Positions 1 through 64,000 are shown, counted from the first letter of the stretch. The stretch: DNA of 64,000 bases from Nitrospinota bacterium (GCA_016208975.1 JACQXA010000004.1:1-64000), one strand, 5' to 3'. Program-made: numbers and translations. The notes: generated by a model from the letters alone, not told the origin.

Positions 1-141
1 GAACGGTATGTACTCCGCCCAGCCCTTCTTGCTCAACACCTCGGTGATCGCCGCGGTCAACGTAGTCTTGCCGTGGTCCACGTGCCCTATCGTACCAACG
101 TTCACGTGCGGCTTGTCCCGCTTGAATACCTCTTTAGCCAT
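1..141 (-). CDS. tuf: Elongation factor Tu, N-terminal part (runs off the window)
   Basis: The first 47 residues of EF-Tu are encoded, beginning [20 protein letters not shown], with the G1 P-loop GHVDHGKTT complete. EF-Tu is the GTPase that delivers aminoacyl-tRNA to the ribosome. The rest of the gene lies to the left of the window. It sits directly downstream of four tRNA genes on the same strand, the arrangement known for thrU-tyrU-glyT-thrT-tufB in Escherichia coli, so it is probably cotranscribed with them. The start is the only ATG in frame with the conserved N-terminus. Confidence 0.97.
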
Positions 142-257
142 TTTCGTTAGCGCTCCTGCTCGTGTTCCCTAAAGTTTTGCCATCTTAAAAACATCAACCG
201 CGCCGCGCCTTTTCCAAAACGCTAAAAGAACAGCGCGCCACCACTCCGAAACATATC

Positions 258-332
<75 letters not shown>

Positions 333-362
333 GCTATCGCTTTACCGTTAACTCCGCTTTTA

Positions 363-438
363 TGGAGCGGGAAACGGGACTCGAACCCGCGACCCTCAGC
401 TTGGAAGGCTGATGCTCTACCAACTGAGCTATTCCCGC
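363..438 (-). tRNA. tRNA-Gly (anticodon TCC)
   Basis: The acceptor stem GCGGGAA/TTCCCGC, anticodon loop TTCCAAG (TCC), TTCGAGTC T-arm sequence and an encoded CCA are all visible on the reverse strand. It is the third gene of the four-tRNA block. Confidence 0.95.
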
Positions 439-464
439 CCCGGCTTCAAAGCCCATCTTATATA

Positions 465-549
465 TGGTGGGGAGGGAAGGATTCGAACCTTCGAAGGCTG
501 AGCCGGCAGATTTACAGTCTGCTCCCTTTGACCGCTCGGGAACCTCCCC
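465..549 (-). tRNA. tRNA-Tyr (anticodon GTA)
   Basis: This is an 85-nt class II tRNA with a long variable arm. The acceptor stem is GGGGAGG/CCTCCCC, the anticodon loop TGTAAAT (GTA), and ACCA is encoded at the 3' end. The long variable arm together with GTA identifies tRNA-Tyr. Confidence 0.95.
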
Positions 550-604
550 GCACCAAATCCTTCTATATAAAACCCTGGCCCGCCCGGACCTGAAAAACCT
601 TAAC

Positions 605-680
605 TGGAGCCGGCGAAGGGACTCGAACCCCCGACCGGCTGATTACAAATCAGCTGCTCTACCAACTGAGCTACGCCGGC
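605..680 (-). tRNA. tRNA-Thr (anticodon TGT)
   Basis: The acceptor stem is GCCGGCG/CGCCGGC, the anticodon loop TTGTAAT (TGT), and CCA is encoded. It is the first gene of the tRNA block, which then runs Tyr, Gly, Thr, tuf. Confidence 0.95.
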
Positions 681-719
681 ATGGCAATTTTTAAGCCAAT
701 TTAAAAAGTAAACGTGTAA

Positions 720-746
720 TTTATAATTATTGGACTTTAAAGTCAA
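720..746 (-). promoter_or_regulatory. Candidate promoter of the tRNA-tuf operon
   Basis: On the minus strand TTGACT (741-746) is followed after 15 nt by TATAAA (720-725), about 40 nt upstream of the first tRNA. The spacer is shorter than the usual 17 nt. The -35 overlaps a perfect 12-bp palindrome, GACTTTAAAGTC (733-744). Assignment is by position and motif only. Confidence 0.4.
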
Positions 747-763
747 TAAACAAAATTGATTTT

Positions 764-910
764 TTATATTAGCCCGGGCAGGGCGATTGCCGAGCCTTGA
801 GAGGGTTTTGGCATGACAGGTGGTGTTTTCCTTCCACACCCGGCCGCCAGCATAATAACCGCCAGCGCCACCATGGCCGCAATCGCCGGAAAACCCGCAG
901 GTTTCACCAT
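764..910 (-). CDS. Small LptM-like lipoprotein (48 aa)
   Basis: A 48-codon gene overlaps the last 7 nt of argH. The protein begins MVKPAGFPAIAAMVALAV and has a lipobox LAAGC with the lipidated Cys at residue 25, then a short tail GRKTPPVMPKPSQG. This shape (signal peptide, LxxGC, then G-x-K-x-P) is that of the small outer-membrane lipoproteins of the LptM/YifL type, which are often found beside argH or lysA. A GGGAG ribosome site lies 8 nt upstream of the ATG, inside argH. The function here is inferred from shape and neighbourhood; there is no enzymatic domain. Confidence 0.7.
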   Translation of the reverse strand: MVKPAGFPAIAAMVALAVIMLAAGCGRKTPPVMPKPSQGSAIALPGLI

Positions 911-2289
911 TTTTTCATCTCCCGACCTATCTCCTTGAGCCGGGCCGAAATCCGCCGCCGGGCGGCGCCACCGGGAGTGTTTTTACCGTCCGCCGAGTTC
1001 TGGGGGGTTATCTTCCCGGGTTTTATCCCAAGCAGGCGCCGGTCTATGGCTGAAAGTTCCCTGATGTCCAGCCCGCCGAAATCCACCCCTTTTTCCACGC
1101 ATGCCCGCACAAGCCGGCCTACTATCTCGTGGGCGTCGCGGAATGGAACGCCTTTCATCACCAGCCTGTCGGCCACGTCCACGGCCGTCATGTAACCCTC
1201 ACCAGCCCGTTTGGAAAGTTTAGCGGTGTCCACTTTTAGGGCCGATATGATGTCCGCCATCAGCTCCAGCATGATCACCAGCTGGTCGAACGAGTCGAAC
1301 ACCGGCTCCTTGTCTTCCTGGAGGTCTTTGTTATACGCCAGGGGCAGGCCTTTCATGGTGGTGAGCAGGGATACAAGGTTGCCCGCCAGCCTGCCGGTTT
1401 TGCCACGGACCAGCTCCGGCACGTCCGGGTTTTTCTTCTGCGGCATTATTGAAGAACCGGTGCAGAAGGCGTCCGGAAGCTCCATCACCCCAAACTCGTT
1501 GGTGGTGAAAATTATAAGCTCCTCGGAAATCCGGGACAGATGAACGCCGGTCATGGAGCAGGCGAAAAGGAACTCCGCTACGAAATCCCTGTCTCCCACC
1601 GCGTCCAGACTGTTTTTGGAGATGGAGTCGAACCCCAGTTTTTTCGCCACCCATTCCCTGTCTATGGGGAAATTGGTTCCTGCCAGCGCCGCAGAACCCA
1701 GGGGAAGCACGTTTATCCGCTTCCGCATATCTATAAATCGTTCGGCGTCGCGCCCCAGCATCTCGAAATATGCCAGGAACCAGTGGGCCAGCCTGATGGG
1801 CTGGGCGGGCTGGAGATGGGTGTAGGCTGGCGCGATGGTGTCCAGATGCTCCACGGCCTTGTTGTAAAGTGATTTCTGGAGACGCCGGATCTGGGCGATG
1901 GTCTCGTCCACCGAGTCCCGCATGAACAGCCGGAACGCCGTGGCCACCTGGTCGTTCCTGGACCTGGCGGTATGAAGCCTTCCACCGGCAGGGCCTATGA
2001 TGGTTTTCAACCGCCGTTCCACGGCCATGTGGATGTCTTCGTCGGCATCGTCGAACTTGAAGGAGCCGGAGGTTATTTCAAGCTCAATTTTCTTCAGGCC
2101 GGTCACGATGGCGGCGGCGTCTTTTTTAGGTATTATCCCCTGGCGGCCCAGCATTTCGGCGTGGGCCAGGCTCCCGGCGATATCGTGGCGGTACAGCCGC
2201 CGGTCGAACCCCAGGCTGGCGTTGAATTTTTCCACCAGCGGATGGGTGGGTTCCGTAAACCTGCCGGACCAGGCTTTCTTTTTGTTCAA
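904..2289 (-). CDS. argH: Argininosuccinate lyase
   Basis: The 461-residue protein is full length for ArgH, which splits argininosuccinate into arginine and fumarate in the last step of arginine synthesis in the cytosol. It has the N-terminal WSGRF motif, TARSRNDQVAT (107-117), the THLQPAQPI segment with the catalytic His near residue 158, and the fumarase/aspartase signature GSSIMPQKKNPD (278-289) with the mobile catalytic Ser loop. The start is a TTG with GGAGGGGGG immediately upstream; no in-frame ATG fits better. The small lipoprotein gene is coupled to its 3' end. Confidence 0.96.
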   Translation of the reverse strand: MNKKKAWSGRFTEPTHPLVEKFNASLGFDRRLYRHDIAGSLAHAEMLGRQGIIPKKDAAAIVTGLKKIELEITSGSFKFDDADEDIHMAVERRLKTIIGPAGGRLHTARSRNDQVATAFRLFMRDSVDETIAQIRRLQKSLYNKAVEHLDTIAPAYTHLQPAQPIRLAHWFLAYFEMLGRDAERFIDMRKRINVLPLGSAALAGTNFPIDREWVAKKLGFDSISKNSLDAVGDRDFVAEFLFACSMTGVHLSRISEELIIFTTNEFGVMELPDAFCTGSSIMPQKKNPDVPELVRGKTGRLAGNLVSLLTTMKGLPLAYNKDLQEDKEPVFDSFDQLVIMLELMADIISALKVDTAKLSKRAGEGYMTAVDVADRLVMKGVPFRDAHEIVGRLVRACVEKGVDFGGLDIRELSAIDRRLLGIKPGKITPQNSADGKNTPGGAARRRISARLKEIGREMKKW

Positions 2290-2316
2290 CGCCCCCCTCC
2301 ATCGTCAAAAAGATTT

Positions 2317-2346
2317 AGTATATCCTTTATTGTTCGTGATTTGCAA
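2317..2346 (-). promoter_or_regulatory. argH: Candidate argH promoter
   Basis: Reading the minus strand, TTGCAA (2341-2346) and TATACT (2317-2322) are separated by 18 nt and lie about 30 nt upstream of the TTG start of argH. The sequence and spacing match a housekeeping promoter; transcription is not demonstrated. Confidence 0.45.
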
Positions 2347-2624
2347 GAAAAGCTAGGGCATATGGGAGAGGGCGGCCCGAAGGGCCGGATGAGGGGGCAT
2401 ATAGTTGATATTTGCATTTTTTCACCCTCCCAAGGCCCTTCTCATCAATGGAGGGGCCTAAGCAGAGAAAACCATGGCCTGCGACCACGGGAAATCGGAA
2501 AATCGGCCGCATTAATCCTTCACACGAAAATCAGCCACAACAAAACCGAAGAGATGGCGAAATCTATCTCGTATTGGCAGAGTGGAAGACTTTACGTTGA
2601 TTTGTTATAGCAGGCCCCCTTCCC
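2347..2624. other. Intergenic stretch with small inverted repeats
   Basis: No credible gene lies between the last pseudopilin gene and argH. The stretch holds a tight hairpin CGGCCC-GAA-GGGCCG (2373-2387) and a looser 6-bp inverted repeat AGGCCC/GGGCCT (2433-2459). Neither is followed by a run of T on the minus strand, so they are weak candidates for a terminator of the pilin operon. Confidence 0.4.
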
Positions 2625-4031
2625 TTATCCGCTAAACGTTGACGGATCGTAGTTTAAATCATTGGGGTATATGGCGAAGTAGTCCATCAATATTACGGAG
2701 CCACCCCAGGCGCGTATACCGATGTCTCCGGTGGCTATGGCCGTTCCCGCCGAATCCAATAACACTGTTTCCACAAGATACGGCTGGGTTTCCGATCCCT
2801 GGCCTGCGGTTATCTCTTCCAGGCCAAGATAGATTGAAGCCATGTTTTGATAAACATATATGTAAACCGTCCGCCACAACCCCGTCCAGTTGCCGTTGCC
2901 CCAGCGCCAGCCATTCAGCGCCGTCAACCCTGTGCGGTTCTCCGGGCAGAAGAAGGGATATGTGGTATCCGGATTTTGCGAATTGAAAACCTCACATCCC
3001 GTGGCACAGGTTTCGCTCCCCATGAAAACCTTGCGGGTGAGTAACATGCCCGCGCCGTCGTTCCCGAACACGGCAGAAAATGTGTCGCACGGGGCGATGT
3101 AACCAATGTTCATGTCGTATTGCCAGATATAGCCTGTAAGGCCGCCCAAATCCACCAGGTTGGGGTCGGCTTGGGACGGGTAGGAGGCGCGGAAATAAAG
3201 CCCGAACCCGGCGCCGGAAACCAGCTTGACCCTGGTCTTGATAAAATAGTTCTGATACCCCGCCTGGTCCGGCGCAATGTTTATCCCCTGCCGGGCGAAA
3301 CAGCCCGCGGCGGACTGGCATTGGGCATAGGCGCAAGGGTCGCCCGCGCCAAGGGTGTTCAACTTGAAACACGCGGCGGTGTGGATTAATAAGCGGGTGT
3401 CACCCTGAGCCGTTATTTTCAATATACTCGCTATCCCGCCCGGTTCGGAGGGGTGGGTAATTAAGTTTAAAGTGTCTCCGCCGGACTGTGTCGTAACCGT
3501 GGCGTATGGGGTCACCACCGCATGGGCGGCGGAAGCCTGGCCGGTTTCATAATAGGTGTCCATGACATCCGTGTCTGGCTGGTCGAAGCTGTCCATAAAA
3601 TACGGAGCGGAGCCTCCAGCGGGTATGGTAAGGCTGGTGGATACGGTACGGGAGAAATTGCCATCACCGGCGGCCCACCGGCCCGTGGATGTGATGGTGA
3701 CGATATCATCGGTTTGGGGGTTACTGTCGGCGTCCACATAAACCGCGGTCAGAGAAAATTCCGGCCCATTCTGGCCAAGACGCATTGTGGTTCCGTCCAG
3801 GTTTTCTATAATCTGGCGGTTCGACGTGGTGTAACCCGAAACCCTCTGGCGGAACCATTCCAGCCCCGACTGGGCGGCATAAAACGCGGTCACGCTCCGC
3901 CCCGTGTCCGCCGGGGGGGCGAAGGAGGCGGAGGAAACCATAAGCGCCGCCAACCCAAGCGAGGTTATCCCCGCCATGATGATCACCACCAGCAATGCGG
4001 ACATGCCCCGGTTCCCCCGCCCCGGTTTCAT
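2625..4031 (-). CDS. Minor pseudopilin (PilX-like) with a large lectin-like C-terminal domain
   Basis: The 468-residue protein starts MKPGRGNRGMSALLVVIIMA, a basic leader and hydrophobic helix of the PilX/GspK N-terminal type. A stretch to about residue 145 resembles a minor pilin body. The remaining 300 residues (from SAPYFMDSFDQP) look like a concanavalin A-like sandwich: an opening F-x-D-x-F strand, many aromatic beta strands, and a closing GDIGIRAWGGS then DYFAIYP, a pattern common in LamG-type domains. It contains about ten cysteines suited to periplasmic disulfides. Its ATG overlaps the stop of the upstream pilW-like gene by 4 nt. An adhesive pilus or pseudopilus tip is a reasonable role but is inference. 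Confidence 0.7.
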   Translation of the reverse strand: MKPGRGNRGMSALLVVIIMAGITSLGLAALMVSSASFAPPADTGRSVTAFYAAQSGLEWFRQRVSGYTTSNRQIIENLDGTTMRLGQNGPEFSLTAVYVDADSNPQTDDIVTITSTGRWAAGDGNFSRTVSTSLTIPAGGSAPYFMDSFDQPDTDVMDTYYETGQASAAHAVVTPYATVTTQSGGDTLNLITHPSEPGGIASILKITAQGDTRLLIHTAACFKLNTLGAGDPCAYAQCQSAAGCFARQGINIAPDQAGYQNYFIKTRVKLVSGAGFGLYFRASYPSQADPNLVDLGGLTGYIWQYDMNIGYIAPCDTFSAVFGNDGAGMLLTRKVFMGSETCATGCEVFNSQNPDTTYPFFCPENRTGLTALNGWRWGNGNWTGLWRTVYIYVYQNMASIYLGLEEITAGQGSETQPYLVETVLLDSAGTAIATGDIGIRAWGGSVILMDYFAIYPNDLNYDPSTFSG

Positions 4032-4600
4032 CTGATAACCTCGCGCCAGTTCAAATCCCTTGTTCCCGGCGGGAACACGGAGGTTTCCATCACGGCTTGG
4101 GCTCCGTTCTTTTCGCGGGTGATGGAGATTGTGAAGTGGCGAAGCTCCGGGGAATCGTCGCTGGCGGTCACGCTAAAAGATGTTACGTTGTCTGTCAAAA
4201 CCACGGGGCCGGACTGGGCGGTGGTTCTGTAAAGCGCCCGGTAGGCCTGATTGAGGTTGAATGTTACAACTGCGGACTTGTCCACGCACGCTACGCAATC
4301 CATGGCGGAGGGGCGGTTAATCGTCAGGGTAGAAGATGATGCGCCCCGGGCCGGTGAAGAGACAGCCTCGCCGCCGGGAGCCTGTGGCGCGGCGGATTGT
4401 AGCTCTCTGGATATGCGTTCTAGCGCGGCTCCGGTCTCCTCCGAAATGTTGTTTTCCAGCGCGGCGGATAAATATAATCCCAGCGCATTTGAAAAATAGC
4501 CGGAAACGCCAAGCCCGATAAAGCCCAGAATAGCCATCGTCACAACCAGTTCAACCAGCGTGTAACCTTTAGCGGGGCGGGAGCGGTTCAGTAAGCGCAT
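4028..4600 (-). CDS. Prepilin-type minor pseudopilin (PilW/GspJ-like)
   Basis: The 190-residue protein has a short basic leader ending in AKG and then YTLVELVVTMAILGFIGLGV, the type IV prepilin peptidase site (Gly before a hydrophobic residue, Glu at +5) and the N-terminal assembly helix. Its size and position between a PilV-like and a PilX-like gene suggest the PilW/GspJ role in the tip complex of a type IV pilus or type II secretion pseudopilus. The ATG at 4600, with GGCGGAG nine bases upstream, is preferred to a TTG three bases earlier. Confidence 0.75.
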   Translation of the reverse strand: MRLLNRSRPAKGYTLVELVVTMAILGFIGLGVSGYFSNALGLYLSAALENNISEETGAALERISRELQSAAPQAPGGEAVSSPARGASSSTLTINRPSAMDCVACVDKSAVVTFNLNQAYRALYRTTAQSGPVVLTDNVTSFSVTASDDSPELRHFTISITREKNGAQAVMETSVFPPGTRDLNWREVIR

Positions 4601-4603
4601 CAA

Positions 4604-5050
4604 TCAAACTCCGCCAGCCGTTTTCAGGAAGGTTAGTGTGTATGTATCCCCGTCAGGCGACGAAGTAATGGTGACGGTCACCAATACGAACCCATCGGCG
4701 CAGGCGGGGTCTTGCGTCGCAAGGTCACTTGATAAACAGGTGAACGAACGGGTGGCTCTATAAGTAACGCCGTCCATAACCTTGTCGGGCATGGCGACAG
4801 GAGAGGTGGCGGCCAGGGACACCGCTTGCTGGCTCCATTGGGTTGGCGTAAGGCCCGCAAAATCCCTGGCGACAAGCTCCGCCTGCTGGCGGGCCAGGTT
4901 GGCCAGAGCGGCGCGTTTATAAAACCATTTGGAGCCCGTGGCGCGGGAGGCTGTCATCAAAGGCGCGCCGAGCGCCATTGCCGCGATGGAGATAACCATG
5001 ACCGTCATGACGATCTCCACAAGGGTGGCGCCGCTTTTGTTCCGAATCAT
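4604..5050 (-). CDS. Prepilin-type minor pseudopilin (PilV/GspI-like)
   Basis: The 148-residue protein starts MIRNKSGATLVEIVMTVMVI: a six-residue leader, the prepilin peptidase site G/ATLVE and a hydrophobic helix. It is followed by a compact body with two cysteines about 20 residues apart near the C-terminus. Size and place in the operon suggest the PilV/GspI class of minor pseudopilins. Its ATG overlaps the stop of the preceding gene by 4 nt (ATGA). Confidence 0.75.
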   Translation of the reverse strand: MIRNKSGATLVEIVMTVMVISIAAMALGAPLMTASRATGSKWFYKRAALANLARQQAELVARDFAGLTPTQWSQQAVSLAATSPVAMPDKVMDGVTYRATRSFTCLSSDLATQDPACADGFVLVTVTITSSPDGDTYTLTFLKTAGGV

Positions 5051-5481
5051 TGCGCCGAGGTCATCCCTGTATATCCGGCCACGGATACGGTTTTGGAGCC
5101 TTCGCCGGAAATTATCGTTACCTGGGCTGGCGACAAGGGTTCACCAAGCGAGTTGAAGGTTACGGAGACCGTGGTGTTGATATAAACTCCGCCACCCAGC
5201 GGGGAAAGATCACGTTCATTCCCGCCGGAGCCGTCCGCCGCCGCATCATAAGTGTAAGAGCGGTTTCCGTTTATGAATTGGAGGGAGCGGGACACGCCCC
5301 GGTTCATGGCGGACACTTGCGTATGACGTATATCCGCTTTCATCACCTCCACGGCTTCGTGAAGGCTCAATCCGCCGTTGGAAAACAATGGCGCCGCGGC
5401 CACCGCAAGGATAAACGCTATTGAAAGCGCCGCCACAAGCTCCACCAGCGTAAAACCACGGGTATGGCGAAATGGCCGCAT
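5047..5481 (-). CDS. Prepilin-type minor pseudopilin (FimT/GspH-like)
   Basis: The protein of about 144 residues has the leader MRPFRHTRG and then FTLVELVAALSIAFILAVAA, a canonical prepilin signature. The body has the GspH/FimT pattern: a helix with RHTQVSAMNRG, then strands containing the loop FNGNRSYTY-like segment and a C-terminal sheet. An in-frame TTG at 5511 would give a 10-residue longer leader; the ATG at 5481 gives a normal one. It is the first gene of a four-gene minus-strand operon and is divergent from the secretin-like gene. Confidence 0.75.
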   Translation of the reverse strand: MRPFRHTRGFTLVELVAALSIAFILAVAAAPLFSNGGLSLHEAVEVMKADIRHTQVSAMNRGVSRSLQFINGNRSYTYDAAADGSGGNERDLSPLGGGVYINTTVSVTFNSLGEPLSPAQVTIISGEGSKTVSVAGYTGMTSAQ

Positions 5482-5591
5482 AATGATGGCGATGTCCGTT
5501 TGTTTCCGCAAATATACTTACCCAGGCCCGCCCAGGCAATAGCCTTTACGGGTGGAAGGCTTTTTTTGGATATGCGCCCGCGGCATGACGG

Positions 5592-5597
5592 TATAAT
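5592..5597 (+). promoter_or_regulatory. Perfect -10 box TATAAT close to a start codon
   Basis: TATAAT lies only 7 nt before the ATG at 5605. A transcript starting at the normal distance would begin at or next to the ATG, so the mRNA may be leaderless. No well-spaced -35 box is clear. Confidence 0.35.
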
Positions 5598-5604
5598 TGA
5601 CCCC

Positions 5605-6435
5605 ATGTTCAGGTTGATATGGGCTACGGTTTCAGTCATCGTCATTCTATTGTCCTCCGGACCCGCCTATTGCCAGAAGGTTGTGGAAGTGTTCGAGATT
5701 TATTACGGGCAGGCGGGCGACATGGCCGGGGCGGTGAAACTAGTGTTGAGCCCGGAGGGGAAGATGTCGGTGGACGAGTCGTCCAACATCATTATAGTTA
5801 ACGACCGTCCCGTCAATGTGGAAGAGGCCCGCAAGCTGATAAAGAGGCTGGACAGGGCGCCGAAGAACATAAGGATAGAAGTGGAGTTTTTCGAGGAAGA
5901 GCGGATAAACTCTTTGGGGCTTAATCTGCAATGGCGCGTGGAGGGGGCGGGATTTGCCGTGGCCACTATCCCGGCGCCAGGTTCGCCGGGAGCGCAAGTG
6001 GATGTCCACCAGCTGTTAAAGAACGCGCGATCCACGAAAAAACAGTTTCTACGGGTAATGGAGAACCAGACGGGCCGGATATTCGTGGGGGAAAGCGTCC
6101 CCTTTGCCGGTTATCTTGTCCGGTATGGTTATATAGAGAAGGACGTGACATTTAAGAATGCTGGCACAAGCTTCGTTGCGCGGGCGAAAACCATAACTGG
6201 CGGAAAGATAGCCTTAAGCCTGGAGCCGGAGGTAAGCTCTTACGATGGTGGTAATAATAGCTTTACCGTTAAAAACGCCGCCACCATGATCGTTCTGGAC
6301 GATCCTGGCTCGGTAGCGCTGGGTGGTGTGGATAGCGTGGAAGAATCGTTTGGCGGCTCGTTTCTGCAATCGGCTGGCGGGCGGGAGGCCAATTCAAGGT
6401 TTGTAATGGTAATCACTGTCCAAAGCGAGAAATGA
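5605..6435 (+). CDS. Short secretin-domain-like periplasmic protein
   Basis: The 276-residue protein has a signal peptide (MFRLIWATVSVIVILLSSGP, cleaved near AYCQ). An N-terminal secretin-type alpha/beta domain follows (VVEVFEIYYG, SSNIIIVNDRPVNVEEARKL, LIKRLDRAPKNIRIEVEFFE). The C-terminal half resembles a reduced secretin domain: GRIFVGESVPFAGY, KIALSLEPEVSSYDGG, and a last strand RFVMVITVQ. It is much shorter than true GspD/PilQ channels. Being divergent from a minor pseudopilin operon, it may act with that machine, as an accessory periplasmic piece rather than a full pore. This role is inference. Confidence 0.6.
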   Translation: MFRLIWATVSVIVILLSSGPAYCQKVVEVFEIYYGQAGDMAGAVKLVLSPEGKMSVDESSNIIIVNDRPVNVEEARKLIKRLDRAPKNIRIEVEFFEEERINSLGLNLQWRVEGAGFAVATIPAPGSPGAQVDVHQLLKNARSTKKQFLRVMENQTGRIFVGESVPFAGYLVRYGYIEKDVTFKNAGTSFVARAKTITGGKIALSLEPEVSSYDGGNNSFTVKNAATMIVLDDPGSVALGGVDSVEESFGGSFLQSAGGREANSRFVMVITVQSEK

Positions 6436-6451
6436 TGTATATAGGGCGACA

Positions 6452-7405
6452 ATGCGGGCGTTGATCACCGGAGTTTCCGGGTTCGTGGGAGCGCATCTGG
6501 CTCGTTTGCTGGCGCGGGAACCGGGAACGGAGGTGTTCGGCGTTTACCGCGATAATCCGCCAGCGTCAACGGTTCCGGGCCGGCATTTCAAGGTGTCGCT
6601 GGAGAATCCTGAAGAGGTGGCCGGTTTAATAAAAGAAGTGGCCCCGGATGGGATATATCATCTTGCGGCGGTGTCCTTCCCCGGAGACGCGGCGCTGGAC
6701 AGGGTGAACGCATATAAGAGTAATTTCATGACCGGCGTGAACCTGCTGGAGGCGGCGGCCACGCATAGCCCGAAAGTAAGATTTTTATACACCAGCAGTT
6801 CGGAGGTTTACGGGCTTGTCCGGCCCGAGGAAAACCCGCTGGCGGAAACCCGGGAGGCGCGGCCGGTTAGCGCATACGCCGTTTCCAAATACTGTCTGGA
6901 GCTGGTTTGCCGTCAGTACGCGGCCAACCCAGGCCTGGCGGTGATGATAGCGAGACCCTTCAACCATACCGGGCCGGGCCAGCGGGGAAAATTCGTTGCG
7001 CCGGAATTCGCCATGCAAATCGCCCGTATAGAGGCGGGAAAAGCCGAGCCTGTGATCCGCACCGGCAACCTGGATTCGCAACGGGATTTTACGGACGCGC
7101 GGGACGTGGTGGAAGCGTATGTAAAAATCCTGCGCCAGGGGGAAAGGGGAGAAACGTATAACGTATGCTCCGGCGGCGCTGTGACCGTGGAGTGGATTTA
7201 TAAAACTCTGGTTGGATTATCTCAAACACCCCAAATCAGGCATGAACTGGACATGGGTAAGGCCCGCCCCTCCGAAAACCCTGCTATTTTCGGCTCCCGT
7301 GAAAAGTTGGAAAAACTGTGCGGCTGGCGCCCAGCCATACCACTAGAGCGGACATTGCGGGATTTACTGGAAGACTGCCGAAGACGCGTGGGTGAGGAAG
7401 GTTGA
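6452..7405 (+). CDS. NAD-dependent epimerase/dehydratase, probably GDP-4-keto-6-deoxymannose reductase
   Basis: This is a 317-residue extended SDR. It has the Rossmann motif TGVSGFVGAHL at the N-terminus, Ser in YTSSSEVYG, and the catalytic pair YAVSK (Y-x3-K) near residue 145. RPFNHTGPGQ and the segment FAMQIARIEAG are typical of the Rmd class, which reduces the 4-keto group of GDP-4-keto-6-deoxymannose to make GDP-rhamnose. The other half-pathway enzyme (GMD) is not in the window. It follows the secretin-like gene after 16 nt and may share its transcript. Substrate assignment is moderate. Confidence 0.75.
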   Translation: MRALITGVSGFVGAHLARLLAREPGTEVFGVYRDNPPASTVPGRHFKVSLENPEEVAGLIKEVAPDGIYHLAAVSFPGDAALDRVNAYKSNFMTGVNLLEAAATHSPKVRFLYTSSSEVYGLVRPEENPLAETREARPVSAYAVSKYCLELVCRQYAANPGLAVMIARPFNHTGPGQRGKFVAPEFAMQIARIEAGKAEPVIRTGNLDSQRDFTDARDVVEAYVKILRQGERGETYNVCSGGAVTVEWIYKTLVGLSQTPQIRHELDMGKARPSENPAIFGSREKLEKLCGWRPAIPLERTLRDLLEDCRRRVGEEG

Positions 7406-7453
7406 CCGGCTATCATCGGCAAATTGCCATCATAATGGCCTTATAGGCTAAAT

Positions 7454-7517
7454 TCCCTTGTTCGTGAAAGGCTTAACAGGTATCATTTGAGATTCTTTTT
7501 ATCTTGAGAACAAGGGA
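7454..7517 (+). promoter_or_regulatory. efp: Inverted repeat pairing with the efp ribosome-binding site
   Basis: TCCCTTGTTC (7454-7463) is perfectly complementary to GAACAAGGGA (7508-7517). The right arm contains the Shine-Dalgarno sequence AAGGGAG of efp. If both arms are transcribed, the stem would mask the ribosome-binding site. The loop is long (44 nt), so the structure is a candidate only. Confidence 0.4.
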
Positions 7518-7529
7518 GTATCTCGAAAA

Positions 7530-8099
7530 ATGGCGGCCGTTATAAATGCCGGGTCAGTCCGCGTAGGGTATTTAATAATATACGATAAACAGCTGTGGCG
7601 CGTAATGGCCACGGAGCATGTTAAGCCCGGCAAGGGCGGGGCCTACGCCCAGTTGAAACTGCGCAATGTCCTTCAAGGTAACCAGACAGAGGTGAGGCTC
7701 CGCACAGAAGAGAAAGTGGAACGCGCCGCGCTAGAACAGCACGAGATGGAATACCTGTATGAGGATCCGGCTGGCTTCTGCTTCATGAACACCGAAAGCT
7801 ACGAGCAGGTGTTCTTTTCAAAAGACGATCTGGCCGGGGTTCTGGAATATCTTCTGCCCAACACCAGGGTGCAGGTGGAATATTATGACGGAAAGGCCAT
7901 TGGCGTAACTCCCCCCAGGATGGTGGAGCTTAGGGTGGTGGAAACCGAGCCTTCGTTGAAAACCGCCACCATCACAAGCACGCCCAAACCGGCGAAACTG
8001 GAGACGGGGCTTATCGTGCAGGTTCCGCAGTTTGTGGAGGTGGGCGAGAAAATCCGGGTGGACACCACCGAGGGAAAATACATGGAGCGGGTGAAATAG
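7530..8099 (+). CDS. efp: Elongation factor P
   Basis: The 189-residue protein has the three-domain EF-P length and ends with the conserved LIVQVPQFVEVGEKIRVDT and GKYMERVK. EF-P binds between the P and E sites of the ribosome and rescues stalls at proline runs. The tip loop reads KPGKGGAYAQ with Lys35 at the position modified by beta-lysylation in Escherichia coli; no modification enzyme gene is in the window. A good AAGGGAG ribosome site precedes the ATG. Confidence 0.96.
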   Translation: MAAVINAGSVRVGYLIIYDKQLWRVMATEHVKPGKGGAYAQLKLRNVLQGNQTEVRLRTEEKVERAALEQHEMEYLYEDPAGFCFMNTESYEQVFFSKDDLAGVLEYLLPNTRVQVEYYDGKAIGVTPPRMVELRVVETEPSLKTATITSTPKPAKLETGLIVQVPQFVEVGEKIRVDTTEGKYMERVK

Positions 8100-8118
8100 C
8101 TCCAGCCGGTATATTGCC

Positions 8119-8886
8119 ATGAGTGATTTACTCGATTGCATTAATACAAAAAAAGCCGTCCTGGTTTGCGCCATGGCGGCTTTTTTATTTTCGGCTACGG
8201 GCGCGGCCCCCTCGGCCTTTGCCGGGCCCTCTATAAAAGTTACGCCCGCAAAACATGACCTGGGGAAAATAAATGAGGGCGACAAGGTATCACGCCGGTT
8301 CACCATAACCAACGAGGGGAACGAAACCCTGGTGGTGAAGGACGTAATCCCTTCATGCGGGTGCACAACGTCGCAGATAGACTCTAAAAATATCGGTCCG
8401 GGAGAGTCTTCCGGCGTGACGATTGTTTTCGATTCGGCGTTGCGTCCGGGGCCGTTCACCAAACAGGTGACAATTCTATCCAACGACGAGGCCCGGCCAA
8501 AGGTGGACGCGCTGATAACCGGCGAGGTTGTAAGAGCCCCGGCCCCCAGGGTAACGCTGGAGCCTTCGCTTGTCCGGCTAAACAAAGCGCCGCCGGAAAG
8601 CGTGGTGGAAGCCTGGTTCAACGTGCGAAACGACGGTTCGAAGGAACTGGTGGTGACAGGGGTTTATCTTAAGAAAGGGGTTTACGCTGTTGGAGCGCCG
8701 GTGCGGGAAAAAGCTCCAGTGGAGGCGTTCACGCTGGCTCCTGGCGGGCAGAAACCCATAATGTTACCGGTTAAAACCCCGGCCAAGGGCTTTATCCGGC
8801 TGGAGTATCAGGTTGAAACCAACGACCCCCGGATTCCAATGGCCACTTTGATCATTACCGGCGAGGTGGAAACGCCAAAGAAGTGA
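8119..8886 (+). CDS. DUF1573 exported protein
   Basis: The 255-residue protein has a signal peptide (core AVLVCAMAAFLFSATGAA, cleaved near AFAG). A DUF1573 Ig-like domain follows, with the family hallmarks HDLGKINEGDKVSRRFTITN, LVVKDVIPSCGCTT, PGESSGVTIVFDS and a Cys-Gly-Cys pair. A second, weaker Ig-like repeat fills residues 145-255. These proteins are envelope beta-sandwich modules of unknown function. The first 25 codons contain a terminator-shaped hairpin (separate entry), which raises doubt about the exact start; an alternative ATG at 8173 would leave a poor signal peptide without basic residues. Confidence 0.75.
   Translation: MSDLLDCINTKKAVLVCAMAAFLFSATGAAPSAFAGPSIKVTPAKHDLGKINEGDKVSRRFTITNEGNETLVVKDVIPSCGCTTSQIDSKNIGPGESSGVTIVFDSALRPGPFTKQVTILSNDEARPKVDALITGEVVRAPAPRVTLEPSLVRLNKAPPESVVEAWFNVRNDGSKELVVTGVYLKKGVYAVGAPVREKAPVEAFTLAPGGQKPIMLPVKTPAKGFIRLEYQVETNDPRIPMATLIITGEVETPKK
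8149..8186 (+). terminator. Terminator-like hairpin inside the DUF1573 signal-peptide codons
   Basis: AAAAAAGCCG (8149-8158) pairs perfectly with CGGCTTTTTT (8177-8186), with two further C-G pairs inside, and the 3' arm ends in six T. It is the right shape and place for the efp terminator but lies inside the next reading frame, so it could attenuate the DUF1573 gene. Confidence 0.5.
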
Positions 8887-8975
8887 GCCGCGTCTTGCGG
8901 GTAAAAAAGGTTATTTCACAGGCCCCATGGCAACTCTTGGCGGTTATGCTATAATTTCCCTTCCTCAAAGGAAAT

Positions 8976-9051
8976 GCGGGTGTAGCTCAGTTGGTAGAGC
9001 ATCAGCTTCCCAAGCTGAGGGTCGCGGGTTCGAGCCCCGTCGCCCGCTCCA
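8976..9051 (+). tRNA. tRNA-Gly (anticodon CCC)
   Basis: The acceptor stem is GCGGGTG/CGCCCGC, the anticodon loop TTCCCAA (CCC), the T arm GGTTCGAGCC, and CCA is encoded (9049-9051). A TATAAT box at 8950-8955 is a likely -10 of its promoter. Confidence 0.95.
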
Positions 9052-9114
9052 AAAATAAATCCCTTACAGTAATTCAGATTCCCAAATAGTTGTCGCAATC
9101 ACCATTTGCCGTTT

Positions 9115-9255
9115 CCCCCAGGTTGCTAACCTCAATCTCGCTTCCCCGGGTCGCGTATTTCAGTCTCGCTTCCCCGAGGTCACCGTTTAACCGCGTCCCC
9201 GAGGTCGCTGACCTCGGTCTTTAAGAAATCCGTGGTCGGGCGACCACGGGGAAGC
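9115..9255. repeat. Degenerate palindromic repeat cluster (GTGGTCG type)
   Basis: This holds several copies of a GCTTCCCCGAGGTC-like unit, the palindrome GAGGTCGCTGACCTC (9201-9215) and CGTGGTCGGGCGACCACG (9231-9248) followed by GGGAAGC. The last unit recurs near 9590 and 28541. There is no gene. Confidence 0.7.
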
Positions 9256-9259
9256 ATTG

Positions 9260-9364
9260 GGCGACGTTGGCATCCGCGCCTGGGCCGGTTCGGTGATGTG
9301 AATGGATTACTTCGCTATTTATCCGAACGATTTGAACTACGACCCGGCCACTTTTAGCGGGTGA
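9260..9364 (+). pseudogene. Decayed 3' end of a pseudopilin/lectin gene like the one at 2625-4031
   Basis: Read in one frame, this stretch gives GDVGIRAWAGSVM, a TGA stop, then MDYFAIYPNDLNYDPATFSG and a final TGA. The last 34 residues of the protein encoded at 2625-4031 are GDIGIRAWGGSVIL then MDYFAIYPNDLNYDPSTFSG. Most base differences are at third codon positions, so the copy diverged under selection before it decayed. Homology stops sharply upstream in palindromic repeat sequence. It is a relic of a paralogue or of an older copy of the locus. Confidence 0.85.
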
Positions 9365-9370
9365 TGTGGT

Positions 9371-9426
9371 GAATGTCAGGGCGAGCGAGTTATGGCGAGC
9401 TTGCCGAGCCACGAACCATGACATTC
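9371..9426. repeat. Palindromic intergenic element
   Basis: Arms GAATGTCA (9371-9378) and TGACATTC (9419-9426) enclose a GC-rich inner inverted repeat around GGCGAGCTTGCCGAGCC. It resembles the short mobile palindromes scattered in many bacterial chromosomes. Confidence 0.6.
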
Positions 9427-9451
9427 CCTCTGTCCGAGGTGGAAAACATCT

Positions 9452-9580
9452 CGCGGAGCGCCATTTGTCATCCCGGCCAAGCGTAGCGCGAGCCGGGATC
9501 AGAGACTCAACGGGGAATAGACGATGCCCCGATGCCTGGTCAAGCCCGGCATGACAATGTTCCCACTATTGGGGATATTC
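9452..9580 (-). repeat. Intergenic repeat family A, copy 1
   Basis: This is an inverted copy of the element seen at 24061, 28324, 28618 and 28749. It contains two strong hairpins, ATCCCGGC...GCCGGGAT and ATGCC(T/G)GG...CCCGGCAT, and ends with the shared GGGGATATTC boundary at 9571-9580. Confidence 0.85.
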
Positions 9581-9589
9581 TTACCGCTT

Positions 9590-9660
9590 CACCGTGGTCG
9601 CCCGACCACGGATTCCTGTCGCTACTGTCGTTGTTTAAAGATGACCGGGGTCAGGCGACC
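9590..9660. repeat. Two short palindromes of the repeat region
   Basis: CGTGGTCGCCCGACCACG and CGGGGTCAGGCGACCCCG lie about 35 bp apart. Both recur in the 28.5-kb repeat region and flank family A copies there. No gene lies between here and the hydrogenase operon. Confidence 0.65.
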
Positions 9661-9722
9661 CCGGTGAAGCGCAAAGAGGACATGGGGTCAGGTCTTGAAA
9701 CTTGATATTTTTTCATCCAGTC

Positions 9723-9766
9723 AACGTTATTCAACCATATCTTTAATAACGTTATTAGCCTAATAA
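9723..9766. other. Two adjoining AT-rich hairpins after the hydrogenase operon
   Basis: AACGTTATT (9723-9731) and AATAACGTT (9745-9753) form a perfect inverted repeat, overlapped by TTATTAG-C-CTAATAA (9752-9766). They lie just beyond the stop of the hydrogenase large subunit. No T-run follows on the minus strand, so a terminator role is uncertain. Confidence 0.4.
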
Positions 9767-9777
9767 ACCTTGCGGAT

Positions 9778-11073
9778 TCAATCCCTCTCCACCTTTAGTT
9801 TCAAAAAGTGGGTGGCGCAGGAGATGCACGGGTCGTAATTCCTTATGGCCTGTTCCAACTGCCAGGTAAGCTTGTCTTCCGGCAGGTCCAGATATTTTGA
9901 GGTGTAGTCCGCCAAGTCCTGCTCGATTATCCGCTGGTTCTGGGAGGTGGGGGGCACTATCTTGGCCTCTTGTATTATTCCCTTATCGTCCAGCCTGTAA
10001 CGGTGCCAGCAGATTCCCCGGGGCGCTTCGGAACAGCCGCAACCGGATCCGGCTTTGGGGATCAGCTCCACATGCGGTTTGGCGGGGCGCTCGTAATTTT
10101 CTATTATGCGAATGGCCTCCTCCACGGCGAACAGGGTTTCCACAGCCCTCACAACAATGCTCTTGAACGGATTGTGCACCGTTTCGCCCAGCCCAGCCTG
10201 CCTTGCCGCATCCTGCGCAACTTGCGGTAGCCTGTCGAAATTCAGGTTGTACCGGGCCATAGGGCCAACAAAATATGCCCCGCGCCCCTTGATGAACGAA
10301 CGGAGCGCGTTGGAATGGGCCACGTGCTCCTCCTCGAAATGGTTCTCGTATTCGTTCAGGGCTATGTCTATCCCCTTGCTGGAGACCAGCCGCCCCTCGT
10401 TGAACGGATATTCGTCCGGATGCCGCATGCTCACATACTCGTATTCCCGCTCGAACTCCGGAAAGTTCAGCGACCCGGTGAACTTCACCGTTTGAACAGC
10501 CCCGTCCCGCGCCCATTTCAGCTTCTCCAGCAGAGGCTCCAACTCTTTTCGTTCGGGGACGCGGTAGAACCCGCCCACCCGCACGTTTACAGGATGGATC
10601 TCCCGCCCGCCAAGGGTTTGCACAATCTCGTTGCCAACCTTTTTCAGTTTCAGCGCCAGCTCCACCGCATCCCGATGGTCTTTGGCCATGTGGATGGCGC
10701 TCTGGTATCCAAGGAAATCCGGCAGGTGAAGCATGTATATGTGCAGGATGTGGCTTTCTATCCACTCGCCGCAATAGATTAGCCGCCGCAACGCCCGCAA
10801 TTGACCCTCCACCTTCACCCCCAGGGCCGACTCCATGGCATGGACGGAACTCATCTGGTATGCGATGGGGCATATGCCGCAGATTCTGGCCGTGATGTCC
10901 GGCGCGTCGGTGAAAGCCCTGCCGCGCAGAAACGCCTCGAAAAACCGGGGCGGCTCGTATATGGTAAGCTTCACGCTGGCCACCTTGCCGCCGGTGACCT
11001 TTACATACATGGCGCCCTCCCCCTCCACCCGGGCCAGGGCGTCCACCTTAATCTTCATGGCTTTTTCTTTCAT
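9778..11073 (-). CDS. hydA: [NiFe] hydrogenase group 3b type, large (alpha) subunit
   Basis: The protein of about 431 residues carries the NiFe active site. The N-terminal ligand motif is [19 protein letters not shown] (CxxC at about 65-68) and the C-terminal one is DPCISCATH (about 416-422), followed by a nine-residue tail. Group 3 enzymes of this kind are cytoplasmic and exchange electrons with NAD(P)H through their partner subunits. The start at 11073 is chosen because AAGGAG lies 10 nt upstream; a GTG at 11082 is too close to that site and an ATG at 11058 is also possible. The gene overlaps the small subunit gene. No maturation protease or hyp genes are in the window. Confidence 0.93.
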
Positions 11074-11842
11074 GGGCCTCACTCTCCTTGCGGAAAGCCT
11101 CGGAATTCGCGTTGAACCCGCGATAGGCGCGGATTATCCCGTCATCGTCCATCCCAAGGGTTTTCCACTGCCCGCTAACCGACGCCGTGTTGGGCGTTTC
11201 CATGGGGCCGAAACATCCGTAACAGCCCCGGTTGAACGACGGGCATAAAACCCCGCATCCGGTTTGCGTAACCGGCCCCATGCAGGGCGTGCCATGCCCC
11301 GCCATGACGCAAACATAGTTCTTTCGTTTGCAGTCCACGCACAGGCTGTATGTGGGTATGTTGGGCCGTCTGCCGAACAGGTATGCGCTTATGGTCTCCA
11401 CCAGCTGGGTCTTGCTTATGGGGCATCCGCGTAATTCAAAATCCACCGGCACATGGTCGGCGATGGCCGTTGAGCGGGAAAGGGTGGAGATATAATCCGG
11501 CCGGGCGTACACGATGTTGGTGTACTCCTTCACGTTGGCGAAGTTCCGCAACGCCTGGATGCCCCCCGCCGTGGCGCAGGCGCCGATGGTCACTAAAAAC
11601 TTCGACTGGCGGCGAACCTTGTGGATGCGTTCCTCATCGTGGGGGGTGGTTATGGAGCCTTCCACCAGAGCCAGGTCGTAAGGGCCTTTGATCACCTCGC
11701 GGGAGGCTTCAAGGAAATTGGCTATGTCTATGGCCCCGGCCACTGCCAGAAGCTCGTCCTCGCAATCCAGCAATGACAGCTGGCACCCGTCGCAGGAGGC
11801 GAACTTGAACACCCCCAGTTTTTTCTTCGCGGTTCTGGCCAT
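11048..11842 (-). CDS. hydD: [NiFe] hydrogenase group 3b type, small (delta) subunit
   Basis: The 264-residue protein is the electron-transfer small subunit. It has the proximal-cluster motif [13 protein letters not shown] (Cys17, Cys20), [28 protein letters not shown], and a C-terminal group of cysteines ([39 protein letters not shown]) for more iron-sulfur clusters. There is no Tat signal, in agreement with a cytoplasmic enzyme. It sits between the gamma and alpha subunit genes and overlaps alpha at its 3' end. Confidence 0.93.
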
Positions 11843-11845
11843 GGC

Positions 11846-12670
11846 TCACACCTCCCGTTTTGTAAATATGTGGGAGACTTCCGAGTACCGGAACACAGGG
11901 CCGTTCTTGCAAACAAAATGGGGGCCGAACTGGCAGAACCCGCAAAGCCCCACGCCGCACCGCATGCTCCGCTCCATGCTCACCATTATGTTCCCGGCGG
12001 CCACCTGGCGCCGCGCAAGCTCCATCACGGTGTAACGCATCATTATTTCCGGCCCGCAAACAAAAGCCATGGTGTGCAGGGGGTCGAACCGCGCCTTGCC
12101 GATAAGCCTCGTCACCACCCCCACTTCCCCTTTCCAGCCATTACCGCCCCGGTCCACCGTCACTAATACATCCATGCCGGAGCGCCATTGCTCAAGCTCC
12201 TTCGTATAGAGGATGTCCTGGGCGGACCTTGCCCCATACAACAGTGTCACTTTCCCGTATTTTTCCCGGTTGGCCAGCACGTGATAAATGGCCGGGCGGA
12301 GCGGGGCCAGCGCTATGCCTCCGGCTATTATCAATACGTCATGCCCCTCGGCGTCTTTTACAGGCCAGCCGTTCCCGAATGGGCCGCGCAGACCCAGATA
12401 GTCCCCTTTTTTCAGGTCACGCATGACGTTGGTCACCGCCCCCACGGCGCGCACGGTGTGGATGATATCCGAATTTTCCGCCGGGTCGCCGCTTATGGAT
12501 ATGGGGACCTCCCCCACGCCGAAAACGTAAAGCATGTTGAACTGGCCGGGGCTGAATTTGGGCGGCCCGCCGCCGTTGCGGGCTGGAGCCACGCTTAAGC
12601 TGAACGTATCGTAAGTCTCCACCCACGTCTTTTTGATGACGTAAGGCTCCGGAGTCATAATGTCGCTCAT
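11846..12670 (-). CDS. hydG: Hydrogenase gamma subunit, FAD/NAD(P)-binding
   Basis: The 274-residue protein belongs to the ferredoxin-NADP reductase superfamily as used in sulfhydrogenase gamma subunits. It has an FAD-binding barrel with FSPGQFNMLYVFGVGEVPIS, a nucleotide-binding half with LIIAGGIALAPLRPAIYH and MAFVCGPEIMMRYT, and a C-terminal [2Fe-2S] motif MRCGVGLCGFCQFG plus a fourth Cys in FVCKNG. It passes electrons between NAD(P)H and the cluster chain of the delta subunit. The ATG at 12670 has GAGGGG upstream; longer readings would run into the preceding gene. Confidence 0.92.
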   Translation of the reverse strand: MSDIMTPEPYVIKKTWVETYDTFSLSVAPARNGGGPPKFSPGQFNMLYVFGVGEVPISISGDPAENSDIIHTVRAVGAVTNVMRDLKKGDYLGLRGPFGNGWPVKDAEGHDVLIIAGGIALAPLRPAIYHVLANREKYGKVTLLYGARSAQDILYTKELEQWRSGMDVLVTVDRGGNGWKGEVGVVTRLIGKARFDPLHTMAFVCGPEIMMRYTVMELARRQVAAGNIMVSMERSMRCGVGLCGFCQFGPHFVCKNGPVFRYSEVSHIFTKREV

Positions 12671-12702
12671 TATCCCCTCTCGTTTGGCGCCCGGAAGCGC
12701 TG

Positions 12703-13179
12703 TCAGGCTTTCATCGCTTTGGCGCCACCGTAAAGATCCAGAAGCTGGATGTTGGCGGCGTGCAGGCTGTCCCAAAGTATGTGTGAGAACCGCTTGAACA
12801 ACTCATACCCCAGGTCGTGGTCAGCCTCGCATTTGGTCCTTAAACATTTGCCGTCCAGGGCGATGGCGCGGGTAAGCTCCATGGCGCGGCCATCGAACAT
12901 CCAGCGGTATGGCGGAATGAGCCACGACCAGCCCGCTATGTCCCCCTCGGATAGGGTCTGGATGATGATTGGCCCCTTATTGGGGCTGTTCAGCTCCAGC
13001 GACACCCTCCCCTGGCGGATAAGGAAGAACTGGTTGGCTTCCTCCCCCTCCCGGAAGATGTAATCCCCGGCGTTGAACCGCACGTTGGAGGCGCAACCGG
13101 TAAGAAGCTCCAGATGCTCCTTCTTCAGGCCTTGCAGAAACTGGCTTTGAGTGAGTATCGTTTCCAGCGAGCGAATCAT
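12703..13179 (-). CDS. Cyclic-nucleotide-binding-domain protein in the hydrogenase operon
   Basis: The 158-residue protein is a Crp/Fnr-type effector domain: a helix (LETILTQSQFLQGLKKEHLE), a beta-roll (VRFNAGDYIFREGEEANQF, RQGRVSLELNS, QTLSEGDIAGWSWL), then a helix. It has no helix-turn-helix, so it cannot be an ordinary DNA-binding Crp. It is encoded between the beta and gamma subunits, 32-34 nt from each, so it is probably a regulatory partner or an additional subunit of the enzyme. The phosphate-binding RxS signature of true cAMP binders is not evident. Start at ATG 13179; no strong ribosome site is visible. Confidence 0.8.
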   Translation of the reverse strand: MIRSLETILTQSQFLQGLKKEHLELLTGCASNVRFNAGDYIFREGEEANQFFLIRQGRVSLELNSPNKGPIIIQTLSEGDIAGWSWLIPPYRWMFDGRAMELTRAIALDGKCLRTKCEADHDLGYELFKRFSHILWDSLHAANIQLLDLYGGAKAMKA

Positions 13180-13202
13180 GGCTTTATAGCCCCCCCCTGA
13201 TT

Positions 13203-14333
13203 TTATTTGTCTCCGGAACCGTGGGCGCCAGCCGTTGAGCTTGCCCGGATGGCGGCGGCCTCTTCGGTAATGTCTATCCCCACAGGGCACCAGGTTATGC
13301 ACCGGCCGCATCCCACGCACCCCGACGAGCCGAACTGGTCATGCCACGCGGCCAGCTTGTGTATCATCCATTGCCGGTACCTGCCAAGATGGGTCTGCCT
13401 TACGCTCCCGCCGTGGATGTACGAAAAATCCTTTTCAAAACAGGAGTCCCACTTCTTCCACCGCTCGGCCTTTTGGCCGGAAAGGTCCGTCACATCCTCC
13501 ACGCCTGAACAGAAGCAGGTTGGGCACACCATCGTGCAGTTCGCGCAGGCCAGGCATCTTTCCGCCACCTCGTTCCAGCGCTTGTTCTCGTAACTGCCGT
13601 AGAGAAGCTCCTTGATGCCTGTGGTGTCCAGCTTTCTTCCCATCTTTTGCCCGGCGGCTTTCATCAGGGTTTCAGCTTCCTGCCTTTCCTGATCGCCCAG
13701 AGGGGAGCCGGGCAACCCGGACAAGATCACCTTCCCCATCTCCGACCCGGACAAGGCCACGAAATAATGAACGCCAGGCTTTAACACTTCCGTCAGGCAG
13801 ATGTCGTAAAACCCTGTGGCGGCGGGGCCTGTATTCATGGAGGCGCAAAAGCATGTTCCGCATGGAGCCGTGCAGTTGACGGCGATTATCAAAACGTTCT
13901 CCCGCCGGGCCTGATAGGCCTTGTCGGCGAATTCGCCGCCGAAAAATATCTTGTCCTGGATTTTAAGGGCGGCCAGTTCGCACGGGCGAACGCCTATGAG
14001 GGCAAGCTTCGTTGCGGGCGGCTTTTCTTCAACAACCTTAAAACCCGCGCCATCCATGACGGCGGTAAAAAGTTTTGACCTGGGCGGGTTAAAGTATTTT
14101 TTCCATGATTGGGGGCTTGTGCCGTAACCGAAGATGGCATCGTCGTCCCGTTTAGCCAGGCGGTACCGGCCCGGCTCCTGCGCATCCCCCATGCCCACGG
14201 GCATGTCCTCCGTGGAGCCGATTTCATCATAAACGATCGCGCCGTCTCGAATGGTGGGGCCTAAAGCGGCGTAACCCGCATGGCGCAGGAAACTGAGAAG
14301 GGCGTTAAAACCTTTTATGTCGATCTTAAACAT
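13203..14333 (-). CDS. hydB: Hydrogenase beta subunit, 4Fe-4S dicluster protein
   Basis: The 376-residue protein is the sulfhydrogenase beta-type subunit. A large N-terminal domain holds GVRPCELAALKIQDKIFFGG and a cysteine group NCTAPCGTCFCASM. Two ferredoxin-like 4Fe-4S motifs follow near the C-terminus, CLACANCTMVCPTCFC and CVGCGRCITWCPVGIDI. It relays electrons in the heterotetramer. It is the first gene of the operon. The ATG at 14333 has GGAGG nine bases upstream, so the extra 32 codons readable upstream are not used. Confidence 0.92.
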   Translation of the reverse strand: MFKIDIKGFNALLSFLRHAGYAALGPTIRDGAIVYDEIGSTEDMPVGMGDAQEPGRYRLAKRDDDAIFGYGTSPQSWKKYFNPPRSKLFTAVMDGAGFKVVEEKPPATKLALIGVRPCELAALKIQDKIFFGGEFADKAYQARRENVLIIAVNCTAPCGTCFCASMNTGPAATGFYDICLTEVLKPGVHYFVALSGSEMGKVILSGLPGSPLGDQERQEAETLMKAAGQKMGRKLDTTGIKELLYGSYENKRWNEVAERCLACANCTMVCPTCFCSGVEDVTDLSGQKAERWKKWDSCFEKDFSYIHGGSVRQTHLGRYRQWMIHKLAAWHDQFGSSGCVGCGRCITWCPVGIDITEEAAAIRASSTAGAHGSGDK

Positions 14334-14648
14334 ACCGCCTCCAGAACCGGATTCTCTCACAGTCCATAGACTACCCTCCCCTTTGAACAACAGGCCGAGG
14401 CGCCACTTTAAGGTGGCGGCGATCAACAAAAGCTCGTCTTCATTTTATTACTAAAAGTCACAATGCAAAGCTATTTATTGATTAAGTTTAAATTAGGAAA
14501 TGAGCGTAACCATTGCAACAGCCATCGCTGGGTGAATAAAAGTTTATAACTGTTATAAACCATCTGGAACCGCGGTTCGGGTTATGCTAGTATTAAGTTT
14601 GAAGTGGGGGGAAATCATTGGGGTGCGCCACCCCGTTTGGAGAAAGTA
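14334..14648. other. Divergent control region between hydrogenase operon and ODP gene
   Basis: The stretch is AT-rich and carries no credible gene. It must hold the promoters of both divergent units. Its clearest element is the 19-bp palindrome at 14542-14560, listed separately. Confidence 0.6.
14542..14560. promoter_or_regulatory. Perfect 19-bp palindrome, candidate operator
   Basis: GTTTATAAC-T-GTTATAAAC has two perfect 9-bp arms around one central base, the size and symmetry of a site for a dimeric regulator. It lies 89 nt upstream of the ODP gene and 209 nt upstream of the hydrogenase operon. Confidence 0.5.
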
Positions 14649-15404
14649 ATGAACTCTGACGATATCGATGTATCCAAACCGGTTGAAATAGCCGAGAACA
14701 TCTGGTGGATCGGCTTCAACGATAAAAACGCCGGCTTCCATTGCAATCCCTATCTTATGATTGACGGTGATGAGGCAGTGGTGTTCGATCCGGGCTCCAT
14801 CCCCCATTTCCCCGTGGTTTTATCCAAGCTGTGCAAGCTGGTTTCGTTCAACCAGATATCCAACATCATCGTGACACATCAGGATCCAGACCTGTGCGCC
14901 TCCATACCCAGGTTTGAGGAGCTTATTTACGGAACCGAGGGGCAGTGCAACGTGGTGGCCCATTCCCGCGCCACAATCCTCATCGCCCATTACGGCGTAA
15001 GGTCGGAGTTTTACAATATAGACCAGCACGACTGGAAGCTCACGCTAAAGTCCGGCAGGGAGTTGAAGTTCATCTTCACCCCCTATCTGCATTTCCCCGG
15101 CGCTTACATGACATACGACGCCAATAGCAAAATCCTTTTCTCTGGCGACCTGTTTGGCGGCTTCTCTTTCGATTGGAGCCTTTACGCCAACGAGTACTAC
15201 ATGGAGGCCATGAAAGCGTTCCACGAAAACTACATGCCCTCCAACCAGATATTGCGCCACGCCATGAACAAGCTGGACAACCTGGATATCAAGATGATCG
15301 CCTCGCAACATGGCTCAATCATCAACAAAGATATACGCAAATATATCGATGCGCTCAAGAACCTTGATTGTGGTGATTACATCTTCTCTAGCGCCGGAGA
15401 CTGA
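14649..15404 (+). CDS. ODP-type (diiron, metallo-beta-lactamase fold) protein
   Basis: The 251-residue single-domain protein has the oxygen-binding diiron (ODP) fold related to flavodiiron proteins. Metal-ligand positions visible are THQDPD (His77, Asp79, Asp81), YLHFPG (His148), SGDLFG (Asp167) and SQHG near residue 220. The first motif is H-x-D-x-D followed by Leu, lacking the last His of the classic HxExDH. There is no flavodoxin domain, so it is unlikely to be a complete NO or O2 reductase and more likely a sensor or peroxide/O2-binding protein. The ATG at 14649 follows GGAG. It is divergent from the hydrogenase operon and followed after 2 nt by a small gene. Confidence 0.82.
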   Translation: MNSDDIDVSKPVEIAENIWWIGFNDKNAGFHCNPYLMIDGDEAVVFDPGSIPHFPVVLSKLCKLVSFNQISNIIVTHQDPDLCASIPRFEELIYGTEGQCNVVAHSRATILIAHYGVRSEFYNIDQHDWKLTLKSGRELKFIFTPYLHFPGAYMTYDANSKILFSGDLFGGFSFDWSLYANEYYMEAMKAFHENYMPSNQILRHAMNKLDNLDIKMIASQHGSIINKDIRKYIDALKNLDCGDYIFSSAGD

Positions 15405-15406
15405 AC

Positions 15407-15682
15407 GTGAGCTATAAAATCCTTATTGACCTGGTCATCCAGAGGGAGATGGGCATAATTGGCCGCCATAAAACCCTGGAGGTCGTGAAAGATGTGGGCA
15501 TTTCCACCGATGACACAGGTGAAACGTTGGAAAACGACCATACTTTTCAAATCAATGACCTTGAAAAGCTGATGACCCGGTTCAATGAAAAATACGGCCC
15601 GGTGGCTGTGATGGGATGCAAAATAGCCGTCGCCAGGAAAGCCAGGGAACAAAGCCTGCAACTGCCGCCGATTCTACGATAA
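15407..15682 (+). CDS. Small conserved-looking protein of unknown function
   Basis: The 91-residue protein starts MSYKILIDLVIQREMGIIGR, with GTG as start codon and GGAGA upstream, inside the end of the ODP gene. It has no membrane segment, signal or cysteine cluster (one Cys). Alternating hydrophobic strands and helices suggest a small alpha/beta fold. Since it follows the ODP gene after 2 nt it is almost certainly cotranscribed and may work with it. I do not recognise the family. Confidence 0.6.
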   Translation: MSYKILIDLVIQREMGIIGRHKTLEVVKDVGISTDDTGETLENDHTFQINDLEKLMTRFNEKYGPVAVMGCKIAVARKAREQSLQLPPILR

Positions 15683-15806
15683 ACCGGTTTTATTTTTTCT
15701 CCCGTCTTCCCGTTCCACTTCTCCGGCATTGTTGGACACTGTAACAATCCCTGACATTTTCAAAATACCCTCCAACTAATTGGAAAGATACTCCTGGTCA
15801 AACTGG

Positions 15807-16403
15807 CTATCTTTTCTTGACTATCTTTTCCGATAGCTTGGAAGCGATATCCGCTGGCATGGCTGAAAGCACCCGGGCGGCGTTACGCTCTTTCATGGCC
15901 GAAATTACACGGACGGCGATGGCGGGATCCAGTTGCTGGATGAGAGCGGCGGCGTTTTCCGGGGCCATAGAGGAATAAGTCTTGGCAAGTTTCTGGACGG
16001 AGGTCTCCTCCAGGTCACCCCTCTGTTTTATAAGGTCGTCTATCTTGGCCTGGGTGGCCTGCAGTTCAGATATCTGCTTGTCCAGATCTGTCTGCAGGGC
16101 GTTGAGCCGCTCCTCTTTCTGTTTTAACTCCTCTTCCTTGGCGTCCAGCGTCTTCTGGCGTTTTTCCACCTCCTGAAGGATTTCAATATCCAGCGCCCCT
16201 TCCTCTATTTTTTTTGGTTTGGGCGCGCCGCCGGTTTGCAGGGTGGATTCTTTTCCATTGGCGGTTTCTTCAGCGGCTGTGGGCTGGGTCTGGGCCTCGG
16301 CGGCGCCGGGCAGGGTGAACCAGTTCAAGACGTACATGATGGCTACCACCTTTATCGTGATGGCCACCACCGCCAGCGCCAGTAACTTTTTTTTGCGTGT
16401 CAT
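15807..16403 (-). CDS. motE: MotE-like flagellar protein (MgtE N-terminal-type domain)
   Basis: The 198-residue protein has an N-terminal membrane anchor (LLALAVVAITIKVVAIMYVL), a Pro/Glu-rich linker and a coiled coil from about 75 to 130 (VEKRQKTLDAKEEELKQKEE and on). It ends in an MgtE-N-like helical domain (YSSMAPENAAALIQQLDPAI, RVLSAMPADIASKLSEKI). This is the layout of MotE, the chaperone that stabilises the stator protein MotC or MotB in the periplasm. It is the last gene of the flagellar run, 25 nt after fliJ. Confidence 0.8.
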   Translation of the reverse strand: MTRKKKLLALAVVAITIKVVAIMYVLNWFTLPGAAEAQTQPTAAEETANGKESTLQTGGAPKPKKIEEGALDIEILQEVEKRQKTLDAKEEELKQKEERLNALQTDLDKQISELQATQAKIDDLIKQRGDLEETSVQKLAKTYSSMAPENAAALIQQLDPAIAVRVISAMKERNAARVLSAMPADIASKLSEKIVKKR

Positions 16404-16428
16404 GTTTTTCCCGCCGTCTTTTTACGGC

Positions 16429-16878
16429 CTATGCTCCTGGATTATAGCCCCTGGAGAACCGCATAAGCGCCATCTCGTCGGCGCCTATCCTCTCCTTCCG
16501 GGACTCTTCCGCGTCATACCGTTCCCATTCCCGCTCCCGGTGGGCCTCGATGATCTTCTTCTTCTTCACCGCCTCGATGAGCTTTTGACGCTCCATGTCC
16601 ACTATCTGCAAGGCCTGTTCCGCCTGTTCGCTCTCATACTTGATGTCGGTTTTGACGCCTTTCATGTACGAGTCGTAAAAAATCAGCATTCCCGCGTCCG
16701 GGGCGGTTTGCATCATATGGGTTACTTCCCCCATCACCGCGGACTTCTCATGTTCCATGTGGTCGATTTTCTCAAGCTCTTCATAATACCGGCGGTTAGC
16801 CTCGGCCAATCCCCGCTTCCGCTCGTCTTCGAGGGTTTTTCGATACCTCAGGAGTGGCTCCAGCCTGTATCTGAACAT
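16429..16878 (-). CDS. fliJ: Flagellar export protein FliJ
   Basis: The 149-residue, almost wholly coiled-coil protein begins MFRYRLEPLLRYRKTLEDER, the usual FliJ opening. FliJ is the central stalk of the flagellar export ATPase ring, comparable to the gamma subunit of F1. It follows fliI after 10 nt, and is followed by motE. Length and position fit the family well. Confidence 0.88.
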   Translation of the reverse strand: MFRYRLEPLLRYRKTLEDERKRGLAEANRRYYEELEKIDHMEHEKSAVMGEVTHMMQTAPDAGMLIFYDSYMKGVKTDIKYESEQAEQALQIVDMERQKLIEAVKKKKIIEAHREREWERYDAEESRKERIGADEMALMRFSRGYNPGA

Positions 16879-16888
16879 TTCCGGTATC

Positions 16889-18205
16889 CTACGCCAGGAT
16901 GTTCTTCATGGCTTCCACGCAAGCGGGAAGCGGCGAGGACTCTTCGATCCTCTGCTTAAGGAACGTGGTCATGGCGTCTATCTTCGCCAGGGCCAGGTCT
17001 ATCCTTTTATTCGAACCGGCCACATAAGCGCCGATGTTAATCAGGTCTTCGGCCTCCCGGTAGGTGGCGTATAGCTCCCTGAACCTTATGGCCAGTTGCT
17101 GGTGTTGCTGGGAGGTAACATCCACCATGACGCGGCTTATGGATGAAAGCACGTCCACCGCGGGGTAATGCCCCAGCGAAGCCAGACGGCGCGATAGCAC
17201 TATATGGCCGTCCAGTATGGCCCTGGAGGCGTCGGATATGGGTTCTGAAATGTCGTCTCCCTCGATAAGCACCGTGTAAAGGCCGGTTATGGAGCCCGGC
17301 CCGTCGCACGTGCCGGCCCGCTCCAGAAGACGGGGCAAGGCGGCGAACACGGATGGGGTATAACCCTTGGTGGCCGGCGGCTCACCCACGGAAAGGCCGA
17401 TTTCCCGCTGGGCCATGGAGAAACGGGTTAGCGAGTCCATCATCAACAGGACGTTTTTACCCTGGTCGCGGAAATATTCGGCGATGGCGGTGGCCACATA
17501 AGCCCCGCGCAAACGGATGAGCGGCGGGTTGTCGGAGGTGGCCACCACCACAACGCTCCGTTTCATACCCTCCTCACCCAGGTTTTTCTCTATGAACTCC
17601 CGAACCTCACGCCCCCGCTCACCTATGAGGGCTATCACGTTTATGTCGGCGTTGGTGTATTTGGCCATCATTCCCAGCAGGACGGATTTACCCACGCCGG
17701 TTCCGGCCATGATGCCTATCCTTTGCCCCATGCCCACGGTGAGCAGGCCGTTTATGGAGCGCAATCCCAAATCCAAAGGTTGTGAAATCCTGCGCCGCAA
17801 AAGGGGGTTGATGGGATCGGCGTAAAGGGAGCGCTCCTCTTTGCAAAGCAGGGGGCCCAAGCTGTCCACCGGCTGGCCCATGGAGTTTAGCACCCGGCCC
17901 AGCACATTGTTATCCACCTTGAAATTGGCGGTCTCGCTACGCACGGCTATGTGGCATCCCGGCGAGATTCCGCGCAGTTCCCCCAAGGGCATCATCAAAA
18001 TCCTGTTGCCGGAAAAACCCACCACCTCGGCGCTTATGGGCTCGCCCCCTTCTTTGGGAAATATGTCGCACACGCCGCCGATGGAAAGGTCCGGCCCTAT
18101 TCCCTCCACCACAAGGCCCACCACCCTGGCAACTTTGCCGGAAACCTTAATGGGGCGGCTTTTGGCTATGGCCTCGTTAAACCTGGTGAAATCCAGCTTA
18201 ACCAT
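16889..18205 (-). CDS. fliI: Flagellum-specific export ATPase FliI
   Basis: The 438-residue F1-beta-like ATPase has Walker A GIMAGTGVGKSVLLGM near residue 165, IALIGERGREVREF, the Walker B strand VLLMMDSLTRFSMAQREIG and the family signature PPATKGYTPSVF. It energises loading of flagellar substrates at the export gate. The ATG overlaps the fliH stop by 8 nt, so the two are translationally coupled. Confidence 0.96.
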   Translation of the reverse strand: MVKLDFTRFNEAIAKSRPIKVSGKVARVVGLVVEGIGPDLSIGGVCDIFPKEGGEPISAEVVGFSGNRILMMPLGELRGISPGCHIAVRSETANFKVDNNVLGRVLNSMGQPVDSLGPLLCKEERSLYADPINPLLRRRISQPLDLGLRSINGLLTVGMGQRIGIMAGTGVGKSVLLGMMAKYTNADINVIALIGERGREVREFIEKNLGEEGMKRSVVVVATSDNPPLIRLRGAYVATAIAEYFRDQGKNVLLMMDSLTRFSMAQREIGLSVGEPPATKGYTPSVFAALPRLLERAGTCDGPGSITGLYTVLIEGDDISEPISDASRAILDGHIVLSRRLASLGHYPAVDVLSSISRVMVDVTSQQHQQLAIRFRELYATYREAEDLINIGAYVAGSNKRIDLALAKIDAMTTFLKQRIEESSPLPACVEAMKNILA

Positions 18206-18980
18206 TTTCTATTTTGCTCTCTTCTATGGCCCTAAGCAGGCTTTCCCGCATTGACTCCAGCTGGGTTTCCACCCTGGCGTCTATGGAGCCTATGTTGGTC
18301 TCCAGCATGCATCCGCCACGGGTTATCAGCGGGTCGCCCTTGAAGGTCACCTTGTCTATGTCTTCCACTTCTTTACCCAGTTCCGGCCTGAACTTTTCGG
18401 CTTCGGCCATGTCCTGGGGATTGATGTGGATAATCATATCTTCCCTGGCCTGCAGTTTTCGCACGGCGCTACGGATAACGTTCCTGATTAAAGCGGGATT
18501 TTTCTCGATCTCGTTACCCAGAGCCGCGGCGGCCACGTTTATCACAAGGTGGGCCATTTCCTCCTCGGCCTGCCCGTAAAAAACATCCCGGGCCGTCATA
18601 AGTTCTTTTACCAGGCTTTGGAACGTGGTCATCACCGGATCGGCGGCTTTCAAGCCTGCGGTGTATCCATCTTTGTGGCCCTGGGTATAGCCTTCGTTCC
18701 GCGCCTGGTCCCGGATAACTCCGGCCTGGGCCCGGGCGGCGCTGACTATTTCTTCCGCCTCGTCCATGGAGCGGCGCAGGATTTCGTCCCGGCGAAGCCC
18801 TCCTTTGTAATCAAAATCGAATCCGCCCGGAATGAACTCCGGCGGTCCGGTGGGGGCTTCTTTGTCTGGCACAAACTCCGCCGTTTTGCGGAAGGCCTCC
18901 ACCTCGCTGGCCTTTGTGAAGTCCGCCAGCTGGAAGTTCCTGGCCTGTTTGGCGGCCTCGCCTTTGTATATCCTAGACAA
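18198..18980 (-). CDS. fliH: Flagellar assembly protein FliH
   Basis: The 260-residue protein has the FliH layout: a disordered N-terminus, a glutamate/alanine-rich helix with Gly spacing (RDQARNEGYTQGHKDGYTAG, residues about 105-125), and a C-terminal domain ending LRAIEESKIENG. It dimerises and inhibits or escorts FliI to the export gate. The start codon appears to be TTG, with GGAGG inside the fliG 3' end; the two genes overlap by 8 nt. Confidence 0.9.
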   Translation of the reverse strand: MSRIYKGEAAKQARNFQLADFTKASEVEAFRKTAEFVPDKEAPTGPPEFIPGGFDFDYKGGLRRDEILRRSMDEAEEIVSAARAQAGVIRDQARNEGYTQGHKDGYTAGLKAADPVMTTFQSLVKELMTARDVFYGQAEEEMAHLVINVAAAALGNEIEKNPALIRNVIRSAVRKLQAREDMIIHINPQDMAEAEKFRPELGKEVEDIDKVTFKGDPLITRGGCMLETNIGSIDARVETQLESMRESLLRAIEESKIENG

Positions 18981-19995
18981 GCTCTTCGCCTCCTCCGGCC
19001 AGCACCACCTTGCCCTCTTCCTCCAGCCGTTTTACCACCCGCAGGATGGACTGCTGGGCCTTCTCCACTTCCGACAGCCGGACAGGCGGCATCGTTTCCA
19101 GGTCTTCCTTCATCATCAAGGCCGCGCGTTCGGACATGTTGGCGAAAATCTTGTCCTTCAGCTTCTCGCTGGTGGTTTTCATGGCTACCAACAGCTCGTT
19201 CTGGTCTATCTCCTTGAGGATGGTCTGCATGCCGCGGTCGTCGATCTTTATCATATCCTCGAACACGAACATCCTCTGCCTTATGCCTTCGGCCAGCTCC
19301 GGGTTGAGCGCCTCTATCTCCGACAGCACGTTTACTTCCGTGGCGTGGTCCATGCTGTTTATTATTTCCGCCACCGACTCCAGGCCGCCCAGCTGGCTTC
19401 CTTCCATGGCTCCCGTGGTGCGGAACTCGTGGGCCAGCGCCTCGTCCAGCTCTTTTATGACGCCCGGCGGTATGCGCTCCAGCGTGGCGATGCGGTAAGT
19501 GACTTCCGACTGGAACTTCTCAGGCAGTTCTTTTATAACCAAAGCGGCGTGTTGAGGATCCAGATGGGCCAGGATTATGGCGCACGTCTGCGGATGCTCG
19601 TTACGCAGGAAAGATGCCACCGTCTTAGGATCCAGATGGCGCACCGCTTCCAGGCCGCCGCCAACGTTCTCCTCCTCACCGGCGGTCACCCTGTCCAGTA
19701 TCTCCCCTACCTTCTTGGGATCCAGGGCGCTTTCCAGGACCTTCCGCAGGTACTCGCGCCCGCCCGAGGCGTAACCGCCCCGGCCCGACTCGATAAGATC
19801 CACGAACTCCTCCACGATATTGTTGAGAAGCTCGTTGGACACACTGGTCATGGTGCTCATGTACATGGAGACTTTCTGAATCTCGTTCTCGTCCATCTCG
19901 GCGAGAATTTTTGACGCCAGGTCGTCACCCACGGCGATGAGCAGGGCCGCCGCCTTCTCGGGACCCGACAGGTTTTTTCTTTCTGGACCGGCCAT
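18973..19995 (-). CDS. fliG: Flagellar motor switch protein FliG
   Basis: The 340-residue rotor protein has the three FliG domains. The N-terminal part contains LSGPEKAAALLIAVGDDLAS, the middle ARM repeat has the EHPQTCAIILAHLDP motif near residue 130, and the C-terminal domain carries the charged torque helix region (FVFEDMIKIDDRGMQTILKE). FliG joins the MS ring (FliF) to FliM and the stators. It lies 32 nt after fliF. Confidence 0.96.
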   Translation of the reverse strand: MAGPERKNLSGPEKAAALLIAVGDDLASKILAEMDENEIQKVSMYMSTMTSVSNELLNNIVEEFVDLIESGRGGYASGGREYLRKVLESALDPKKVGEILDRVTAGEEENVGGGLEAVRHLDPKTVASFLRNEHPQTCAIILAHLDPQHAALVIKELPEKFQSEVTYRIATLERIPPGVIKELDEALAHEFRTTGAMEGSQLGGLESVAEIINSMDHATEVNVLSEIEALNPELAEGIRQRMFVFEDMIKIDDRGMQTILKEIDQNELLVAMKTTSEKLKDKIFANMSERAALMMKEDLETMPPVRLSEVEKAQQSILRVVKRLEEEGKVVLAGGGEELV

Positions 19996-20027
19996 GGCTT
20001 TATATTCCTGTTTTCAACCTATAGTGA

Positions 20028-21620
20028 TTAACGCCGCGATTTCAGCCATTCGCGGAGCATTTCCGCGGATGATTTCGGGTTTTCCATGATCATCTGGCGG
20101 ATTTTCGCCCGGTAATCCGTTTCTTCTTCGACCCCCGGTTTTATCCCCATCCGGGCTTCCATCTGCTGGACTGTTTGCGGGAAGGCCCTCAGCTCTTCCA
20201 TCTCCCGGCTGGTGGCGGTTATCCAACCCAGCACCGGCCGGATCATGAAGAGGAACACTATCAACACCAACGCCCCTATCCCTACATATTTTAATATGTC
20301 CATCATGGGCAGTCCAGATACCGCGGCTTCCTCCTCCAGCCCGGCCTCGGCGCGGGAAGTGTCGAACGGGGCTGACTGGACCGTAACAGCGTCCCCCCGG
20401 GCGGCATCCACACCGGCGGCGGTCTTTATAAGCTCTGAAAGCTGACTCAGTTCTTCGTCAGTACGCGGCTGGTATTCCTTTTCGCCAGGCTGGCCGCCTT
20501 CTTTAGTGGCGTATTTCCCATCTACAATCAATGCGATAGAAAGTTTCTTGATGGCCCCAACCGGATCAACCGAATGGGAAACCACCTCGTTTATCTCATA
20601 ATTCACCGTTTCCTGGGTAGCTGTGCTTGAGGGTGGCGTTCCCGCCGTCATCTGGGCCTCTTCACCCCCCGGTACGTTACTGGCCACCCCGGGTACACCC
20701 ACCGGCGACTGGGCGCCTACGGATTTATTCTCGCTTCTCTGTTCGCTCCGGGCCACCTGGCTGTTGGGGTCGAACTTTTTCTCGGTGCGCTCGGTCTTGG
20801 TGAAGTCAATCTCCGCGCTCACCCGGGTGACGGCTTTTCCATACCCCACCACGTTTTCGATCATGCTGGTGATGCGTTTCTCCAGGTCTTTCTCAACATT
20901 GGTTTTATAGTCCAGCTGGGTGGACGATAGCCGGGCCGCCTCGTCGGAGGTTTCGCCGCCGAAAAGAAGCCTGCCGTTCACGTCCACCACCGTCACGTTT
21001 TCGGGTTTCAATCCTTCCACCGATGAGGCCACCAGGTGGGCGATGCCCATCACCTGCTCCTTGTTAAGCCCGTGGCTTGTGGCCAGCTGAAGGATGACGG
21101 AAGCGGTGGGCTCCTCTTTGTCCTTGGTGAAAAGTTTTTTCTCGGGCAACGCTATATGCACCCGGCAAGACCTTACTTCTTTGAACCGGCCTATGGTGCG
21201 GGCCAGTTCGCCCTGAAGGGCGCGTTTGAAATTGAGTTTCTGCACGAAATCTGTCATGCCGAAGGTGGTTTTGTCGAATATCTCAAATCCAACGCCGCCG
21301 CCCACTGGCAAGCCCTCGGAAGCCAGTTTAAGCCTCTGTTCATGCACCATTTCGGAGGGCACCATTATGGCCGTGCCGTCGGACATGAGCTGATAGGGAA
21401 TCTGCGCCTCCGACAGTTTCTGGGTTATGGCCCCGGAGTCCTCATGCGACAGGCCGGAGAAAAGCACCTGGTAGTCCGGCTTCTTGGAGAGGTAGGCCGC
21501 CCCCAATATGCCCCCCAGCGCCAGCACAGCCACCATCGCCATGGCCGCTTTCCTGGATGCGGGAAGACTCTTGTTGGCTTCCAGCAACTGGGCCCAGACT
21601 TTTTTCAGAAACTCTACCAT
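20028..21620 (-). CDS. fliF: Flagellar MS-ring protein FliF
   Basis: The 530-residue protein has two membrane helices (about 24-45, MAMVAVLALGGILGAAYL, and about 440-460, YVGIGALVLIVFLFMIRPVL) bracketing the periplasmic ring-building domains, including LSHEDSGAITQKLSEAQIPY and VRSCRVHIALPEKKLF. The C-terminal helix KSSAEMLREWLKSRR is the FliG-binding segment. It follows flgC after only 59 nt; fliE, usually placed here, is missing. GGGAGG precedes the ATG. Confidence 0.96.
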   Translation of the reverse strand: MVEFLKKVWAQLLEANKSLPASRKAAMAMVAVLALGGILGAAYLSKKPDYQVLFSGLSHEDSGAITQKLSEAQIPYQLMSDGTAIMVPSEMVHEQRLKLASEGLPVGGGVGFEIFDKTTFGMTDFVQKLNFKRALQGELARTIGRFKEVRSCRVHIALPEKKLFTKDKEEPTASVILQLATSHGLNKEQVMGIAHLVASSVEGLKPENVTVVDVNGRLLFGGETSDEAARLSSTQLDYKTNVEKDLEKRITSMIENVVGYGKAVTRVSAEIDFTKTERTEKKFDPNSQVARSEQRSENKSVGAQSPVGVPGVASNVPGGEEAQMTAGTPPSSTATQETVNYEINEVVSHSVDPVGAIKKLSIALIVDGKYATKEGGQPGEKEYQPRTDEELSQLSELIKTAAGVDAARGDAVTVQSAPFDTSRAEAGLEEEAAVSGLPMMDILKYVGIGALVLIVFLFMIRPVLGWITATSREMEELRAFPQTVQQMEARMGIKPGVEEETDYRAKIRQMIMENPKSSAEMLREWLKSRR

Positions 21621-21679
21621 TTATTCCTCCCGCCTCTATTACTCACTGGCTTCATCTTTCAGTTCAACCGGTTTATCTG

Positions 21680-22111
21680 TTATCTCTGGCCTATCTCAAG
21701 AGCCCGCTGGGCCATGGTCTTGGCGGTGTTCACCGCCGTGGCGTTGGCCTCGAACGAACGGGACGCGTTTACCATGTCCAGCATTTCCTCCATGACGTTT
21801 ACGTTGGGCATGGCCACGTATCCATTTTCGTCGGCGTCTGGATGGGATGGGTCGAACACCATCTTGGGCTGGCTTTTGTCCGACTTTATCTCCACCACCT
21901 GCGCTTCGCGGATGGCGCCGTCCAGAGCCTGGCCGAACCCTCCCTCCGCCACGGGAACGGCGGAAGCCACCACCATCTTCTTTTGATAGGGCCCCCCTTC
22001 GGGCGTCCGGGTGGTGTTGATGTTGGCGAGGTTGCTGGATATCACGTTCATCCTGGTCCTCTGGAGGCTCATGCCGCTTGAGCTTATTTTCATGGCAGTC
22101 ATCAGGTCCAT
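21680..22111 (-). CDS. flgC: Flagellar basal-body rod protein FlgC
   Basis: The 143-residue rod protein has the signature SGMSLQRTRMNVISSNLANINTT-type N-terminal segment (SSNLAN about residues 26-31) and the C-terminal heptad helix EEMLDMVNASRSFEANATAV. FlgC is part of the proximal rod. It follows flgB after 13 nt and precedes fliF. Confidence 0.95.
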   Translation of the reverse strand: MDLMTAMKISSSGMSLQRTRMNVISSNLANINTTRTPEGGPYQKKMVVASAVPVAEGGFGQALDGAIREAQVVEIKSDKSQPKMVFDPSHPDADENGYVAMPNVNVMEEMLDMVNASRSFEANATAVNTAKTMAQRALEIGQR

Positions 22112-22124
22112 GGCTTATCTCTCC

Positions 22125-22532
22125 TTATCTTCCGGCGCTTTGCAGGACGCTTGTCACGCCGGACAATTTTTTGTTGAGCGCCGCTATCATGGTTTCGTAT
22201 TCCATCCGGGCCGACACCAGATTGTTCATCTCCTGGTCCGGGTTTACTGTGTTTCCATCCAGCCTGGCGCCCTCTACAACCTGGGTTATCTCGGGCTGGA
22301 CGCCATTGATTCCTTTGCCCATCAACGGGTAATGCCTGGGGTTGGTTCCGGTCATGCCGAAATCTTTGCCCATGGCCGCCGCCAGGTTTTTTTCGAACTC
22401 CACGTTTACCGCTTTGTATCCAGGGGTTTCGGCGTTGGCGATATTGGCAGCCACGGAGTTGACACGGGTAACGGTCAAATCCAGCCCCCGCTGGAGATAA
22501 CCCAACTCTTTTATTTTTAAAAAGTCGCCCAT
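22125..22532 (-). CDS. flgB: Flagellar basal-body rod protein FlgB
   Basis: The protein of about 135 residues has the rod signature VNSVAANIANAETPGYKAVN and a C-terminal segment MNNLVSARMEYETMIAALNK. FlgB forms the most proximal rod section. The ATG at 22532 is preferred; a TTG ten codons upstream (22562) would also read in frame. It is the first gene of the operon and lies 64 nt downstream of a sigma-54 promoter. Confidence 0.93.
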   Translation of the reverse strand: MGDFLKIKELGYLQRGLDLTVTRVNSVAANIANAETPGYKAVNVEFEKNLAAAMGKDFGMTGTNPRHYPLMGKGINGVQPEITQVVEGARLDGNTVNPDQEMNNLVSARMEYETMIAALNKKLSGVTSVLQSAGR

Positions 22533-22595
22533 TTGCCAAACCCGCTGTAAATCAATAGTCAAAATCCCGGCATGCGCCGGCTTGCCGTAAAATTA

Positions 22596-22611
22596 AGCAA
22601 TCCATGTGCCA
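22596..22611 (-). promoter_or_regulatory. Sigma-54 (-24/-12) promoter of the flagellar operon
   Basis: On the minus strand the sequence TGGCACATGGATTGCT matches the RpoN consensus TGGCAC-N5-TTGC with correct spacing and every conserved base. It lies 64 nt upstream of the flgB ATG. An RpoN-dependent activator is encoded at 57998-59311. Confidence 0.85.
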
Positions 22612-22881
22612 ATTGAATCCACATTCATACAATCAACCCATCTACAAGGTGGGCTTCTATTGGCGCATCACCTTATTTTTCCGCTGGATATGTATAATTT
22701 AGCGGCAATGGCATTGAAGCATTGCGCGGCGCATCGAACGAAAAATAATCCCAAATTCATTAGGCAGGCTTTTCAGCGACGGAATTTTGACAGGGATAGC
22801 TGTTTAGAATCGCCAAGCCCTTCTAAAATTGGCGGGAAACCATATGTTATAATCTTCTAATTTAAGCGTTTTCCACGAAAT
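22612..22881. other. Intergenic region between flagellar operon and ftsY
   Basis: I see no credible gene; an 84-codon frame starting with GTG overlaps the sigma-54 promoter and has no recognisable features. Activator sites for the flagellar promoter would be expected here. TATAAT at 22848-22853, 29 nt before ftsY, is a probable -10 box for ftsY. Confidence 0.5.
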
Positions 22882-23928
22882 ATGATTTTCAGCCTTTTCG
22901 GTAAGAAAAAAACTCCACCAGCCCCGGCACAACCAGAGCCGGTTCCGCAAACACCGGTTGTAACAAGCGCTCCCGAAACCACCGGCAAAGGATTGTTTGG
23001 CGGGCTTTTCAAGGGTCTTGCCAAAACAAGGCAGGGGCTTGCCCGGGGTTTCGAACGGCTAATAGGAGCCCACGCCAAGCTGGATGACGAGTTTATGGAT
23101 GACCTGGAGGAAGTGCTTCTGGCCTCCGACATCGGGGTGGACATCACGAACCGCATCGTTTCAGACCTGCGGCGGGACGTGAAAAAGAACCTGCTCAAGA
23201 ACACCGCCGAGGTGGTGGAATTCATCAAAAAAGAGCTTATCGCCATTATCAAGCAGGACATCTTCGACCAGGGCTCCGATTCCGATGAGAAACCAAGGGT
23301 GATTCTGGTTGTTGGTGTGAACGGCTCCGGAAAGACCACCACCATAGGCAAACTCACCGCCAAATTCACCGGCGAGGGGAAATCCGTGATTCTGGCCGCC
23401 GCGGACACTTTCAGGGCCGCCGCCATAGACCAGCTGGAGGAATGGGCGCGCCGCTCCAACGCGGACATTGTCCGCCACAACCCTGGGGCGGACCCTTCCG
23501 CCGTGGTGTTCGACGCCATCCGCGCCGCCCGGGCCCGGAACCGCGACGTTTTGATCGTGGACACCGCCGGAAGGCTTCACAACAAGGCCAACCTGATGGA
23601 AGAACTTAAGAAGGTGCGGCGGGTAATCGAGCGGGAAATGCCCGGCGCCCCTCACGAAACCCTGCTGGTGCTGGACGCCACCACCGGCCAGAACGCCGTG
23701 AACCAGGCCACCGTTTTCCATTCGGCGGCGCCACTCACCGGGCTGGCGCTGACCAAACTGGACGGAACCGCCAAGGGGGGCGTGGTGATAAACATCATGG
23801 AGCAGTTGAAGGTGCCGGTGAAACTTATCGGCGTGGGGGAAGGGATTGAAGACCTGCGCCCCTTCGACCCGCAGGAGTTTATAGACGCCGTTTTTGCTAC
23901 TTCGGAACTGAAAGAGGTGGGGGCGTAA
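22882..23928 (+). CDS. ftsY: Signal recognition particle receptor FtsY
   Basis: The 348-residue SRP GTPase has a short Pro-rich acidic-free N-terminal A domain, the N domain helices, then the G domain with G1 GVNGSGKTTTIGKL near residue 145, DTFRAAAIDQL, G3 DTAGRLH and G4 TKLDGTAKGG. It ends GVGEGIEDLRPFDPQEF, the canonical FtsY C-terminus. It docks SRP-ribosome complexes at the inner membrane. A single gene with a TATAAT box 29 nt upstream. Confidence 0.97.
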   Translation: MIFSLFGKKKTPPAPAQPEPVPQTPVVTSAPETTGKGLFGGLFKGLAKTRQGLARGFERLIGAHAKLDDEFMDDLEEVLLASDIGVDITNRIVSDLRRDVKKNLLKNTAEVVEFIKKELIAIIKQDIFDQGSDSDEKPRVILVVGVNGSGKTTTIGKLTAKFTGEGKSVILAAADTFRAAAIDQLEEWARRSNADIVRHNPGADPSAVVFDAIRAARARNRDVLIVDTAGRLHNKANLMEELKKVRRVIEREMPGAPHETLLVLDATTGQNAVNQATVFHSAAPLTGLALTKLDGTAKGGVVINIMEQLKVPVKLIGVGEGIEDLRPFDPQEFIDAVFATSELKEVGA

Positions 23929-24060
23929 TTTGCTGTCACCCCGTGCCTGCCGAGGGGCTCCCGCCTTGGCATACAAGGTTATGGTTCAACAGGCTTAATC
24001 CAGCCTTGACATGAACCATAGAATTTCACCATGACAAATGCAGGGAAGGATTCCGGGTGA

Positions 24061-24270
24061 GAATATCCCCAATAGTGGGAACATTGTCATGCCGGGCTTG
24101 ACCCGGCATCGAGGCTTCGTACATTCCCCGTTGAGGCCCTGATCCCGGCTCGCGCTACGCTTGGCCGGGATGACAAATGGAGCACCGCGAGTTTATCGAA
24201 GGGTGACATGGAACGAGCCGCAATAAAATGTTGCGCTTCACCGGGGTCGCTGACCCAATTCCCGTGGTCG
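24061..24270 (+). repeat. Intergenic repeat family A, copy 2
   Basis: This is the fullest copy (about 200 bp). It opens with GAATATCCCCAATAGTGGGA, holds the hairpin ATGCCGGG-CTTGA-CCCGGCAT, then the larger hairpin ATCCCGGC...GCCGGGAT, and continues with a conserved CATGGAACGAGCCGCAATAA segment to a GGGGTCGCTGACCC palindrome. Short reading frames inside it are repeat artefacts. Confidence 0.85.
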
Positions 24271-24300
24271 GGCGGGGCTGTTCCCCAAACCGTTTCCCGC

Positions 24301-24410
24301 AATGTCACCCCGGCCAAGCGAAGCGCGAGCCGGGGCCACGACCTTATATGTATTTGAAAAAAGGGCCTGATCCCGGGTCTCCGCTTGCGCTACGCTTGGC
24401 CGGGACGACA
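24301..24410. repeat. Two opposed partial family A hairpins
   Basis: CCCGGCCAAGCGAAGCGCG (about 24308) and CGCTTGCGCTACGCTTGGCC (about 24382) are opposite-facing fragments of the same element, so the segment forms one large imperfect inverted repeat of about 100 bp. The rest of the 23929-24513 gap shows no gene. Confidence 0.7.
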
Positions 24411-24513
24411 TCGCTGAAACGGCGCTAAACTATTTGGGCAACAGCCCGGGGCGACCACTGGGAAGCGGTCAAGGTCATTGTTCGGCAATTTCACCATGGC
24501 AGGCTCACCCCGC

Positions 24514-25062
24514 CTATTCCTCCTGGATAGAACTTATGTAATAACCGTGCGAGTCCAGCTTTAGTTTCGTAAGACCCGGATGCTCCTTCTCCAGCCGCGC
24601 CAGTTCCTGTTTGGTCAACTTCATCATGTCATCCATATCGGCCAGCTCTTTCTGCTGGGCCCGGACCTGGTCCGCCAAAGCCTGGTTTTCCATTAAAAGC
24701 CCGTTATAGGCTATGGCCTGAGCAATGGTGGACTTTAACTCGTACTCCTCCCAGGGTTTGGAAATGAACCGGTATATCTCCGCCTCGTTGATGGCGCCAA
24801 CCAGCTCTTCCCGGTCGGTATAACCGCTAAGGATAAGGCGGGCGGCGTTGGGCTGTCTTTGCTTGAAGGCGGCCAGGAATTTAACGCCGTTCATTTCCGG
24901 CATCCGGTAGTCGGACAAGACGAGATCGAACGTGGCCTCGTTGGCCCTTTCCAGCGCCTTGAAGGGGGAGTCGAAGGTTTCCACCTCGTAATCCTCCGCC
25001 AGCGACCGGCCCAGGGACTTTAAGATGTTCGACTCATCATCAACGACCATTACTCTGTACAT
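24514..25062 (-). CDS. Response regulator with receiver domain and C-terminal coiled coil
   Basis: The 182-residue protein has a full receiver domain: acidic pair VVDDES, phospho-acceptor Asp in LVLSDYRMPEMNG (about residue 53), Ser/Thr position LILSGYT and Lys in RFISKPWEEYEL. A coiled coil (about 125-160, ENQALADQVRAQQKELADMD) and a short tail follow in place of a DNA-binding domain. The receiver is close to those of RpfG-type regulators. It lies 41 nt downstream of the large sensor kinase gene and is its probable partner. Confidence 0.88.
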   Translation of the reverse strand: MYRVMVVDDESNILKSLGRSLAEDYEVETFDSPFKALERANEATFDLVLSDYRMPEMNGVKFLAAFKQRQPNAARLILSGYTDREELVGAINEAEIYRFISKPWEEYELKSTIAQAIAYNGLLMENQALADQVRAQQKELADMDDMMKLTKQELARLEKEHPGLTKLKLDSHGYYISSIQEE

Positions 25063-25103
25063 ATAATGACTATACTCCCATTTATTCAGGAATTATATCA
25101 CCA

Positions 25104-28100
25104 TCAGGTACCATTATTCTTCCTGACCGCGGGAAGCCAAATCTTGAACCTGGTCCCCCTGTCCGGCTCGCTTTCCACGGTGATATGCCCATCATGCTTG
25201 CTCACCACGCTATAGGCCAGCGAAAGGCCAAGCCCGGTGCCCTGCCCCACCGGCTTGGTGGTGAAGAACGGGTCGAATATCCTTTTTAAATGCTCCGGGG
25301 GTATGCCGGGGCCGTTGTCTATTATTTCCACCGCCACGCCTTCGTTTTCCATATACGTCTTGATGGTTATCAAACCGTTCTCGGTAATGGCCTGGGCGGC
25401 GTTTACGATAATGTTCATGAACACCTGGTTCAACTGCATCGGCATGCATTCCACCAAGGGTATGTCGCCGTATTCCTTTACCACCTTCGCCTTGTACTTT
25501 ATCTCGTTATTCACGATGTTCAGTGTGCTGTTGAGCCCGGTGTGCAGGTCGTACAACACCCAGGTGGTGTCCGCCGTGTGGGAGAAATCCCGCAGGTCCT
25601 GAACAATATATTTGACGCGGTTTATGCCCTCCCGCGATTCGGTCATCAAATCGAAAATGTCGCTCTTTACATATTCCAGCCGCGCCTTGCGTTTTACCTC
25701 CTCTAGCCGGTCCAACTCCTCCTTGGGAAGCGCTTTTTCGGCGCCGGCGTATTCGTCCATCACCTTGAAAATGTCCTGAACGTACCTCTCCAGCGAGCCT
25801 ATATTCGAATATACATACCCGATGGGGTTGTTTATTTCATGGGCCACGCCAGCCGCAAGCTGGCCGATAGACGCCATCTTTTCGGATTGTAGCAGGGCTT
25901 CTTCGGCTTCTTTTTGCTTTGTAATGTCTTCCTTGACAGCGACGAAATGGGATATGTTCCCCGCACTGTCACGCACCGGCGATATGATGGCCGCCTCCCA
26001 GAAAAGCTCTCCGTTTTTCTTTTTGTTCCTGAATTCCCCCTTCCACACCCGGCCGGTCAATATGGTGTCCCACATTCGCTTATATTCGGACTGGGTGGTA
26101 TGGCCGGACTTGAGTATCCTTGGATTCTGGCCTATCAGCTCCTCAAGGTTATAACCCGTTATCTCGGTCACCCTGCAGTTTCCGTAAACAATTTTCCCGT
26201 CCACATCTGTTATAACAAACGCGGTACTGCTCTGCTCCACCGCCACCATGAGCAGTTTCAGCCGCTCCACGACGCTTTGGCGCTCCAGATGCCCCGATAT
26301 TATCTCCGCGGCCACTTTCAATAAGCGCGCGTCCTCGGTGGACCACATTCTTGTCTTTTCCGTGTCGTCAAAACCCAGGAAACCGGCCAGCGAGCCGTCC
26401 CTTATGGCTATAGGCACCACGAGCAACGACTTTATGTCCTGCGCTTGTAAAACCTTTTTCTCGTCCATGGCCTCAGGCGGCATGGACTCCACATCCTGTA
26501 TTATTATGGTTTCCCCTCTGTTTAACTTCTCCATCCACCATGGAAGGGTGGAAGTCTCGATACCCCTCAGGTTGGTTATCTGCGGCTCTGTCCCCTCCTT
26601 GCACCATTCATGGGTATTGTCCATAACCGATCCCCCATCCCGTATGCTGAATATGTAGGAACGGTTGGCGTCCACCGCCCTGCCGATGATCTCCAGGGCT
26701 TTCCCAATGTCCGCTTCTTCACCGGAAGCGAATAAAGCCGAGAATTCGGCTATGGCTTTTTCCAGCTTTAGCATATAGGCTGTGGTCTTTTCGGCCTGGG
26801 CTTGTTCGGTAATGTCTATTCCGGCTCCGATTATTACGGCGTTTCTCTCGGATGTGGCTGGGACAACCGTGTTTGACCATGAAATGAGCCGCTTATCCCC
26901 ATCCTTGGTGAGCCATTGCCCTATATACCGTGAAGGCTTCTGGGTTTCCCTTAAGGCTGTCATCGTCATTTGGGCTTTGGAGATCTCTTCCGGCGGGATA
27001 AGCCGTTCCCAAACCTTTTCTCCGGCCAATTCCGCTGATTTATACCCTGTCAGCTTTTCGCAAGCCTTGTTAAAAGTGATTATCCGCCCCTTCTCGTCCA
27101 TGGCGATTATCAGCGCGGCGGTGATGTCCAGAATGGAGGAGATGTATTTGCTCTCCCCCTTTAGCGTTTTAATGGCCTGTTTGTATTCGGTTATGTCCCG
27201 CCCATATACGTTTATGTATGCGTATTCCGGGAAAGGAACAAAAACCAGGGAAAAACTCTTATCATTTATTTCAGTTATAAGTTCCCGGTTTACCCGGGCC
27301 CTATACGCCGATAGCGCGGCTTCCCTATAGTCTTCCGGAAGCGCCACCCGATTGGCGCCTTCCCATATCCCCAGCATAAGGCCGCTGGCGGTGTTGGCGT
27401 AAAGCACAATCCCGTCCGCGTTCACGCGGAAAACCGGATTCGGGTTCTCCGACGGGAACTTGGCGACACTCATGACGGACTCTTCGGCCATCATCTTTCC
27501 GGCGCGGGTTTTCAGGGTTAAAACTCCGAACGCCAAATCCCCGGTCAGCTCCGAAAGAATCTCCATCTCCTTTTCATTAAAAACATTTTCCGCGCCGGAA
27601 TACAGGGCGATAGCCCCAAGCACATTGCCGTTGTCCCTTAATGGCAGACACACCACGGACTTGTAACCTTGTTTAAGCGACACCACGGCCCATTCCGGGA
27701 ACCTTGTTTCGGAAATTATGCTGTTGCATATCACCGGCGCCCCGGAACTGACAGCTATCGCTTCCGGGCATGAAACACACCCTTTGGCCATCTCGCCCAT
27801 GAAACCTGTAAAACATTCCCCCGACGGGCTGGAACATTGGGAAATCCTTATTTGCCCGTTATCGTCCAGTAAAAACGCCCACGCCATTTGATACCCGCCC
27901 AGCTTAACGATGAACTCGCAGGTTTTTTGAAGCATCTCCTGCTCGGTGGAGGATCTTATGAGCATCTGGTTGGAGTTTATGACGATCTTGTAAAGGCGGT
28001 TTAAAACCTCCACCTCTTGTTGCTCCACTTTAAGGGCCTTTTCATGTTGCCTGATCAACGCGTAAAGCAACAGGGTGACGAACAAAACGAAGGTGGAGTC

Positions 28101-28226
28101 TTTTAAAATATGGATGGGAACAAACGGGAAAGACATTACATCAACAACCACCACCCACATATAAGCTATGAAGGCGAAAACCAGCACTATAAGGAAGGGG
28201 GACAGGGAGGGAAATAAATTGATCAT
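25104..28226 (-). CDS. Large membrane sensor histidine kinase (GAF-PAS-PAS-GAF-PAS-HisKA-HATPase)
   Basis: The 1040-residue protein has N-terminal membrane helices (about 6-60) and a GAF domain (about 90-240, with the cysteine-containing CSSPSGECF and GCVSCPEA). Two PAS domains follow (about 250-475), then a second GAF (about 480-650) and a third PAS with its PAC motif (LKSGHTTQSEYKRMW, FVAVKEDITKQKEAEE). The kinase core has the H box GVAHEINNPIGYV (His near 790), N box NIIVNAAQAI, and G boxes DNGPGIPP and GTGLGLSLAYSVV. A receiver domain is absent; the gene at 24514 supplies it. Four cysteines in GAF1 could bind a cofactor, which is speculative. Confidence 0.93.
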   Translation of the reverse strand: MINLFPSLSPFLIVLVFAFIAYMWVVVVDVMSFPFVPIHILKDSTFVLFVTLLLYALIRQHEKALKVEQQEVEVLNRLYKIVINSNQMLIRSSTEQEMLQKTCEFIVKLGGYQMAWAFLLDDNGQIRISQCSSPSGECFTGFMGEMAKGCVSCPEAIAVSSGAPVICNSIISETRFPEWAVVSLKQGYKSVVCLPLRDNGNVLGAIALYSGAENVFNEKEMEILSELTGDLAFGVLTLKTRAGKMMAEESVMSVAKFPSENPNPVFRVNADGIVLYANTASGLMLGIWEGANRVALPEDYREAALSAYRARVNRELITEINDKSFSLVFVPFPEYAYINVYGRDITEYKQAIKTLKGESKYISSILDITAALIIAMDEKGRIITFNKACEKLTGYKSAELAGEKVWERLIPPEEISKAQMTMTALRETQKPSRYIGQWLTKDGDKRLISWSNTVVPATSERNAVIIGAGIDITEQAQAEKTTAYMLKLEKAIAEFSALFASGEEADIGKALEIIGRAVDANRSYIFSIRDGGSVMDNTHEWCKEGTEPQITNLRGIETSTLPWWMEKLNRGETIIIQDVESMPPEAMDEKKVLQAQDIKSLLVVPIAIRDGSLAGFLGFDDTEKTRMWSTEDARLLKVAAEIISGHLERQSVVERLKLLMVAVEQSSTAFVITDVDGKIVYGNCRVTEITGYNLEELIGQNPRILKSGHTTQSEYKRMWDTILTGRVWKGEFRNKKKNGELFWEAAIISPVRDSAGNISHFVAVKEDITKQKEAEEALLQSEKMASIGQLAAGVAHEINNPIGYVYSNIGSLERYVQDIFKVMDEYAGAEKALPKEELDRLEEVKRKARLEYVKSDIFDLMTESREGINRVKYIVQDLRDFSHTADTTWVLYDLHTGLNSTLNIVNNEIKYKAKVVKEYGDIPLVECMPMQLNQVFMNIIVNAAQAITENGLITIKTYMENEGVAVEIIDNGPGIPPEHLKRIFDPFFTTKPVGQGTGLGLSLAYSVVSKHDGHITVESEPDRGTRFKIWLPAVRKNNGT

Positions 28227-28323
28227 CGCCTTGGCGCTTGATGAATTCTATGGCCTTAATTATATCTAATTTATTGTACCGCATGTTAAGGGAAAAGATT
28301 GCCCTGTACCGGTCAAGCCAGGA

Positions 28324-28565
28324 GCCCATAGTGGGAACATTGTCATGCCGGGCTTGACCCGGCATCGGGGCTTCGTCCATTCCCCGTTGAGTCTCTGATC
28401 CCGGCTCGCGCTACACTTGGCCGGGATGACAAATGGCGCACCGCGAGTTTATCGAAGGGTGATATGGAACGAGCCGCAATAAAATGTTGAGCTTCTCCGG
28501 GGTCGCCTGACCCCGGTCTTCTCCACTCCGAATAGGAATCCGTGGTCGGGCGACCACGGGGAAGC
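28324..28565 (+). repeat. Intergenic repeat family A, copy 3
   Basis: It begins AGTGGGAACATTGTCATGCC (truncated at its left end) and carries both family hairpins, the ATGGAACGAGCCGCAATAAA segment, GGGGTCGCCTGACCCC and CGTGGTCGGGCGACCACGGG. Confidence 0.85.
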
Positions 28566-28617
28566 GTTCACATGGCGGCCACGGGGAAGCGACCATGTGG
28601 CGGCCACGGGGAAGCGT
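28566..28617. repeat. Short tandem repeat GGCGGCCACGGGGAAGCG
   Basis: Two near-identical units ATG(T)GGCGGCCACGGGGAAGC sit in tandem, derived from the GACCACGGGGAAGC end of copy 3. There is no gene. Confidence 0.7.
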
Positions 28618-28748
28618 AAGAATATCCCCAATAGTGGGAACATTGTCATGCCGGGCTTGACCCGGCATCGGGGCTTCGTCCATTCCCCGTTGAGTCTCTG
28701 ATCCCGGCTCGCGCTACACTTGGCCGGGATGACAAATGGCGCACCGCG
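28618..28748 (+). repeat. Intergenic repeat family A, copy 4 (3' truncated)
   Basis: It starts with the family boundary AAGAATATCCCCAATAGTGG and runs through both hairpins to GGCGCACCGCGA, where it is cut by the next copy. Confidence 0.85.
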
Positions 28749-28890
28749 ACCCCGTTGAGTCTCTGATCCCGGCTCGCGCTACGCTTGGCCGGGATGACAA
28801 ATGGCGCACCGCGAGTTTATCGAAGGGTGACATGGAACGAGCCGCAATAAAATGTTGCGCTTCACCGGGATCGGGCGACCACTGGGAAGC
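28749..28890 (+). repeat. Intergenic repeat family A, copy 5 (5' truncated)
   Basis: It starts mid-element at CCCCGTTGAGTCTCTGATCC and continues with the large hairpin and CATGGAACGAGCCGCAATAA to ACTGGGAAGC. Together with copy 4 it forms a partial tandem duplication of about 75 bp. The remaining bases to the folate gene show no gene. Confidence 0.85.
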
Positions 28891-29017
28891 ATATGTGGCA
28901 ATGTGGCAGTGCGCCTGTCGTGGCGCCATGCGCCGCCTCGCCCATATCCGCACAGCCGTGCTATTCTTTTAGAACCCGGCGCTTGTCCGGTATTGACCAA
29001 CTGGAGACAAATTGGGA

Positions 29018-29863
29018 ATGAGCGACCGTATAATCCTGGAAACGCTGGAGACCGAGTGCATCATAGGCATTTTCGACTGGGAAAGGGTAAACCGCCAGCG
29101 GGTTACGGTGGACCTTTCGCTGGAATGCGACATCCGTTCAGCCGCCCACAGTGACGACATAAAAGACGCGGTGGATTACAAATCCCTCTCCAAAGATATT
29201 ATCACCTTCGTCGAAGCCAGCGGCTATAAGCTTATCGAGACGCTGGCCGAACAGATAGCCCGGATATGCCTGGCCAGGGGCGGCGTGAAAAAAGCCACGG
29301 TGCGCGTATCCAAACCCGGAGCCGTGCGATCTTCGAAAAACGTTTCCATAGAAATAACCCGGCCTGTGGCGGCTGGAGGGGTTAAAGTGTATTTCGGGAT
29401 AGGCGCAAACCTGGAGCCGGACAAGAACATCGAAAAAGCGCTGGGCCTGCTTCGCTCAAGGTTCAACGTAACGGCTGTGTCCTCGCGGTACCGCTCCCCT
29501 GCCTGGGGGGTGAAAGAGCCGCAACCGGATTACATAAACCTTGCCGTGGCCGCGGAGACCGGGCGGGACCTTTTCGCCACCCGGGCGGAGCTGAAACTTA
29601 TCGAGGAGCTTTGCGGCAGGGCAAGAAACGGCGACAAGTTCGCGCCGCGAAGCATGGATATAGACCTGATCATGTATGGCGACACGATTGTGAACGAACC
29701 GGCGGTGGTTATCCCCCACCCCCACCTTTTAACCCAGCAATTCGTGTATTACCCCATGATGGACATCGCCCCGGACGCGGTTGTGCCCGGCGCCGGGAAA
29801 CCGTTGCGGGAAATAACGCCCGCCTACGCCCAGGCGGAACTGCCTATAGTGCCTGTGAGTTGA
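29018..29863 (+). CDS. folBK: Fused dihydroneopterin aldolase and HPPK (FolB-FolK)
   Basis: The 281-residue protein joins two folate enzymes. Residues 1-120 are dihydroneopterin aldolase (LETLETECIIGIFDWERVNR, AVDYKSLSKDI, LIETLAEQIA with the conserved Glu, and VRVSKPGAV). From about 128 the HPPK domain follows (VYFGIGANLEPDKNIEKALG, SSRYRSPAWGV, PRSMDIDLIMYGD, IPHPHLLTQQFV). They catalyse two consecutive steps from dihydroneopterin to 6-hydroxymethyl-dihydropterin diphosphate. Known fusions of these enzymes exist, so this is normal. Start at ATG 29018; a TTG two codons earlier is possible. Confidence 0.95.
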   Translation: MSDRIILETLETECIIGIFDWERVNRQRVTVDLSLECDIRSAAHSDDIKDAVDYKSLSKDIITFVEASGYKLIETLAEQIARICLARGGVKKATVRVSKPGAVRSSKNVSIEITRPVAAGGVKVYFGIGANLEPDKNIEKALGLLRSRFNVTAVSSRYRSPAWGVKEPQPDYINLAVAAETGRDLFATRAELKLIEELCGRARNGDKFAPRSMDIDLIMYGDTIVNEPAVVIPHPHLLTQQFVYYPMMDIAPDAVVPGAGKPLREITPAYAQAELPIVPVS

Positions 29864-29904
29864 AATGACAATAACTATTAAAAATGCCGCCGGGAAAACG
29901 GTGG

Positions 29905-30141
29905 TCAGCGGGAATGTTTTGTAAGGCGCCGGGTTGTCTTCGTCAAGTCCAGCAATGACCGCAAGGCGTCATTTACCGAGGCTGAATCTGTAAACGCTTT
30001 CGCCACATCCGGCTCCAGCATTACAATGTTTGCGCCTTCCTTCAATAGCCGCTTGTCATATTTGCCACGAACGGCCTTGGTATAATCAAAGCTATATTCG
30101 GGGCGCAATTCATCGCTGGTTACTTTCCCTTTAGCTTTCAT
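29905..30141 (-). CDS. Antitoxin of a BrnT-type pair
   Basis: The 78-residue protein contains DELRPEYSFDYTKAVRGKY and ANIVMLEPDVAKAFTDSASV followed by NDALRSLLDL. As I know the family, this form (DELRPEYD...RGKY...LxPDVAxxF...NEALR) often follows BrnT toxin genes in place of a classic BrnA. It overlaps the toxin gene by 11 nt; the ATG at 30141 has AAAGGAGA six bases upstream, inside the toxin gene. It presumably binds and neutralises the toxin and represses the operon. Confidence 0.75.
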   Translation of the reverse strand: MKAKGKVTSDELRPEYSFDYTKAVRGKYDKRLLKEGANIVMLEPDVAKAFTDSASVNDALRSLLDLTKTTRRLTKHSR

Positions 30142-30400
30142 GCCGTCTCCTTTCAAGCGCCGTTGCGGGACGAGCGCTTATTATACGAATGGCGTTACCC
30201 CGCTCCGTGTGGGAAACCACCAGTAACCGGCTCTGATTTGAGTACCCGACAGTTATAAACCTTTGCTCATCAATCGAGTGGTCCGGGTCATGAAAAGTCG
30301 CCGACAATCCATCATAAAATACTGTCACGGCTTCATCAAACGCTACACGGTGCTTTTTTAGATTTCTCTTCGCTTTGTCCCTGTCCCACTCGAAGATCAT
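30131..30400 (-). CDS. brnT: BrnT family toxin
   Basis: The 89-residue protein matches the BrnT pattern closely: FEWDRDKAKRNLKKHRVAFD at the start, DPDHSIDEQRFITVGYS in the middle, and LLVVSHTERGNAIRIISARP at the end. BrnT is a RelE-fold ribonuclease that halts translation. It precedes the antitoxin gene, the usual BrnTA order. The pair stands between the folate fusion gene and the AAA+ gene. Confidence 0.88.
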   Translation of the reverse strand: MIFEWDRDKAKRNLKKHRVAFDEAVTVFYDGLSATFHDPDHSIDEQRFITVGYSNQSRLLVVSHTERGNAIRIISARPATALERRRHES

Positions 30401-30419
30401 GATCAGACTTTATCACAAT

Positions 30420-31907
30420 TCATGGGTTTTTCGCCGAGGCGGGCCGGGCCCTGTGCTGGGCCCATTGCCTTAGGGCCTCTATGTTCTCCGCCATGGTCCT
30501 GGACAGGGGCACCGTAAGCTCCATGGCGTGGCTTATGTCGGCGCTTATAAATTCGCGGTTTTCGGCGAAGGCCGTGTGCATCGCCTCCACTATGGCCATT
30601 TCTATCTCGGCGCCGGAATAACCTTTGGATTTTGCTACGAGATTGCCGATGTCGAATCCGTCCACCTTGCGTTTGCGTTTTTCAATGTGGATATTGAATA
30701 TCTGGCCCCGTTCGCTGTCCCCCGGCAGGTCTATAAAAAATATCTCGTCGAACCTGCCTTTCCTCAACAGTTCCGGCGGCAGGTCTTCTATGGAGTTGGC
30801 GGTGGCGATTACGAAAACCGGCCGTTTCTTCTCCTGCATCCACGTGAGGAACGTGCCGAATATGCGAGCCGTAACCCCCGCGTCTGTGGCGCCGGAGGAT
30901 TTGATGCCGGAGAAACCCTTTTCTATTTCATCTATCCAAAGGATCACCGGCGAAAGCGATTCGGCGGTGGCGATGGCCTTGCGGATGTTCTCTTCAGACG
31001 AGCCTATGTAAGACGAGAATATGCGCCCCATGTCCAGCCTTAATAGCGGCTGGCTCCACAGGTTGGCCACGGCCTTGGCGGCGAGGCTTTTTCCGCATCC
31101 CTGCACGCCCAGCAATAAAAGCCCCTTGGGCATGGGCAGGCCATAGTCCCGCGCCCGTTTGGTGAACGACGATTTACGGTCCACCAGCCATTTCTTTAAA
31201 TAATCCAGCCCGCCAACGCTGTTCATGTTTTCGGAGGTGTCGAAATACTCCAGCGTTCCGGATTTGCGTATAAGCTGTTTTTTCTCGAAGAGGATAAGCT
31301 GTATGTCCCGGGAATCGAACGAATGGTCTGTAAGCAGGCATTTGGAGAAAATCCGGCGGGCCTCCGTCAACGTAAGCCCCATTGCGGCGCTCACCACCGC
31401 GTCCTTATCGTCTTCGGTGAGGGACACGGAAAGTTTCGGGTTGCGGGCGGCGAACGCCAGCGCCTCCTCCAGCACGCCGCGGATGTCCGCCCGGCCGGGC
31501 ATGGGCATATCAATTATCGTTATGTCTTTCTCCAGTTCCGGCGGGGTCTTCAGCGTTGGGGAGAGGATCACCAGGGTTTTTTGCGACCGGGAGAACTCTC
31601 GCGCCAGGTCCCTCAATTTTCTAATCACCTGGTCGTTCTCCATGTAATGATGGAAATCTCGCAGGGTGATTATGGAAGACTCGGTGGAGGCCAGGGCCGT
31701 ATCCAGCGCATCGGTGGCTTTTTTTGCGGGCTGGGCGGAGCCGTCGTCGCTGGTGATGGACCAGAATGACGTTTTTTTGTTCAACTCGGCGGCGATGGAG
31801 GCAATCAGTTTTTCCGCCCGCTCCTCCTCGTGGGTAAGCAGGTAAATTATCGGAAACCGGGAGCGGATCAACAGTTTCAGTTCGGTTGCAAGCTCCTGCT
31901 CGGACAT
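30420..31907 (-). CDS. AAA+ ATPase, Ycf46-like
   Basis: The 495-residue protein has an N-terminal domain of about 230 residues (SRFPIIYLLTHEEERAEKLI, DRDFHHYM-type segment ITLRDFHHYMEND, TLVILSPTLKTPPELEKDIT) and one AAA+ module. The module has Walker A GVQGCGKSLAAKAVA, Walker B VILWIDEIEKGFSG, sensor 1 FVIATANSIEDLP and the arginine fingers ELLRKGRFDE. The N-terminal region and size match Ycf46 proteins of cyanobacteria and plastids, where a link to photosynthesis regulation has been proposed; the role in other bacteria is unknown. It lies 53 nt downstream of the beta-propeller gene on the same strand. Confidence 0.85.
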   Translation of the reverse strand: MSEQELATELKLLIRSRFPIIYLLTHEEERAEKLIASIAAELNKKTSFWSITSDDGSAQPAKKATDALDTALASTESSIITLRDFHHYMENDQVIRKLRDLAREFSRSQKTLVILSPTLKTPPELEKDITIIDMPMPGRADIRGVLEEALAFAARNPKLSVSLTEDDKDAVVSAAMGLTLTEARRIFSKCLLTDHSFDSRDIQLILFEKKQLIRKSGTLEYFDTSENMNSVGGLDYLKKWLVDRKSSFTKRARDYGLPMPKGLLLLGVQGCGKSLAAKAVANLWSQPLLRLDMGRIFSSYIGSSEENIRKAIATAESLSPVILWIDEIEKGFSGIKSSGATDAGVTARIFGTFLTWMQEKKRPVFVIATANSIEDLPPELLRKGRFDEIFFIDLPGDSERGQIFNIHIEKRKRKVDGFDIGNLVAKSKGYSGAEIEMAIVEAMHTAFAENREFISADISHAMELTVPLSRTMAENIEALRQWAQHRARPASAKNP

Positions 31908-31960
31908 GGCCCCTCGATTGAAATTGGAATTGTTCCCCGTAGGGGAAGTTTACCAGCGTC

Positions 31961-32950
31961 TCACAGCTCCAGGTAATCGAAATCGTTTTCCCCGGGCTTT
32001 TTTTCTTTCGGGGTGGGCGCGGGCCTGGGTTCCTTTTTCAGCTCGGGTTTAGGCTCCGGCTTCTCCGGCTCGGCCACGGCCACGCCATGACCGGCTCCGT
32101 AACAGGACACAACGCCTTTGTCCGTCACGGTAACAATGCGCGACCCGTCCAGGGCCATCTCCACAAACACCACGGGCCGGGCGGATTTAGCGCTCCACAA
32201 GTACTCACCCTGCCGGTTCAGCGCGGTCAACTCCCCATCGAACCCAGCGGCGGCTATCAATGCGCCGGATTCATCAACGCCTATGCGGACTACCTGGAAG
32301 CCCGGATTTACAGTGGTCAACTGGCTTTCGGCCATATCCACAAAACAGAAGCCCTCCTCTTTCAACGCCAGGTACACCCCCGCCCCCCTGGAGCTTACTT
32401 TAAGGTCGAAAATGGTCCTGCCCAGCGAAAGCTCGCTCACCGGGTCGAACTTCGAGTTGTAGTACCCTATCCACCCCAAGGCGCCCGCCACAAAAAACCC
32501 ACCGGAGCGGGGCGCGAACCGGGCGAAGGCCACCGGCTCCTGAGTGTGCACTATCCTCGCCCGCTCACCACCGGCGCTCATCACGTGGAACCTTCCCTTG
32601 TGCGAGGCCACCACCGCCGATTGCCCCCCGGCTTTTACCGCAAGGGTCTTCCCGTCCCGATCCACGAAATGCTCCCATTCAAGCTCCGCGTCACGGGTGA
32701 TTTTCATCAGCTTGCCCTGGGTGGTCAAAACGTAAATCATGGAACCGTCGGCGGTGATCCTGCTCTCCAGCGGGGCAAAATCCAGCTTGTGGTCCCACAC
32801 CACGCCACCGTTTGGGTTTATCAGGGCCAGCCGGTCGCGGTTGTCGCTTATCACCACGTCACCGGAATCCCCCGCCAGTGACACAGAGTCCACAGGGCGG
32901 CAATGGGTATGCTCCCAGAGTTTTAGAAACTTCACTGAATTTGCGGCCAT
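31961..32950 (-). CDS. Cytoplasmic beta-propeller (PQQ/WD40-like) protein
   Basis: The 329-residue protein is built of about six similar units of 40-45 residues with patterns such as SLAGDSGDVVISDNRDRLAL and LINPNGGVVWDHKL, GKLMKITRDAELEWEH and GELTALNRQGEYLWSAK, typical of PQQ-type blades. There is no signal peptide, so it acts in the cytoplasm. A Pro/Lys/Glu-rich tail (about 285-329) ends ENDFDYLEL, a possible docking peptide. It is cotranscribed with the Ycf46-like ATPase and may be its substrate adaptor; that is inference. Confidence 0.7.
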   Translation of the reverse strand: MAANSVKFLKLWEHTHCRPVDSVSLAGDSGDVVISDNRDRLALINPNGGVVWDHKLDFAPLESRITADGSMIYVLTTQGKLMKITRDAELEWEHFVDRDGKTLAVKAGGQSAVVASHKGRFHVMSAGGERARIVHTQEPVAFARFAPRSGGFFVAGALGWIGYYNSKFDPVSELSLGRTIFDLKVSSRGAGVYLALKEEGFCFVDMAESQLTTVNPGFQVVRIGVDESGALIAAAGFDGELTALNRQGEYLWSAKSARPVVFVEMALDGSRIVTVTDKGVVSCYGAGHGVAVAEPEKPEPKPELKKEPRPAPTPKEKKPGENDFDYLEL

Positions 32951-33046
32951 GGGCGTATTTTATCCCACCGGGGATTTTTAATCAGCCCTTCTTGCTCCGC
33001 GCCCGGAACGCGGTTAGACTTAATAGGCGTAAATGGAAAAAATTCG

Positions 33047-33694
33047 ATGACAGGCGTTTTCATAACCTTCGAAGGAATCGAGGGAAGCGGTAAAAGCACC
33101 CAGATAAACCTTCTGGCCGACAGGCTTCGGGCCGATGGCTGGCAGGTGGTTGTCACCCGTGAGCCCGGCGGCACCCCTGCGGGTCAGGCATTACGGAAAA
33201 TCCTGCTGGATCCGGCCACGGGATCGCTTGATTCACTTACCGAACTGTTGCTTTTCTCCGCCGCCCGGCGGGAACTGGTATCCAAAATCATAGCCCCGGC
33301 GGTTTCGGCGGGGCAAATCGTATTGTGCGACAGGTTTGCGGACTCCACCGTGGCCTATCAGGGATACGGAAGGGGGATGGACATATCGTCGATCAAATCC
33401 ATCACACAAATGGTTTGCGGCGATGCTTGGCCGGACAAGACCATTATTCTTGACCTGCCGGTGGAGGATGGTTTGAAACGGGCCTCGGCGCGGTTCGCGG
33501 TGGAAGGCCATGCCGAAGCCAGGTTTGAGTACGAAGGGGTTAAATTCCATATCCGGGTGCGCGAGGGATTCCAGAAAATCGCCCAGGCCGAGCCGGAAAG
33601 GGTAACGCTGATAGGCGCCACAGGAGACGTAGAGGATGTGGCATTGAGCGTTTATGAAAGTGTAAAGCGAATCCTCCCCGCAAGGAACGCCTGA
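33047..33694 (+). CDS. tmk: Thymidylate kinase
   Basis: The 215-residue enzyme phosphorylates dTMP to dTDP. Visible are the P-loop FEGIEGSGKSTQINL, the TREPGGT motif, CDRFADSTVAYQGYGRG and a LID region. It begins the conserved trio tmk-holB-ricT; the holB ATG follows the tmk stop after 1 nt. Confidence 0.96.
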   Translation: MTGVFITFEGIEGSGKSTQINLLADRLRADGWQVVVTREPGGTPAGQALRKILLDPATGSLDSLTELLLFSAARRELVSKIIAPAVSAGQIVLCDRFADSTVAYQGYGRGMDISSIKSITQMVCGDAWPDKTIILDLPVEDGLKRASARFAVEGHAEARFEYEGVKFHIRVREGFQKIAQAEPERVTLIGATGDVEDVALSVYESVKRILPARNA

Positions 33695-33695
33695 C

Positions 33696-34703
33696 ATGCT
33701 TTCGTTGTCGCAAATAGCCGGGCAGGAAGGGGCCGTAAAAATCCTCCAGTCCGCCTTGCCGCCTGGTGAACCAGCTTCGGGCTATCTTTTCACCGGCCCC
33801 GAGGGGGTTGGCAAACGCACAACCGCGCTGGCTTTCGCCCGGGCGTTATTGTGCGCGGAGAACGGGAAAGACGCCTGTGGCCATTGCGCCTCGTGCAAAA
33901 AAGCCGAAAGCGGCAACCATCCGGACATCATCATGCTGGAGCCGGAAATCCGCGATAAGAAGGTTAAGGAAGAGATTTCCATAGAGCATGTCCGCAAGCT
34001 TATCTACCGGCTTGGTTTCAAACCCTACGAATCTTCAAGGCAGGTGGTGATAGTGGAAGGGGCGGAAATGATGAACCTGCCAGCGGCCAACGCCTTTTTG
34101 AAAACGCTGGAGGAGCCGCCGGGAAGGACCGTGATAATACTGCTGGCCGTGAACGCTTTCAGGCTTCTTCCCACCATACTGTCCAGGCTCCAGAAGGCCC
34201 GGTTCAATCCATTGCCCTTCGAGACCGCCGTGGAGCTTTTCATGCGAAAGCCGGGTGTCACCGTAGAAGAGGCCGGGCGGCTGGCGGCGTTAACCCGGGG
34301 CGCGCCGGGCATGGCGGAGGAAGAAAGCATATCGGCGCTGAACCGCCACCGGGCCTATGCGCTGTCGCTGGTAAGCTCTGCCACCAGCCAAGGCTCCACC
34401 GCCGATGGGTTTAAAGTGGCTTTCGAGCTGGACAAGGCGGCGGACAAGGCCACTTTCGACAGGACGCTGGAAAGCCTGCTGGAGATAATAAAGGACCTGG
34501 CGGCGATAAAAACCACGGGCGGATATGATAAAGTTGTTAATATGGACATTGTGGAGGAACTGAGCCGTTTGGCGGCGCGTCTGCCGCTAAGAAAGCTTTT
34601 TACCGCTTACGAGGCCACGCTCGATATTTCCCGGGCACGGCGTCTAAACGTGAATCCGCTTCTGGCGGCCGGCCTCATTCATCATGAAATCAAACTGCGG
34701 TAA
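33696..34703 (+). CDS. holB: DNA polymerase III delta' subunit
   Basis: The 335-residue clamp-loader subunit has SQIAGQEGAVKIL at the start, a P-loop FTGPEGVGKRTTALAF, a zinc module with cysteines in LLCAENGKDACGHCASCKKA, AEMMNLPAANAFLKTLEEPP and the SRC-like segment LPTILSRLQKARF. Arg takes the usual SRC Cys place there. It helps load the beta sliding clamp. It lies between tmk and a PSP1-family gene. Confidence 0.92.
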   Translation: MLSLSQIAGQEGAVKILQSALPPGEPASGYLFTGPEGVGKRTTALAFARALLCAENGKDACGHCASCKKAESGNHPDIIMLEPEIRDKKVKEEISIEHVRKLIYRLGFKPYESSRQVVIVEGAEMMNLPAANAFLKTLEEPPGRTVIILLAVNAFRLLPTILSRLQKARFNPLPFETAVELFMRKPGVTVEEAGRLAALTRGAPGMAEEESISALNRHRAYALSLVSSATSQGSTADGFKVAFELDKAADKATFDRTLESLLEIIKDLAAIKTTGGYDKVVNMDIVEELSRLAARLPLRKLFTAYEATLDISRARRLNVNPLLAAGLIHHEIKLR

Positions 34704-34705
34704 CC

Positions 34706-36073
34706 GTGAAAGAAAATGACAATGCGGCGGACGGCGTGGCCGTCCCCGAAAAACCTATAGATATGGATAGCGGCTTCGAATTCACCATGGAGCCTTTCTT
34801 CGCCTCCGGCGCCGTGACCATGGATCAGGAGCCAGCCAACGCCCGCCCCGCCGGGCCGAGGGAAGAGGCGTATGTAATCGGCGTTATCAACCGGATGGGG
34901 GGCAAGGCCGCGGACTATTACTGGAACGGGCTGGACCTGCCTGTGGGGACGAAGTGCATAGCGCAGGGGGAAAACGGGCCGTTTTTCGGCGCCGTCACTT
35001 TCGCCAGAAGACCCCTTGGCGCAGTATGCCCAAGGAAAAAACCGGTGGGCAAGATTATCCGCCGCGCCACCGAGGATGACTTTAGCCGGGTTGAATCTCT
35101 TATAAAGAAAGAAAAGACGGCCATCAAATATTGCCGTGAGAGGATTTTGGACTGCGACTTGGCAATGAAGCTCACCAAAGCCCATTACACCTTCGACGGG
35201 ACCAAGGCGGTTTTCTTCTTCACCTCCGAGGGTCGGGTGGATTTCCGCGACCTGGTGAAAGACCTGGCGGCCTTCACCCGCATAAAGGTGGAGATGCGCC
35301 AGATTGGGGTGCGCGACGAAGCCAAACTGCTCAACGGGCTGGGCCCATGCGGGGTGGATCTTTGTTGCGCGCGTTTCCTGAACGATTTCGCGCCGGTGTC
35401 CATCAGGATGGCCAAGGATCAGAACCTGTCACTTAATCCCGCCAAAATCTCAGGCGTTTGCGGCAGGCTCACCTGTTGTCTGGCTTACGAGCATGAGACA
35501 TACAAGGAGCTGATGGCCAAAGCGCCCAAGATGAACAAGATGGTGCAGGCCCCCGATGGCAGGATTGGCAGGGTTTACATATTGAACGTTTTACAGGAAC
35601 GGGTTGGAGTGCTGTTCGAGGACGGCTCCAGGGAAGAATACGGCCTAACCGAGGTTAAACCCGCCCAGAAACCTCACGGCCAGGCTTTCCAAAAACCGGA
35701 AGAAAGAACCGCCCCACCCGCAAGAAGAGAGTCGGCGGCGGATAAAACAGCCCCACGGGAACCCGTTCCCATTACGGAAACACAACCCGGAACCGAGCCG
35801 GACGAGCGGACTGCCAGGAAAAAACCCAGACGGCGAAAGAAAAAACGGGGCGGCAGAAGCGAGGGTCAGCAACCGGCTGACGGTCAAATGGAACAAAGAC
35901 CGCCATCGCAAGGCCCGAGGCCGGCCCCCGGCCCTTCCGCCGGTTCCAGCCCCCCAAGCGGGCAAAGCAGGGAGGAGCAGGGCCGCCAGGGTCAGCGCCA
36001 CTCCGAAAGACGGGACAGGAAATGGTTGAAACGCAGAGAAAGCCAGGGGCCGGAAGAATCTTCCGCCTCCTGA
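34706..36073 (+). CDS. ricT: PSP1-domain protein (RicT/YaaT-like) with long basic tail
   Basis: The 455-residue protein has a PSP1 core (about 50-315). The family cysteine sets are present: GPCGVDLCCARFLNDFAPVS and SGVCGRLTCCLAYEHE with KMxK-type IRMAKDQNLSLNPAKI between them. In Bacillus RicT these bind an Fe-S cluster and the protein assists RNA processing by RNase Y. The C-terminal 140 residues are a Pro/Arg/Lys/Gln-rich disordered tail (ARKKPRRRKKKRGGRSEG), unusual in length and probably RNA-binding. The start is a GTG 3 nt after holB. The last 52 nt overlap the next gene. Confidence 0.9.
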   Translation: MKENDNAADGVAVPEKPIDMDSGFEFTMEPFFASGAVTMDQEPANARPAGPREEAYVIGVINRMGGKAADYYWNGLDLPVGTKCIAQGENGPFFGAVTFARRPLGAVCPRKKPVGKIIRRATEDDFSRVESLIKKEKTAIKYCRERILDCDLAMKLTKAHYTFDGTKAVFFFTSEGRVDFRDLVKDLAAFTRIKVEMRQIGVRDEAKLLNGLGPCGVDLCCARFLNDFAPVSIRMAKDQNLSLNPAKISGVCGRLTCCLAYEHETYKELMAKAPKMNKMVQAPDGRIGRVYILNVLQERVGVLFEDGSREEYGLTEVKPAQKPHGQAFQKPEERTAPPARRESAADKTAPREPVPITETQPGTEPDERTARKKPRRRKKKRGGRSEGQQPADGQMEQRPPSQGPRPAPGPSAGSSPPSGQSREEQGRQGQRHSERRDRKWLKRRESQGPEESSAS

Positions 36074-36507
36074 CAGCGGTTTTGGCGTTTTCAGCCATAA
36101 CCTTTGCCATGGCTGGCGCCGCCTACGCGGAAACGGTTTACATCGAAGGCAAGTCGGGTAAGTTCCGCTCGGGCCCTGGCACCAATTACAAGGTGCTATG
36201 GGAGGCGCCGCGTTACACTCCCGTGGAGTTTCTCGCAAAATTCCAGAACTGGTACGCCCTGCGCGACAAAGACGGCGACGTGGGCTGGGTTCACGACCAG
36301 GTGGTGGCCAAAGGCAAGGCCGCCGTGGTGGTGGCCAAGAAAGCCGACGTGAGAAAAGGGCCGGGCAAGAACAATCCCGTGGTTTTCACCGTGGAGCGGA
36401 GGTACCTATTCAAGGCGCTGGAAGAAAAGAAAGACTGGATAAAAGTGGTGGACGCCGATGGTGACGGGGGCTGGATAGCTAAAGAAGCCGTTTGGCTTTC
36501 CAGGTAA
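36022..36507 (+). CDS. Exported double SH3 (SH3b) domain protein
   Basis: The 161-residue protein has a signal peptide (IFRLLTAVLAFSAITFAMAG, cleaved near AYAE) and two bacterial SH3 repeats: SGKFRSGPGTNYKVLWEAPR with GWVHDQVV, and ADVRKGPGKNNPVVFTVERR with GGWIAKEAVW. Such modules bind peptidoglycan or envelope partners in the periplasm. The start ATG lies 52 nt inside the preceding gene; no later ATG would keep the signal peptide. Confidence 0.85.
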   Translation: MVETQRKPGAGRIFRLLTAVLAFSAITFAMAGAAYAETVYIEGKSGKFRSGPGTNYKVLWEAPRYTPVEFLAKFQNWYALRDKDGDVGWVHDQVVAKGKAAVVVAKKADVRKGPGKNNPVVFTVERRYLFKALEEKKDWIKVVDADGDGGWIAKEAVWLSR

Positions 36508-36526
36508 AAAACCAGCCGCCCGGTCT

Positions 36527-38641
36527 TTAAAAGTTAATCGGGTTTACCTTGCCGCCCGAGCGTGGATTGTAGCGTTTCACCCGGTTTCTCCCGCTGTGTT
36601 TCGCGTCGTATAACGCCTTGTCCGCCATCTCAACCAGTTCACCGCTGGATATCCCCTCTTCCGGCGTAACAGTGGCGAAGCCCACGCTGATAGTGACCGT
36701 TGTGGCGATGGTGGAGTAAAGATGGGGTATGCCCATGGCCTCCACCTCCATCCGCATAATTTCCGCCACGGCCACGGCGCCTTCAAGATCGGTCAACGGC
36801 AATATAAGGGCGAACTCCTCGCCGCCGTATCGCGCCGCCAGGTCGCTGGAACGTTTGGACTGTTCCTTTATCTTGGCCGCAACCTTTTTAATGCACTCGT
36901 CGCCCATCTGGTGCCCATAAGCGTCGTTGTAACGCTTGAAATAATCTATATCTATCATCAGCATGGAAATAGGGTGCCGCTCCCGGATGGCCCGTTTCCA
37001 TTCGGAAGCCAGTATCTCGTCGAAATGACGCCGGTTGGCCAGCCCCGTAAGCCCGTCCATAACCGAAAGGCGCTCCAGGATGTGGTTGGCGTCCTCAAGC
37101 TGTTTGAGCGTCACCTTCAGTTTGCCCTTTTCCTCCTCCAGCTCTTCTAATAGTTTGCGGCTTCTCAGATGGGAGGTTATGCGGGCTATCATCTCCGCCT
37201 CGTCGAAGGGTTTGGTGATGAAATCCACCGCGCCTTCGGCGAAGCCGCGCACCACGTCCAGCTTGTTTTTGGATGAGGTGAGCATCAGCACGGGAATCCG
37301 GTAAAACTCGTCGTTCTTTTTCAGATTGTTGATGAACTCGAAACCGTCCATCTTCGGCATGTAACAATCGAGCACTATAAGGTCGGGCCTTATCTTTGGC
37401 ATGGCCTCCCACGCTTCCTGCCCATTCTTCGCCGTATAAACGTTGTAACCGTTCTTCTGGAGGAAATAACGTATTATGTGCCTTGTGGTGTCGCTGTCTT
37501 CCACCACCAGTATTTTCTCGGACTTGCGTATCTTCGCCGACTCGCACAGCATCCTGATGAAGGAGTTGAGCAGGCCGGGCGAAAATGGCTTTGAGAAATA
37601 TTCCACCGCCCCCGCCTCAAACCCCCGAAGGCGCAAATCGTGGGAATCCGACGCGGTGACGAAAATAACCGGGGTTTCAGCGGTCTCCGGGTAGTCCTTA
37701 AGCAGGCGGCAGGCCTCCAGCCCGCCCATCACCGGCATTTCCACGTCCATGGTGATGATGTCCGGCTTCTCCCGCCTGGCTATCTCCAGCGCTTTCTCCC
37801 CGTTTTCGGCCATTATCAGGTTGCTCCAGGTGTGGAACAACTCTTTGTGGATGGCCATCCTGGCGCCCAGGCTGTCGTCCACAATCAGTATCTTCTCCGG
37901 CCTCTTTTCAAATTCCGACCGCTCAATCCTGATAACGGTGTTGATAAGCTCGCTTTCCTTAAGCGGCTTTCTCAGGAAATGGGTGACGCCGGCGTCGAAC
38001 GCCTGTTGCATTATGTCTTCGTTGAGGTTGCTGGAAAGAAGTATGGAGTATATTCCAGCCGTGGCGGGATTTCCCAACAGGCGTTTGCACAGCTCGTACC
38101 CGTTCATGTCCAGCAACACGTTGCTTGTAATGATAATGTCGGGTTTGTATTTGGAGGCCGCCTCCAGCGCGTCAAGGCCGGACTTGGCGTGGGCCACGTC
38201 GTAACCATATTTGCGCAACATGCTTTCCAGCAGTTTGCCGATGGTGCCGGACGGGTCGCAAACCAGTATTTTCTCCAGTTTTTTGCGTTTGGCGTTGTAG
38301 TTCATCAGCTCGGCGTGAAGCGTATCCTCGTTGATGAACTCCTGGGCTACAAGTATCTCCCCTATCCTCACCTTCCGGCTGGTGCGCAGGTCCAGCAAAT
38401 ATCGAAGTTGAGTGGCGCTTATGTATCCAAGGGAGATGGCCGCCTCCCCGAACATCATGTGTGGATGCCCCTCCATGTAGGAGAGGATTTTTTCCACGTC
38501 CAGGTCGTTGAGGTAGTTTTCTTCCCTGGCTATCTGGCCCAGCAAGCGGTTCTTGTTCTGGATGGAAAGGGCCGTTTTGTGCTGTTCAACGGTTATTACT
38601 TTCCGTTCCACCAGATAATCGCCGAAACCTTGCGCTTTCAT
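36527..38641 (-). CDS. Diguanylate cyclase with three receiver domains (one degenerate)
   Basis: The 704-residue cytoplasmic protein starts with an MshEN-like region (about 1-120; VERKVITVEQHKTAL, SLGYISATQLRYLLDL). Three receiver domains follow. In REC1 (about 122-240) the phospho-Asp position reads IIITSNVLLD, so it has no normal acceptor. REC2 (TMDVEMPVMGG) and REC3 (VLDCYMPKMDG) are intact. A coiled coil (EEEKGKLKVTLKQLEDANHI) leads to a GGDEF domain with the active-site RYGGEEFALILP and the substrate loop NDAYGHQMGDECI. It makes c-di-GMP in response to phosphorylation. The ATG at 38641 is preferred to a longer reading with an unrelated 28-residue extension. Confidence 0.92.
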   Translation of the reverse strand: MKAQGFGDYLVERKVITVEQHKTALSIQNKNRLLGQIAREENYLNDLDVEKILSYMEGHPHMMFGEAAISLGYISATQLRYLLDLRTSRKVRIGEILVAQEFINEDTLHAELMNYNAKRKKLEKILVCDPSGTIGKLLESMLRKYGYDVAHAKSGLDALEAASKYKPDIIITSNVLLDMNGYELCKRLLGNPATAGIYSILLSSNLNEDIMQQAFDAGVTHFLRKPLKESELINTVIRIERSEFEKRPEKILIVDDSLGARMAIHKELFHTWSNLIMAENGEKALEIARREKPDIITMDVEMPVMGGLEACRLLKDYPETAETPVIFVTASDSHDLRLRGFEAGAVEYFSKPFSPGLLNSFIRMLCESAKIRKSEKILVVEDSDTTRHIIRYFLQKNGYNVYTAKNGQEAWEAMPKIRPDLIVLDCYMPKMDGFEFINNLKKNDEFYRIPVLMLTSSKNKLDVVRGFAEGAVDFITKPFDEAEMIARITSHLRSRKLLEELEEEKGKLKVTLKQLEDANHILERLSVMDGLTGLANRRHFDEILASEWKRAIRERHPISMLMIDIDYFKRYNDAYGHQMGDECIKKVAAKIKEQSKRSSDLAARYGGEEFALILPLTDLEGAVAVAEIMRMEVEAMGIPHLYSTIATTVTISVGFATVTPEEGISSGELVEMADKALYDAKHSGRNRVKRYNPRSGGKVNPINF

Positions 38642-38943
38642 CTCGCCCCAGTAAATGTAGTAGAGCCGATTATTTTCGATTACTGCTTGGTGGTTTTTGT
38701 TACAGGCTATTGGCCCAACCGGCAAAGGACCAAAGAAACATTAGAGTAACATCTTTTTGCAAAATACAAGCACGGTTTTTTTCAAAATTACAGGGGTATA
38801 GCTCAGGAACAGCCAAATTTATTACCTTCGCTGACGCTACCCGTAAAAGGATGGCCATTTGCGCCCCGGTTCAAGGGTATAAACGGTTTTCACAACCCCC
38901 GGCCATGGGTTAAAATCATATATAGGGAAGGGGGGGGCGGAAA

Positions 38944-39537
38944 ATGACGCCCACACAGTTAGGGGAGAAGGAGAAAATTATCCTTCTTAAAGCCGCCCGG
39001 GAATCCATCGTAAAGGGATTCAGAGGCGCAGGAACCGAGCCGGTGGCAAATAACCTTGCGCCGTCATTGAAGGAAGCCCGTGGCGCGTTCGTGACGCTCA
39101 CCATCAAATGTTCCCTGCGCGGGTGCGTGGGATATATAGAGCCCGTGGCGCCCCTTTACCAGACGGTGGCTCAAGCCGCCCAAGCCGCCGCCTTTGAGGA
39201 CACCCGCTTCTTCCCCCTGACCGAAGGGGAGTTAAGCGAGGTTGAGATAGAAATTTCAGCGCTCACTCCCGCGCGGCATGTCTCCTCCTGGAGGGAAATA
39301 GAGTTGGGCCGGCATGGGATCATCATGTCCAAATACGGGCGCAGGGCGCTATTCCTGCCCCAGGTGGCCCCCGAAAATGGATGGGACCTGGCCACCACCT
39401 TAAGCCATCTATCCATGAAAGCCGGGCTTAATCCCGATGATTGGCGCGAAGGGGCCGATTTCCAGGTGTTTGAAGCGGAAGTGTTCAACGAAAAAGAAAT
39501 TAAGCCGCTTCTGGCCCCGCAAACCGCCCCGGCCTGA
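38944..39537 (+). CDS. amrA: AMMECR1-domain protein (AmmeMemoRadiSam protein A-like)
   Basis: The 197-residue protein spans one AMMECR1 domain: GAFVTLTIKCSLRGCVGYIE (the family LRGCxG core near residue 60), AQAAAFEDTRFFPLTEGELS, IEISALTP and GIIMSKYGRRALFLPQVAPE followed by SHLSMKAGLNPDDW. Members are usually encoded with a MEMO protein and a radical SAM enzyme; neither is adjacent here. The molecular function is not established. A purine-rich GGGGGGGCGGAAA ribosome site precedes the ATG. Confidence 0.9.
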   Translation: MTPTQLGEKEKIILLKAARESIVKGFRGAGTEPVANNLAPSLKEARGAFVTLTIKCSLRGCVGYIEPVAPLYQTVAQAAQAAAFEDTRFFPLTEGELSEVEIEISALTPARHVSSWREIELGRHGIIMSKYGRRALFLPQVAPENGWDLATTLSHLSMKAGLNPDDWREGADFQVFEAEVFNEKEIKPLLAPQTAPA

Positions 39538-39588
39538 CCTTTCTGGGCGGCCCTAAACCCGCCCATTGAAAATAATCCGTTTTTCCTT

Positions 39589-39618
39589 TTGACAATCCCA
39601 CGCGCCGCTAAATATAAT
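39589..39618 (+). promoter_or_regulatory. Consensus promoter of tRNA-Asp
   Basis: A perfect -35 TTGACA (39589-39594) and a perfect -10 TATAAT (39613-39618) are 18 nt apart, and the tRNA begins 12 nt after the -10 box. Confidence 0.85.
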
Positions 39619-39629
39619 TAGGGTTTCGC

Positions 39630-39706
<77 letters not shown>

Positions 39707-39739
39707 TTTCTAACTACCCAGTTCTAACCGTTAAGCTCA

Positions 39740-39765
39740 AAATGGCCGTAAAAACCCGGCCATTT
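39740..39765 (+). terminator. Hairpin after tRNA-Asp, probable terminator
   Basis: AAATGGCCG (39740-39748) pairs perfectly with CGGCCATTT (39757-39765) around an 8-nt loop, 34 nt after the tRNA. The T run is short, so termination is likely but not certain. Confidence 0.5.
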
Positions 39766-39856
39766 GTCCGCCACCCCTGATTTTTCAGGCTGTAATCCAG
39801 CGTTTTATAAGCGATAATGTCCGGCAGGATAGTTATAAAAAGGCGGCTTACGGCAA

Positions 39857-41995
39857 ATGCGCTCCGGGGGAGAGTTTCTAAAAACCATCACCATCCGCTA
39901 TATCCTGGCTCTGGGCCTCTTGGCGGCTCTGGCTGTGGTGGCGTATGCTGGCGTTTATTATGTCATTAAAACCCAGGAGTATTCCGCCGAGATAATCAAC
40001 CTGAGCGGCCAGCGCCGGTGGCTTTCACAAAGAGTGGCGCTTGTCGGCCTTCACCTTACCGACGACAAGAGCATAGCCAACCGCAACGTGGAGCGTAAAC
40101 GGTTGGTGGAAACCATCGTTTCGCTGGAGAGTGTGCACAATTATCTGCTCAATGGGGACAACCCCATGAGCCTGAAGGCCGGGATGACCCCGGAGATGAA
40201 GTCAATTTACTTCTCCCCTCCCCACAACCTGGAAATGCGGATAAGGGCGTTTATAGATTGGGCCAAGCTTCTCGCCAAGGAGCCGGATAACAGGTTGATA
40301 CATGAAAACCCGTATCTCGCCAAAATCCTTGATGCCGCCAACTCGTCCCTTCTGGAAGCGCTGGACGCCGCCGTGACCCAAACCCAGAAAGAGAGCGAGG
40401 CCAAGGTCAGGAATTTGCATTCCCTTGAAGCCTTGGCGCTGGTGGCGATGCTGGTCGCGTTGGGGATGGTGGCCCTGTTCATTTTCCGTCCCATGGCAAT
40501 GGCTGTAAGCCAAAGGGCCAACGAACTGATAAAAAGCGAGAAAAAGCTTAAAGACATCGCATCCTCCCTGGGCGAGGGTGTATGCGTTATAGACAACCAG
40601 TGCAGGCTTTCATTCATGAACCCGGAGGCGGAGCGCCTTTTAGGGTGGAGCGGCGAAGAGCTTTTGGGCGCGAATCTGCACAGCGCCATCCGCGCGGACC
40701 ATAATGATGAAGAAAACCACGGTAGCGCGGCCCACCCATTGTGCGAGGCCATTTTCACCGGCGAGCGCCAGAGGATTTCCGGGGAGGACGTTTTCAGGCG
40801 GCGGAACGGGGATCTGTTCTCCGTGGCCATAGTCGCCACGGCCATAGGCGATGAAGGCGCGCCTATCGGGGCGGTAATCGTGTTCCATGACATCACCGAG
40901 CGCAAAAGATTAATGGAGGAGCTGACCACCGCCCGGGACATAGCCGAGGAGGCTACCAGGCTGAAAGACCAGTTCGTTTCGCTGGTGTCTCACGACCTCC
41001 GCTCGCCGTTGAGTTCCATCACCGGCCTCCTGAAAATGATAGAGACCGATTTTGACAAGGGGGACGTGGCCCGGAGCGCCCGCCTGGTGGTAACGGCCAG
41101 GGAGAGCGTGGAAAGGCTGTTGAGCATGATAAACCAGCTGTTGAACATCAGCAGGCTCAAGACCGGCAAGATAATACCCAGGCCCGTATTTTTCGACGCT
41201 GGCAAGGCCGCCGCCTACGCTATCGGGGAGGTTTCCCACCTGGCCCGGGAAAAGGGTGTGCGGCTTATAAACGAAATCCAACCCGGTTACAGGCTTTTCG
41301 CCGATTCGGACTTGTATCCGGTGGTGTTGCGGAACCTTCTGTCCAACGCCGTCAAGTTCTGCCGGCCGGGGGATGACGTGACAATTTACAACCCTCCCGG
41401 CGAGCCGGGCGTGGTGGCCGTAAAAGACACCGGTGTTGGCATACAGGATTCCATAGTACAGAACGTTTTCAGGCACGAGGTGAAGACCACCACCAGGGGC
41501 ACATCCGGCGAGGTGGGCGCGGGGCTGGGCCTTCCATTCTCCAGCGACATATTGGCCGCCCATGGCGGAACCATCACCGTTGAATCCAAACTGGGTGAGG
41601 GAAGCGTTTTCTACGCAAAGCTTCCTCCAAAACGCCCCCTGTGCCTGATAGTGGACAGCGATGAAAGCGAAAGCCGCAGGATGGCCGCCGCGCTGAACCT
41701 GATAGGTGTGGATTGCGTGGAAACCCGCGATGTGCCCGAGGCTCATATCGCCATGACCGCAAGACAGCCCGACCTGGCGGTCATATCCGTCCGGGAGGGG
41801 GCGGCCAGCGCCATAGAGCTGATAAACACCCTGGGAAGCGAGGGGGGTCTTGCGGAGCGGGGCATTATCTTGATTGACCTTAGCCCGGCGCCTCAAACCA
41901 TCGACGAGATCCGCAGGACCGGCGTGCTCCACGTGGCTCGGACCAGCCTTTCAAACGCGGCCCTTATGGATCTGGCCCGGCAAATAGTGGGCTGA
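39857..41995 (+). CDS. Sensor histidine kinase with PilJ-type sensor and C-terminal pseudo-receiver
   Basis: The 712-residue protein has a membrane helix (about 15-35), a periplasmic PilJ/NarX-like helical domain with INLSGQRRWLSQRVAL, and a second helix (about 193-212). A PAS domain follows (about 230-350), then the kinase core: H box VSLVSHDLRSPLSSI, N box RNLLSNAVKF, G boxes KDTGVGIQD and GAGLGLPFS. The C-terminal 120 residues look like a receiver (LCLIVDSDESESRRMAAALN), but the acceptor strand reads LAVISVREG with no Asp, so it should not accept phosphate. The PilJ motif suggests sensing of nitrate-like or small polar ligands; that is inference. Confidence 0.9.
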   Translation: MRSGGEFLKTITIRYILALGLLAALAVVAYAGVYYVIKTQEYSAEIINLSGQRRWLSQRVALVGLHLTDDKSIANRNVERKRLVETIVSLESVHNYLLNGDNPMSLKAGMTPEMKSIYFSPPHNLEMRIRAFIDWAKLLAKEPDNRLIHENPYLAKILDAANSSLLEALDAAVTQTQKESEAKVRNLHSLEALALVAMLVALGMVALFIFRPMAMAVSQRANELIKSEKKLKDIASSLGEGVCVIDNQCRLSFMNPEAERLLGWSGEELLGANLHSAIRADHNDEENHGSAAHPLCEAIFTGERQRISGEDVFRRRNGDLFSVAIVATAIGDEGAPIGAVIVFHDITERKRLMEELTTARDIAEEATRLKDQFVSLVSHDLRSPLSSITGLLKMIETDFDKGDVARSARLVVTARESVERLLSMINQLLNISRLKTGKIIPRPVFFDAGKAAAYAIGEVSHLAREKGVRLINEIQPGYRLFADSDLYPVVLRNLLSNAVKFCRPGDDVTIYNPPGEPGVVAVKDTGVGIQDSIVQNVFRHEVKTTTRGTSGEVGAGLGLPFSSDILAAHGGTITVESKLGEGSVFYAKLPPKRPLCLIVDSDESESRRMAAALNLIGVDCVETRDVPEAHIAMTARQPDLAVISVREGAASAIELINTLGSEGGLAERGIILIDLSPAPQTIDEIRRTGVLHVARTSLSNAALMDLARQIVG

Positions 41996-42144
41996 CCCAG
42001 TCCTGGAGGCGCCGCATAATCTTTAACGCAATACTAAACCGCAAACCCGTTCTATACCGCCCCGCCTTGTGTTATTCTTTGAACCATAATGAGTGTTTTA
42101 TATCGCGGGTTTAACTCAAAAACACCAGGGGGAGGTTAAAAGCC

Positions 42145-43749
42145 ATGAATGGCAATCCTGATCTGATGAAAGAGCTGGCCGGTCTCGGGTTCCACAATCT
42201 CAACCAGGTATATAGAAATCTCACCACCCCGGCTTTATACGAAGAGGCTGTGCGGCGCAGGGAGGGCTCCATCTCCCACCGTGGGCCGTTTATAGTGCGC
42301 ACGGGGCAGTACACGGGCCGGTCGCCCAACGACAAGTTCATGGTGAAAGAGGGCACCAGCGAGGCGCACATCTGGTGGGGGGAGGTGAACCAGCCCATAG
42401 ACGAGAACAGGTTCGACAGCCTTCTCTTGCGCCTTACCGCCTACTGGCAGGGCAAAGACATGTTCATCCAGGACTGTTACGCCGGGGCGGATCCCAAGTA
42501 CCGCCTGCCGCTCCGGGTTATAACCGAGGACGCCTGGCATTCCATGTTCGCCCGGGACATGTTCATAAGGTTCCACGATGTAACGGAGCTTGAACACCAT
42601 GCCCCGCAGTTCACGGTGATAAACGCCCCCAGGTTCACGGCGGATCCTGCGGTGGACGGAACCCGTTCTGAAGCGTTCGTTATCGTCCATTTCGGCAAGA
42701 AGCTTGTGATTATCGGCGGCACAAGCTACGCCGGGGAAATAAAGAAATCCATATTCACCGTATGCAACTACATGATGCCCCGGCAAAGCGTGCTTTCGAT
42801 GCACTGCTCGGCCAACATAGGCCCTCAAAGCGACGTGGCCATATTCTTCGGCCTGTCGGGCACCGGGAAAACCACCCTTTCGGCCGACCCCACCCGCAAG
42901 CTCATCGGCGACGATGAGCATGGATGGAGCGACGACGGGGTGTTCAACTTCGAGGGGGGCTGTTACGCCAAGGTGATCAAGCTCTCCAAAGAAGCCGAGC
43001 CGGAGATTTTCGAGAATACCGAGCGGTTCGGAACCATCCTGGAAAACGTGGCAATGGACAACCTTAACCGCCGGATAGATTTGAACGACGGTTCTTTTAC
43101 GGAGAACACCCGGGCGGCCTATCCCATCACCGAGATCCATGTGCCCAACGCGGAGCTATCGGGAAGTGGCGGCCATCCAAAAAACATTTTCATGCTCACG
43201 GCGGACGCCTTCGGGGTTCTCCCACCCCTCGCCAAGCTCACCCACGCGCAGGCCATGTACCATTTCATTTCCGGATATACCGCCAAAGTGGCCGGAACCG
43301 AACGGGGCATAACAGAGCCTAAGGCCACGTTCTCCACCTGTTTTGGCGCCCCGTTCCTGGCGTTGCACCCCACGGTGTACGCCGACCTTCTGGGGAAAAA
43401 GATAGAAGAACACGGCGTGAACTGCTGGCTGGTCAACACCGGGTGGACCGGCGGCGCCTACGGTGTGGGCTCCAGGATGAAGATTAACCACACCCGCGCC
43501 ATGCTCCACGCCGCGCTTGAAGGAAAGCTGGCCAACGCGGAATTCGTTGAAGACCCGGTCTTCAAGATCAGCGTGCCCAAAAGCGTGCCGGGCGTGCCCG
43601 ACGGGGTGTTGATTCCGCGTGACACATGGCAGGACAAGGCCGCCTACGACGCCGCGGCGAAAAACCTGGCCCGGCTGTTCGCGGATAATTTTGAAAAGTT
43701 CGCTTCACTGGCGTCGGACGCCGTGAAATCGGCGGGTCCGCGGGTTTAG
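42145..43749 (+). CDS. pckA: Phosphoenolpyruvate carboxykinase (ATP)
   Basis: The 534-residue enzyme converts oxaloacetate and ATP to phosphoenolpyruvate, the first step of gluconeogenesis. It has RTGQYTGRSPNDKF, the kinase P-loop FFGLSGTGKTTLSADP, LIGDDEHGWSDDGVFNFEGG (the metal-binding Asp signature), and WLVNTGWTGGAYGVGSRMKI. Length is normal. GGGGGAGG lies upstream of the ATG. It appears to be monocistronic or followed by the phospholipase D-type gene after 25 nt. Confidence 0.97.
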   Translation: MNGNPDLMKELAGLGFHNLNQVYRNLTTPALYEEAVRRREGSISHRGPFIVRTGQYTGRSPNDKFMVKEGTSEAHIWWGEVNQPIDENRFDSLLLRLTAYWQGKDMFIQDCYAGADPKYRLPLRVITEDAWHSMFARDMFIRFHDVTELEHHAPQFTVINAPRFTADPAVDGTRSEAFVIVHFGKKLVIIGGTSYAGEIKKSIFTVCNYMMPRQSVLSMHCSANIGPQSDVAIFFGLSGTGKTTLSADPTRKLIGDDEHGWSDDGVFNFEGGCYAKVIKLSKEAEPEIFENTERFGTILENVAMDNLNRRIDLNDGSFTENTRAAYPITEIHVPNAELSGSGGHPKNIFMLTADAFGVLPPLAKLTHAQAMYHFISGYTAKVAGTERGITEPKATFSTCFGAPFLALHPTVYADLLGKKIEEHGVNCWLVNTGWTGGAYGVGSRMKINHTRAMLHAALEGKLANAEFVEDPVFKISVPKSVPGVPDGVLIPRDTWQDKAAYDAAAKNLARLFADNFEKFASLASDAVKSAGPRV

Positions 43750-43774
43750 CCCCCACTCCCTTCTTTTTGAGCAA

Positions 43775-44884
43775 GTGAGGCGAGCGGGTCCGGAAGGTGG
43801 CGCAACGGAAACAAATGGCGGCGGGCTGAGGCTCATCCGGTCCGCCGCGGCGTTTTATGATTCCCTCATGGAAGACCTTTCCATGGCCGTGGAAAGGGTG
43901 CGCATCCAGACATACTGCATCGAGCATGGCCCCATAGCCAACAGGCTGGCGCAAAAGCTGGCGGAGCTGGTGGCGCGCGGCGTGCGGGTGGAGTTCATGT
44001 ACGACTCCGTGGGAAGCATGAACACCCCTTTGTCCTACTTCTACCGCCTTTCTGAATCCGGCGTGCGTGTGATGGAATACCGCCCGCTGAGCATTCCCCG
44101 GAAAAATTATTTTATAGTCATAAAATCCATGTTCAGGCGCAACCACCGGAAATTCGTGGTTATAGACTCCCGCACTTATTACGTGGGTGGCATGAACATG
44201 GGGGAGAGGTTTCTGGACTGGGAAGACGTAATGGCCCGTGGCGAGGGAGCCCCAGCGCAGGATCTGCTCGAGATATTCGACAGGGTATGGGAAAAGCGGA
44301 AGAAAAAGGGGCCAGGCCCGTTGTCCATCAGGCTTTCAAAAGAGGTGGAGGCTCTGGAGGGAAGGCCCAAGCGGAACAATTACCCGATAAAAAGGCTTTA
44401 CGTTTCCGCCATAAAGAAAGCCCGCAAAAGGGTGTGGATCGCCCAGGCCTATTTTCTGCCACGGCGGAAAATAATGAAAACCCTCATCCGGGCCGCCATG
44501 CGGGGGGTGGATGTGCGGGTGGTGGTGCCAGCCAGGTCGGACGTGCCGCTGGTGGATTTAGCCTCCATCGCGTCAATAATCAAGCTTGCCCGACACGGCG
44601 TGAAGGTTTACCGTTACACTCCGGCCATGTTGCACACCAAAATGGCCCTGATAGATGACGCATGGCTCACCGTGGGCACCGCCAACCTGGACTCCATGAG
44701 CCTGTACTGGAACCTGGAGCTAAACCTTGTTATCCGGCGCAGGGAAACGGTGGAGGAGGCGGCCACGATTTTCGGGGATTACTTTGAAAATTCCATTCCC
44801 GTGGACGAGGAAGCGATTAAACACATCCCCCTTCACAGGCGGCTTTTGGGGAGATTTTTACAATACTATGGCTGGATATTATAA
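43775..44884 (+). CDS. Phospholipase D family protein, cardiolipin synthase-like
   Basis: The 369-residue protein has two HKD motifs: NHRKFVVID (H-x-K-x4-D, near residue 128) and LHTKMALID with GTANLDSMS (near 288). It has the ClsB-like layout: YDSLMEDLSMAVERVRIQTY, GVRVEFMYDSVGS and SLYWNLELNLVI. No membrane anchor precedes the catalytic part, as in ClsB. It probably condenses phosphatidylglycerol or related lipids at the membrane. A GTG is taken as start; the first 15 residues are not conserved, so the true start may be later. Confidence 0.85.
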   Translation: MRRAGPEGGATETNGGGLRLIRSAAAFYDSLMEDLSMAVERVRIQTYCIEHGPIANRLAQKLAELVARGVRVEFMYDSVGSMNTPLSYFYRLSESGVRVMEYRPLSIPRKNYFIVIKSMFRRNHRKFVVIDSRTYYVGGMNMGERFLDWEDVMARGEGAPAQDLLEIFDRVWEKRKKKGPGPLSIRLSKEVEALEGRPKRNNYPIKRLYVSAIKKARKRVWIAQAYFLPRRKIMKTLIRAAMRGVDVRVVVPARSDVPLVDLASIASIIKLARHGVKVYRYTPAMLHTKMALIDDAWLTVGTANLDSMSLYWNLELNLVIRRRETVEEAATIFGDYFENSIPVDEEAIKHIPLHRRLLGRFLQYYGWIL

Positions 44885-44906
44885 AATATCCGGCGTATAA
44901 TTTTTT
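44871..44906 (+). terminator. Rho-independent terminator after the cardiolipin synthase-like gene
   Basis: GCTGGATATT and AATATCCGGC form a 10-bp stem (one T-G pair) around ATAA, overlapping the stop codon, and six T follow at 44901-44906. Confidence 0.65.
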
Positions 44907-45001
44907 CAAATCCGTCTGGTGGCTCCACCCCCTTGCCATCAACGGTATTTGCCCGCGGCCAGCTTAAGGCCGGGTTGGTGTCTTGTTTTCATTTTTCAAC
45001 G

Positions 45002-47242
45002 ATGCGACGTTTATCGTTTCCTTTAAGGTTTGTCATACCTTGCGCCCTATTTCTGGCCGCAACGGTCATATCCACGTTCTTTCTGATTGTAAGCGTCAAC
45101 GAGTCCTACGACAGGACCGACAGCGAGATGGCCAGCCATGCCGGTTTTCAGGGTTCCCAAATGACGGACATACTGGAAAACTTCCTCCAGAAAGACGATT
45201 TGGAGGGCGCTAAAAGGGCATTAAGCTGGATAGGCTCCGAGAAGTTGCTAAGGGTCGCCTTTCTTGTGGACGGCCAGGACACGATAATCCTGTCCACCTC
45301 TTATGAGCGCGTAGGGAAGAAACTGGCGGACACCAGTCACGCCGGGGATTCCAATCTATTCAACAATACTCGTAAGACCTTCTCCCGCCAAACAAGCGTC
45401 AGCTCCGATGGGTATCTGATGAAATCCACATTCCCGCTTGTTATGGGCTCAAGGTTATCCTCCGGAGCCGGGACTAAAACCGGTGTGCTGTATATCGAAT
45501 ACGACCTTGCGGGGGCCAAAAGGGATTCGTTGAAATCGGCTTTGAAAGATTTCGTGGAGCTTACCACAATAACAGCCCTTATAAGCCTGATCACATGGGC
45601 GCTGTTCACTTTTACGCTCACCCGGCGGATCAACCGGCTCCGGGAAACCTGCGCCAGGCTGGCCGAGGGGGACATGGACGCCAGAGTTAATTTTGAAGGC
45701 ACGGACGAGTTGGCCTATGTCGGTCAATCATTCGACAACATGGCCTGCAGGATCGCCGAGAAAACCCAGGCCCTGATAGAAAGCGAGCAACGCTATAAAA
45801 ACCTTTTTGAGAACGCCGGTGACGCCATTTGCGTTTTGGAAATAGAAAGCGGAAAGGTCCTGGAGCTTAACCGGAGAGCATGCCAGATCAGCGGGTACTC
45901 GGCGGACGAGCTTGCGGAAAAAAGTTTTTACGATTTGTGCGCTGGCGAGGGAGGGGATTTGGACCCCCGAGACAGGCTGAAAGAGTTTATTGCGCAAAAG
46001 CCCGGGCCTGGAACGCTGAACATTGTGATCCGGCGGAAAGATGGATTACACGCCCATCTGGAGGCCGGGGCAGTAATAACCAAGATGGGTGGGCATGAGC
46101 TGGCGCTGGTGGTGGCCAGAGACGTTACTGAAAAAAAACAGGCCGGGGAGGAGCGCCTGAGGCTGGTAAAGGCCATCGAGCAGGCGCCCGTGTCGGTGAT
46201 GATAACGGACACCAGGGCCAACATACAGTATGTAAATCCCGCGTTTGAGGCGTTAACCGGCTACTCGTTGGGCGAGGTAAGGGGCAAAAACCCCAGCATT
46301 CTCAAAAGCGGCAGGCACGACGCGGAATTCTACGAGAATATATGGAAAAACATCACCAGCGGCGTCCCATGGAGCGGCAGGATGGTAAACAGGAACAAGA
46401 ACGGTGATTATTATCATGAAGAGGCCACCATATCACCGGTTATCGGCCCTAACGGTGACATCCTGAATTATGTCGCCATAAAGCTGGACGTGACCCAGAA
46501 GGAATACCTTGCCAAGGCCCGGGAATATTTCCGTTCCATCACCTCCCACGAACTTCGCACGCCGCTCACAAAACTGGGGTACGCCATGGTTGTCCTTGAA
46601 GCCAAAGGCCAGGACCACGACTCGAATACCGGAGAGGCGCTGGAAGTGTTGCATGAAGTTTTCTCGGGCCTGGAAAGGATAGTGTCGGCCACCACTTTGC
46701 TCAACGATATAAGCGTGGCCGATCGAAAGTATGGTTTCACAAGGCTCCATCTTCTGCCTTGCCTTTCGCGGTGCGTGGAAAAAACAAAACTGGGAATTGC
46801 GGCTGAGCGGAGGGACGTTTACATATCCATCGAGACCGGCGACACTCCGGAAGACACCCGGGTTGTCGGCAATGAGGAAATGCTCCATCGCGCGTTCGAT
46901 GAGGTGATGTCCAACGCGGTGAAATATTCACCGGAAGGGGGATGGGTTCTTGTGAGCGTGGCCAATCATGGCGATATGGCGTCCATAAGGATAGCGGACA
47001 AGGGCATCGGGATGCCTAAAAAGCTTATTGAACGCATGTTCGAGCCGTTCTTTTCTATTGAGAACCCGCAACTCCACTCCACCGGCAGATACAAACACCT
47101 GGGTGGAGGCATCGGCCTGGGACTCTCCATAACCCGGATGATAATCGAATATCACAACGGGGGCATCCACATATCCAGCGAGGGGGAGGGAAAAGGCTCC
47201 CTTGTCACCATCACCCTGCCTGCAAACCGTCAGGACAGCTAA
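45002..47242 (+). CDS. Membrane sensor histidine kinase (sensor-HAMP-PAS-PAS-HisKA-HATPase)
   Basis: The protein of about 746 residues has a first membrane helix (FVIPCALFLAATVISTFFLI), a periplasmic domain of about 160 residues (IENFLQKDDLEGAKRALSW-type segment), a second helix (LTTITALISLITWALFTFTL) and a HAMP domain (INRLRETCARLAEGDMDARV). Two PAS domains follow (YKNLFENAGDAICVLEI; VSVMITDTRANIQYVNPAFE). The kinase core has SITSHELRTPLTKLGY, DEVMSNAVKYSPEGGW, DKGIGMPKK and GGIGLGLSITRMI. No receiver is adjacent. The ATG at 45002 gives a normal basic N-terminus; an upstream TTG at 44933 would add 23 residues. Confidence 0.9.
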   Translation: MRRLSFPLRFVIPCALFLAATVISTFFLIVSVNESYDRTDSEMASHAGFQGSQMTDILENFLQKDDLEGAKRALSWIGSEKLLRVAFLVDGQDTIILSTSYERVGKKLADTSHAGDSNLFNNTRKTFSRQTSVSSDGYLMKSTFPLVMGSRLSSGAGTKTGVLYIEYDLAGAKRDSLKSALKDFVELTTITALISLITWALFTFTLTRRINRLRETCARLAEGDMDARVNFEGTDELAYVGQSFDNMACRIAEKTQALIESEQRYKNLFENAGDAICVLEIESGKVLELNRRACQISGYSADELAEKSFYDLCAGEGGDLDPRDRLKEFIAQKPGPGTLNIVIRRKDGLHAHLEAGAVITKMGGHELALVVARDVTEKKQAGEERLRLVKAIEQAPVSVMITDTRANIQYVNPAFEALTGYSLGEVRGKNPSILKSGRHDAEFYENIWKNITSGVPWSGRMVNRNKNGDYYHEEATISPVIGPNGDILNYVAIKLDVTQKEYLAKAREYFRSITSHELRTPLTKLGYAMVVLEAKGQDHDSNTGEALEVLHEVFSGLERIVSATTLLNDISVADRKYGFTRLHLLPCLSRCVEKTKLGIAAERRDVYISIETGDTPEDTRVVGNEEMLHRAFDEVMSNAVKYSPEGGWVLVSVANHGDMASIRIADKGIGMPKKLIERMFEPFFSIENPQLHSTGRYKHLGGGIGLGLSITRMIIEYHNGGIHISSEGEGKGSLVTITLPANRQDS

Positions 47243-47321
47243 GCGGCAATCCTTGCGCGGAGCGATTGATTACACGGCCCCGGTATGTTGTAATCTAGCT
47301 TTTTAATTTTCGAGGGCTGGG

Positions 47322-48443
47322 TTGATAATCCTTTTCGGGACCAATTACCGGGTGGGGCAGACGGGCCATTTCGCCCATATCGCCTTACAAAGGATGGGGC
47401 ACACCGTAATACCCTTCACCGCCGTTAAAGATGCCCCGGAAGACTGGATAGTCACAGGGCCGGATGTGGACGCGGTGGCCCTTTTCGAGCAAATCGGCGG
47501 AAAGGCCGACGCCTTCTTTATGGTGGAAAGCTCCACAGGCTCCCCGTTCCTGCCCCGCCGCATCGAGGAGCTTTGCATCCCCACCGCCTGCTGGTATTAC
47601 GACAACTATCTCAATTTCCGGTGGAACAAGGAGGTTGTGGCGCTGTTCGATTACGGATTCTTCGCCCAGATGGGAAGGGTAAAGCAGGCGCGCTCCTACG
47701 GGATGGGGCATGTGGACTGGCTCCCATTCGCCGCCGACGAGGTGTTCCACCGCAATTTCCACATGGAGCGGGACATAGACATAGGCTACCTTGGCACCAT
47801 CACGGAACAGAAAAATAAGTACTTCAGCCAGTTTGAAAAGTGCGGCTTGAAAGTGGTGACCAACGAGCGGTTTTACAGTTTCGACGAGATTGGCAAGTTC
47901 TACAGCCGTTGCAAGGTGGTATATAACATCCTGGCCCGGAGGGACTTGAACGTGCGCGCATTCGAGGCCCCCAGCGCCGGGGCGGTGTGCGTAAACCAGG
48001 GTTACATAGACGAAGGCGCCCATCTTATCTTCAAGGAGGGCGAAACCACCATGTACCACCGGTTCGCCGACGCTCCGGAAATTTGCAGGCGCCTGCTTTC
48101 GAACCCCATAGAGCTTGAACGGATGTCCCAAAAGGCCGAAGAACTGGTGCTGACCGGGCACACATACCGCCACCGGATGGAAAAAGTTTTGGAGTCTCTG
48201 GCCCGGGGGGTGTCCAACGGCCGGATGGGCAGGAGAGCCTCTTTCGCCGCTCCGGTGGCCGAGTCGCTCACCTGTGGCCACCGGGATTTTAAGTGGCGGG
48301 ACAGGGCTTACGAAAAATTGGCGGAAGCGTTCCGCCGGGGGCCGCTGGGAAATGTCGTATCATATCTGTTCCGTTACGCGTTTTGGCGGATACGGGAGAA
48401 GCTGGAGAAACTCTGGTGGTCGCTTGGGAAGGCCCCGGTTTAG
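47322..48443 (+). CDS. CgeB-like glycosyltransferase
   Basis: The 373-residue GT-B-like protein has an N-terminal strand MIILFGTNYRVGQTGHFAHI, a middle region ERDIDIGYLGTITEQKNKYF and a donor-site half with RRDLNVRAFEAPSAGAVCVN and GETTMYHRFADAPEICRRLL. These are features of CgeB/DUF3880-type glycosyltransferases that modify surface or spore glycans. It starts with TTG. It leads a three-gene plus-strand set with a sugar epimerase and a GT9 enzyme, so a surface polysaccharide or flagellin glycan is the likely product. Confidence 0.75.
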   Translation: MIILFGTNYRVGQTGHFAHIALQRMGHTVIPFTAVKDAPEDWIVTGPDVDAVALFEQIGGKADAFFMVESSTGSPFLPRRIEELCIPTACWYYDNYLNFRWNKEVVALFDYGFFAQMGRVKQARSYGMGHVDWLPFAADEVFHRNFHMERDIDIGYLGTITEQKNKYFSQFEKCGLKVVTNERFYSFDEIGKFYSRCKVVYNILARRDLNVRAFEAPSAGAVCVNQGYIDEGAHLIFKEGETTMYHRFADAPEICRRLLSNPIELERMSQKAEELVLTGHTYRHRMEKVLESLARGVSNGRMGRRASFAAPVAESLTCGHRDFKWRDRAYEKLAEAFRRGPLGNVVSYLFRYAFWRIREKLEKLWWSLGKAPV

Positions 48444-48476
48444 CGCAGGATTACATGTGAGGTTGATCTGTAAATA

Positions 48477-49553
48477 ATGGGAATAGCTATCATCACCGGC
48501 TCCTGTGGCCTTGTGGGGTCGGAGAGCGCCCGGTATTTCGCCCGGGAGGGGTTCAATATAGTCGGGGTGGATAACGATATGCGGCGCTATTTCTTCGGCG
48601 CCGAAGCCAGTACGGACTGGAACCGGGAGCGCCTGGCTGAAGAGCTTTCGGCCCGCTATACCCATGTGAACCTGGATATCCGCGACGGCGACGCGGTGGA
48701 CCGCTTGTTCAGCCAATACGGTACGGACATAAAGCTGGTGATCCATACCGCCGCCCAGCCTTCGCACGACTGGGCCGCCAAGGAGCCTAAAACCGATTTT
48801 GCCGTGAACGCCACGGGAACGCTGAACATGCTGGAGGCCACTAGAACGTTCTGCCCGGACAGCGTGTTCATATTCACCTCTACCAACAAGGTATATGGCG
48901 ACCTGCCCAACAACCTGCCCCTTTTCGAGATGGAGCGGCGGTGGGAGGTGGACCCCTCGCATCCGTTCCACGAGCGGGGCATAGACGAGACCATGAGCAT
49001 AGACCGGAGCAAGCATTCAATCTTCGGCGCCTCCAAAGTGGCGGCGGACGTGATGACGCAGGAATATGGCCGCTATTTCGGGATGAAAACCGGTGTATTC
49101 CGTGGGGGATGCCTCACCGGCCCGGCCCATTCCGGAGCGGAGCTTCACGGGTTTTTGTCATATCTCGTAAAATGCGTGCTGACCGGAAAGAAATACACCA
49201 TATTCGGCTACAAGGGAAAACAGGTGCGGGACAACATCCATAGCGACGACCTGGCGCGGGCGTTCCACCTGTTTTATAAAAATCCCATTCCCGGCGAGGT
49301 TTACAACATGGGGGGAAGCCGGTTCTCCAACTGCTCGGTGCTGGAGGCTTTCGACATCGCGGAGAAGATCACCGGCGAGGCGGCGGTTTACGAGGTGACC
49401 CAGACTAACCGCATCGGCGACCATATATGGTACATAAGCGATATAAGCCGGTTTTGCGGGCATTACCCCGAATTCAGGCTTTCGCACGGGATAGAGATTA
49501 TCATCGGCGAAATTGCGCTGGAGTTCGAGCGAAGGCTCTCCACCGGCAAATAA
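48477..49553 (+). CDS. NAD-dependent epimerase, CDP-paratose 2-epimerase-like
   Basis: The 358-residue extended SDR has the Rossmann motif [34 protein letters not shown], Thr/Ser in [10 protein letters not shown] and the catalytic pair near S-I-F-G-A-S-K ([12 protein letters not shown]), with Phe at the usual Tyr place. [19 protein letters not shown] and [19 protein letters not shown] match the tyvelose epimerase class. The replaced Tyr means the proton donor differs or the alignment is off; the substrate is therefore uncertain. It follows the CgeB-like gene after 33 nt. Confidence 0.78.
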
Positions 49554-49554
49554 C

Positions 49555-50619
49555 ATGGATACGCCCAAGATGAAACTGGATCCGGGCGCGGTACGCCGCA
49601 TTCTGGTCCTGCGTTACCGCTCCATCGGGGACATTATCCTGTCCAACCCTGCGCTGGCTGGTTTGCGCCGCATGTTCCCGGCCGCCAAAATCCACATGGT
49701 GGTGGACGACGTTTTCGAGGATGTGCTTTACGGCAACCCGAACGTGGACAAGATAATTTTGAGCCCCCGCAAACCCTCAGGGCCGAAATGGAAAGCGGAC
49801 ATTGCCATGATAAATAAACTGCGCGCCGCAAAGTATGACCTGGCGGTGGACCTGCATGGTGGCCCGCGAAGCTCATGGTTCACCCTTTTTTCCGGCGCGC
49901 GATGGCGGATAGGCCACGGGTTCCGCTGGCGCAACCGGCTTTGTTACAACATGGCCGTGCCCACGCCGGATTTTGACGACCATACATGGAGAGTGCAATA
50001 CCGGGTGGTGAACGCCTTGGGATCTGCGTGGCCGGAGAAGCCGGAGTTCTTCCTGAATTTCCCGGAGAAGGCTATGGAATCGGCCCGGGCTAAAGTTGGC
50101 GAAACCGGTTTTAATTTCGACATGCCCATTGTCCTGCTTCACCCTGGCGCCAGGATACAGGTGAAACGGTGGCCCGCCGAAAAAATGGGCGCGCTGGCCC
50201 GCTGGCTGGTAGACGAGAAGGGCGCGGCGGTGTTCCTGGCTGGCTCCAAGGCGGACGAAGAAGAAATAAAAAGCATCCGGCGCGCCGCGGGCTACGCCCT
50301 TCCCTATTTCACCAACCTGAACGTGGGCGAACTGGCGGCGCTGATAAAAATGGCCAATTTAATCGTGTGTAACGACTCGGGCCCCATGCACATGGCCGGG
50401 GCGCTGAACACCCCCATCCTGGCCCTGTTCGGCCCGTCCGACCCGAAGATATGGGAGCCGATGGGAGCCGATGTGAAAGCCACAATCACCGGCGCGCCCA
50501 TGGAGTGCATGCCTTGCGACCAGAAGGGTTGCCCCTATGAAGGCGCCCATTGCATGACACGCATTGAGCTGGGCGAAGTTAAACGGGAGTTGGAAAAACT
50601 GCTACCACCCCATGCCTAG
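49555..50619 (+). CDS. Glycosyltransferase family 9 (heptosyltransferase-like)
   Basis: The 354-residue protein shows the GT9 pattern: ILVLRYRSIGDIILSNPALA at the start, LAVDLHGGPRSSWFTLFSGA, IVLLHPGARIQVKRWPAEK, VCNDSGPMHMAGALNTPILA and LFGPSDPKIWEPMG. Family members add heptose or related sugars to lipopolysaccharide core at the cytoplasmic face. A cysteine-rich end (MECMPCDQKGCPYEGAHCM) is also common in WaaF-type enzymes. The ATG at 49555 lies 1 nt after the previous stop. Its own stop is 1 nt from the end of the convergent radical SAM operon. Confidence 0.9.
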   Translation: MDTPKMKLDPGAVRRILVLRYRSIGDIILSNPALAGLRRMFPAAKIHMVVDDVFEDVLYGNPNVDKIILSPRKPSGPKWKADIAMINKLRAAKYDLAVDLHGGPRSSWFTLFSGARWRIGHGFRWRNRLCYNMAVPTPDFDDHTWRVQYRVVNALGSAWPEKPEFFLNFPEKAMESARAKVGETGFNFDMPIVLLHPGARIQVKRWPAEKMGALARWLVDEKGAAVFLAGSKADEEEIKSIRRAAGYALPYFTNLNVGELAALIKMANLIVCNDSGPMHMAGALNTPILALFGPSDPKIWEPMGADVKATITGAPMECMPCDQKGCPYEGAHCMTRIELGEVKRELEKLLPPHA

Positions 50620-50620
50620 G

Positions 50621-51553
50621 TCACGCTTTAAGCCATTCGATAAAATCCCCGAATTCGCCTTTGGGGATAACGTCTATCCCAGCCGGGGAATACCTCCATC
50701 CATAGACCCTGTTTTCTGATACCACATAATCCTCCTGGGTAATCCCCAGGTCGTACCCGCCCACCGGCGGGGTGGGAGCCCATTTATATCCGTACCGCTC
50801 CCAATCGGTCTTCGCCAGCGCCTCCAGGGCTTTCTTCTGGATTGAGGGGTCCATCTTGGCCCGAAGGGTCATGGCGCCCCTGTCTGGAACCAGCAGAGTG
50901 TTGAACAGGGGTATAACGCCATTCTCGCGGGCGAAACAGAGCACGTTCAATATCCCGTTAAAACTGTTATCAAGGTTATGGTCGTCCATCACACAGGATA
51001 CCCCCAGCCGCCGGCTTTTCGCGAATCCTCTGGAAAGCGCCAGCCACAATGCGTAGGGCACATGCCCCCAGGGGGGCATTTCCCTAAACTCGCAGGGGCT
51101 CCGGGTGGCGTATATGGAAATCATCCGCTCTTTATCCAAACTGTCCAGTTTGAACACCAGCGACACATCCAGTTCGAAAAGCTCCTCTATATCCCCGCCG
51201 TCAACAAGAAGCCCGTTAGTGTAAATGACCGTGGCTAAACCGAAGGACCTGGCTTTTCTAAGAATCGGGTAGAGCTTTTTCTTTTTCAGGAAAGGCTCTC
51301 CTGGCCCTTGCAATATTATTGTTCGAACGGGAGTGGAAGATAATTCGGCAAGGGCTGTATGGATGTATCCGGCGTTTTTCTCCGGCGCCACGTCACGGTA
51401 AAATTCCATCGTTCCGCAATAGTGGCAAAGCAGGTTGCACTGCCTCCATATGAAAAGGGTTATCTCCAGCGGGCGGCCAGCGGCGGAGATCTGGGTTTCC
51501 TTATGGATGCCATGCAGTAAGGGCCGCTCCATAGGCATCTCCGCGGTTTTCAT
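50621..51553 (-). CDS. Radical SAM protein, last gene of the seven-gene operon
   Basis: The 310-residue protein has a radical SAM cluster motif CNLLCHYC (Cys39, 43, 46), a SAM-binding GE strand IILQGPGEPF, and later strands IYTNGLLVDG and LVFKLDSLDK. There is no SPASM cysteine cluster and no B12-binding domain. It is closest in form to stand-alone radical SAM enzymes of unknown substrate. Its ATG overlaps the stop of the upstream radical SAM gene by 4 nt, so it is translated with it. Confidence 0.85.
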   Translation of the reverse strand: MKTAEMPMERPLLHGIHKETQISAAGRPLEITLFIWRQCNLLCHYCGTMEFYRDVAPEKNAGYIHTALAELSSTPVRTIILQGPGEPFLKKKKLYPILRKARSFGLATVIYTNGLLVDGGDIEELFELDVSLVFKLDSLDKERMISIYATRSPCEFREMPPWGHVPYALWLALSRGFAKSRRLGVSCVMDDHNLDNSFNGILNVLCFARENGVIPLFNTLLVPDRGAMTLRAKMDPSIQKKALEALAKTDWERYGYKWAPTPPVGGYDLGITQEDYVVSENRVYGWRYSPAGIDVIPKGEFGDFIEWLKA

Positions 51554-52893
51554 GAAAGCCTGAAAGAACCGGAAACCGGCCGGACGATATCGAAAATCTC
51601 GCTCCTCGCCTTGTCTAAATCGCCGAAGGAGAGGTTTTCCAGCGGCACGTTCGTTTCCAGATGGTAGTCCACATACAGCCCGCCTTCACGCCCCGTGGCG
51701 AACTCTTCATGGAAACGTGTGCCGGGCAAAGCGTTGGCGAAACTTACGGATATCAGGTCTGGTTTTATCCGGCCCACTATATCCACGGTTTTTGAGAGGC
51801 TTTCCCTGGTTTCGCCGGGATAGCCCAGCATGATGAAGGCGCCCGCCTCCAGCCCCGCCTTGTGGGCCATGTCGAAGGCTTTTATTACCTGGGCCGGGGT
51901 TATCCCTTTCCCCATACGGTTCAGGATTCCCTCGTCTCCCGATTCCACACCGAACATTATCCGTATAAGCCCCGCGCTTTTCATAGTCTCCAGAAGTTCA
52001 TTGGATACGCAATCCACCCGTGACTCGCATTGCCACTCCACCCCAAGCTGACGCTCCTGAAGAGTTGCGCAAAGGCTCTCGGTGAACTTCCGGTTGGCGG
52101 TGAGGGTGTCATCCACGAAATGGACCATATCAACGCCGTACCGTTCCATGAGTGTTTCTATTTCTCCCGCTACATTTCCGGGGGACCGGTGGCGGAGCTT
52201 GCGTCCGAATATTTCCCGGGAACAGAAGGCGCAACCGAACGGGCAACCTCTGGATGATATGAGGGTGCCCCCGCGCCTGCCGGTTATCTGCTTGAACAGG
52301 GCAAGGTATTTTTCCATGGGCATGAGCCCGCGCGCTGGATATGAGAGGCTGTCCAGGCCGTTTATATAACCCCTGCCGGGGCCGTATGTGACGGCTCCAT
52401 CATCTTGAAGGACCACGACGCCCGGAACGGCTTCCAGCCGCTCGCCATTGTTGATGGCGTTCACGATTTCGCTGAACGTCCTCTCCCCTTCCCCCAACAC
52501 GCCGATGTCGAACAGGCCGGAACCCATAACCTCCATAGCCGCCACGGTAACGTGGGATCCGCCGATGACGAACCAGCCGCCGCTCCAGGTCCTTATACGT
52601 TCCGCCACGCGCCTGGCAAAAGCATAGCTAGGGGTCATGGAGGTGAAGGCGTACATGTCGTAATCGCCAAGACGGTTTATGGATCCCTCCACATCCTCCC
52701 AGCTTTCGTGAAACGACAGGTCGAGATATTCTTTTTTATAATCCCCCTCAAGATTTGCCATTACATAGGCAATGCCCAGCGGCGGCGTGGGAAAATCGGG
52801 ATAGAACTCCACCCTTTCTTTCATCAGCGGCGGAGCTATGAACAGGATTTTTTCAATCCTGCGCGGCCGGGAACGTAGAACGTTACCGGACAT
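51550..52893 (-). CDS. BchE-like radical SAM protein with B12-binding-type N-terminal domain
   Basis: The 447-residue protein has an N-terminal cobalamin-binding-like Rossmann domain (FIAPPLMKERVEFYPDFPTP, GGSHVTVAAMEVM, VLGEGERTF) without the DxHxxG motif, as is common in BchE relatives. The radical SAM motif is RGCPFGCAFC (Cys217, 221, 224). Later elements FVDDTLTANRKF, FGVESGDEGILNRMGKG and MLGYPGETRESL fit the class. Possible chemistry is methylation or ring formation on an unreactive carbon; the substrate is unknown. It overlaps the upstream gene by 11 nt. Confidence 0.88.
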   Translation of the reverse strand: MSGNVLRSRPRRIEKILFIAPPLMKERVEFYPDFPTPPLGIAYVMANLEGDYKKEYLDLSFHESWEDVEGSINRLGDYDMYAFTSMTPSYAFARRVAERIRTWSGGWFVIGGSHVTVAAMEVMGSGLFDIGVLGEGERTFSEIVNAINNGERLEAVPGVVVLQDDGAVTYGPGRGYINGLDSLSYPARGLMPMEKYLALFKQITGRRGGTLISSRGCPFGCAFCSREIFGRKLRHRSPGNVAGEIETLMERYGVDMVHFVDDTLTANRKFTESLCATLQERQLGVEWQCESRVDCVSNELLETMKSAGLIRIMFGVESGDEGILNRMGKGITPAQVIKAFDMAHKAGLEAGAFIMLGYPGETRESLSKTVDIVGRIKPDLISVSFANALPGTRFHEEFATGREGGLYVDYHLETNVPLENLSFGDLDKARSEIFDIVRPVSGSFRLS

Positions 52894-54184
52894 CGTTTAT
52901 CCCTTCCCCGGCGGCCATACCCTGCCCGTGATAAACCCGGTGGTTGCCTCCGTCGAAGAAAGCGTTTATCTGGCCAGGATTTATTCTGGCGGATCGGCGC
53001 AGGTAATATGGGGCGGAATTGTCGAACTCCAGCCCAAGAAGCCGCTGGTTTTCCCATAGGCCGGTGCCTGGCAAGACCCGGAGAAGGGCCACGCGGATGT
53101 CGTCCACCGGCAGGTTTTGAAGATACTCCACCCCCCGCCACACGTCGTCCATGTCGTCACCGGGCAGGCCCAGGATAAGGTCAACATTCACCCGAAAGCC
53201 ATAGTCCCTTAATAGGCGCGCGCCCCGCTCGAATTTTTGCCGGTTCAACCGGCGGTGGATATTTTCGAGCGCAAGAGGATTAACGCTCTGCAACCCCGCC
53301 TGAAACTCTACAAACCCGGCCCGTCTGGCCGCACGGCAGAACTTTTCAGTCACAAGCTCCGCCATTATGTCAGCGGAAAACTCCATACCCGGAGCCCGGT
53401 TTTCTTCAACCATCCCGCACACCTGAGCGGCCCACGGCCATAGGTTGAAGATGGAGTCTATAAGTATCACGTACCGCGTTCCGGCCTGCGCCAAGGCTTT
53501 TACCTCCCCCGCCAAAGTGGCCGGGGATGCGAACCCGAGCCCTTTCATTTTTTTCGGGTAAAAACAGTAGGCGCAACGCTGGGCGCATCCCCGGTAAGTT
53601 TCCATATATGCGTGGCGGTATCTCGAAAGCTCGAACACGCCGGAGGCGTAAGGACCCGGGATGGTTTCGAGGGAAGGCTCCGGCCGGGCGCCGGAAGAAG
53701 CGTTAACGGGTTTTGAGCGGGAGGTTACGCCTGGAACATCTTCCCAGCTTTGCCCAAGAGCGAACCTGTGAAGAAAAGCCGTGAACGGCTTTTCACCCGG
53801 TCCCACTACAACCGCATCCACAGCGGTTTCCGTAAGCAGGTTTGAAAGGTTGTAAGCCTCCGGCCCACCGAGCAGGATGAATATGGATGTGTCCCTTTCT
53901 TTTATCAACCGGGCGGTTTTTACCACCCGCTCCACGTTCCATACATAGCAGGAGAACCCGGCTACCCGGGGGGCTGTGGAAACAACTTTTTGCGCCAGCG
54001 TATCCGGCGTTTCAGGCTCCAGCGCCCATGGTTCGATAATCTGGATTTCCAGCGATGGGTCATGGGATTGGGCATAGGCCTTGAGGTATCCCAAAGCCAA
54101 AGGCGGCGTGAGTGGAGCCTCCACCGATATGGAAGGATCCCGGGTATAGTCGAACCCGCCCGGTTGCGCCAAGGTTACACGCAT
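52883..54184 (-). CDS. BchE-like radical SAM protein with B12-binding-type N-terminal domain
   Basis: The 433-residue protein has an N-terminal Rossmann domain (MRVTLAQPGGFDYTRDPSIS, PLTPPLALGYLKAYA, LLGGPEAYNL, VVVGPGEKPF) and a radical SAM motif YRGCAQRCAYCFYP (Cys200, 204, 207). The DSIFNLW strand, FQAGLQSVNPLALENIHRR and LILGLPGDDMDDVW follow. It differs clearly from the next gene's product although both are of the same class, so they probably act on different steps. The ATG at 54184 leaves a 13-nt gap from the cupin gene; a longer reading would overlap it. Confidence 0.88.
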   Translation of the reverse strand: MRVTLAQPGGFDYTRDPSISVEAPLTPPLALGYLKAYAQSHDPSLEIQIIEPWALEPETPDTLAQKVVSTAPRVAGFSCYVWNVERVVKTARLIKERDTSIFILLGGPEAYNLSNLLTETAVDAVVVGPGEKPFTAFLHRFALGQSWEDVPGVTSRSKPVNASSGARPEPSLETIPGPYASGVFELSRYRHAYMETYRGCAQRCAYCFYPKKMKGLGFASPATLAGEVKALAQAGTRYVILIDSIFNLWPWAAQVCGMVEENRAPGMEFSADIMAELVTEKFCRAARRAGFVEFQAGLQSVNPLALENIHRRLNRQKFERGARLLRDYGFRVNVDLILGLPGDDMDDVWRGVEYLQNLPVDDIRVALLRVLPGTGLWENQRLLGLEFDNSAPYYLRRSARINPGQINAFFDGGNHRVYHGQGMAAGEGINDVR

Positions 54185-54197
54185 GGATGCCGCGCTT

Positions 54198-54578
54198 TCA
54201 TGCCGGAGCCGGTTCACTAAGGAAACTTATGGCCAGTATCTCGCACATGGAGCCGGTGTTGTTCACAAACCGGTGTGGCTCGTTTGCGGGAATGTAAAGC
54301 GCGTCGCCAGCTTCCAGCCGCGTCACGGCTCCGTCCCCGGTAGAAACATCCCCTGCCCCACGCGCGACATAATAAATCTCCGGGCACGGGTGGAAATGGC
54401 TTTCCATACTGCCCCCCGGCGCAACCAATAGCCGCCACATGTTCAGCCCCGCGTCCCCATCGCCAAACACGTTGCACCCAAGGCTTCCACCATGGAACGG
54501 TACCAGATTTATCCGTTCCACGTTCTTTACGGCAACCGTCCTGAGTTTCCGCGCCCCAGCAAATCCGTTATCAGCCAT
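54198..54578 (-). CDS. Small cupin-domain protein
   Basis: The 126-residue protein is a single cupin barrel with metal-binding motifs GSMESHFHPCPEIYYVARG (H-x-H-x3-E) and ALYIPANEPHRFVNN (a His in motif 2). The family includes dioxygenases, isomerases and sugar-binding proteins. Placed between a radical SAM/SPASM and a B12-type radical SAM gene, it may be an isomerase, oxygenase or product-binding protein of the same pathway; which cannot be told from sequence. Confidence 0.85.
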   Translation of the reverse strand: MADNGFAGARKLRTVAVKNVERINLVPFHGGSLGCNVFGDGDAGLNMWRLLVAPGGSMESHFHPCPEIYYVARGAGDVSTGDGAVTRLEAGDALYIPANEPHRFVNNTGSMCEILAISFLSEPAPA

Positions 54579-54585
54579 ATGCCCT

Positions 54586-55965
54586 CTATGCGCCAGCCCC
54601 GGCGGTTATGGCCTTCTCGCGGTTATGATGTTTCTCCTGCGCGATACAAACAGGGTCGCGATCCATGATGTTGCCCGTGGCGTAATGGGACCGGGTGAGA
54701 CACCCTGACCGGCATACCGTTACATACTCGCATTTGCCGCATGCGGGGCTAACATCGTCCAGCGCCCTGAACCGCGCCGATTCCATGGCGCTGGCAAAGG
54801 AGCGGCGTTTTAAATCCAAATCTTCCCATTGGCTGTAAAGATGTGTCAACGACGGGCAGGGAGCTAAAAACCCATCGTTGCTTACACATATGAAGCCATA
54901 ACCAGATGGGCAATGAAAGGGCGCGTCCAGTAGAATGGCCTGGCTTACGATGGGAATGGCCACCGTTATCCTATCGGCGTATTTTTTCCTGATCCCATCC
55001 AGAAGACGCGATGTATCCACAAGGGACTGGTAAGAGTGCGCCAGCCCCCCATTCTCCCTGGCCCTGCCTGCGGGAAGGACGTTTTCGAATTTCACCACCC
55101 GCGCGCCCGCGTCAATTAACGGCTCCATTACGGCCCCGGCCTGGTGGGCGTTGGCCGCCGTTAGCACCACGTTTACCGCAGTGAAAATACCCGCGCCGCG
55201 GCATCTTCTCAATCCGTCCAGAGTCCTTTGATACGCGCCCGGCCCCCGGGAAAGGTCGTGGGCCTCATCCATCCCGTCCAGGCTGGCTATGGCGCTGTCC
55301 ACTTCCAGGGAGGCCAGCCTTTGAACGGTTTTCTCCGCCAGATAAGCTCCGCTGGTGTCCAGAATCACCTTAAGGCCCCGCTCCTTGGCCCGCGCTATAA
55401 ACTCCCAAATGTGGGCGTGTAGCAAGGGCTCGCCGCCGGAAAAGGAAACAACCCTCAGCCCTCCTTCGGCCAGCCCATCAATTATCTTCAAGCCATCCAT
55501 TAGCCCCACATCCTCGCCGCGCTGGATTCCCTCGCCGAAATAGTAACAATGGGGGCATGACATGCCGCACTTGCTGGTGACGGTCCAAATAGCCAGGTTT
55601 GGGCCAGAACCGAAAGGCCTGTGGGCAACGCCGTTCCAGTCTTCGCTGGCGCTCACATCATGCTCCACGGCTTGATATTGTCCGTATAGTTGGAAATAAC
55701 TGCATGCCACCAACTGATGGTCATCCAGCCGGTAGGTTTCCTGTTGCGCGCCATCCCCTACTTTCCACCTGGCATTCACCAAAACGAAGGGCATGCCATC
55801 GGCGGTTTTGAGCCTTGCCCCGCCCGTTACGCCAGGATGCCCTTGAATGGAGCGGGCCAGTTGTTTGCCTAGTCCGGCCATATAGCGGCCACACTCCTCC
55901 AAGGGTACATTGGACCCGTGCCAGTCCAGGCTTATCGAAAAATCCGCAAGCATTAATGCGCTCAC
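54586..55965 (-). CDS. Radical SAM/SPASM-type enzyme with a novel N-terminal domain
   Basis: The 459-residue protein has about 115 N-terminal residues I do not recognise (MLADFSISLDWHGSNVPLEE, FVLVNARWKVGDG, YRLDDHQLVACSYFQLYG). The radical SAM core follows with KCGMSCPHCYYFGEG (Cys133, 137, 140), VVSFSGGEPLLH and VILDTSGAYLAEK. The C-terminus is SPASM-like, with FHCPSGYGFICVSNDGFLAP, CPSLTHLY, CGKCEYVTVCRSGC and a last Cys in DPVCIAQ. SPASM enzymes often modify peptides or small amines. The start is a GTG overlapping the aminotransferase stop by 4 nt, with AAGGAG upstream. Confidence 0.88.
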   Translation of the reverse strand: MSALMLADFSISLDWHGSNVPLEECGRYMAGLGKQLARSIQGHPGVTGGARLKTADGMPFVLVNARWKVGDGAQQETYRLDDHQLVACSYFQLYGQYQAVEHDVSASEDWNGVAHRPFGSGPNLAIWTVTSKCGMSCPHCYYFGEGIQRGEDVGLMDGLKIIDGLAEGGLRVVSFSGGEPLLHAHIWEFIARAKERGLKVILDTSGAYLAEKTVQRLASLEVDSAIASLDGMDEAHDLSRGPGAYQRTLDGLRRCRGAGIFTAVNVVLTAANAHQAGAVMEPLIDAGARVVKFENVLPAGRARENGGLAHSYQSLVDTSRLLDGIRKKYADRITVAIPIVSQAILLDAPFHCPSGYGFICVSNDGFLAPCPSLTHLYSQWEDLDLKRRSFASAMESARFRALDDVSPACGKCEYVTVCRSGCLTRSHYATGNIMDRDPVCIAQEKHHNREKAITAGAGA

Positions 55966-57236
55966 AACTGTAACTCCTTTTTTAGCCTGTCCATCATCTC
56001 GTCTATATCCCCCATATCCAGGATTAATGGAGGGGTAAGGGTGAGGGTGTTGCGGAATATGGTGGCCACGTGCAGGCCGGCGCGCCTGCAGGAGGATACG
56101 AACCGGGTGAGGGCGGAAGTGGACAGACGTTTGGTTTCCCTGTCGGCCACAAACTCCACGCCGATAAGCATACCCGCGCCGCGAATATCCCCCACGGAGT
56201 TGTCGCTCTTTAAAAGGTCACGAAGGGCTTCTATCAGCGCCTTGCCCATGACTGCGGCGTTTTCGTGGAGTTTTTTCCGGCGGGCCACGTCCAAAGTTTT
56301 CACCGCCCGGGCGCAGGCCACCGCGTGGCCTGAGAAAGTGGTCTGCAACACCACGCCCATGGACACGAACTCCGGCGGGCAGGCCGATTCCTTAAAGACG
56401 GCCACGGATAACGGAAACCCGTTGGAGAGGGCTTTGCCCATTATCATGATGTCCGGCTGGACATCTTCCATTTCTGACGCGAAGATGGCTCCACAACGGC
56501 CAATACCGGTTTTCACTTCGTCGATGATGAGGGGAATCCTGAATTCGGCGCAAATGGAGCCGACAGCGGAAAGATAACCCTCGGGAAGCGGTATGCCCTC
56601 CTTGCCCAGAACAGGTTCAATTAAAACCCCTGCCAGCTCATCTTTATCCTTGGCAACCAGTGAACGCAGGGCTGAAACGCATTCCCTCTGGCAGTTTTGA
56701 ACGGTGAGGTTGAATGGGCAACGGTAACAGAATGGGGTGGGCGCGGGAACGGGAATCACTCCCGAAAGAGCCGCCAGCCCGCTGGTTGGGAAACTTATGG
56801 GTAGCAGACCGATAGCCGAACCGTGATAGCACCGGTCCAAAACAAGCACCTTCCGTTTCCCGCCGCTTTTAAGGACAGCCATCTCCAGGGCGTGCTCCAC
56901 AGCCTCGCTCCCGGAAACGCCGAACATAAACTTGTTCAGGTCCCAAGGGGCCAATATCTCTGTAAGACGGCCCATAAGCTCTACCATGGGAAAAGTGGGC
57001 GGGGTGGCGTGTTCCAGCTTCTCCAGCGCCTGAATGGTGGCTTGCGTAACCTCCGGGTGCGCATGGCCCAGGACCATGGCGCCCCAACCGGCGTCCAGGT
57101 CCAGATATTGCCCTCCATCGCAATCGTATAGCCACTTACCGGAGCCCCTCTCGAACACCGGCGGCCATAGTTCAGCCACGTAACCGGGAGATATGCCGTT
57201 GAGATATTCAGCGTAAATAAGCGACATGCGCCCCAT
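55962..57236 (-). CDS. Class III PLP aminotransferase with a four-cysteine insert
   Basis: The 424-residue enzyme has the class III fold: WGAMVLGHAHPEV, SGSEAVEHALEMAV, LIIDEVKTGIGRCG (Asp239 pairing with the pyridine nitrogen), and IMGKALSNGFPL with the PLP Lys268. TTFSGHAVACARAV closes the active site. An insert FCYRCPFNLTVQNCQREC holds four cysteines (170, 173, 182, 186), suited to a metal site. It should transfer an amino group to or from an aldehyde or keto group; the substrate is unknown. The ATG at 57236 overlaps the HIT stop (TGATG). Confidence 0.9.
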   Translation of the reverse strand: MGRMSLIYAEYLNGISPGYVAELWPPVFERGSGKWLYDCDGGQYLDLDAGWGAMVLGHAHPEVTQATIQALEKLEHATPPTFPMVELMGRLTEILAPWDLNKFMFGVSGSEAVEHALEMAVLKSGGKRKVLVLDRCYHGSAIGLLPISFPTSGLAALSGVIPVPAPTPFCYRCPFNLTVQNCQRECVSALRSLVAKDKDELAGVLIEPVLGKEGIPLPEGYLSAVGSICAEFRIPLIIDEVKTGIGRCGAIFASEMEDVQPDIMIMGKALSNGFPLSVAVFKESACPPEFVSMGVVLQTTFSGHAVACARAVKTLDVARRKKLHENAAVMGKALIEALRDLLKSDNSVGDIRGAGMLIGVEFVADRETKRLSTSALTRFVSSCRRAGLHVATIFRNTLTLTPPLILDMGDIDEMMDRLKKELQL

Positions 57237-57703
57237 CAAACCCCGGCGCGGGCGCCACCCATCATCCCGGCGAAAATTACCGTTAGCCGGTCGCGGATTT
57301 CATTCGTCTCCGCTTCGGTAAGCTTTATGGATTTCTGCCGCCATGGCGTGTCCACAAAGGCAGGCTCTATCTCAACAACGTCGCCAGCCTCGTACCGGGG
57401 TATGACATGAACGTGGAAATGAGGGACCTGCTGGCCAGCCACCTTACCCACGTTGATGCCGATGTTGACACCTTTTGCGCCATACTCGGTAAGCGCCCTG
57501 CCCGCGTCCACCACCATGGTCATCACTTTCCTTGCCAGTTCCGGGGCAGACACGAAGGGGTCCTGATGATGTTCCACCGGGGCGACGCATATGTGCCCCC
57601 GGGTGCGAGGAAACTTGTCCAGGAATACCGCCGTCTCCCCGTCGTTATATATTTCCAGCCCTCCGGTTTTGCCTATCACCTCCGAGCAGAACACGCACGC
57701 CAT
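57236..57703 (-). CDS. HIT family protein
   Basis: The 155-residue protein has a possible zinc pair CVFC at residues 3-6, FPRTRGHICVAPVEHHQDPF, and the histidine triad VPHFHVHVIPR (His95, 97, 99). HIT proteins hydrolyse or transfer nucleotide monophosphate groups through a histidyl intermediate. It is the first gene of the operon, so it may serve the pathway (for example on a nucleotide-activated intermediate) or be a bystander housekeeping enzyme. The ATG at 57703 has AAGGAGGGGG upstream. Confidence 0.9.
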   Translation of the reverse strand: MACVFCSEVIGKTGGLEIYNDGETAVFLDKFPRTRGHICVAPVEHHQDPFVSAPELARKVMTMVVDAGRALTEYGAKGVNIGINVGKVAGQQVPHFHVHVIPRYEAGDVVEIEPAFVDTPWRQKSIKLTEAETNEIRDRLTVIFAGMMGGARAGV

Positions 57704-57743
57704 GAGCCCCCTCCTTGCCACCGGTTATTATTTTATTTCTGTT

Positions 57744-57772
57744 ATAATATTACTATACCATTTGAAGGGCAA
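57744..57772 (-). promoter_or_regulatory. Candidate promoter of the radical SAM operon
   Basis: On the minus strand TTGCCC (57767-57772) and TATTAT (57744-57749) are 17 nt apart, 41 nt upstream of the HIT start codon. On the plus strand the same stretch reads TATAAT (57743-57748). Confidence 0.5.
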
Positions 57773-57970
57773 GACTTTTTGCGCGGTGGCTTTTTGGATG
57801 AACCCCGGCGTGATTGAGTCTTTAAGAGGGGGTTAGAAATGTATTACGGAATATGCCGGGCATGTAATCTTTTTAAATTGAGGGGGCGGCCTTTTTATAG
57901 GAAAGGATGACATTCAGAAGCTGTACTTGCGCAAAACCGGAAAGGAATAATAAAGGCCCGTGAGAATTAA

Positions 57971-57998
57971 AGCCTGGGGTGGCCCCGGCTGTTTTTTT
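57971..57998. terminator. Bidirectional terminator next to the sigma-54 activator
   Basis: AGCCTGGGG and CCCCGGCT form a GC-rich hairpin (57971-57990, one bulged T) followed by seven T on the plus strand (57992-57998). On the minus strand the hairpin is followed by TTTAATT. It ends the regulator transcript and would also stop any plus-strand transcript from 57.7-57.97 kb. Confidence 0.6.
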
Positions 57999-59311
57999 CA
58001 GGCCGCCCCCTCTTCCACCAACCCGTTGAGCAGGTTCTTCTTCTTCAGCTTCTCCACCAGCGTGGTCCTGTTCAAACCCAGTAACGCCGCGGCCTTGTTT
58101 TTCACCCATCCGCAACGGTCCAGCGCCGCAAGGATTAGTGTGGTCTCGTATTTGTCCACAGCTTCTTTAAGGTTAATCCCCTCGTCGGGCAGAACGGGCT
58201 GATGGAACGAATCGTTGTTGGCGGGGACATCCAGTGGCTCGTCAAATCCGGCGGCCAGGGCCACGTTGGCTTCGGCGGCCTCTTGAGAAACATCCAGGTT
58301 TTCCCGCGGATCTGAATGCCCAGCGCCGTTCACCGGGGCGATTTGCGCGTCGCTCCGGATGACGGTAACGTTGGAGGCTTGCGCGGCCAATACAGGCTCC
58401 GCTTTTGGGGCGGTTATGATGCCCTGCTCGGCCAGTTCCTCCGGCTCGCCAACCAGCATCATGTCGCGGTAGAGCTGTTCATCCTCTTTGGGTTTTATCT
58501 GCCGGAGCTTGGCGGGCAGGTCGTGCTTCTCCAGCAGGCCTTCCCCTTTCAGCACGATGAGCCGCTCCATCATATGCTCCAGCTCTCGCACGTTGCCGGG
58601 CCAGTTATAACTTTTGAGACACGCCATGGCCTCGGCGCTCACACCGGTCACCATCCTGCTTTTAGTCTTGTTGAAATGGCGCACGAAATGGTTTATCAGC
58701 AGGGTAATGTCGCCGCCCCGGTCCCGCAAGGGGGGCAGTTCTATGGGGATAACGTTCAGCCTGTAATACAGGTCCTCCCGGAACCTTCCCGCCTCTATGG
58801 CTTTCTCCAGGTCTATGTTGGTGGCTGTAATAACCCGGGTATCAACCTCTATGGTCTTGGCCCCGCCCACCCGTTCAAACCGCTTCTCCTGCAAAATCCT
58901 CAGGATCTTCACCTGCAAGGTGGGGCTCATGTCGCCGATCTCGTCCAGGAATATGGCCCCTTTATCCGCCAGCTCGAACTTGCCTATCCTGGTGCGGATG
59001 GCCCCGGTGAACGAGCCTTTCTCATGCCCGAAAAGCTCCGACTCCAACAGCTCTTCCGGTATGGCGCCGCAGTTAACGGTTATCATCGGCTTGTCGCGCC
59101 GCACTGAATTTTCATGTATGGCTTTGGCGATTAGTTCCTTGCCGGTACCGCTCTCACCAAGCACTAAAACGGTGGAATCGTTATCCAGCAGACGGCCCAC
59201 GGTTTTATAAACCGATTTCATAGCCTCGCTTTCTCCCACGAACCGGGAGAAATCCGGAGCGGTCACGCTTTTTATAACCGCCGTCTGGGGCTCTTCCACC
59301 ACCTCTATCAT
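57998..59311 (-). CDS. Sigma-54-dependent activator without a receiver domain (FlrA/FleQ/FlrC type)
   Basis: The 437-residue regulator begins almost directly with the AAA+ domain: Walker [13 protein letters not shown] (about 51-62), the sigma-54 contact loop GSFTGA, Walker [13 protein letters not shown] and [20 protein letters not shown]. Serine replaces the alanine of the usual GAFTGA. A linker of about 110 residues precedes a Fis-type helix-turn-helix ([20 protein letters not shown] with [16 protein letters not shown]). With no N-terminal receiver it may be constitutive or controlled by partner proteins. The ATG at 59311 has GGAG upstream. It is a good candidate to drive the sigma-54 promoter at 22596-22611; no target is proven. 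Confidence 0.93.
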
Positions 59312-59385
59312 GGCTGTCTCCAACTTTCTATCGCTTCTTTCACCGGTTGAGTCATAGGAATGGCGCTCACCGTCAACAATCTGTA

Positions 59386-59407
59386 CAATATTGATACCAA
59401 AATATTG
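59386..59407. promoter_or_regulatory. Inverted repeat CAATATT-N8-AATATTG
   Basis: Perfect 7-bp arms lie between the divergent sigma-54 activator and hpt genes. The stretch also reads as a direct repeat of AATATTGA, 14 nt apart. It is a candidate regulator site. Confidence 0.35.
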
Positions 59408-59430
59408 ACATTAACGACGTTTATAAGAGC

Positions 59431-59958
59431 ATGAAGCATAACGTACTGATTTCAGAGGATAAAATCGCAGAGAAGGTGGAGGAACTTGCCCAAAAGGTAG
59501 CCTTGGAGTTGAAAGGGCAACCAACAATTTTGGTAGGTCTGCTTAGAGGTAGCGTCGTTTTTTTGTCGGATCTCATGCGGCGGCTCTACATACACGGGGT
59601 GTTTCCCGAGGTGGATTTCATGGCGGTTTCCAGTTATAAGGAGTCGCTGGAGTCGTCCGGAATGATAGAGGTGATTCAGGACATGCGCCTGCCGGTGGAG
59701 GGTAAAACCGTTTTGCTGGTGGACGATATCGCCGACACGGGCCTTACCCTCTCGGAGGTGAAAAAGATAATCGAAAAGAAAAACCCGGCCAAACTGCTGA
59801 CCTGCGTCCTGCTGGACAAGCCTTCCCGGCGGAAGACGGATTTGAAACCGGATTTTTCCGCGTTCACTGTGGATGACGTGTTCGTGGTGGGATATGGGCT
59901 GGACGCGGGCGACCGGTTCCGCTATCTCCCCTATCTGGCGGCTTTGGACGAGGAATAG
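59431..59958 (+). CDS. hpt: Hypoxanthine (purine) phosphoribosyltransferase
   Basis: The 175-residue salvage enzyme has the PRPP-binding motif VLLVDDIADTGLTL, an N-terminal LVGLLRGSVVFLSDLMRRL, and a C-terminal FVVGYGLDAGDRFRYLPYLA. It makes IMP or GMP from hypoxanthine or guanine and PRPP. Its 3' end overlaps the convergent comEC gene by 28 nt. Confidence 0.95.
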   Translation: MKHNVLISEDKIAEKVEELAQKVALELKGQPTILVGLLRGSVVFLSDLMRRLYIHGVFPEVDFMAVSSYKESLESSGMIEVIQDMRLPVEGKTVLLVDDIADTGLTLSEVKKIIEKKNPAKLLTCVLLDKPSRRKTDLKPDFSAFTVDDVFVVGYGLDAGDRFRYLPYLAALDEE

Positions 59959-62393
59959 CTCTCGAACCTCATTTTCCGCCCATCGGTTCGCAGAACTATC
60001 TCACCATCCATATCCGTGCGGAACACCCGCATACCAGCCTCCTCCAGCCGCTCCAGGGTTTTTTTGCTGGGGTGGCGGTGCCGGTTCATAAAGCCCACGC
60101 TTATCACGCCGGTTTTCGCCCCCACCGCCTTTAAAAACTCTTTGGAGGTGGAAGTGTCGGAACCGTGATGGGCCAGTTTAATCGCGTCGGCGCGAATGTC
60201 CATGCCGGAGCTAATCAACCAGCGCTCCACTTCCTTGCTTATGTCTCCGGCGAAGAACACCTTTCTGCCACGATACTCCAGGATGAACGCCAGGCAACGG
60301 TCGTTGGATTCCTCGTCAAACGGCAGTGGGCCGGGCGGAGGGCTTAAAACCCTTATGGATGGTCCATCGGGAAAGTCGATAAAATCCCCGGTTTTCAGCG
60401 CCCGGTAAACTCCACCGGCTCTCATTTTCTCCCGTAAAACAACGATGGGTTTGGGAACGTCTTTCTCCAGTCCATTGTCCAGAAACATATCCGCCGGTAC
60501 GCTTTCCAGCAGGCCCGGCATTCCGCCTATGTGGTCGGCGTCGTCATGGGTGGCCAGCATGGCGGTAAGTTTGAGTTTCTGTTCCGCCCAAAGGATGGGC
60601 GCAATTACGCTTCTACCAGGATCGAAAGTTTCAAACCTTGGTCCCGCGTCTATGGCCATGGCGCCGCCGGGCCATGTGACCAGCGCGCAATCCCCCTGCC
60701 CCACGTCCACAAACCTTACGGTTAAGCCCTCCTCCTCCGGCTCCAAATAATGGGTCAGCAAAAGGATCGCCGCAAATCCGGTGGCGGTAACGGCCAACGC
60801 CAGCTTCTTGTAAAAGTTTTTGGGGGCTATCAACAGGATGAGCATGAACAGGTAATAGAATGCCCATGCCAGCGCCGGGGTATGCCCCACATGTTTGTAA
60901 GAGTATGGGAGCGCCGCCGACCATTCGGATATGAACGCCACGAGGCGCGTCAGGAAATCCGTCACGGCCCGCGCCCATTCCGGCCCGCCGAAAGCCCACA
61001 CCATTCCCCACGGGGTGGCAAGCGAAGCCAAAGGAACAACCACCGCGTTGGACATGAAACCATAAAGCGTGACCGTGTTGAAATAATGGGCCACCAGCGG
61101 GGCCGTGCCAAGGGTGGCGGAAAAAGACACGGCAAGGAAAGACCCTAAAAGCGGCGCAAGCCGTAACGCTTTTTGAGCCAGGTTTGCGCCTGCGCCTGGC
61201 TCCCCGCCCGCGAACAAGGGCTTCCACCAGCCTTCCATGAAGGCGGAGATGAAGAACACCGCCATAAAAGATAGTTGGAAACCCACGTCGAACAGCGCCC
61301 AGGGGAATATCAGCAATATGGCCATCAAGGCCAGGGCGAAGGCGTTATAAAACTCCCGCCCTCTGCCGAGGGCCACGGCGACAAGATATGTGTCTATCAT
61401 TATGGCCGAACGGAGCGCCGGAAACTTGAACCCGGTCAGCGCCGCGTACAATGTGGCCGCCAACAGAGCCGCGATGGCGGCGATTTTCACGGGAACGCCC
61501 GCCGAGACCCACGGCTGGCGAGATGGATACATCAACACAAACGCCAATAGCTTGACCGCGAAAAAACAGCTGGCGGCGATAAAGCCTATGTGCAGGCCGG
61601 AAACGGACAATATGTGCGCCGTGCCCGCCCTGGAGAACGCCTGCCGGATTTCCGGCGTTATCAACCCGTCATCCCCAAGGATAAGCGCCATGTTCAAGGC
61701 CGTGGCCAAAGGATCGGCGGATCGCAGGTTGGCCCCCAGTTTCCCCCGCAACCGCTCCAGAGGCCTGCGCCAGTTGGACAGGGTGTCTATCTTTACTATC
61801 CGCGACTGGCTGGAAACGAGGAAATCGCCATCCAGCTCCCGGTCTTTTAAATAAGCGTCATAATCCCAGCCATGGATGTTGCGGAACCCGTGGGGACGCC
61901 GGTATTTTGCGCCGGTGATTAATAACTCGTCGCCCGGCAGAAACGCTCTTGAATCGTCGTTATTGCCTTGCCGCGCATTCCAGCGGAGGAGCCCCTCTGC
62001 CTTGCCGCCGTTCACTGAAATGACCCTGACGATATACCGGACGCCTCTTGGGCGGGTTGAATCCAGTGATAGCACCTCTACAAGCGCGGTGAATTTGCCA
62101 TCAGGCGACTGGGAGCGGATGTTTTCTTCAGGAATGGGGCGGTTATCGTTGGCCATGATGGCGTTAACGCCGCCTAGGAGCGCGATGAGGAAAAGGGCTT
62201 TCAACTCCAGAGGCGCCCGCCACAGAAAGAAAAAGAGAATTGTGGCGGCAAGCGCCAACACAGGACCCTCTACCGCGCCGGACCGGCCAAAAAGGATTCC
62301 GCCGGCGAAGAAAAGGGAGAAAATGAGAGCCGGAGGAAGGATTTCTCCGGCAGGTTGGTTTTTCGCCCCGTTATTTTCCTCCAAACACCCCAA
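59931..62393 (-). CDS. comEC: DNA internalization protein ComEC/Rec2
   Basis: The 820-residue membrane protein has an N-terminal DUF4131-like region, a competence domain with many helices (ILSVSGLHIGFIAASCFFAV, PALRSAIMIDTYLVAVALGR, PWALFDVGFQLSFMAVFFIS), and a C-terminal metallo-beta-lactamase domain (VRFVDVGQGDCALVTW, ATHDDADHIGG, KLAHHGSDTST). It forms the inner-membrane channel for transformation DNA. Three-part architecture and length are normal. The start seems to be TTG. The minor pseudopilins at 2.6-5.5 kb could be relevant to the same uptake system. Confidence 0.94.
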   Translation of the reverse strand: MGCLEENNGAKNQPAGEILPPALIFSLFFAGGILFGRSGAVEGPVLALAATILFFFLWRAPLELKALFLIALLGGVNAIMANDNRPIPEENIRSQSPDGKFTALVEVLSLDSTRPRGVRYIVRVISVNGGKAEGLLRWNARQGNNDDSRAFLPGDELLITGAKYRRPHGFRNIHGWDYDAYLKDRELDGDFLVSSQSRIVKIDTLSNWRRPLERLRGKLGANLRSADPLATALNMALILGDDGLITPEIRQAFSRAGTAHILSVSGLHIGFIAASCFFAVKLLAFVLMYPSRQPWVSAGVPVKIAAIAALLAATLYAALTGFKFPALRSAIMIDTYLVAVALGRGREFYNAFALALMAILLIFPWALFDVGFQLSFMAVFFISAFMEGWWKPLFAGGEPGAGANLAQKALRLAPLLGSFLAVSFSATLGTAPLVAHYFNTVTLYGFMSNAVVVPLASLATPWGMVWAFGGPEWARAVTDFLTRLVAFISEWSAALPYSYKHVGHTPALAWAFYYLFMLILLIAPKNFYKKLALAVTATGFAAILLLTHYLEPEEEGLTVRFVDVGQGDCALVTWPGGAMAIDAGPRFETFDPGRSVIAPILWAEQKLKLTAMLATHDDADHIGGMPGLLESVPADMFLDNGLEKDVPKPIVVLREKMRAGGVYRALKTGDFIDFPDGPSIRVLSPPPGPLPFDEESNDRCLAFILEYRGRKVFFAGDISKEVERWLISSGMDIRADAIKLAHHGSDTSTSKEFLKAVGAKTGVISVGFMNRHRHPSKKTLERLEEAGMRVFRTDMDGEIVLRTDGRKMRFESYSSSKAAR

Positions 62394-62411
62394 ATCCCCG
62401 TTTAAAGAGGT

Positions 62412-63374
62412 TTAAATGGTGACGGCCAGATCCCCCATCCGGCGGAACCTTCCCCGGCGGTGCTCCACCAGTTCCCTTGGAGACATGCGGCCCAGTTCCA
62501 TCAAGTGGCGGCGAAGGACCCGGCGCAATATATGGGCCGCCTTGTCGTGGTCCCTATGGGCCCCACCCAGCGGCTCTTTTACGATTTCGTCTATCAGCCC
62601 TATATCCAGAAGATATTTGGGGGTTATACCTAAAGCCTCGGCGGCGTCTTCCACTTTTTCCGCGTTGCTCCAGAGAATCGCGGCGCACCCCTCGGGGCTT
62701 ATTACCGAGTAAACCGAATTCTCCAGCATCAGAGTGCGGTTACCCACACCCAGCGCCAGCGCCCCGCCGGAGCCACCCTCACCGATAACCACGCAGATTA
62801 TCGGGATTTTCAGGGAAGACATCTCGAAAAGGTTCCTGGCGATGGCTTCAGACTGGCCCCGCTCCTCCGCCCCCACGCCCGGATAAGCCCCGGGCGTGTC
62901 CAGCAGGGTGATGACGGGCACACGGAATTTCTCCGCCATTTTCATAAGACGCAAAGCCTTCCGGTACCCTTCCGGCTGGCCCATGCCGAAATTGCGGTGG
63001 ATTTTTTCCCCGGTGGTACGCCCCTTCTGGTTGCCGATTACCATCACCGGCGACCCGTCGAACATTGTGAACCCGCCGACTATGGAATTGCAGTCCCCAA
63101 AAGCCCTGTCCCCATGTAACTCGATAAAACCCGTGGTCATGTTCCGGATATAGTCCAGGGTATAGGGCCGCAAAGGGTGCCTGGCCAGCCGGGTCCTTTG
63201 CCATGCGGTGAGCTTTGAGAATATGTCATGCCGAAGACGGTTGAGCTTCTTGTGTTTCTTCCTTATTTCCGGGGAGCGGTCCACCCCGTTAATAAGGCTC
63301 TCTTCCTTAATCCTCTCAATCTCGCCCTCAAGGGCAAGCATCGGGGACTCAAAATCAAGAATCTGAACGACCAT
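62412..63374 (-). CDS. accA: Acetyl-CoA carboxylase, carboxyltransferase alpha subunit
   Basis: The 320-residue protein is full length. It begins [20 protein letters not shown] and has [55 protein letters not shown] and [20 protein letters not shown] with EGCAAILW. AccA and AccD transfer CO2 from biotin to acetyl-CoA at the first step of fatty acid synthesis. The frame stays open 49 codons upstream of the ATG at 63374, but that region has no similarity to AccA and no ribosome site. Confidence 0.96.
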
Positions 63375-63629
63375 TGGGATTTTTCTGATGTAGTAATTAC
63401 AATGACCTAACCAACTAATAAAGTATAACAGATATGGTTTCTGGTTAAACCTATTTTCAAAACGCTCAAAGTTGGGTAGCTGTAACAATCGGGCACAAGG
63501 TTCCCCCGGCCCAAGGGCCAAGTCCTCCCGGAAATACCACTTTTAGAATTAACGCCTTTTGAGCTTGAACTTCGCGGGCGCGGCGAATATCATATTTTCT
63601 CATTTCATGTCCAACAGCTGGTTTAAATC

Positions 63630-64000
63630 ATGAATCTGGGAAAGATAAGCTCATATTTCGGGGAAGGCACCACACTCCGGGGTTCTTTGAAGTTTAAAGG
63701 CGTACTCCGTTTCGATGGTGATTTTGAAGGGGACGTGATCACCGAAGACACCTTCATCGTCGGTGAAACCGGGAAAGTGAAAGCCGGGCTGAAGGTGGGC
63801 AATCTTTATAACTTCGGCCGTATAGTTGGCGATGTGGACGCCGGGAAAGGCGTTTCCCTGCATTCCAACAGCAGTCTGGAAGGGAATGTGAAAACCCCAT
63901 CCCTGGTCACCGAGGAATGGGCTTTTTTCCAGGGTTCCTGCGCAATGCCGTTCCGTGAGCGGCCCGCGCCCCAGGAAAAACAGAGCGGCGGCGCCAAGAC
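63630..64000 (+). CDS. Bactofilin, 3' part outside the window
   Basis: The 123 readable codons begin MNLGKISSYFGEGTTLRGSL and continue with short beta repeats (FKGVLRFDGDFEGDV, VGETGKVKAGLKVGNLYNFG, VGDVDAGKGVSLHSNSSLEG, NVKTPSLVTEEWAFFQGSC). This is the right-handed beta-helix pattern of bactofilins, which polymerise into membrane-associated filaments for cell shape or pole organisation. The sequence is cut by the window end after a Pro/Gln-rich tail begins. The 255-bp gap from accA shows only AT-rich promoter-like sequence. Confidence 0.88.
   Translation, partial: MNLGKISSYFGEGTTLRGSLKFKGVLRFDGDFEGDVITEDTFIVGETGKVKAGLKVGNLYNFGRIVGDVDAGKGVSLHSNSSLEGNVKTPSLVTEEWAFFQGSCAMPFRERPAPQEKQSGGAK

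Follow-up and report, generated by a model that had tools for sequence, protein, structure and literature searches.

A radical SAM-rich, seven-gene operon in a Nitrospinota bacterium as a candidate oxygen-sensitive tailoring pathway

The window analyzed here, a 64,000-nucleotide stretch of DNA from a Nitrospinota bacterium (GCA_016208975.1 JACQXA010000004.1:1-64000), contains a compact 7.1-kb operon of seven genes that runs on the minus strand from position 57703 down to 50621. Each gene overlaps the next or lies at most 13 nt from it, with junctions of -1, -4, +7, +13, -11, and -4 nt when read 5' to 3' along the operon. In gene order from P7 to P1, followed by the promoter candidate and the convergent neighbors, the features are:

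57236-57703, minus strand: P7, HIT-family protein, 155 aa; first gene, with its ATG after the Shine-Dalgarno sequence AAGGAGG
55962-57236, minus strand: P6, class III (fold type I) PLP enzyme, 424 aa; 1-nt overlap with the HIT gene (TGATG)
54586-55965, minus strand: P5, radical SAM/SPASM protein, 459 aa; 4-nt overlap with P6 (GTGA)
54198-54578, minus strand: P4, small metal-type cupin, 126 aa; 7-nt gap after P5
52883-54184, minus strand: P3, cobalamin-dependent radical SAM enzyme, 433 aa; 13-nt gap after P4
51550-52893, minus strand: P2, cobalamin-domain radical SAM enzyme, 447 aa; 11-nt overlap with P3
50621-51553, minus strand: P1, small divergent radical SAM protein, 310 aa; 4-nt overlap with P2 (ATGA)
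57744-57772, minus strand: sigma-70-like promoter TTGCCC-17-TATTAT upstream of the first gene, 9/12 matches in a consensus scan, alone not significant
47322-48443, opposite strand to the operon: glycosyltransferase, convergent neighbor
48477-49553, opposite strand to the operon: NAD-dependent epimerase/dehydratase, convergent neighbor
49513-50619, opposite strand to the operon: GT9 heptosyltransferase, convergent neighbor

The seven ORFs are all intact and free of internal stops, and the catalytic motifs that were checked are present in all seven proteins. Pfam confirms the domains as HIT, Aminotran_3, Cupin_2, and four Radical_SAM, two of the latter with a B12-binding domain. The intact ORFs, overlaps, and short gaps bear out an initial annotation of this DNA, which had described the seven genes as one coupled unit; the figure of 11 nt that it gave for the P3/P2 junction is correct, the junction being an overlap. 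The ATG of P7 at 57703 lies ~40 nt downstream of the second hexamer of the sigma-70-like site. No sigma-54 promoter match was found upstream of the HIT gene, and no Rfam riboswitch match was obtained for the operon. The sole exact sigma-54 promoter match in the window, the consensus TGGCACATGGATTGCT at 22596-22611 on the minus strand, is located just upstream of a minus-strand flagellar gene block. Because the GC content of the operon is that of its surroundings, and its GC3 (0.62-0.69) is only slightly below that of most neighbors (0.67-0.77), there is no strong sign of a recent foreign origin.

P3 contains both a B12-binding and a Radical_SAM domain above the Pfam cut-offs, with the CX3CX2C radical SAM motif present as CAQRCAYC. 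Its best sequence matches in the PDB are TokK and CysS, and it falls nearest to the KedN5/TokK/CysS group, with a score against the BchE model (TIGR02026) of 31.4 bits versus a cut-off of 481. Of the two enzymes that the initial annotation called BchE-like, the label thus holds for P2 and fails for P3, whereas its enzyme classes are otherwise confirmed by Pfam. A SCYVWN stretch common to P3, TokK, and CysS aligns Trp82 of P3 with TokK Trp76 and CysS Trp75, and a tryptophan at this position is invariant in 34 family members. In the solved structures, these TokK and CysS residues sit under the cobalt of cobalamin (PMC12846815, PMC13331322). An AlphaFold2 model of P3 (pLDDT 83) can be placed onto both CysS and TokK, with a Foldseek TM score of 0.79 to CysS. 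Given that the cobalamin-assembly protein CobS is encoded in the genome, the cofactor would plausibly be available. At the level of enzyme class, the evidence supports P3 as a cobalamin-dependent C-methylase, predicted to transfer a methyl group to an unactivated carbon.

The P3 model stops after the radical SAM domain, at the point where the C-terminal domain of CysS begins, and the C-terminal substrate-channel domain is absent from the 433-residue protein. In CysS (~630 aa), this domain (residues 433-630) forms part of the lining of the substrate channel and makes contact with the pantetheine tail (PMC12846815). Since P3 lacks the region that contacts pantetheine in CysS, it may act on a substrate without pantetheine, or it may work together with a partner.

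None of the four radical SAM proteins reaches an NCBIfam cut-off, and all are far below. P2 (motif CPFGCAFC) resembles HpnJ, ApyD, and BchE at about a fifth to a third of the respective cut-offs, with 144.7 bits against the BchE model TIGR02026 (cut-off 481) and 160 bits against the model of the RiPP enzyme ApyD (cut-off 750), its best match. Its nearest solved relative is AprD4, with 83 bits over residues 182-431. P5 carries its radical SAM cysteines (C133, C137, and C140) in CGMSCPHC and has a complete SPASM pattern (C352...C370, C409-X2-C-X5-C-X3-C422, C440). It is AhbD/NirJ/PqqE-like at scores below the cut-offs (AhbD, 131 bits; NirJ2, 125 bits), and its nearest solved relatives are SkfB, BlsE, and PqqE, with viperin among the weak matches. 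For the N-terminal region of P5 (residues 1-122), no convincing match was found in any fetched locus, and a single-sequence model (pLDDT 42) is too low in confidence to place its fold. P1, with the motif CNLLCHYC and a Pfam Radical_SAM score of 33 bits, lacks auxiliary-cluster cysteines and has no PDB match at E<=0.1. Its sole other match at E<=1e-13 in a search of 385 genomes has 27% identity (genome G057). Relatives of P1 lie in a fatty-acid/aryl-polyene-like cluster in G057 and in a polysaccharide cluster in G013, neither of which resembles the operon. In G057, a SPASM radical SAM protein (L232:8485-9987) appears, as read from the ORFs, to be fused to a C-terminal region looking like a hot-dog dehydratase; the fusion sits in a ketosynthase/ketoreductase/acyltransferase cluster resembling an aryl-polyene locus.

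The remaining three proteins are assigned with clearer Pfam scores to broad families. P6 (Aminotran_3, 277 bits) has its PLP lysine in MIMGKA, a DEVKTGIGR motif, and an insert with the cysteine cluster CX2CX8CX3C, and it scores a moderate 198 bits against the daptide aminotransferase model (cut-off 450). Its nearest solved relatives are 2,2-dialkylglycine decarboxylase, aminotransferases, and amino-acid racemases. The assignment to class III PLP enzymes therefore stands, whereas the single transamination step that had been expected of it is only one option beside the reactions of its racemase and decarboxylase relatives. P4 (Cupin_2, 65.3 bits) shows the metal-type motifs ESHFHPCPEIYYVARG ... 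YIPANEPHRFVNN and weak PDB matches to the cupins DddK, RemF, and TM1459. P7 (HIT, 65.8 bits) has an HxHxH motif, HFHVHV, and its nearest solved relatives are HIT family/Hint-like proteins. A defense system was considered and set aside, as PADLOC returned only generic radical SAM and HIT likeness.

On present sampling, sequence searches indicate that the operon is a lineage-restricted orphan. The whole set is absent from 23 same-phylum genomes, from a domain-wide sample of up to 385 genomes, and from 80 P3-bearing loci. The 23 genomes related at the level of family, order, class, or phylum contain no orthologs of P5, P3, P1, or P6; no homolog of P7 was found at E<=1e-15 in 18 relatives, no orthologs of P1 or P6 in domain-wide samples (145 to 385 genomes), and no match to P6 at E<=1e-72 in 384 other genomes. 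An exact-word scan for P5 across 84,980 species genomes, which reaches close relatives only, returned none. Among viral contigs, one P6 scan gave nothing and other scans gave only distant matches. The list of relatives holds no second genome of the window's genus. The 80 P3-family loci came from a profile scan based on one short pattern and 250 candidate stretches; at 26-36% identity, they are spread over Planctomycetota, Nitrospirota, Coriobacteriia, Spirochaetes, Desulfobacterales, and others, and in none of them do the other cluster genes occur in a recognizable arrangement. One P3-plus-aminotransferase pair (L033) was rejected as a chance neighborhood, the aminotransferase being BioA-like by reading and the surroundings unrelated.

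The flanking genes have a different distribution: the sigma-54 regulator, hpt, comEC, and accA are present in several relatives, partly syntenic, without the operon. The order of sigma-54 activator, hpt, and comEC (window 57998-62393; the activator has no receiver domain by Pfam) is kept in several relatives in which the seven-gene set is missing downstream of the activator, so that this site looks variable. The initial annotation had proposed examining whether the genes co-occur, and had itself counted a lack of joint conservation against its pathway; in relatives, the set is indeed not kept together. Since all seven genes are intact and coupled in translation, their absence elsewhere shows lineage restriction and does not disprove a pathway.

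In Nitrospirae and Coriobacteriia, short (~425-450 aa) TokK/CysS-like genes immediately follow the gene for a radical SAM partner of 230-300 aa (L091:7091-9230, L092:2313-4488, L101:7173-9291, L106:1213-3328, and L103:9084-11212). The same pair is present at the Coriobacteriia loci L095 (where the partner frame is not settled), L111, L115, L122, L130, L131, L132, L134, and L137. CX3CX2C is retained by the partner in Nitrospirae and at L103; in the remaining Coriobacteriia, the motif has disappeared from the partner, which is nevertheless still homologous. This suggests that the two genes encode a conserved enzyme/pseudo-enzyme pair.

The genome as a whole is rich in this enzyme superfamily, with 59 radical SAM matches in 2.97 Mb and, besides the operon, at least three loci dense in radical SAM genes. 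Hence, four radical SAM genes out of seven, although unusual, are less so than they would be in an average genome; the density is notable here without being extraordinary. One such locus (L251, G000:C1:244500-263500) has five SPASM-like radical SAM genes in ~15 kb, some with unplaced N-terminal regions, adjoining a glycosyltransferase-like gene and a small kinase-like gene. Another (L252, G000:C2:157000-176500) has SPASM and cobalamin-type radical SAM genes with a cytidylyltransferase/PfkB fusion, a SIS-domain protein (heptose-type), and a methyltransferase gene, and is possibly an unusual LPS sugar pathway. In a third (L253, G000:C4:1277500-1297400), five radical SAM genes with CX3CX2C, each of which resembles the cobalamin-domain P2, are scattered among lipid A acyltransferase-like genes, GT9 genes, and a gene for a DUF362 protein. 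In a relative, two cobalamin-domain and one SPASM-type radical SAM genes lie inside a polysaccharide cluster (L233).

Taken as a unit, the operon may encode a dedicated tailoring pathway, sensitive to oxygen, in which an existing metabolite is turned into a small compound that is C-methylated and bears an amine; to this reading, we assign a probability of roughly 0.45. P3 would use methylcobalamin to methylate an unactivated carbon, a step for which the enzyme class of P3 gives support. Further radical steps could fall to P2 and P5, and possibly also to P1, for example dehydration, epimerization, or the oxidation of an alcohol that yields an aldehyde or ketone. P6 might then aminate the new carbonyl, or alternatively decarboxylate or racemize; P4 could isomerize or cyclize an intermediate, and P7 could cleave a nucleotide conjugate. 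For every step other than the P3 methylation, the order is deduced from enzyme class. The unit contains no scaffold synthase, carrier protein, precursor peptide, exporter, resistance gene, or regulatory gene. With tailoring enzymes and no scaffold synthase, carrier, or precursor, it would have to act on a metabolite made elsewhere, and this same gene content leaves product and destination unconstrained. Tentatively, and with a chance clearly below one half, the most likely single class of substrate would be of sugar or nucleotide type, because P2 is nearest to AprD4, P5 matches BlsE and viperin (weakly), and HIT proteins act on nucleotide conjugates.

In favor of the tailoring pathway, we counted the translational coupling, the intact ORFs and motifs, the P3 tryptophan together with the CysS/TokK-based model, CobS, the nearest solved relatives of P2 (AprD4), P5 (BlsE), and P6 (class III PLP enzymes), and the lack of a precursor-like small ORF upstream or in the gaps. 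Against it, we counted the missing scaffold, exporter, resistance, and regulatory genes, the distance of the radical SAM proteins from the NCBIfam cut-offs, and the lack of a conserved occurrence elsewhere. The operon is a radical SAM-rich biosynthetic operon, and its product is not predictable from the genes, as the initial annotation also held. The several C-H activation steps that it suggested are plausible. A more far-reaching reading, which we consider doubtful, is that an undescribed class of metabolite is built under anoxia by four successive radical SAM steps, among them cobalamin-dependent C-methylation by a methylase without the C-terminal domain, with PLP, cupin, and HIT chemistry in addition, and only in one sparsely sampled lineage.

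The glycan genes on the other side of the operon count against the tailoring of a small metabolite and suggest another fate. P1 ends two bases from the convergent GT9 gene, and the products, together with the adjacent glycosyltransferase, epimerase, and GT9 enzyme, could place an unusual methylated or aminated sugar on lipopolysaccharide or capsule. Such surface-glycan tailoring is consistent with the identity of all three convergent neighbors, with the heptose, lipid A, or GT9 genes around the radical SAM genes of L252 and L253 in the same genome, and with the radical SAM trio inside the polysaccharide cluster of the relative. However, the neighboring glycan genes are on the opposite strand and outside the operon, the unit itself has no glycosyltransferase, flippase, or sugar nucleotidyltransferase, and P6 belongs to class III, whereas surface-glycan sugar aminotransferases are usually of the DegT type. 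We regard this fate as somewhat unlikely.

A ribosomal peptide modified by the SPASM and cobalamin-type radical SAM enzymes and aminated by the class III enzyme, as in daptides, would fit the frequent action of SPASM enzymes on peptides, the moderate match of P6 to the daptide aminotransferase model, and ApyD as the best model match of P2. Neither of the two models reaches its cut-off, however, and the unit has neither a peptidase nor a transporter. The leader (57721-57998) and the gaps contain no precursor-like ORF, the only candidates being ORFs of 26 and 23 aa without likeness, although a precursor could still be unlinked, and Pfam finds no PqqD/RRE domain. With neither a linked precursor nor an RRE match in Pfam, a RiPP pathway seems unlikely, and the peptide-derived product that the initial annotation had put forward receives no positive support.

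An anaerobic cofactor or tetrapyrrole side pathway would accommodate the closeness of P5 to AhbD/NirJ-type enzymes and of P2 to BchE/HpnJ. Yet, these scores reach roughly one quarter to one third of the respective cut-offs, and the operon has no tetrapyrrole enzyme. As the set is missing from all 23 same-phylum genomes searched, an essential cofactor role would be hard to reconcile with its distribution, and we consider this reading very unlikely. Least probable of all is a decaying or recently acquired set without coherent function, which the absence from relatives and from any other genome and the slightly low GC3 would allow, but against which the seven intact coupled ORFs, intact motifs, and surroundings-like GC indicate selection for function.

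No paper on this gene combination was found in the open-access literature, most subscription papers lying outside the search, and no radical SAM protein reaches a family cut-off; both results are in line with the earlier statement that no described pathway with this set is known. Although the chemistry looks promising, no conserved family is available for study. Pathways of anaerobic radical SAM enzymes have been little explored as a source of chemistry, and structures have been solved for only a few cobalamin-dependent members. Here, a compact and expressible unit combines a TokK/CysS-type methylase lacking the C-terminal domain with a PLP enzyme, a cupin, and three further radical SAM enzymes. 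A new product would be directly accessible through the operon; should the product instead be an unusual sugar, the operon could still offer a compact route to carbon-methylated amino sugars.

Among known systems, the likeness of P5 to the cytosylglucuronate decarboxylase BlsE (67 bits, cut-off 400) and of P1 to viperin (NF038283, 40.7 bits, cut-off 180) is weak and lies in the radical SAM core; BlsE and viperin act on nucleotide or nucleotide-sugar substrates. P2 shares with BchE, HpnJ, and ApyD the architecture of a cobalamin-binding and a radical SAM domain, at 145-160 bits, but leaves their cut-offs of 481-750 bits unmet and has no tetrapyrrole, hopanoid, or RiPP genes alongside. With AprD4, the radical SAM diol dehydratase of apramycin biosynthesis, P2 compares at 94.3 bits (model NF033070, cut-off 500), in an operon without aminoglycoside scaffold genes or a partner reductase. 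The aminoglycoside and aminocyclitol clusters for gentamicin and pactamycin combine a cobalamin radical SAM enzyme with class III aminotransferases; the operon shares with them the enzyme classes, C-methylating cobalamin radical SAM enzyme and class III PLP enzyme, but lacks their cyclitol/sugar scaffold enzymes, glycosyltransferases, and resistance genes. Finally, P3 differs from TokK, CysS, and KedN5 in sequence, with ~20% identity in the structural alignment and 97 bits against the KedN5 model (cut-off 700), yet it shares with them CX3CX2C, the N-terminal cobalamin-binding domain, the SCYVWN tryptophan under the cobalt, and the fold.
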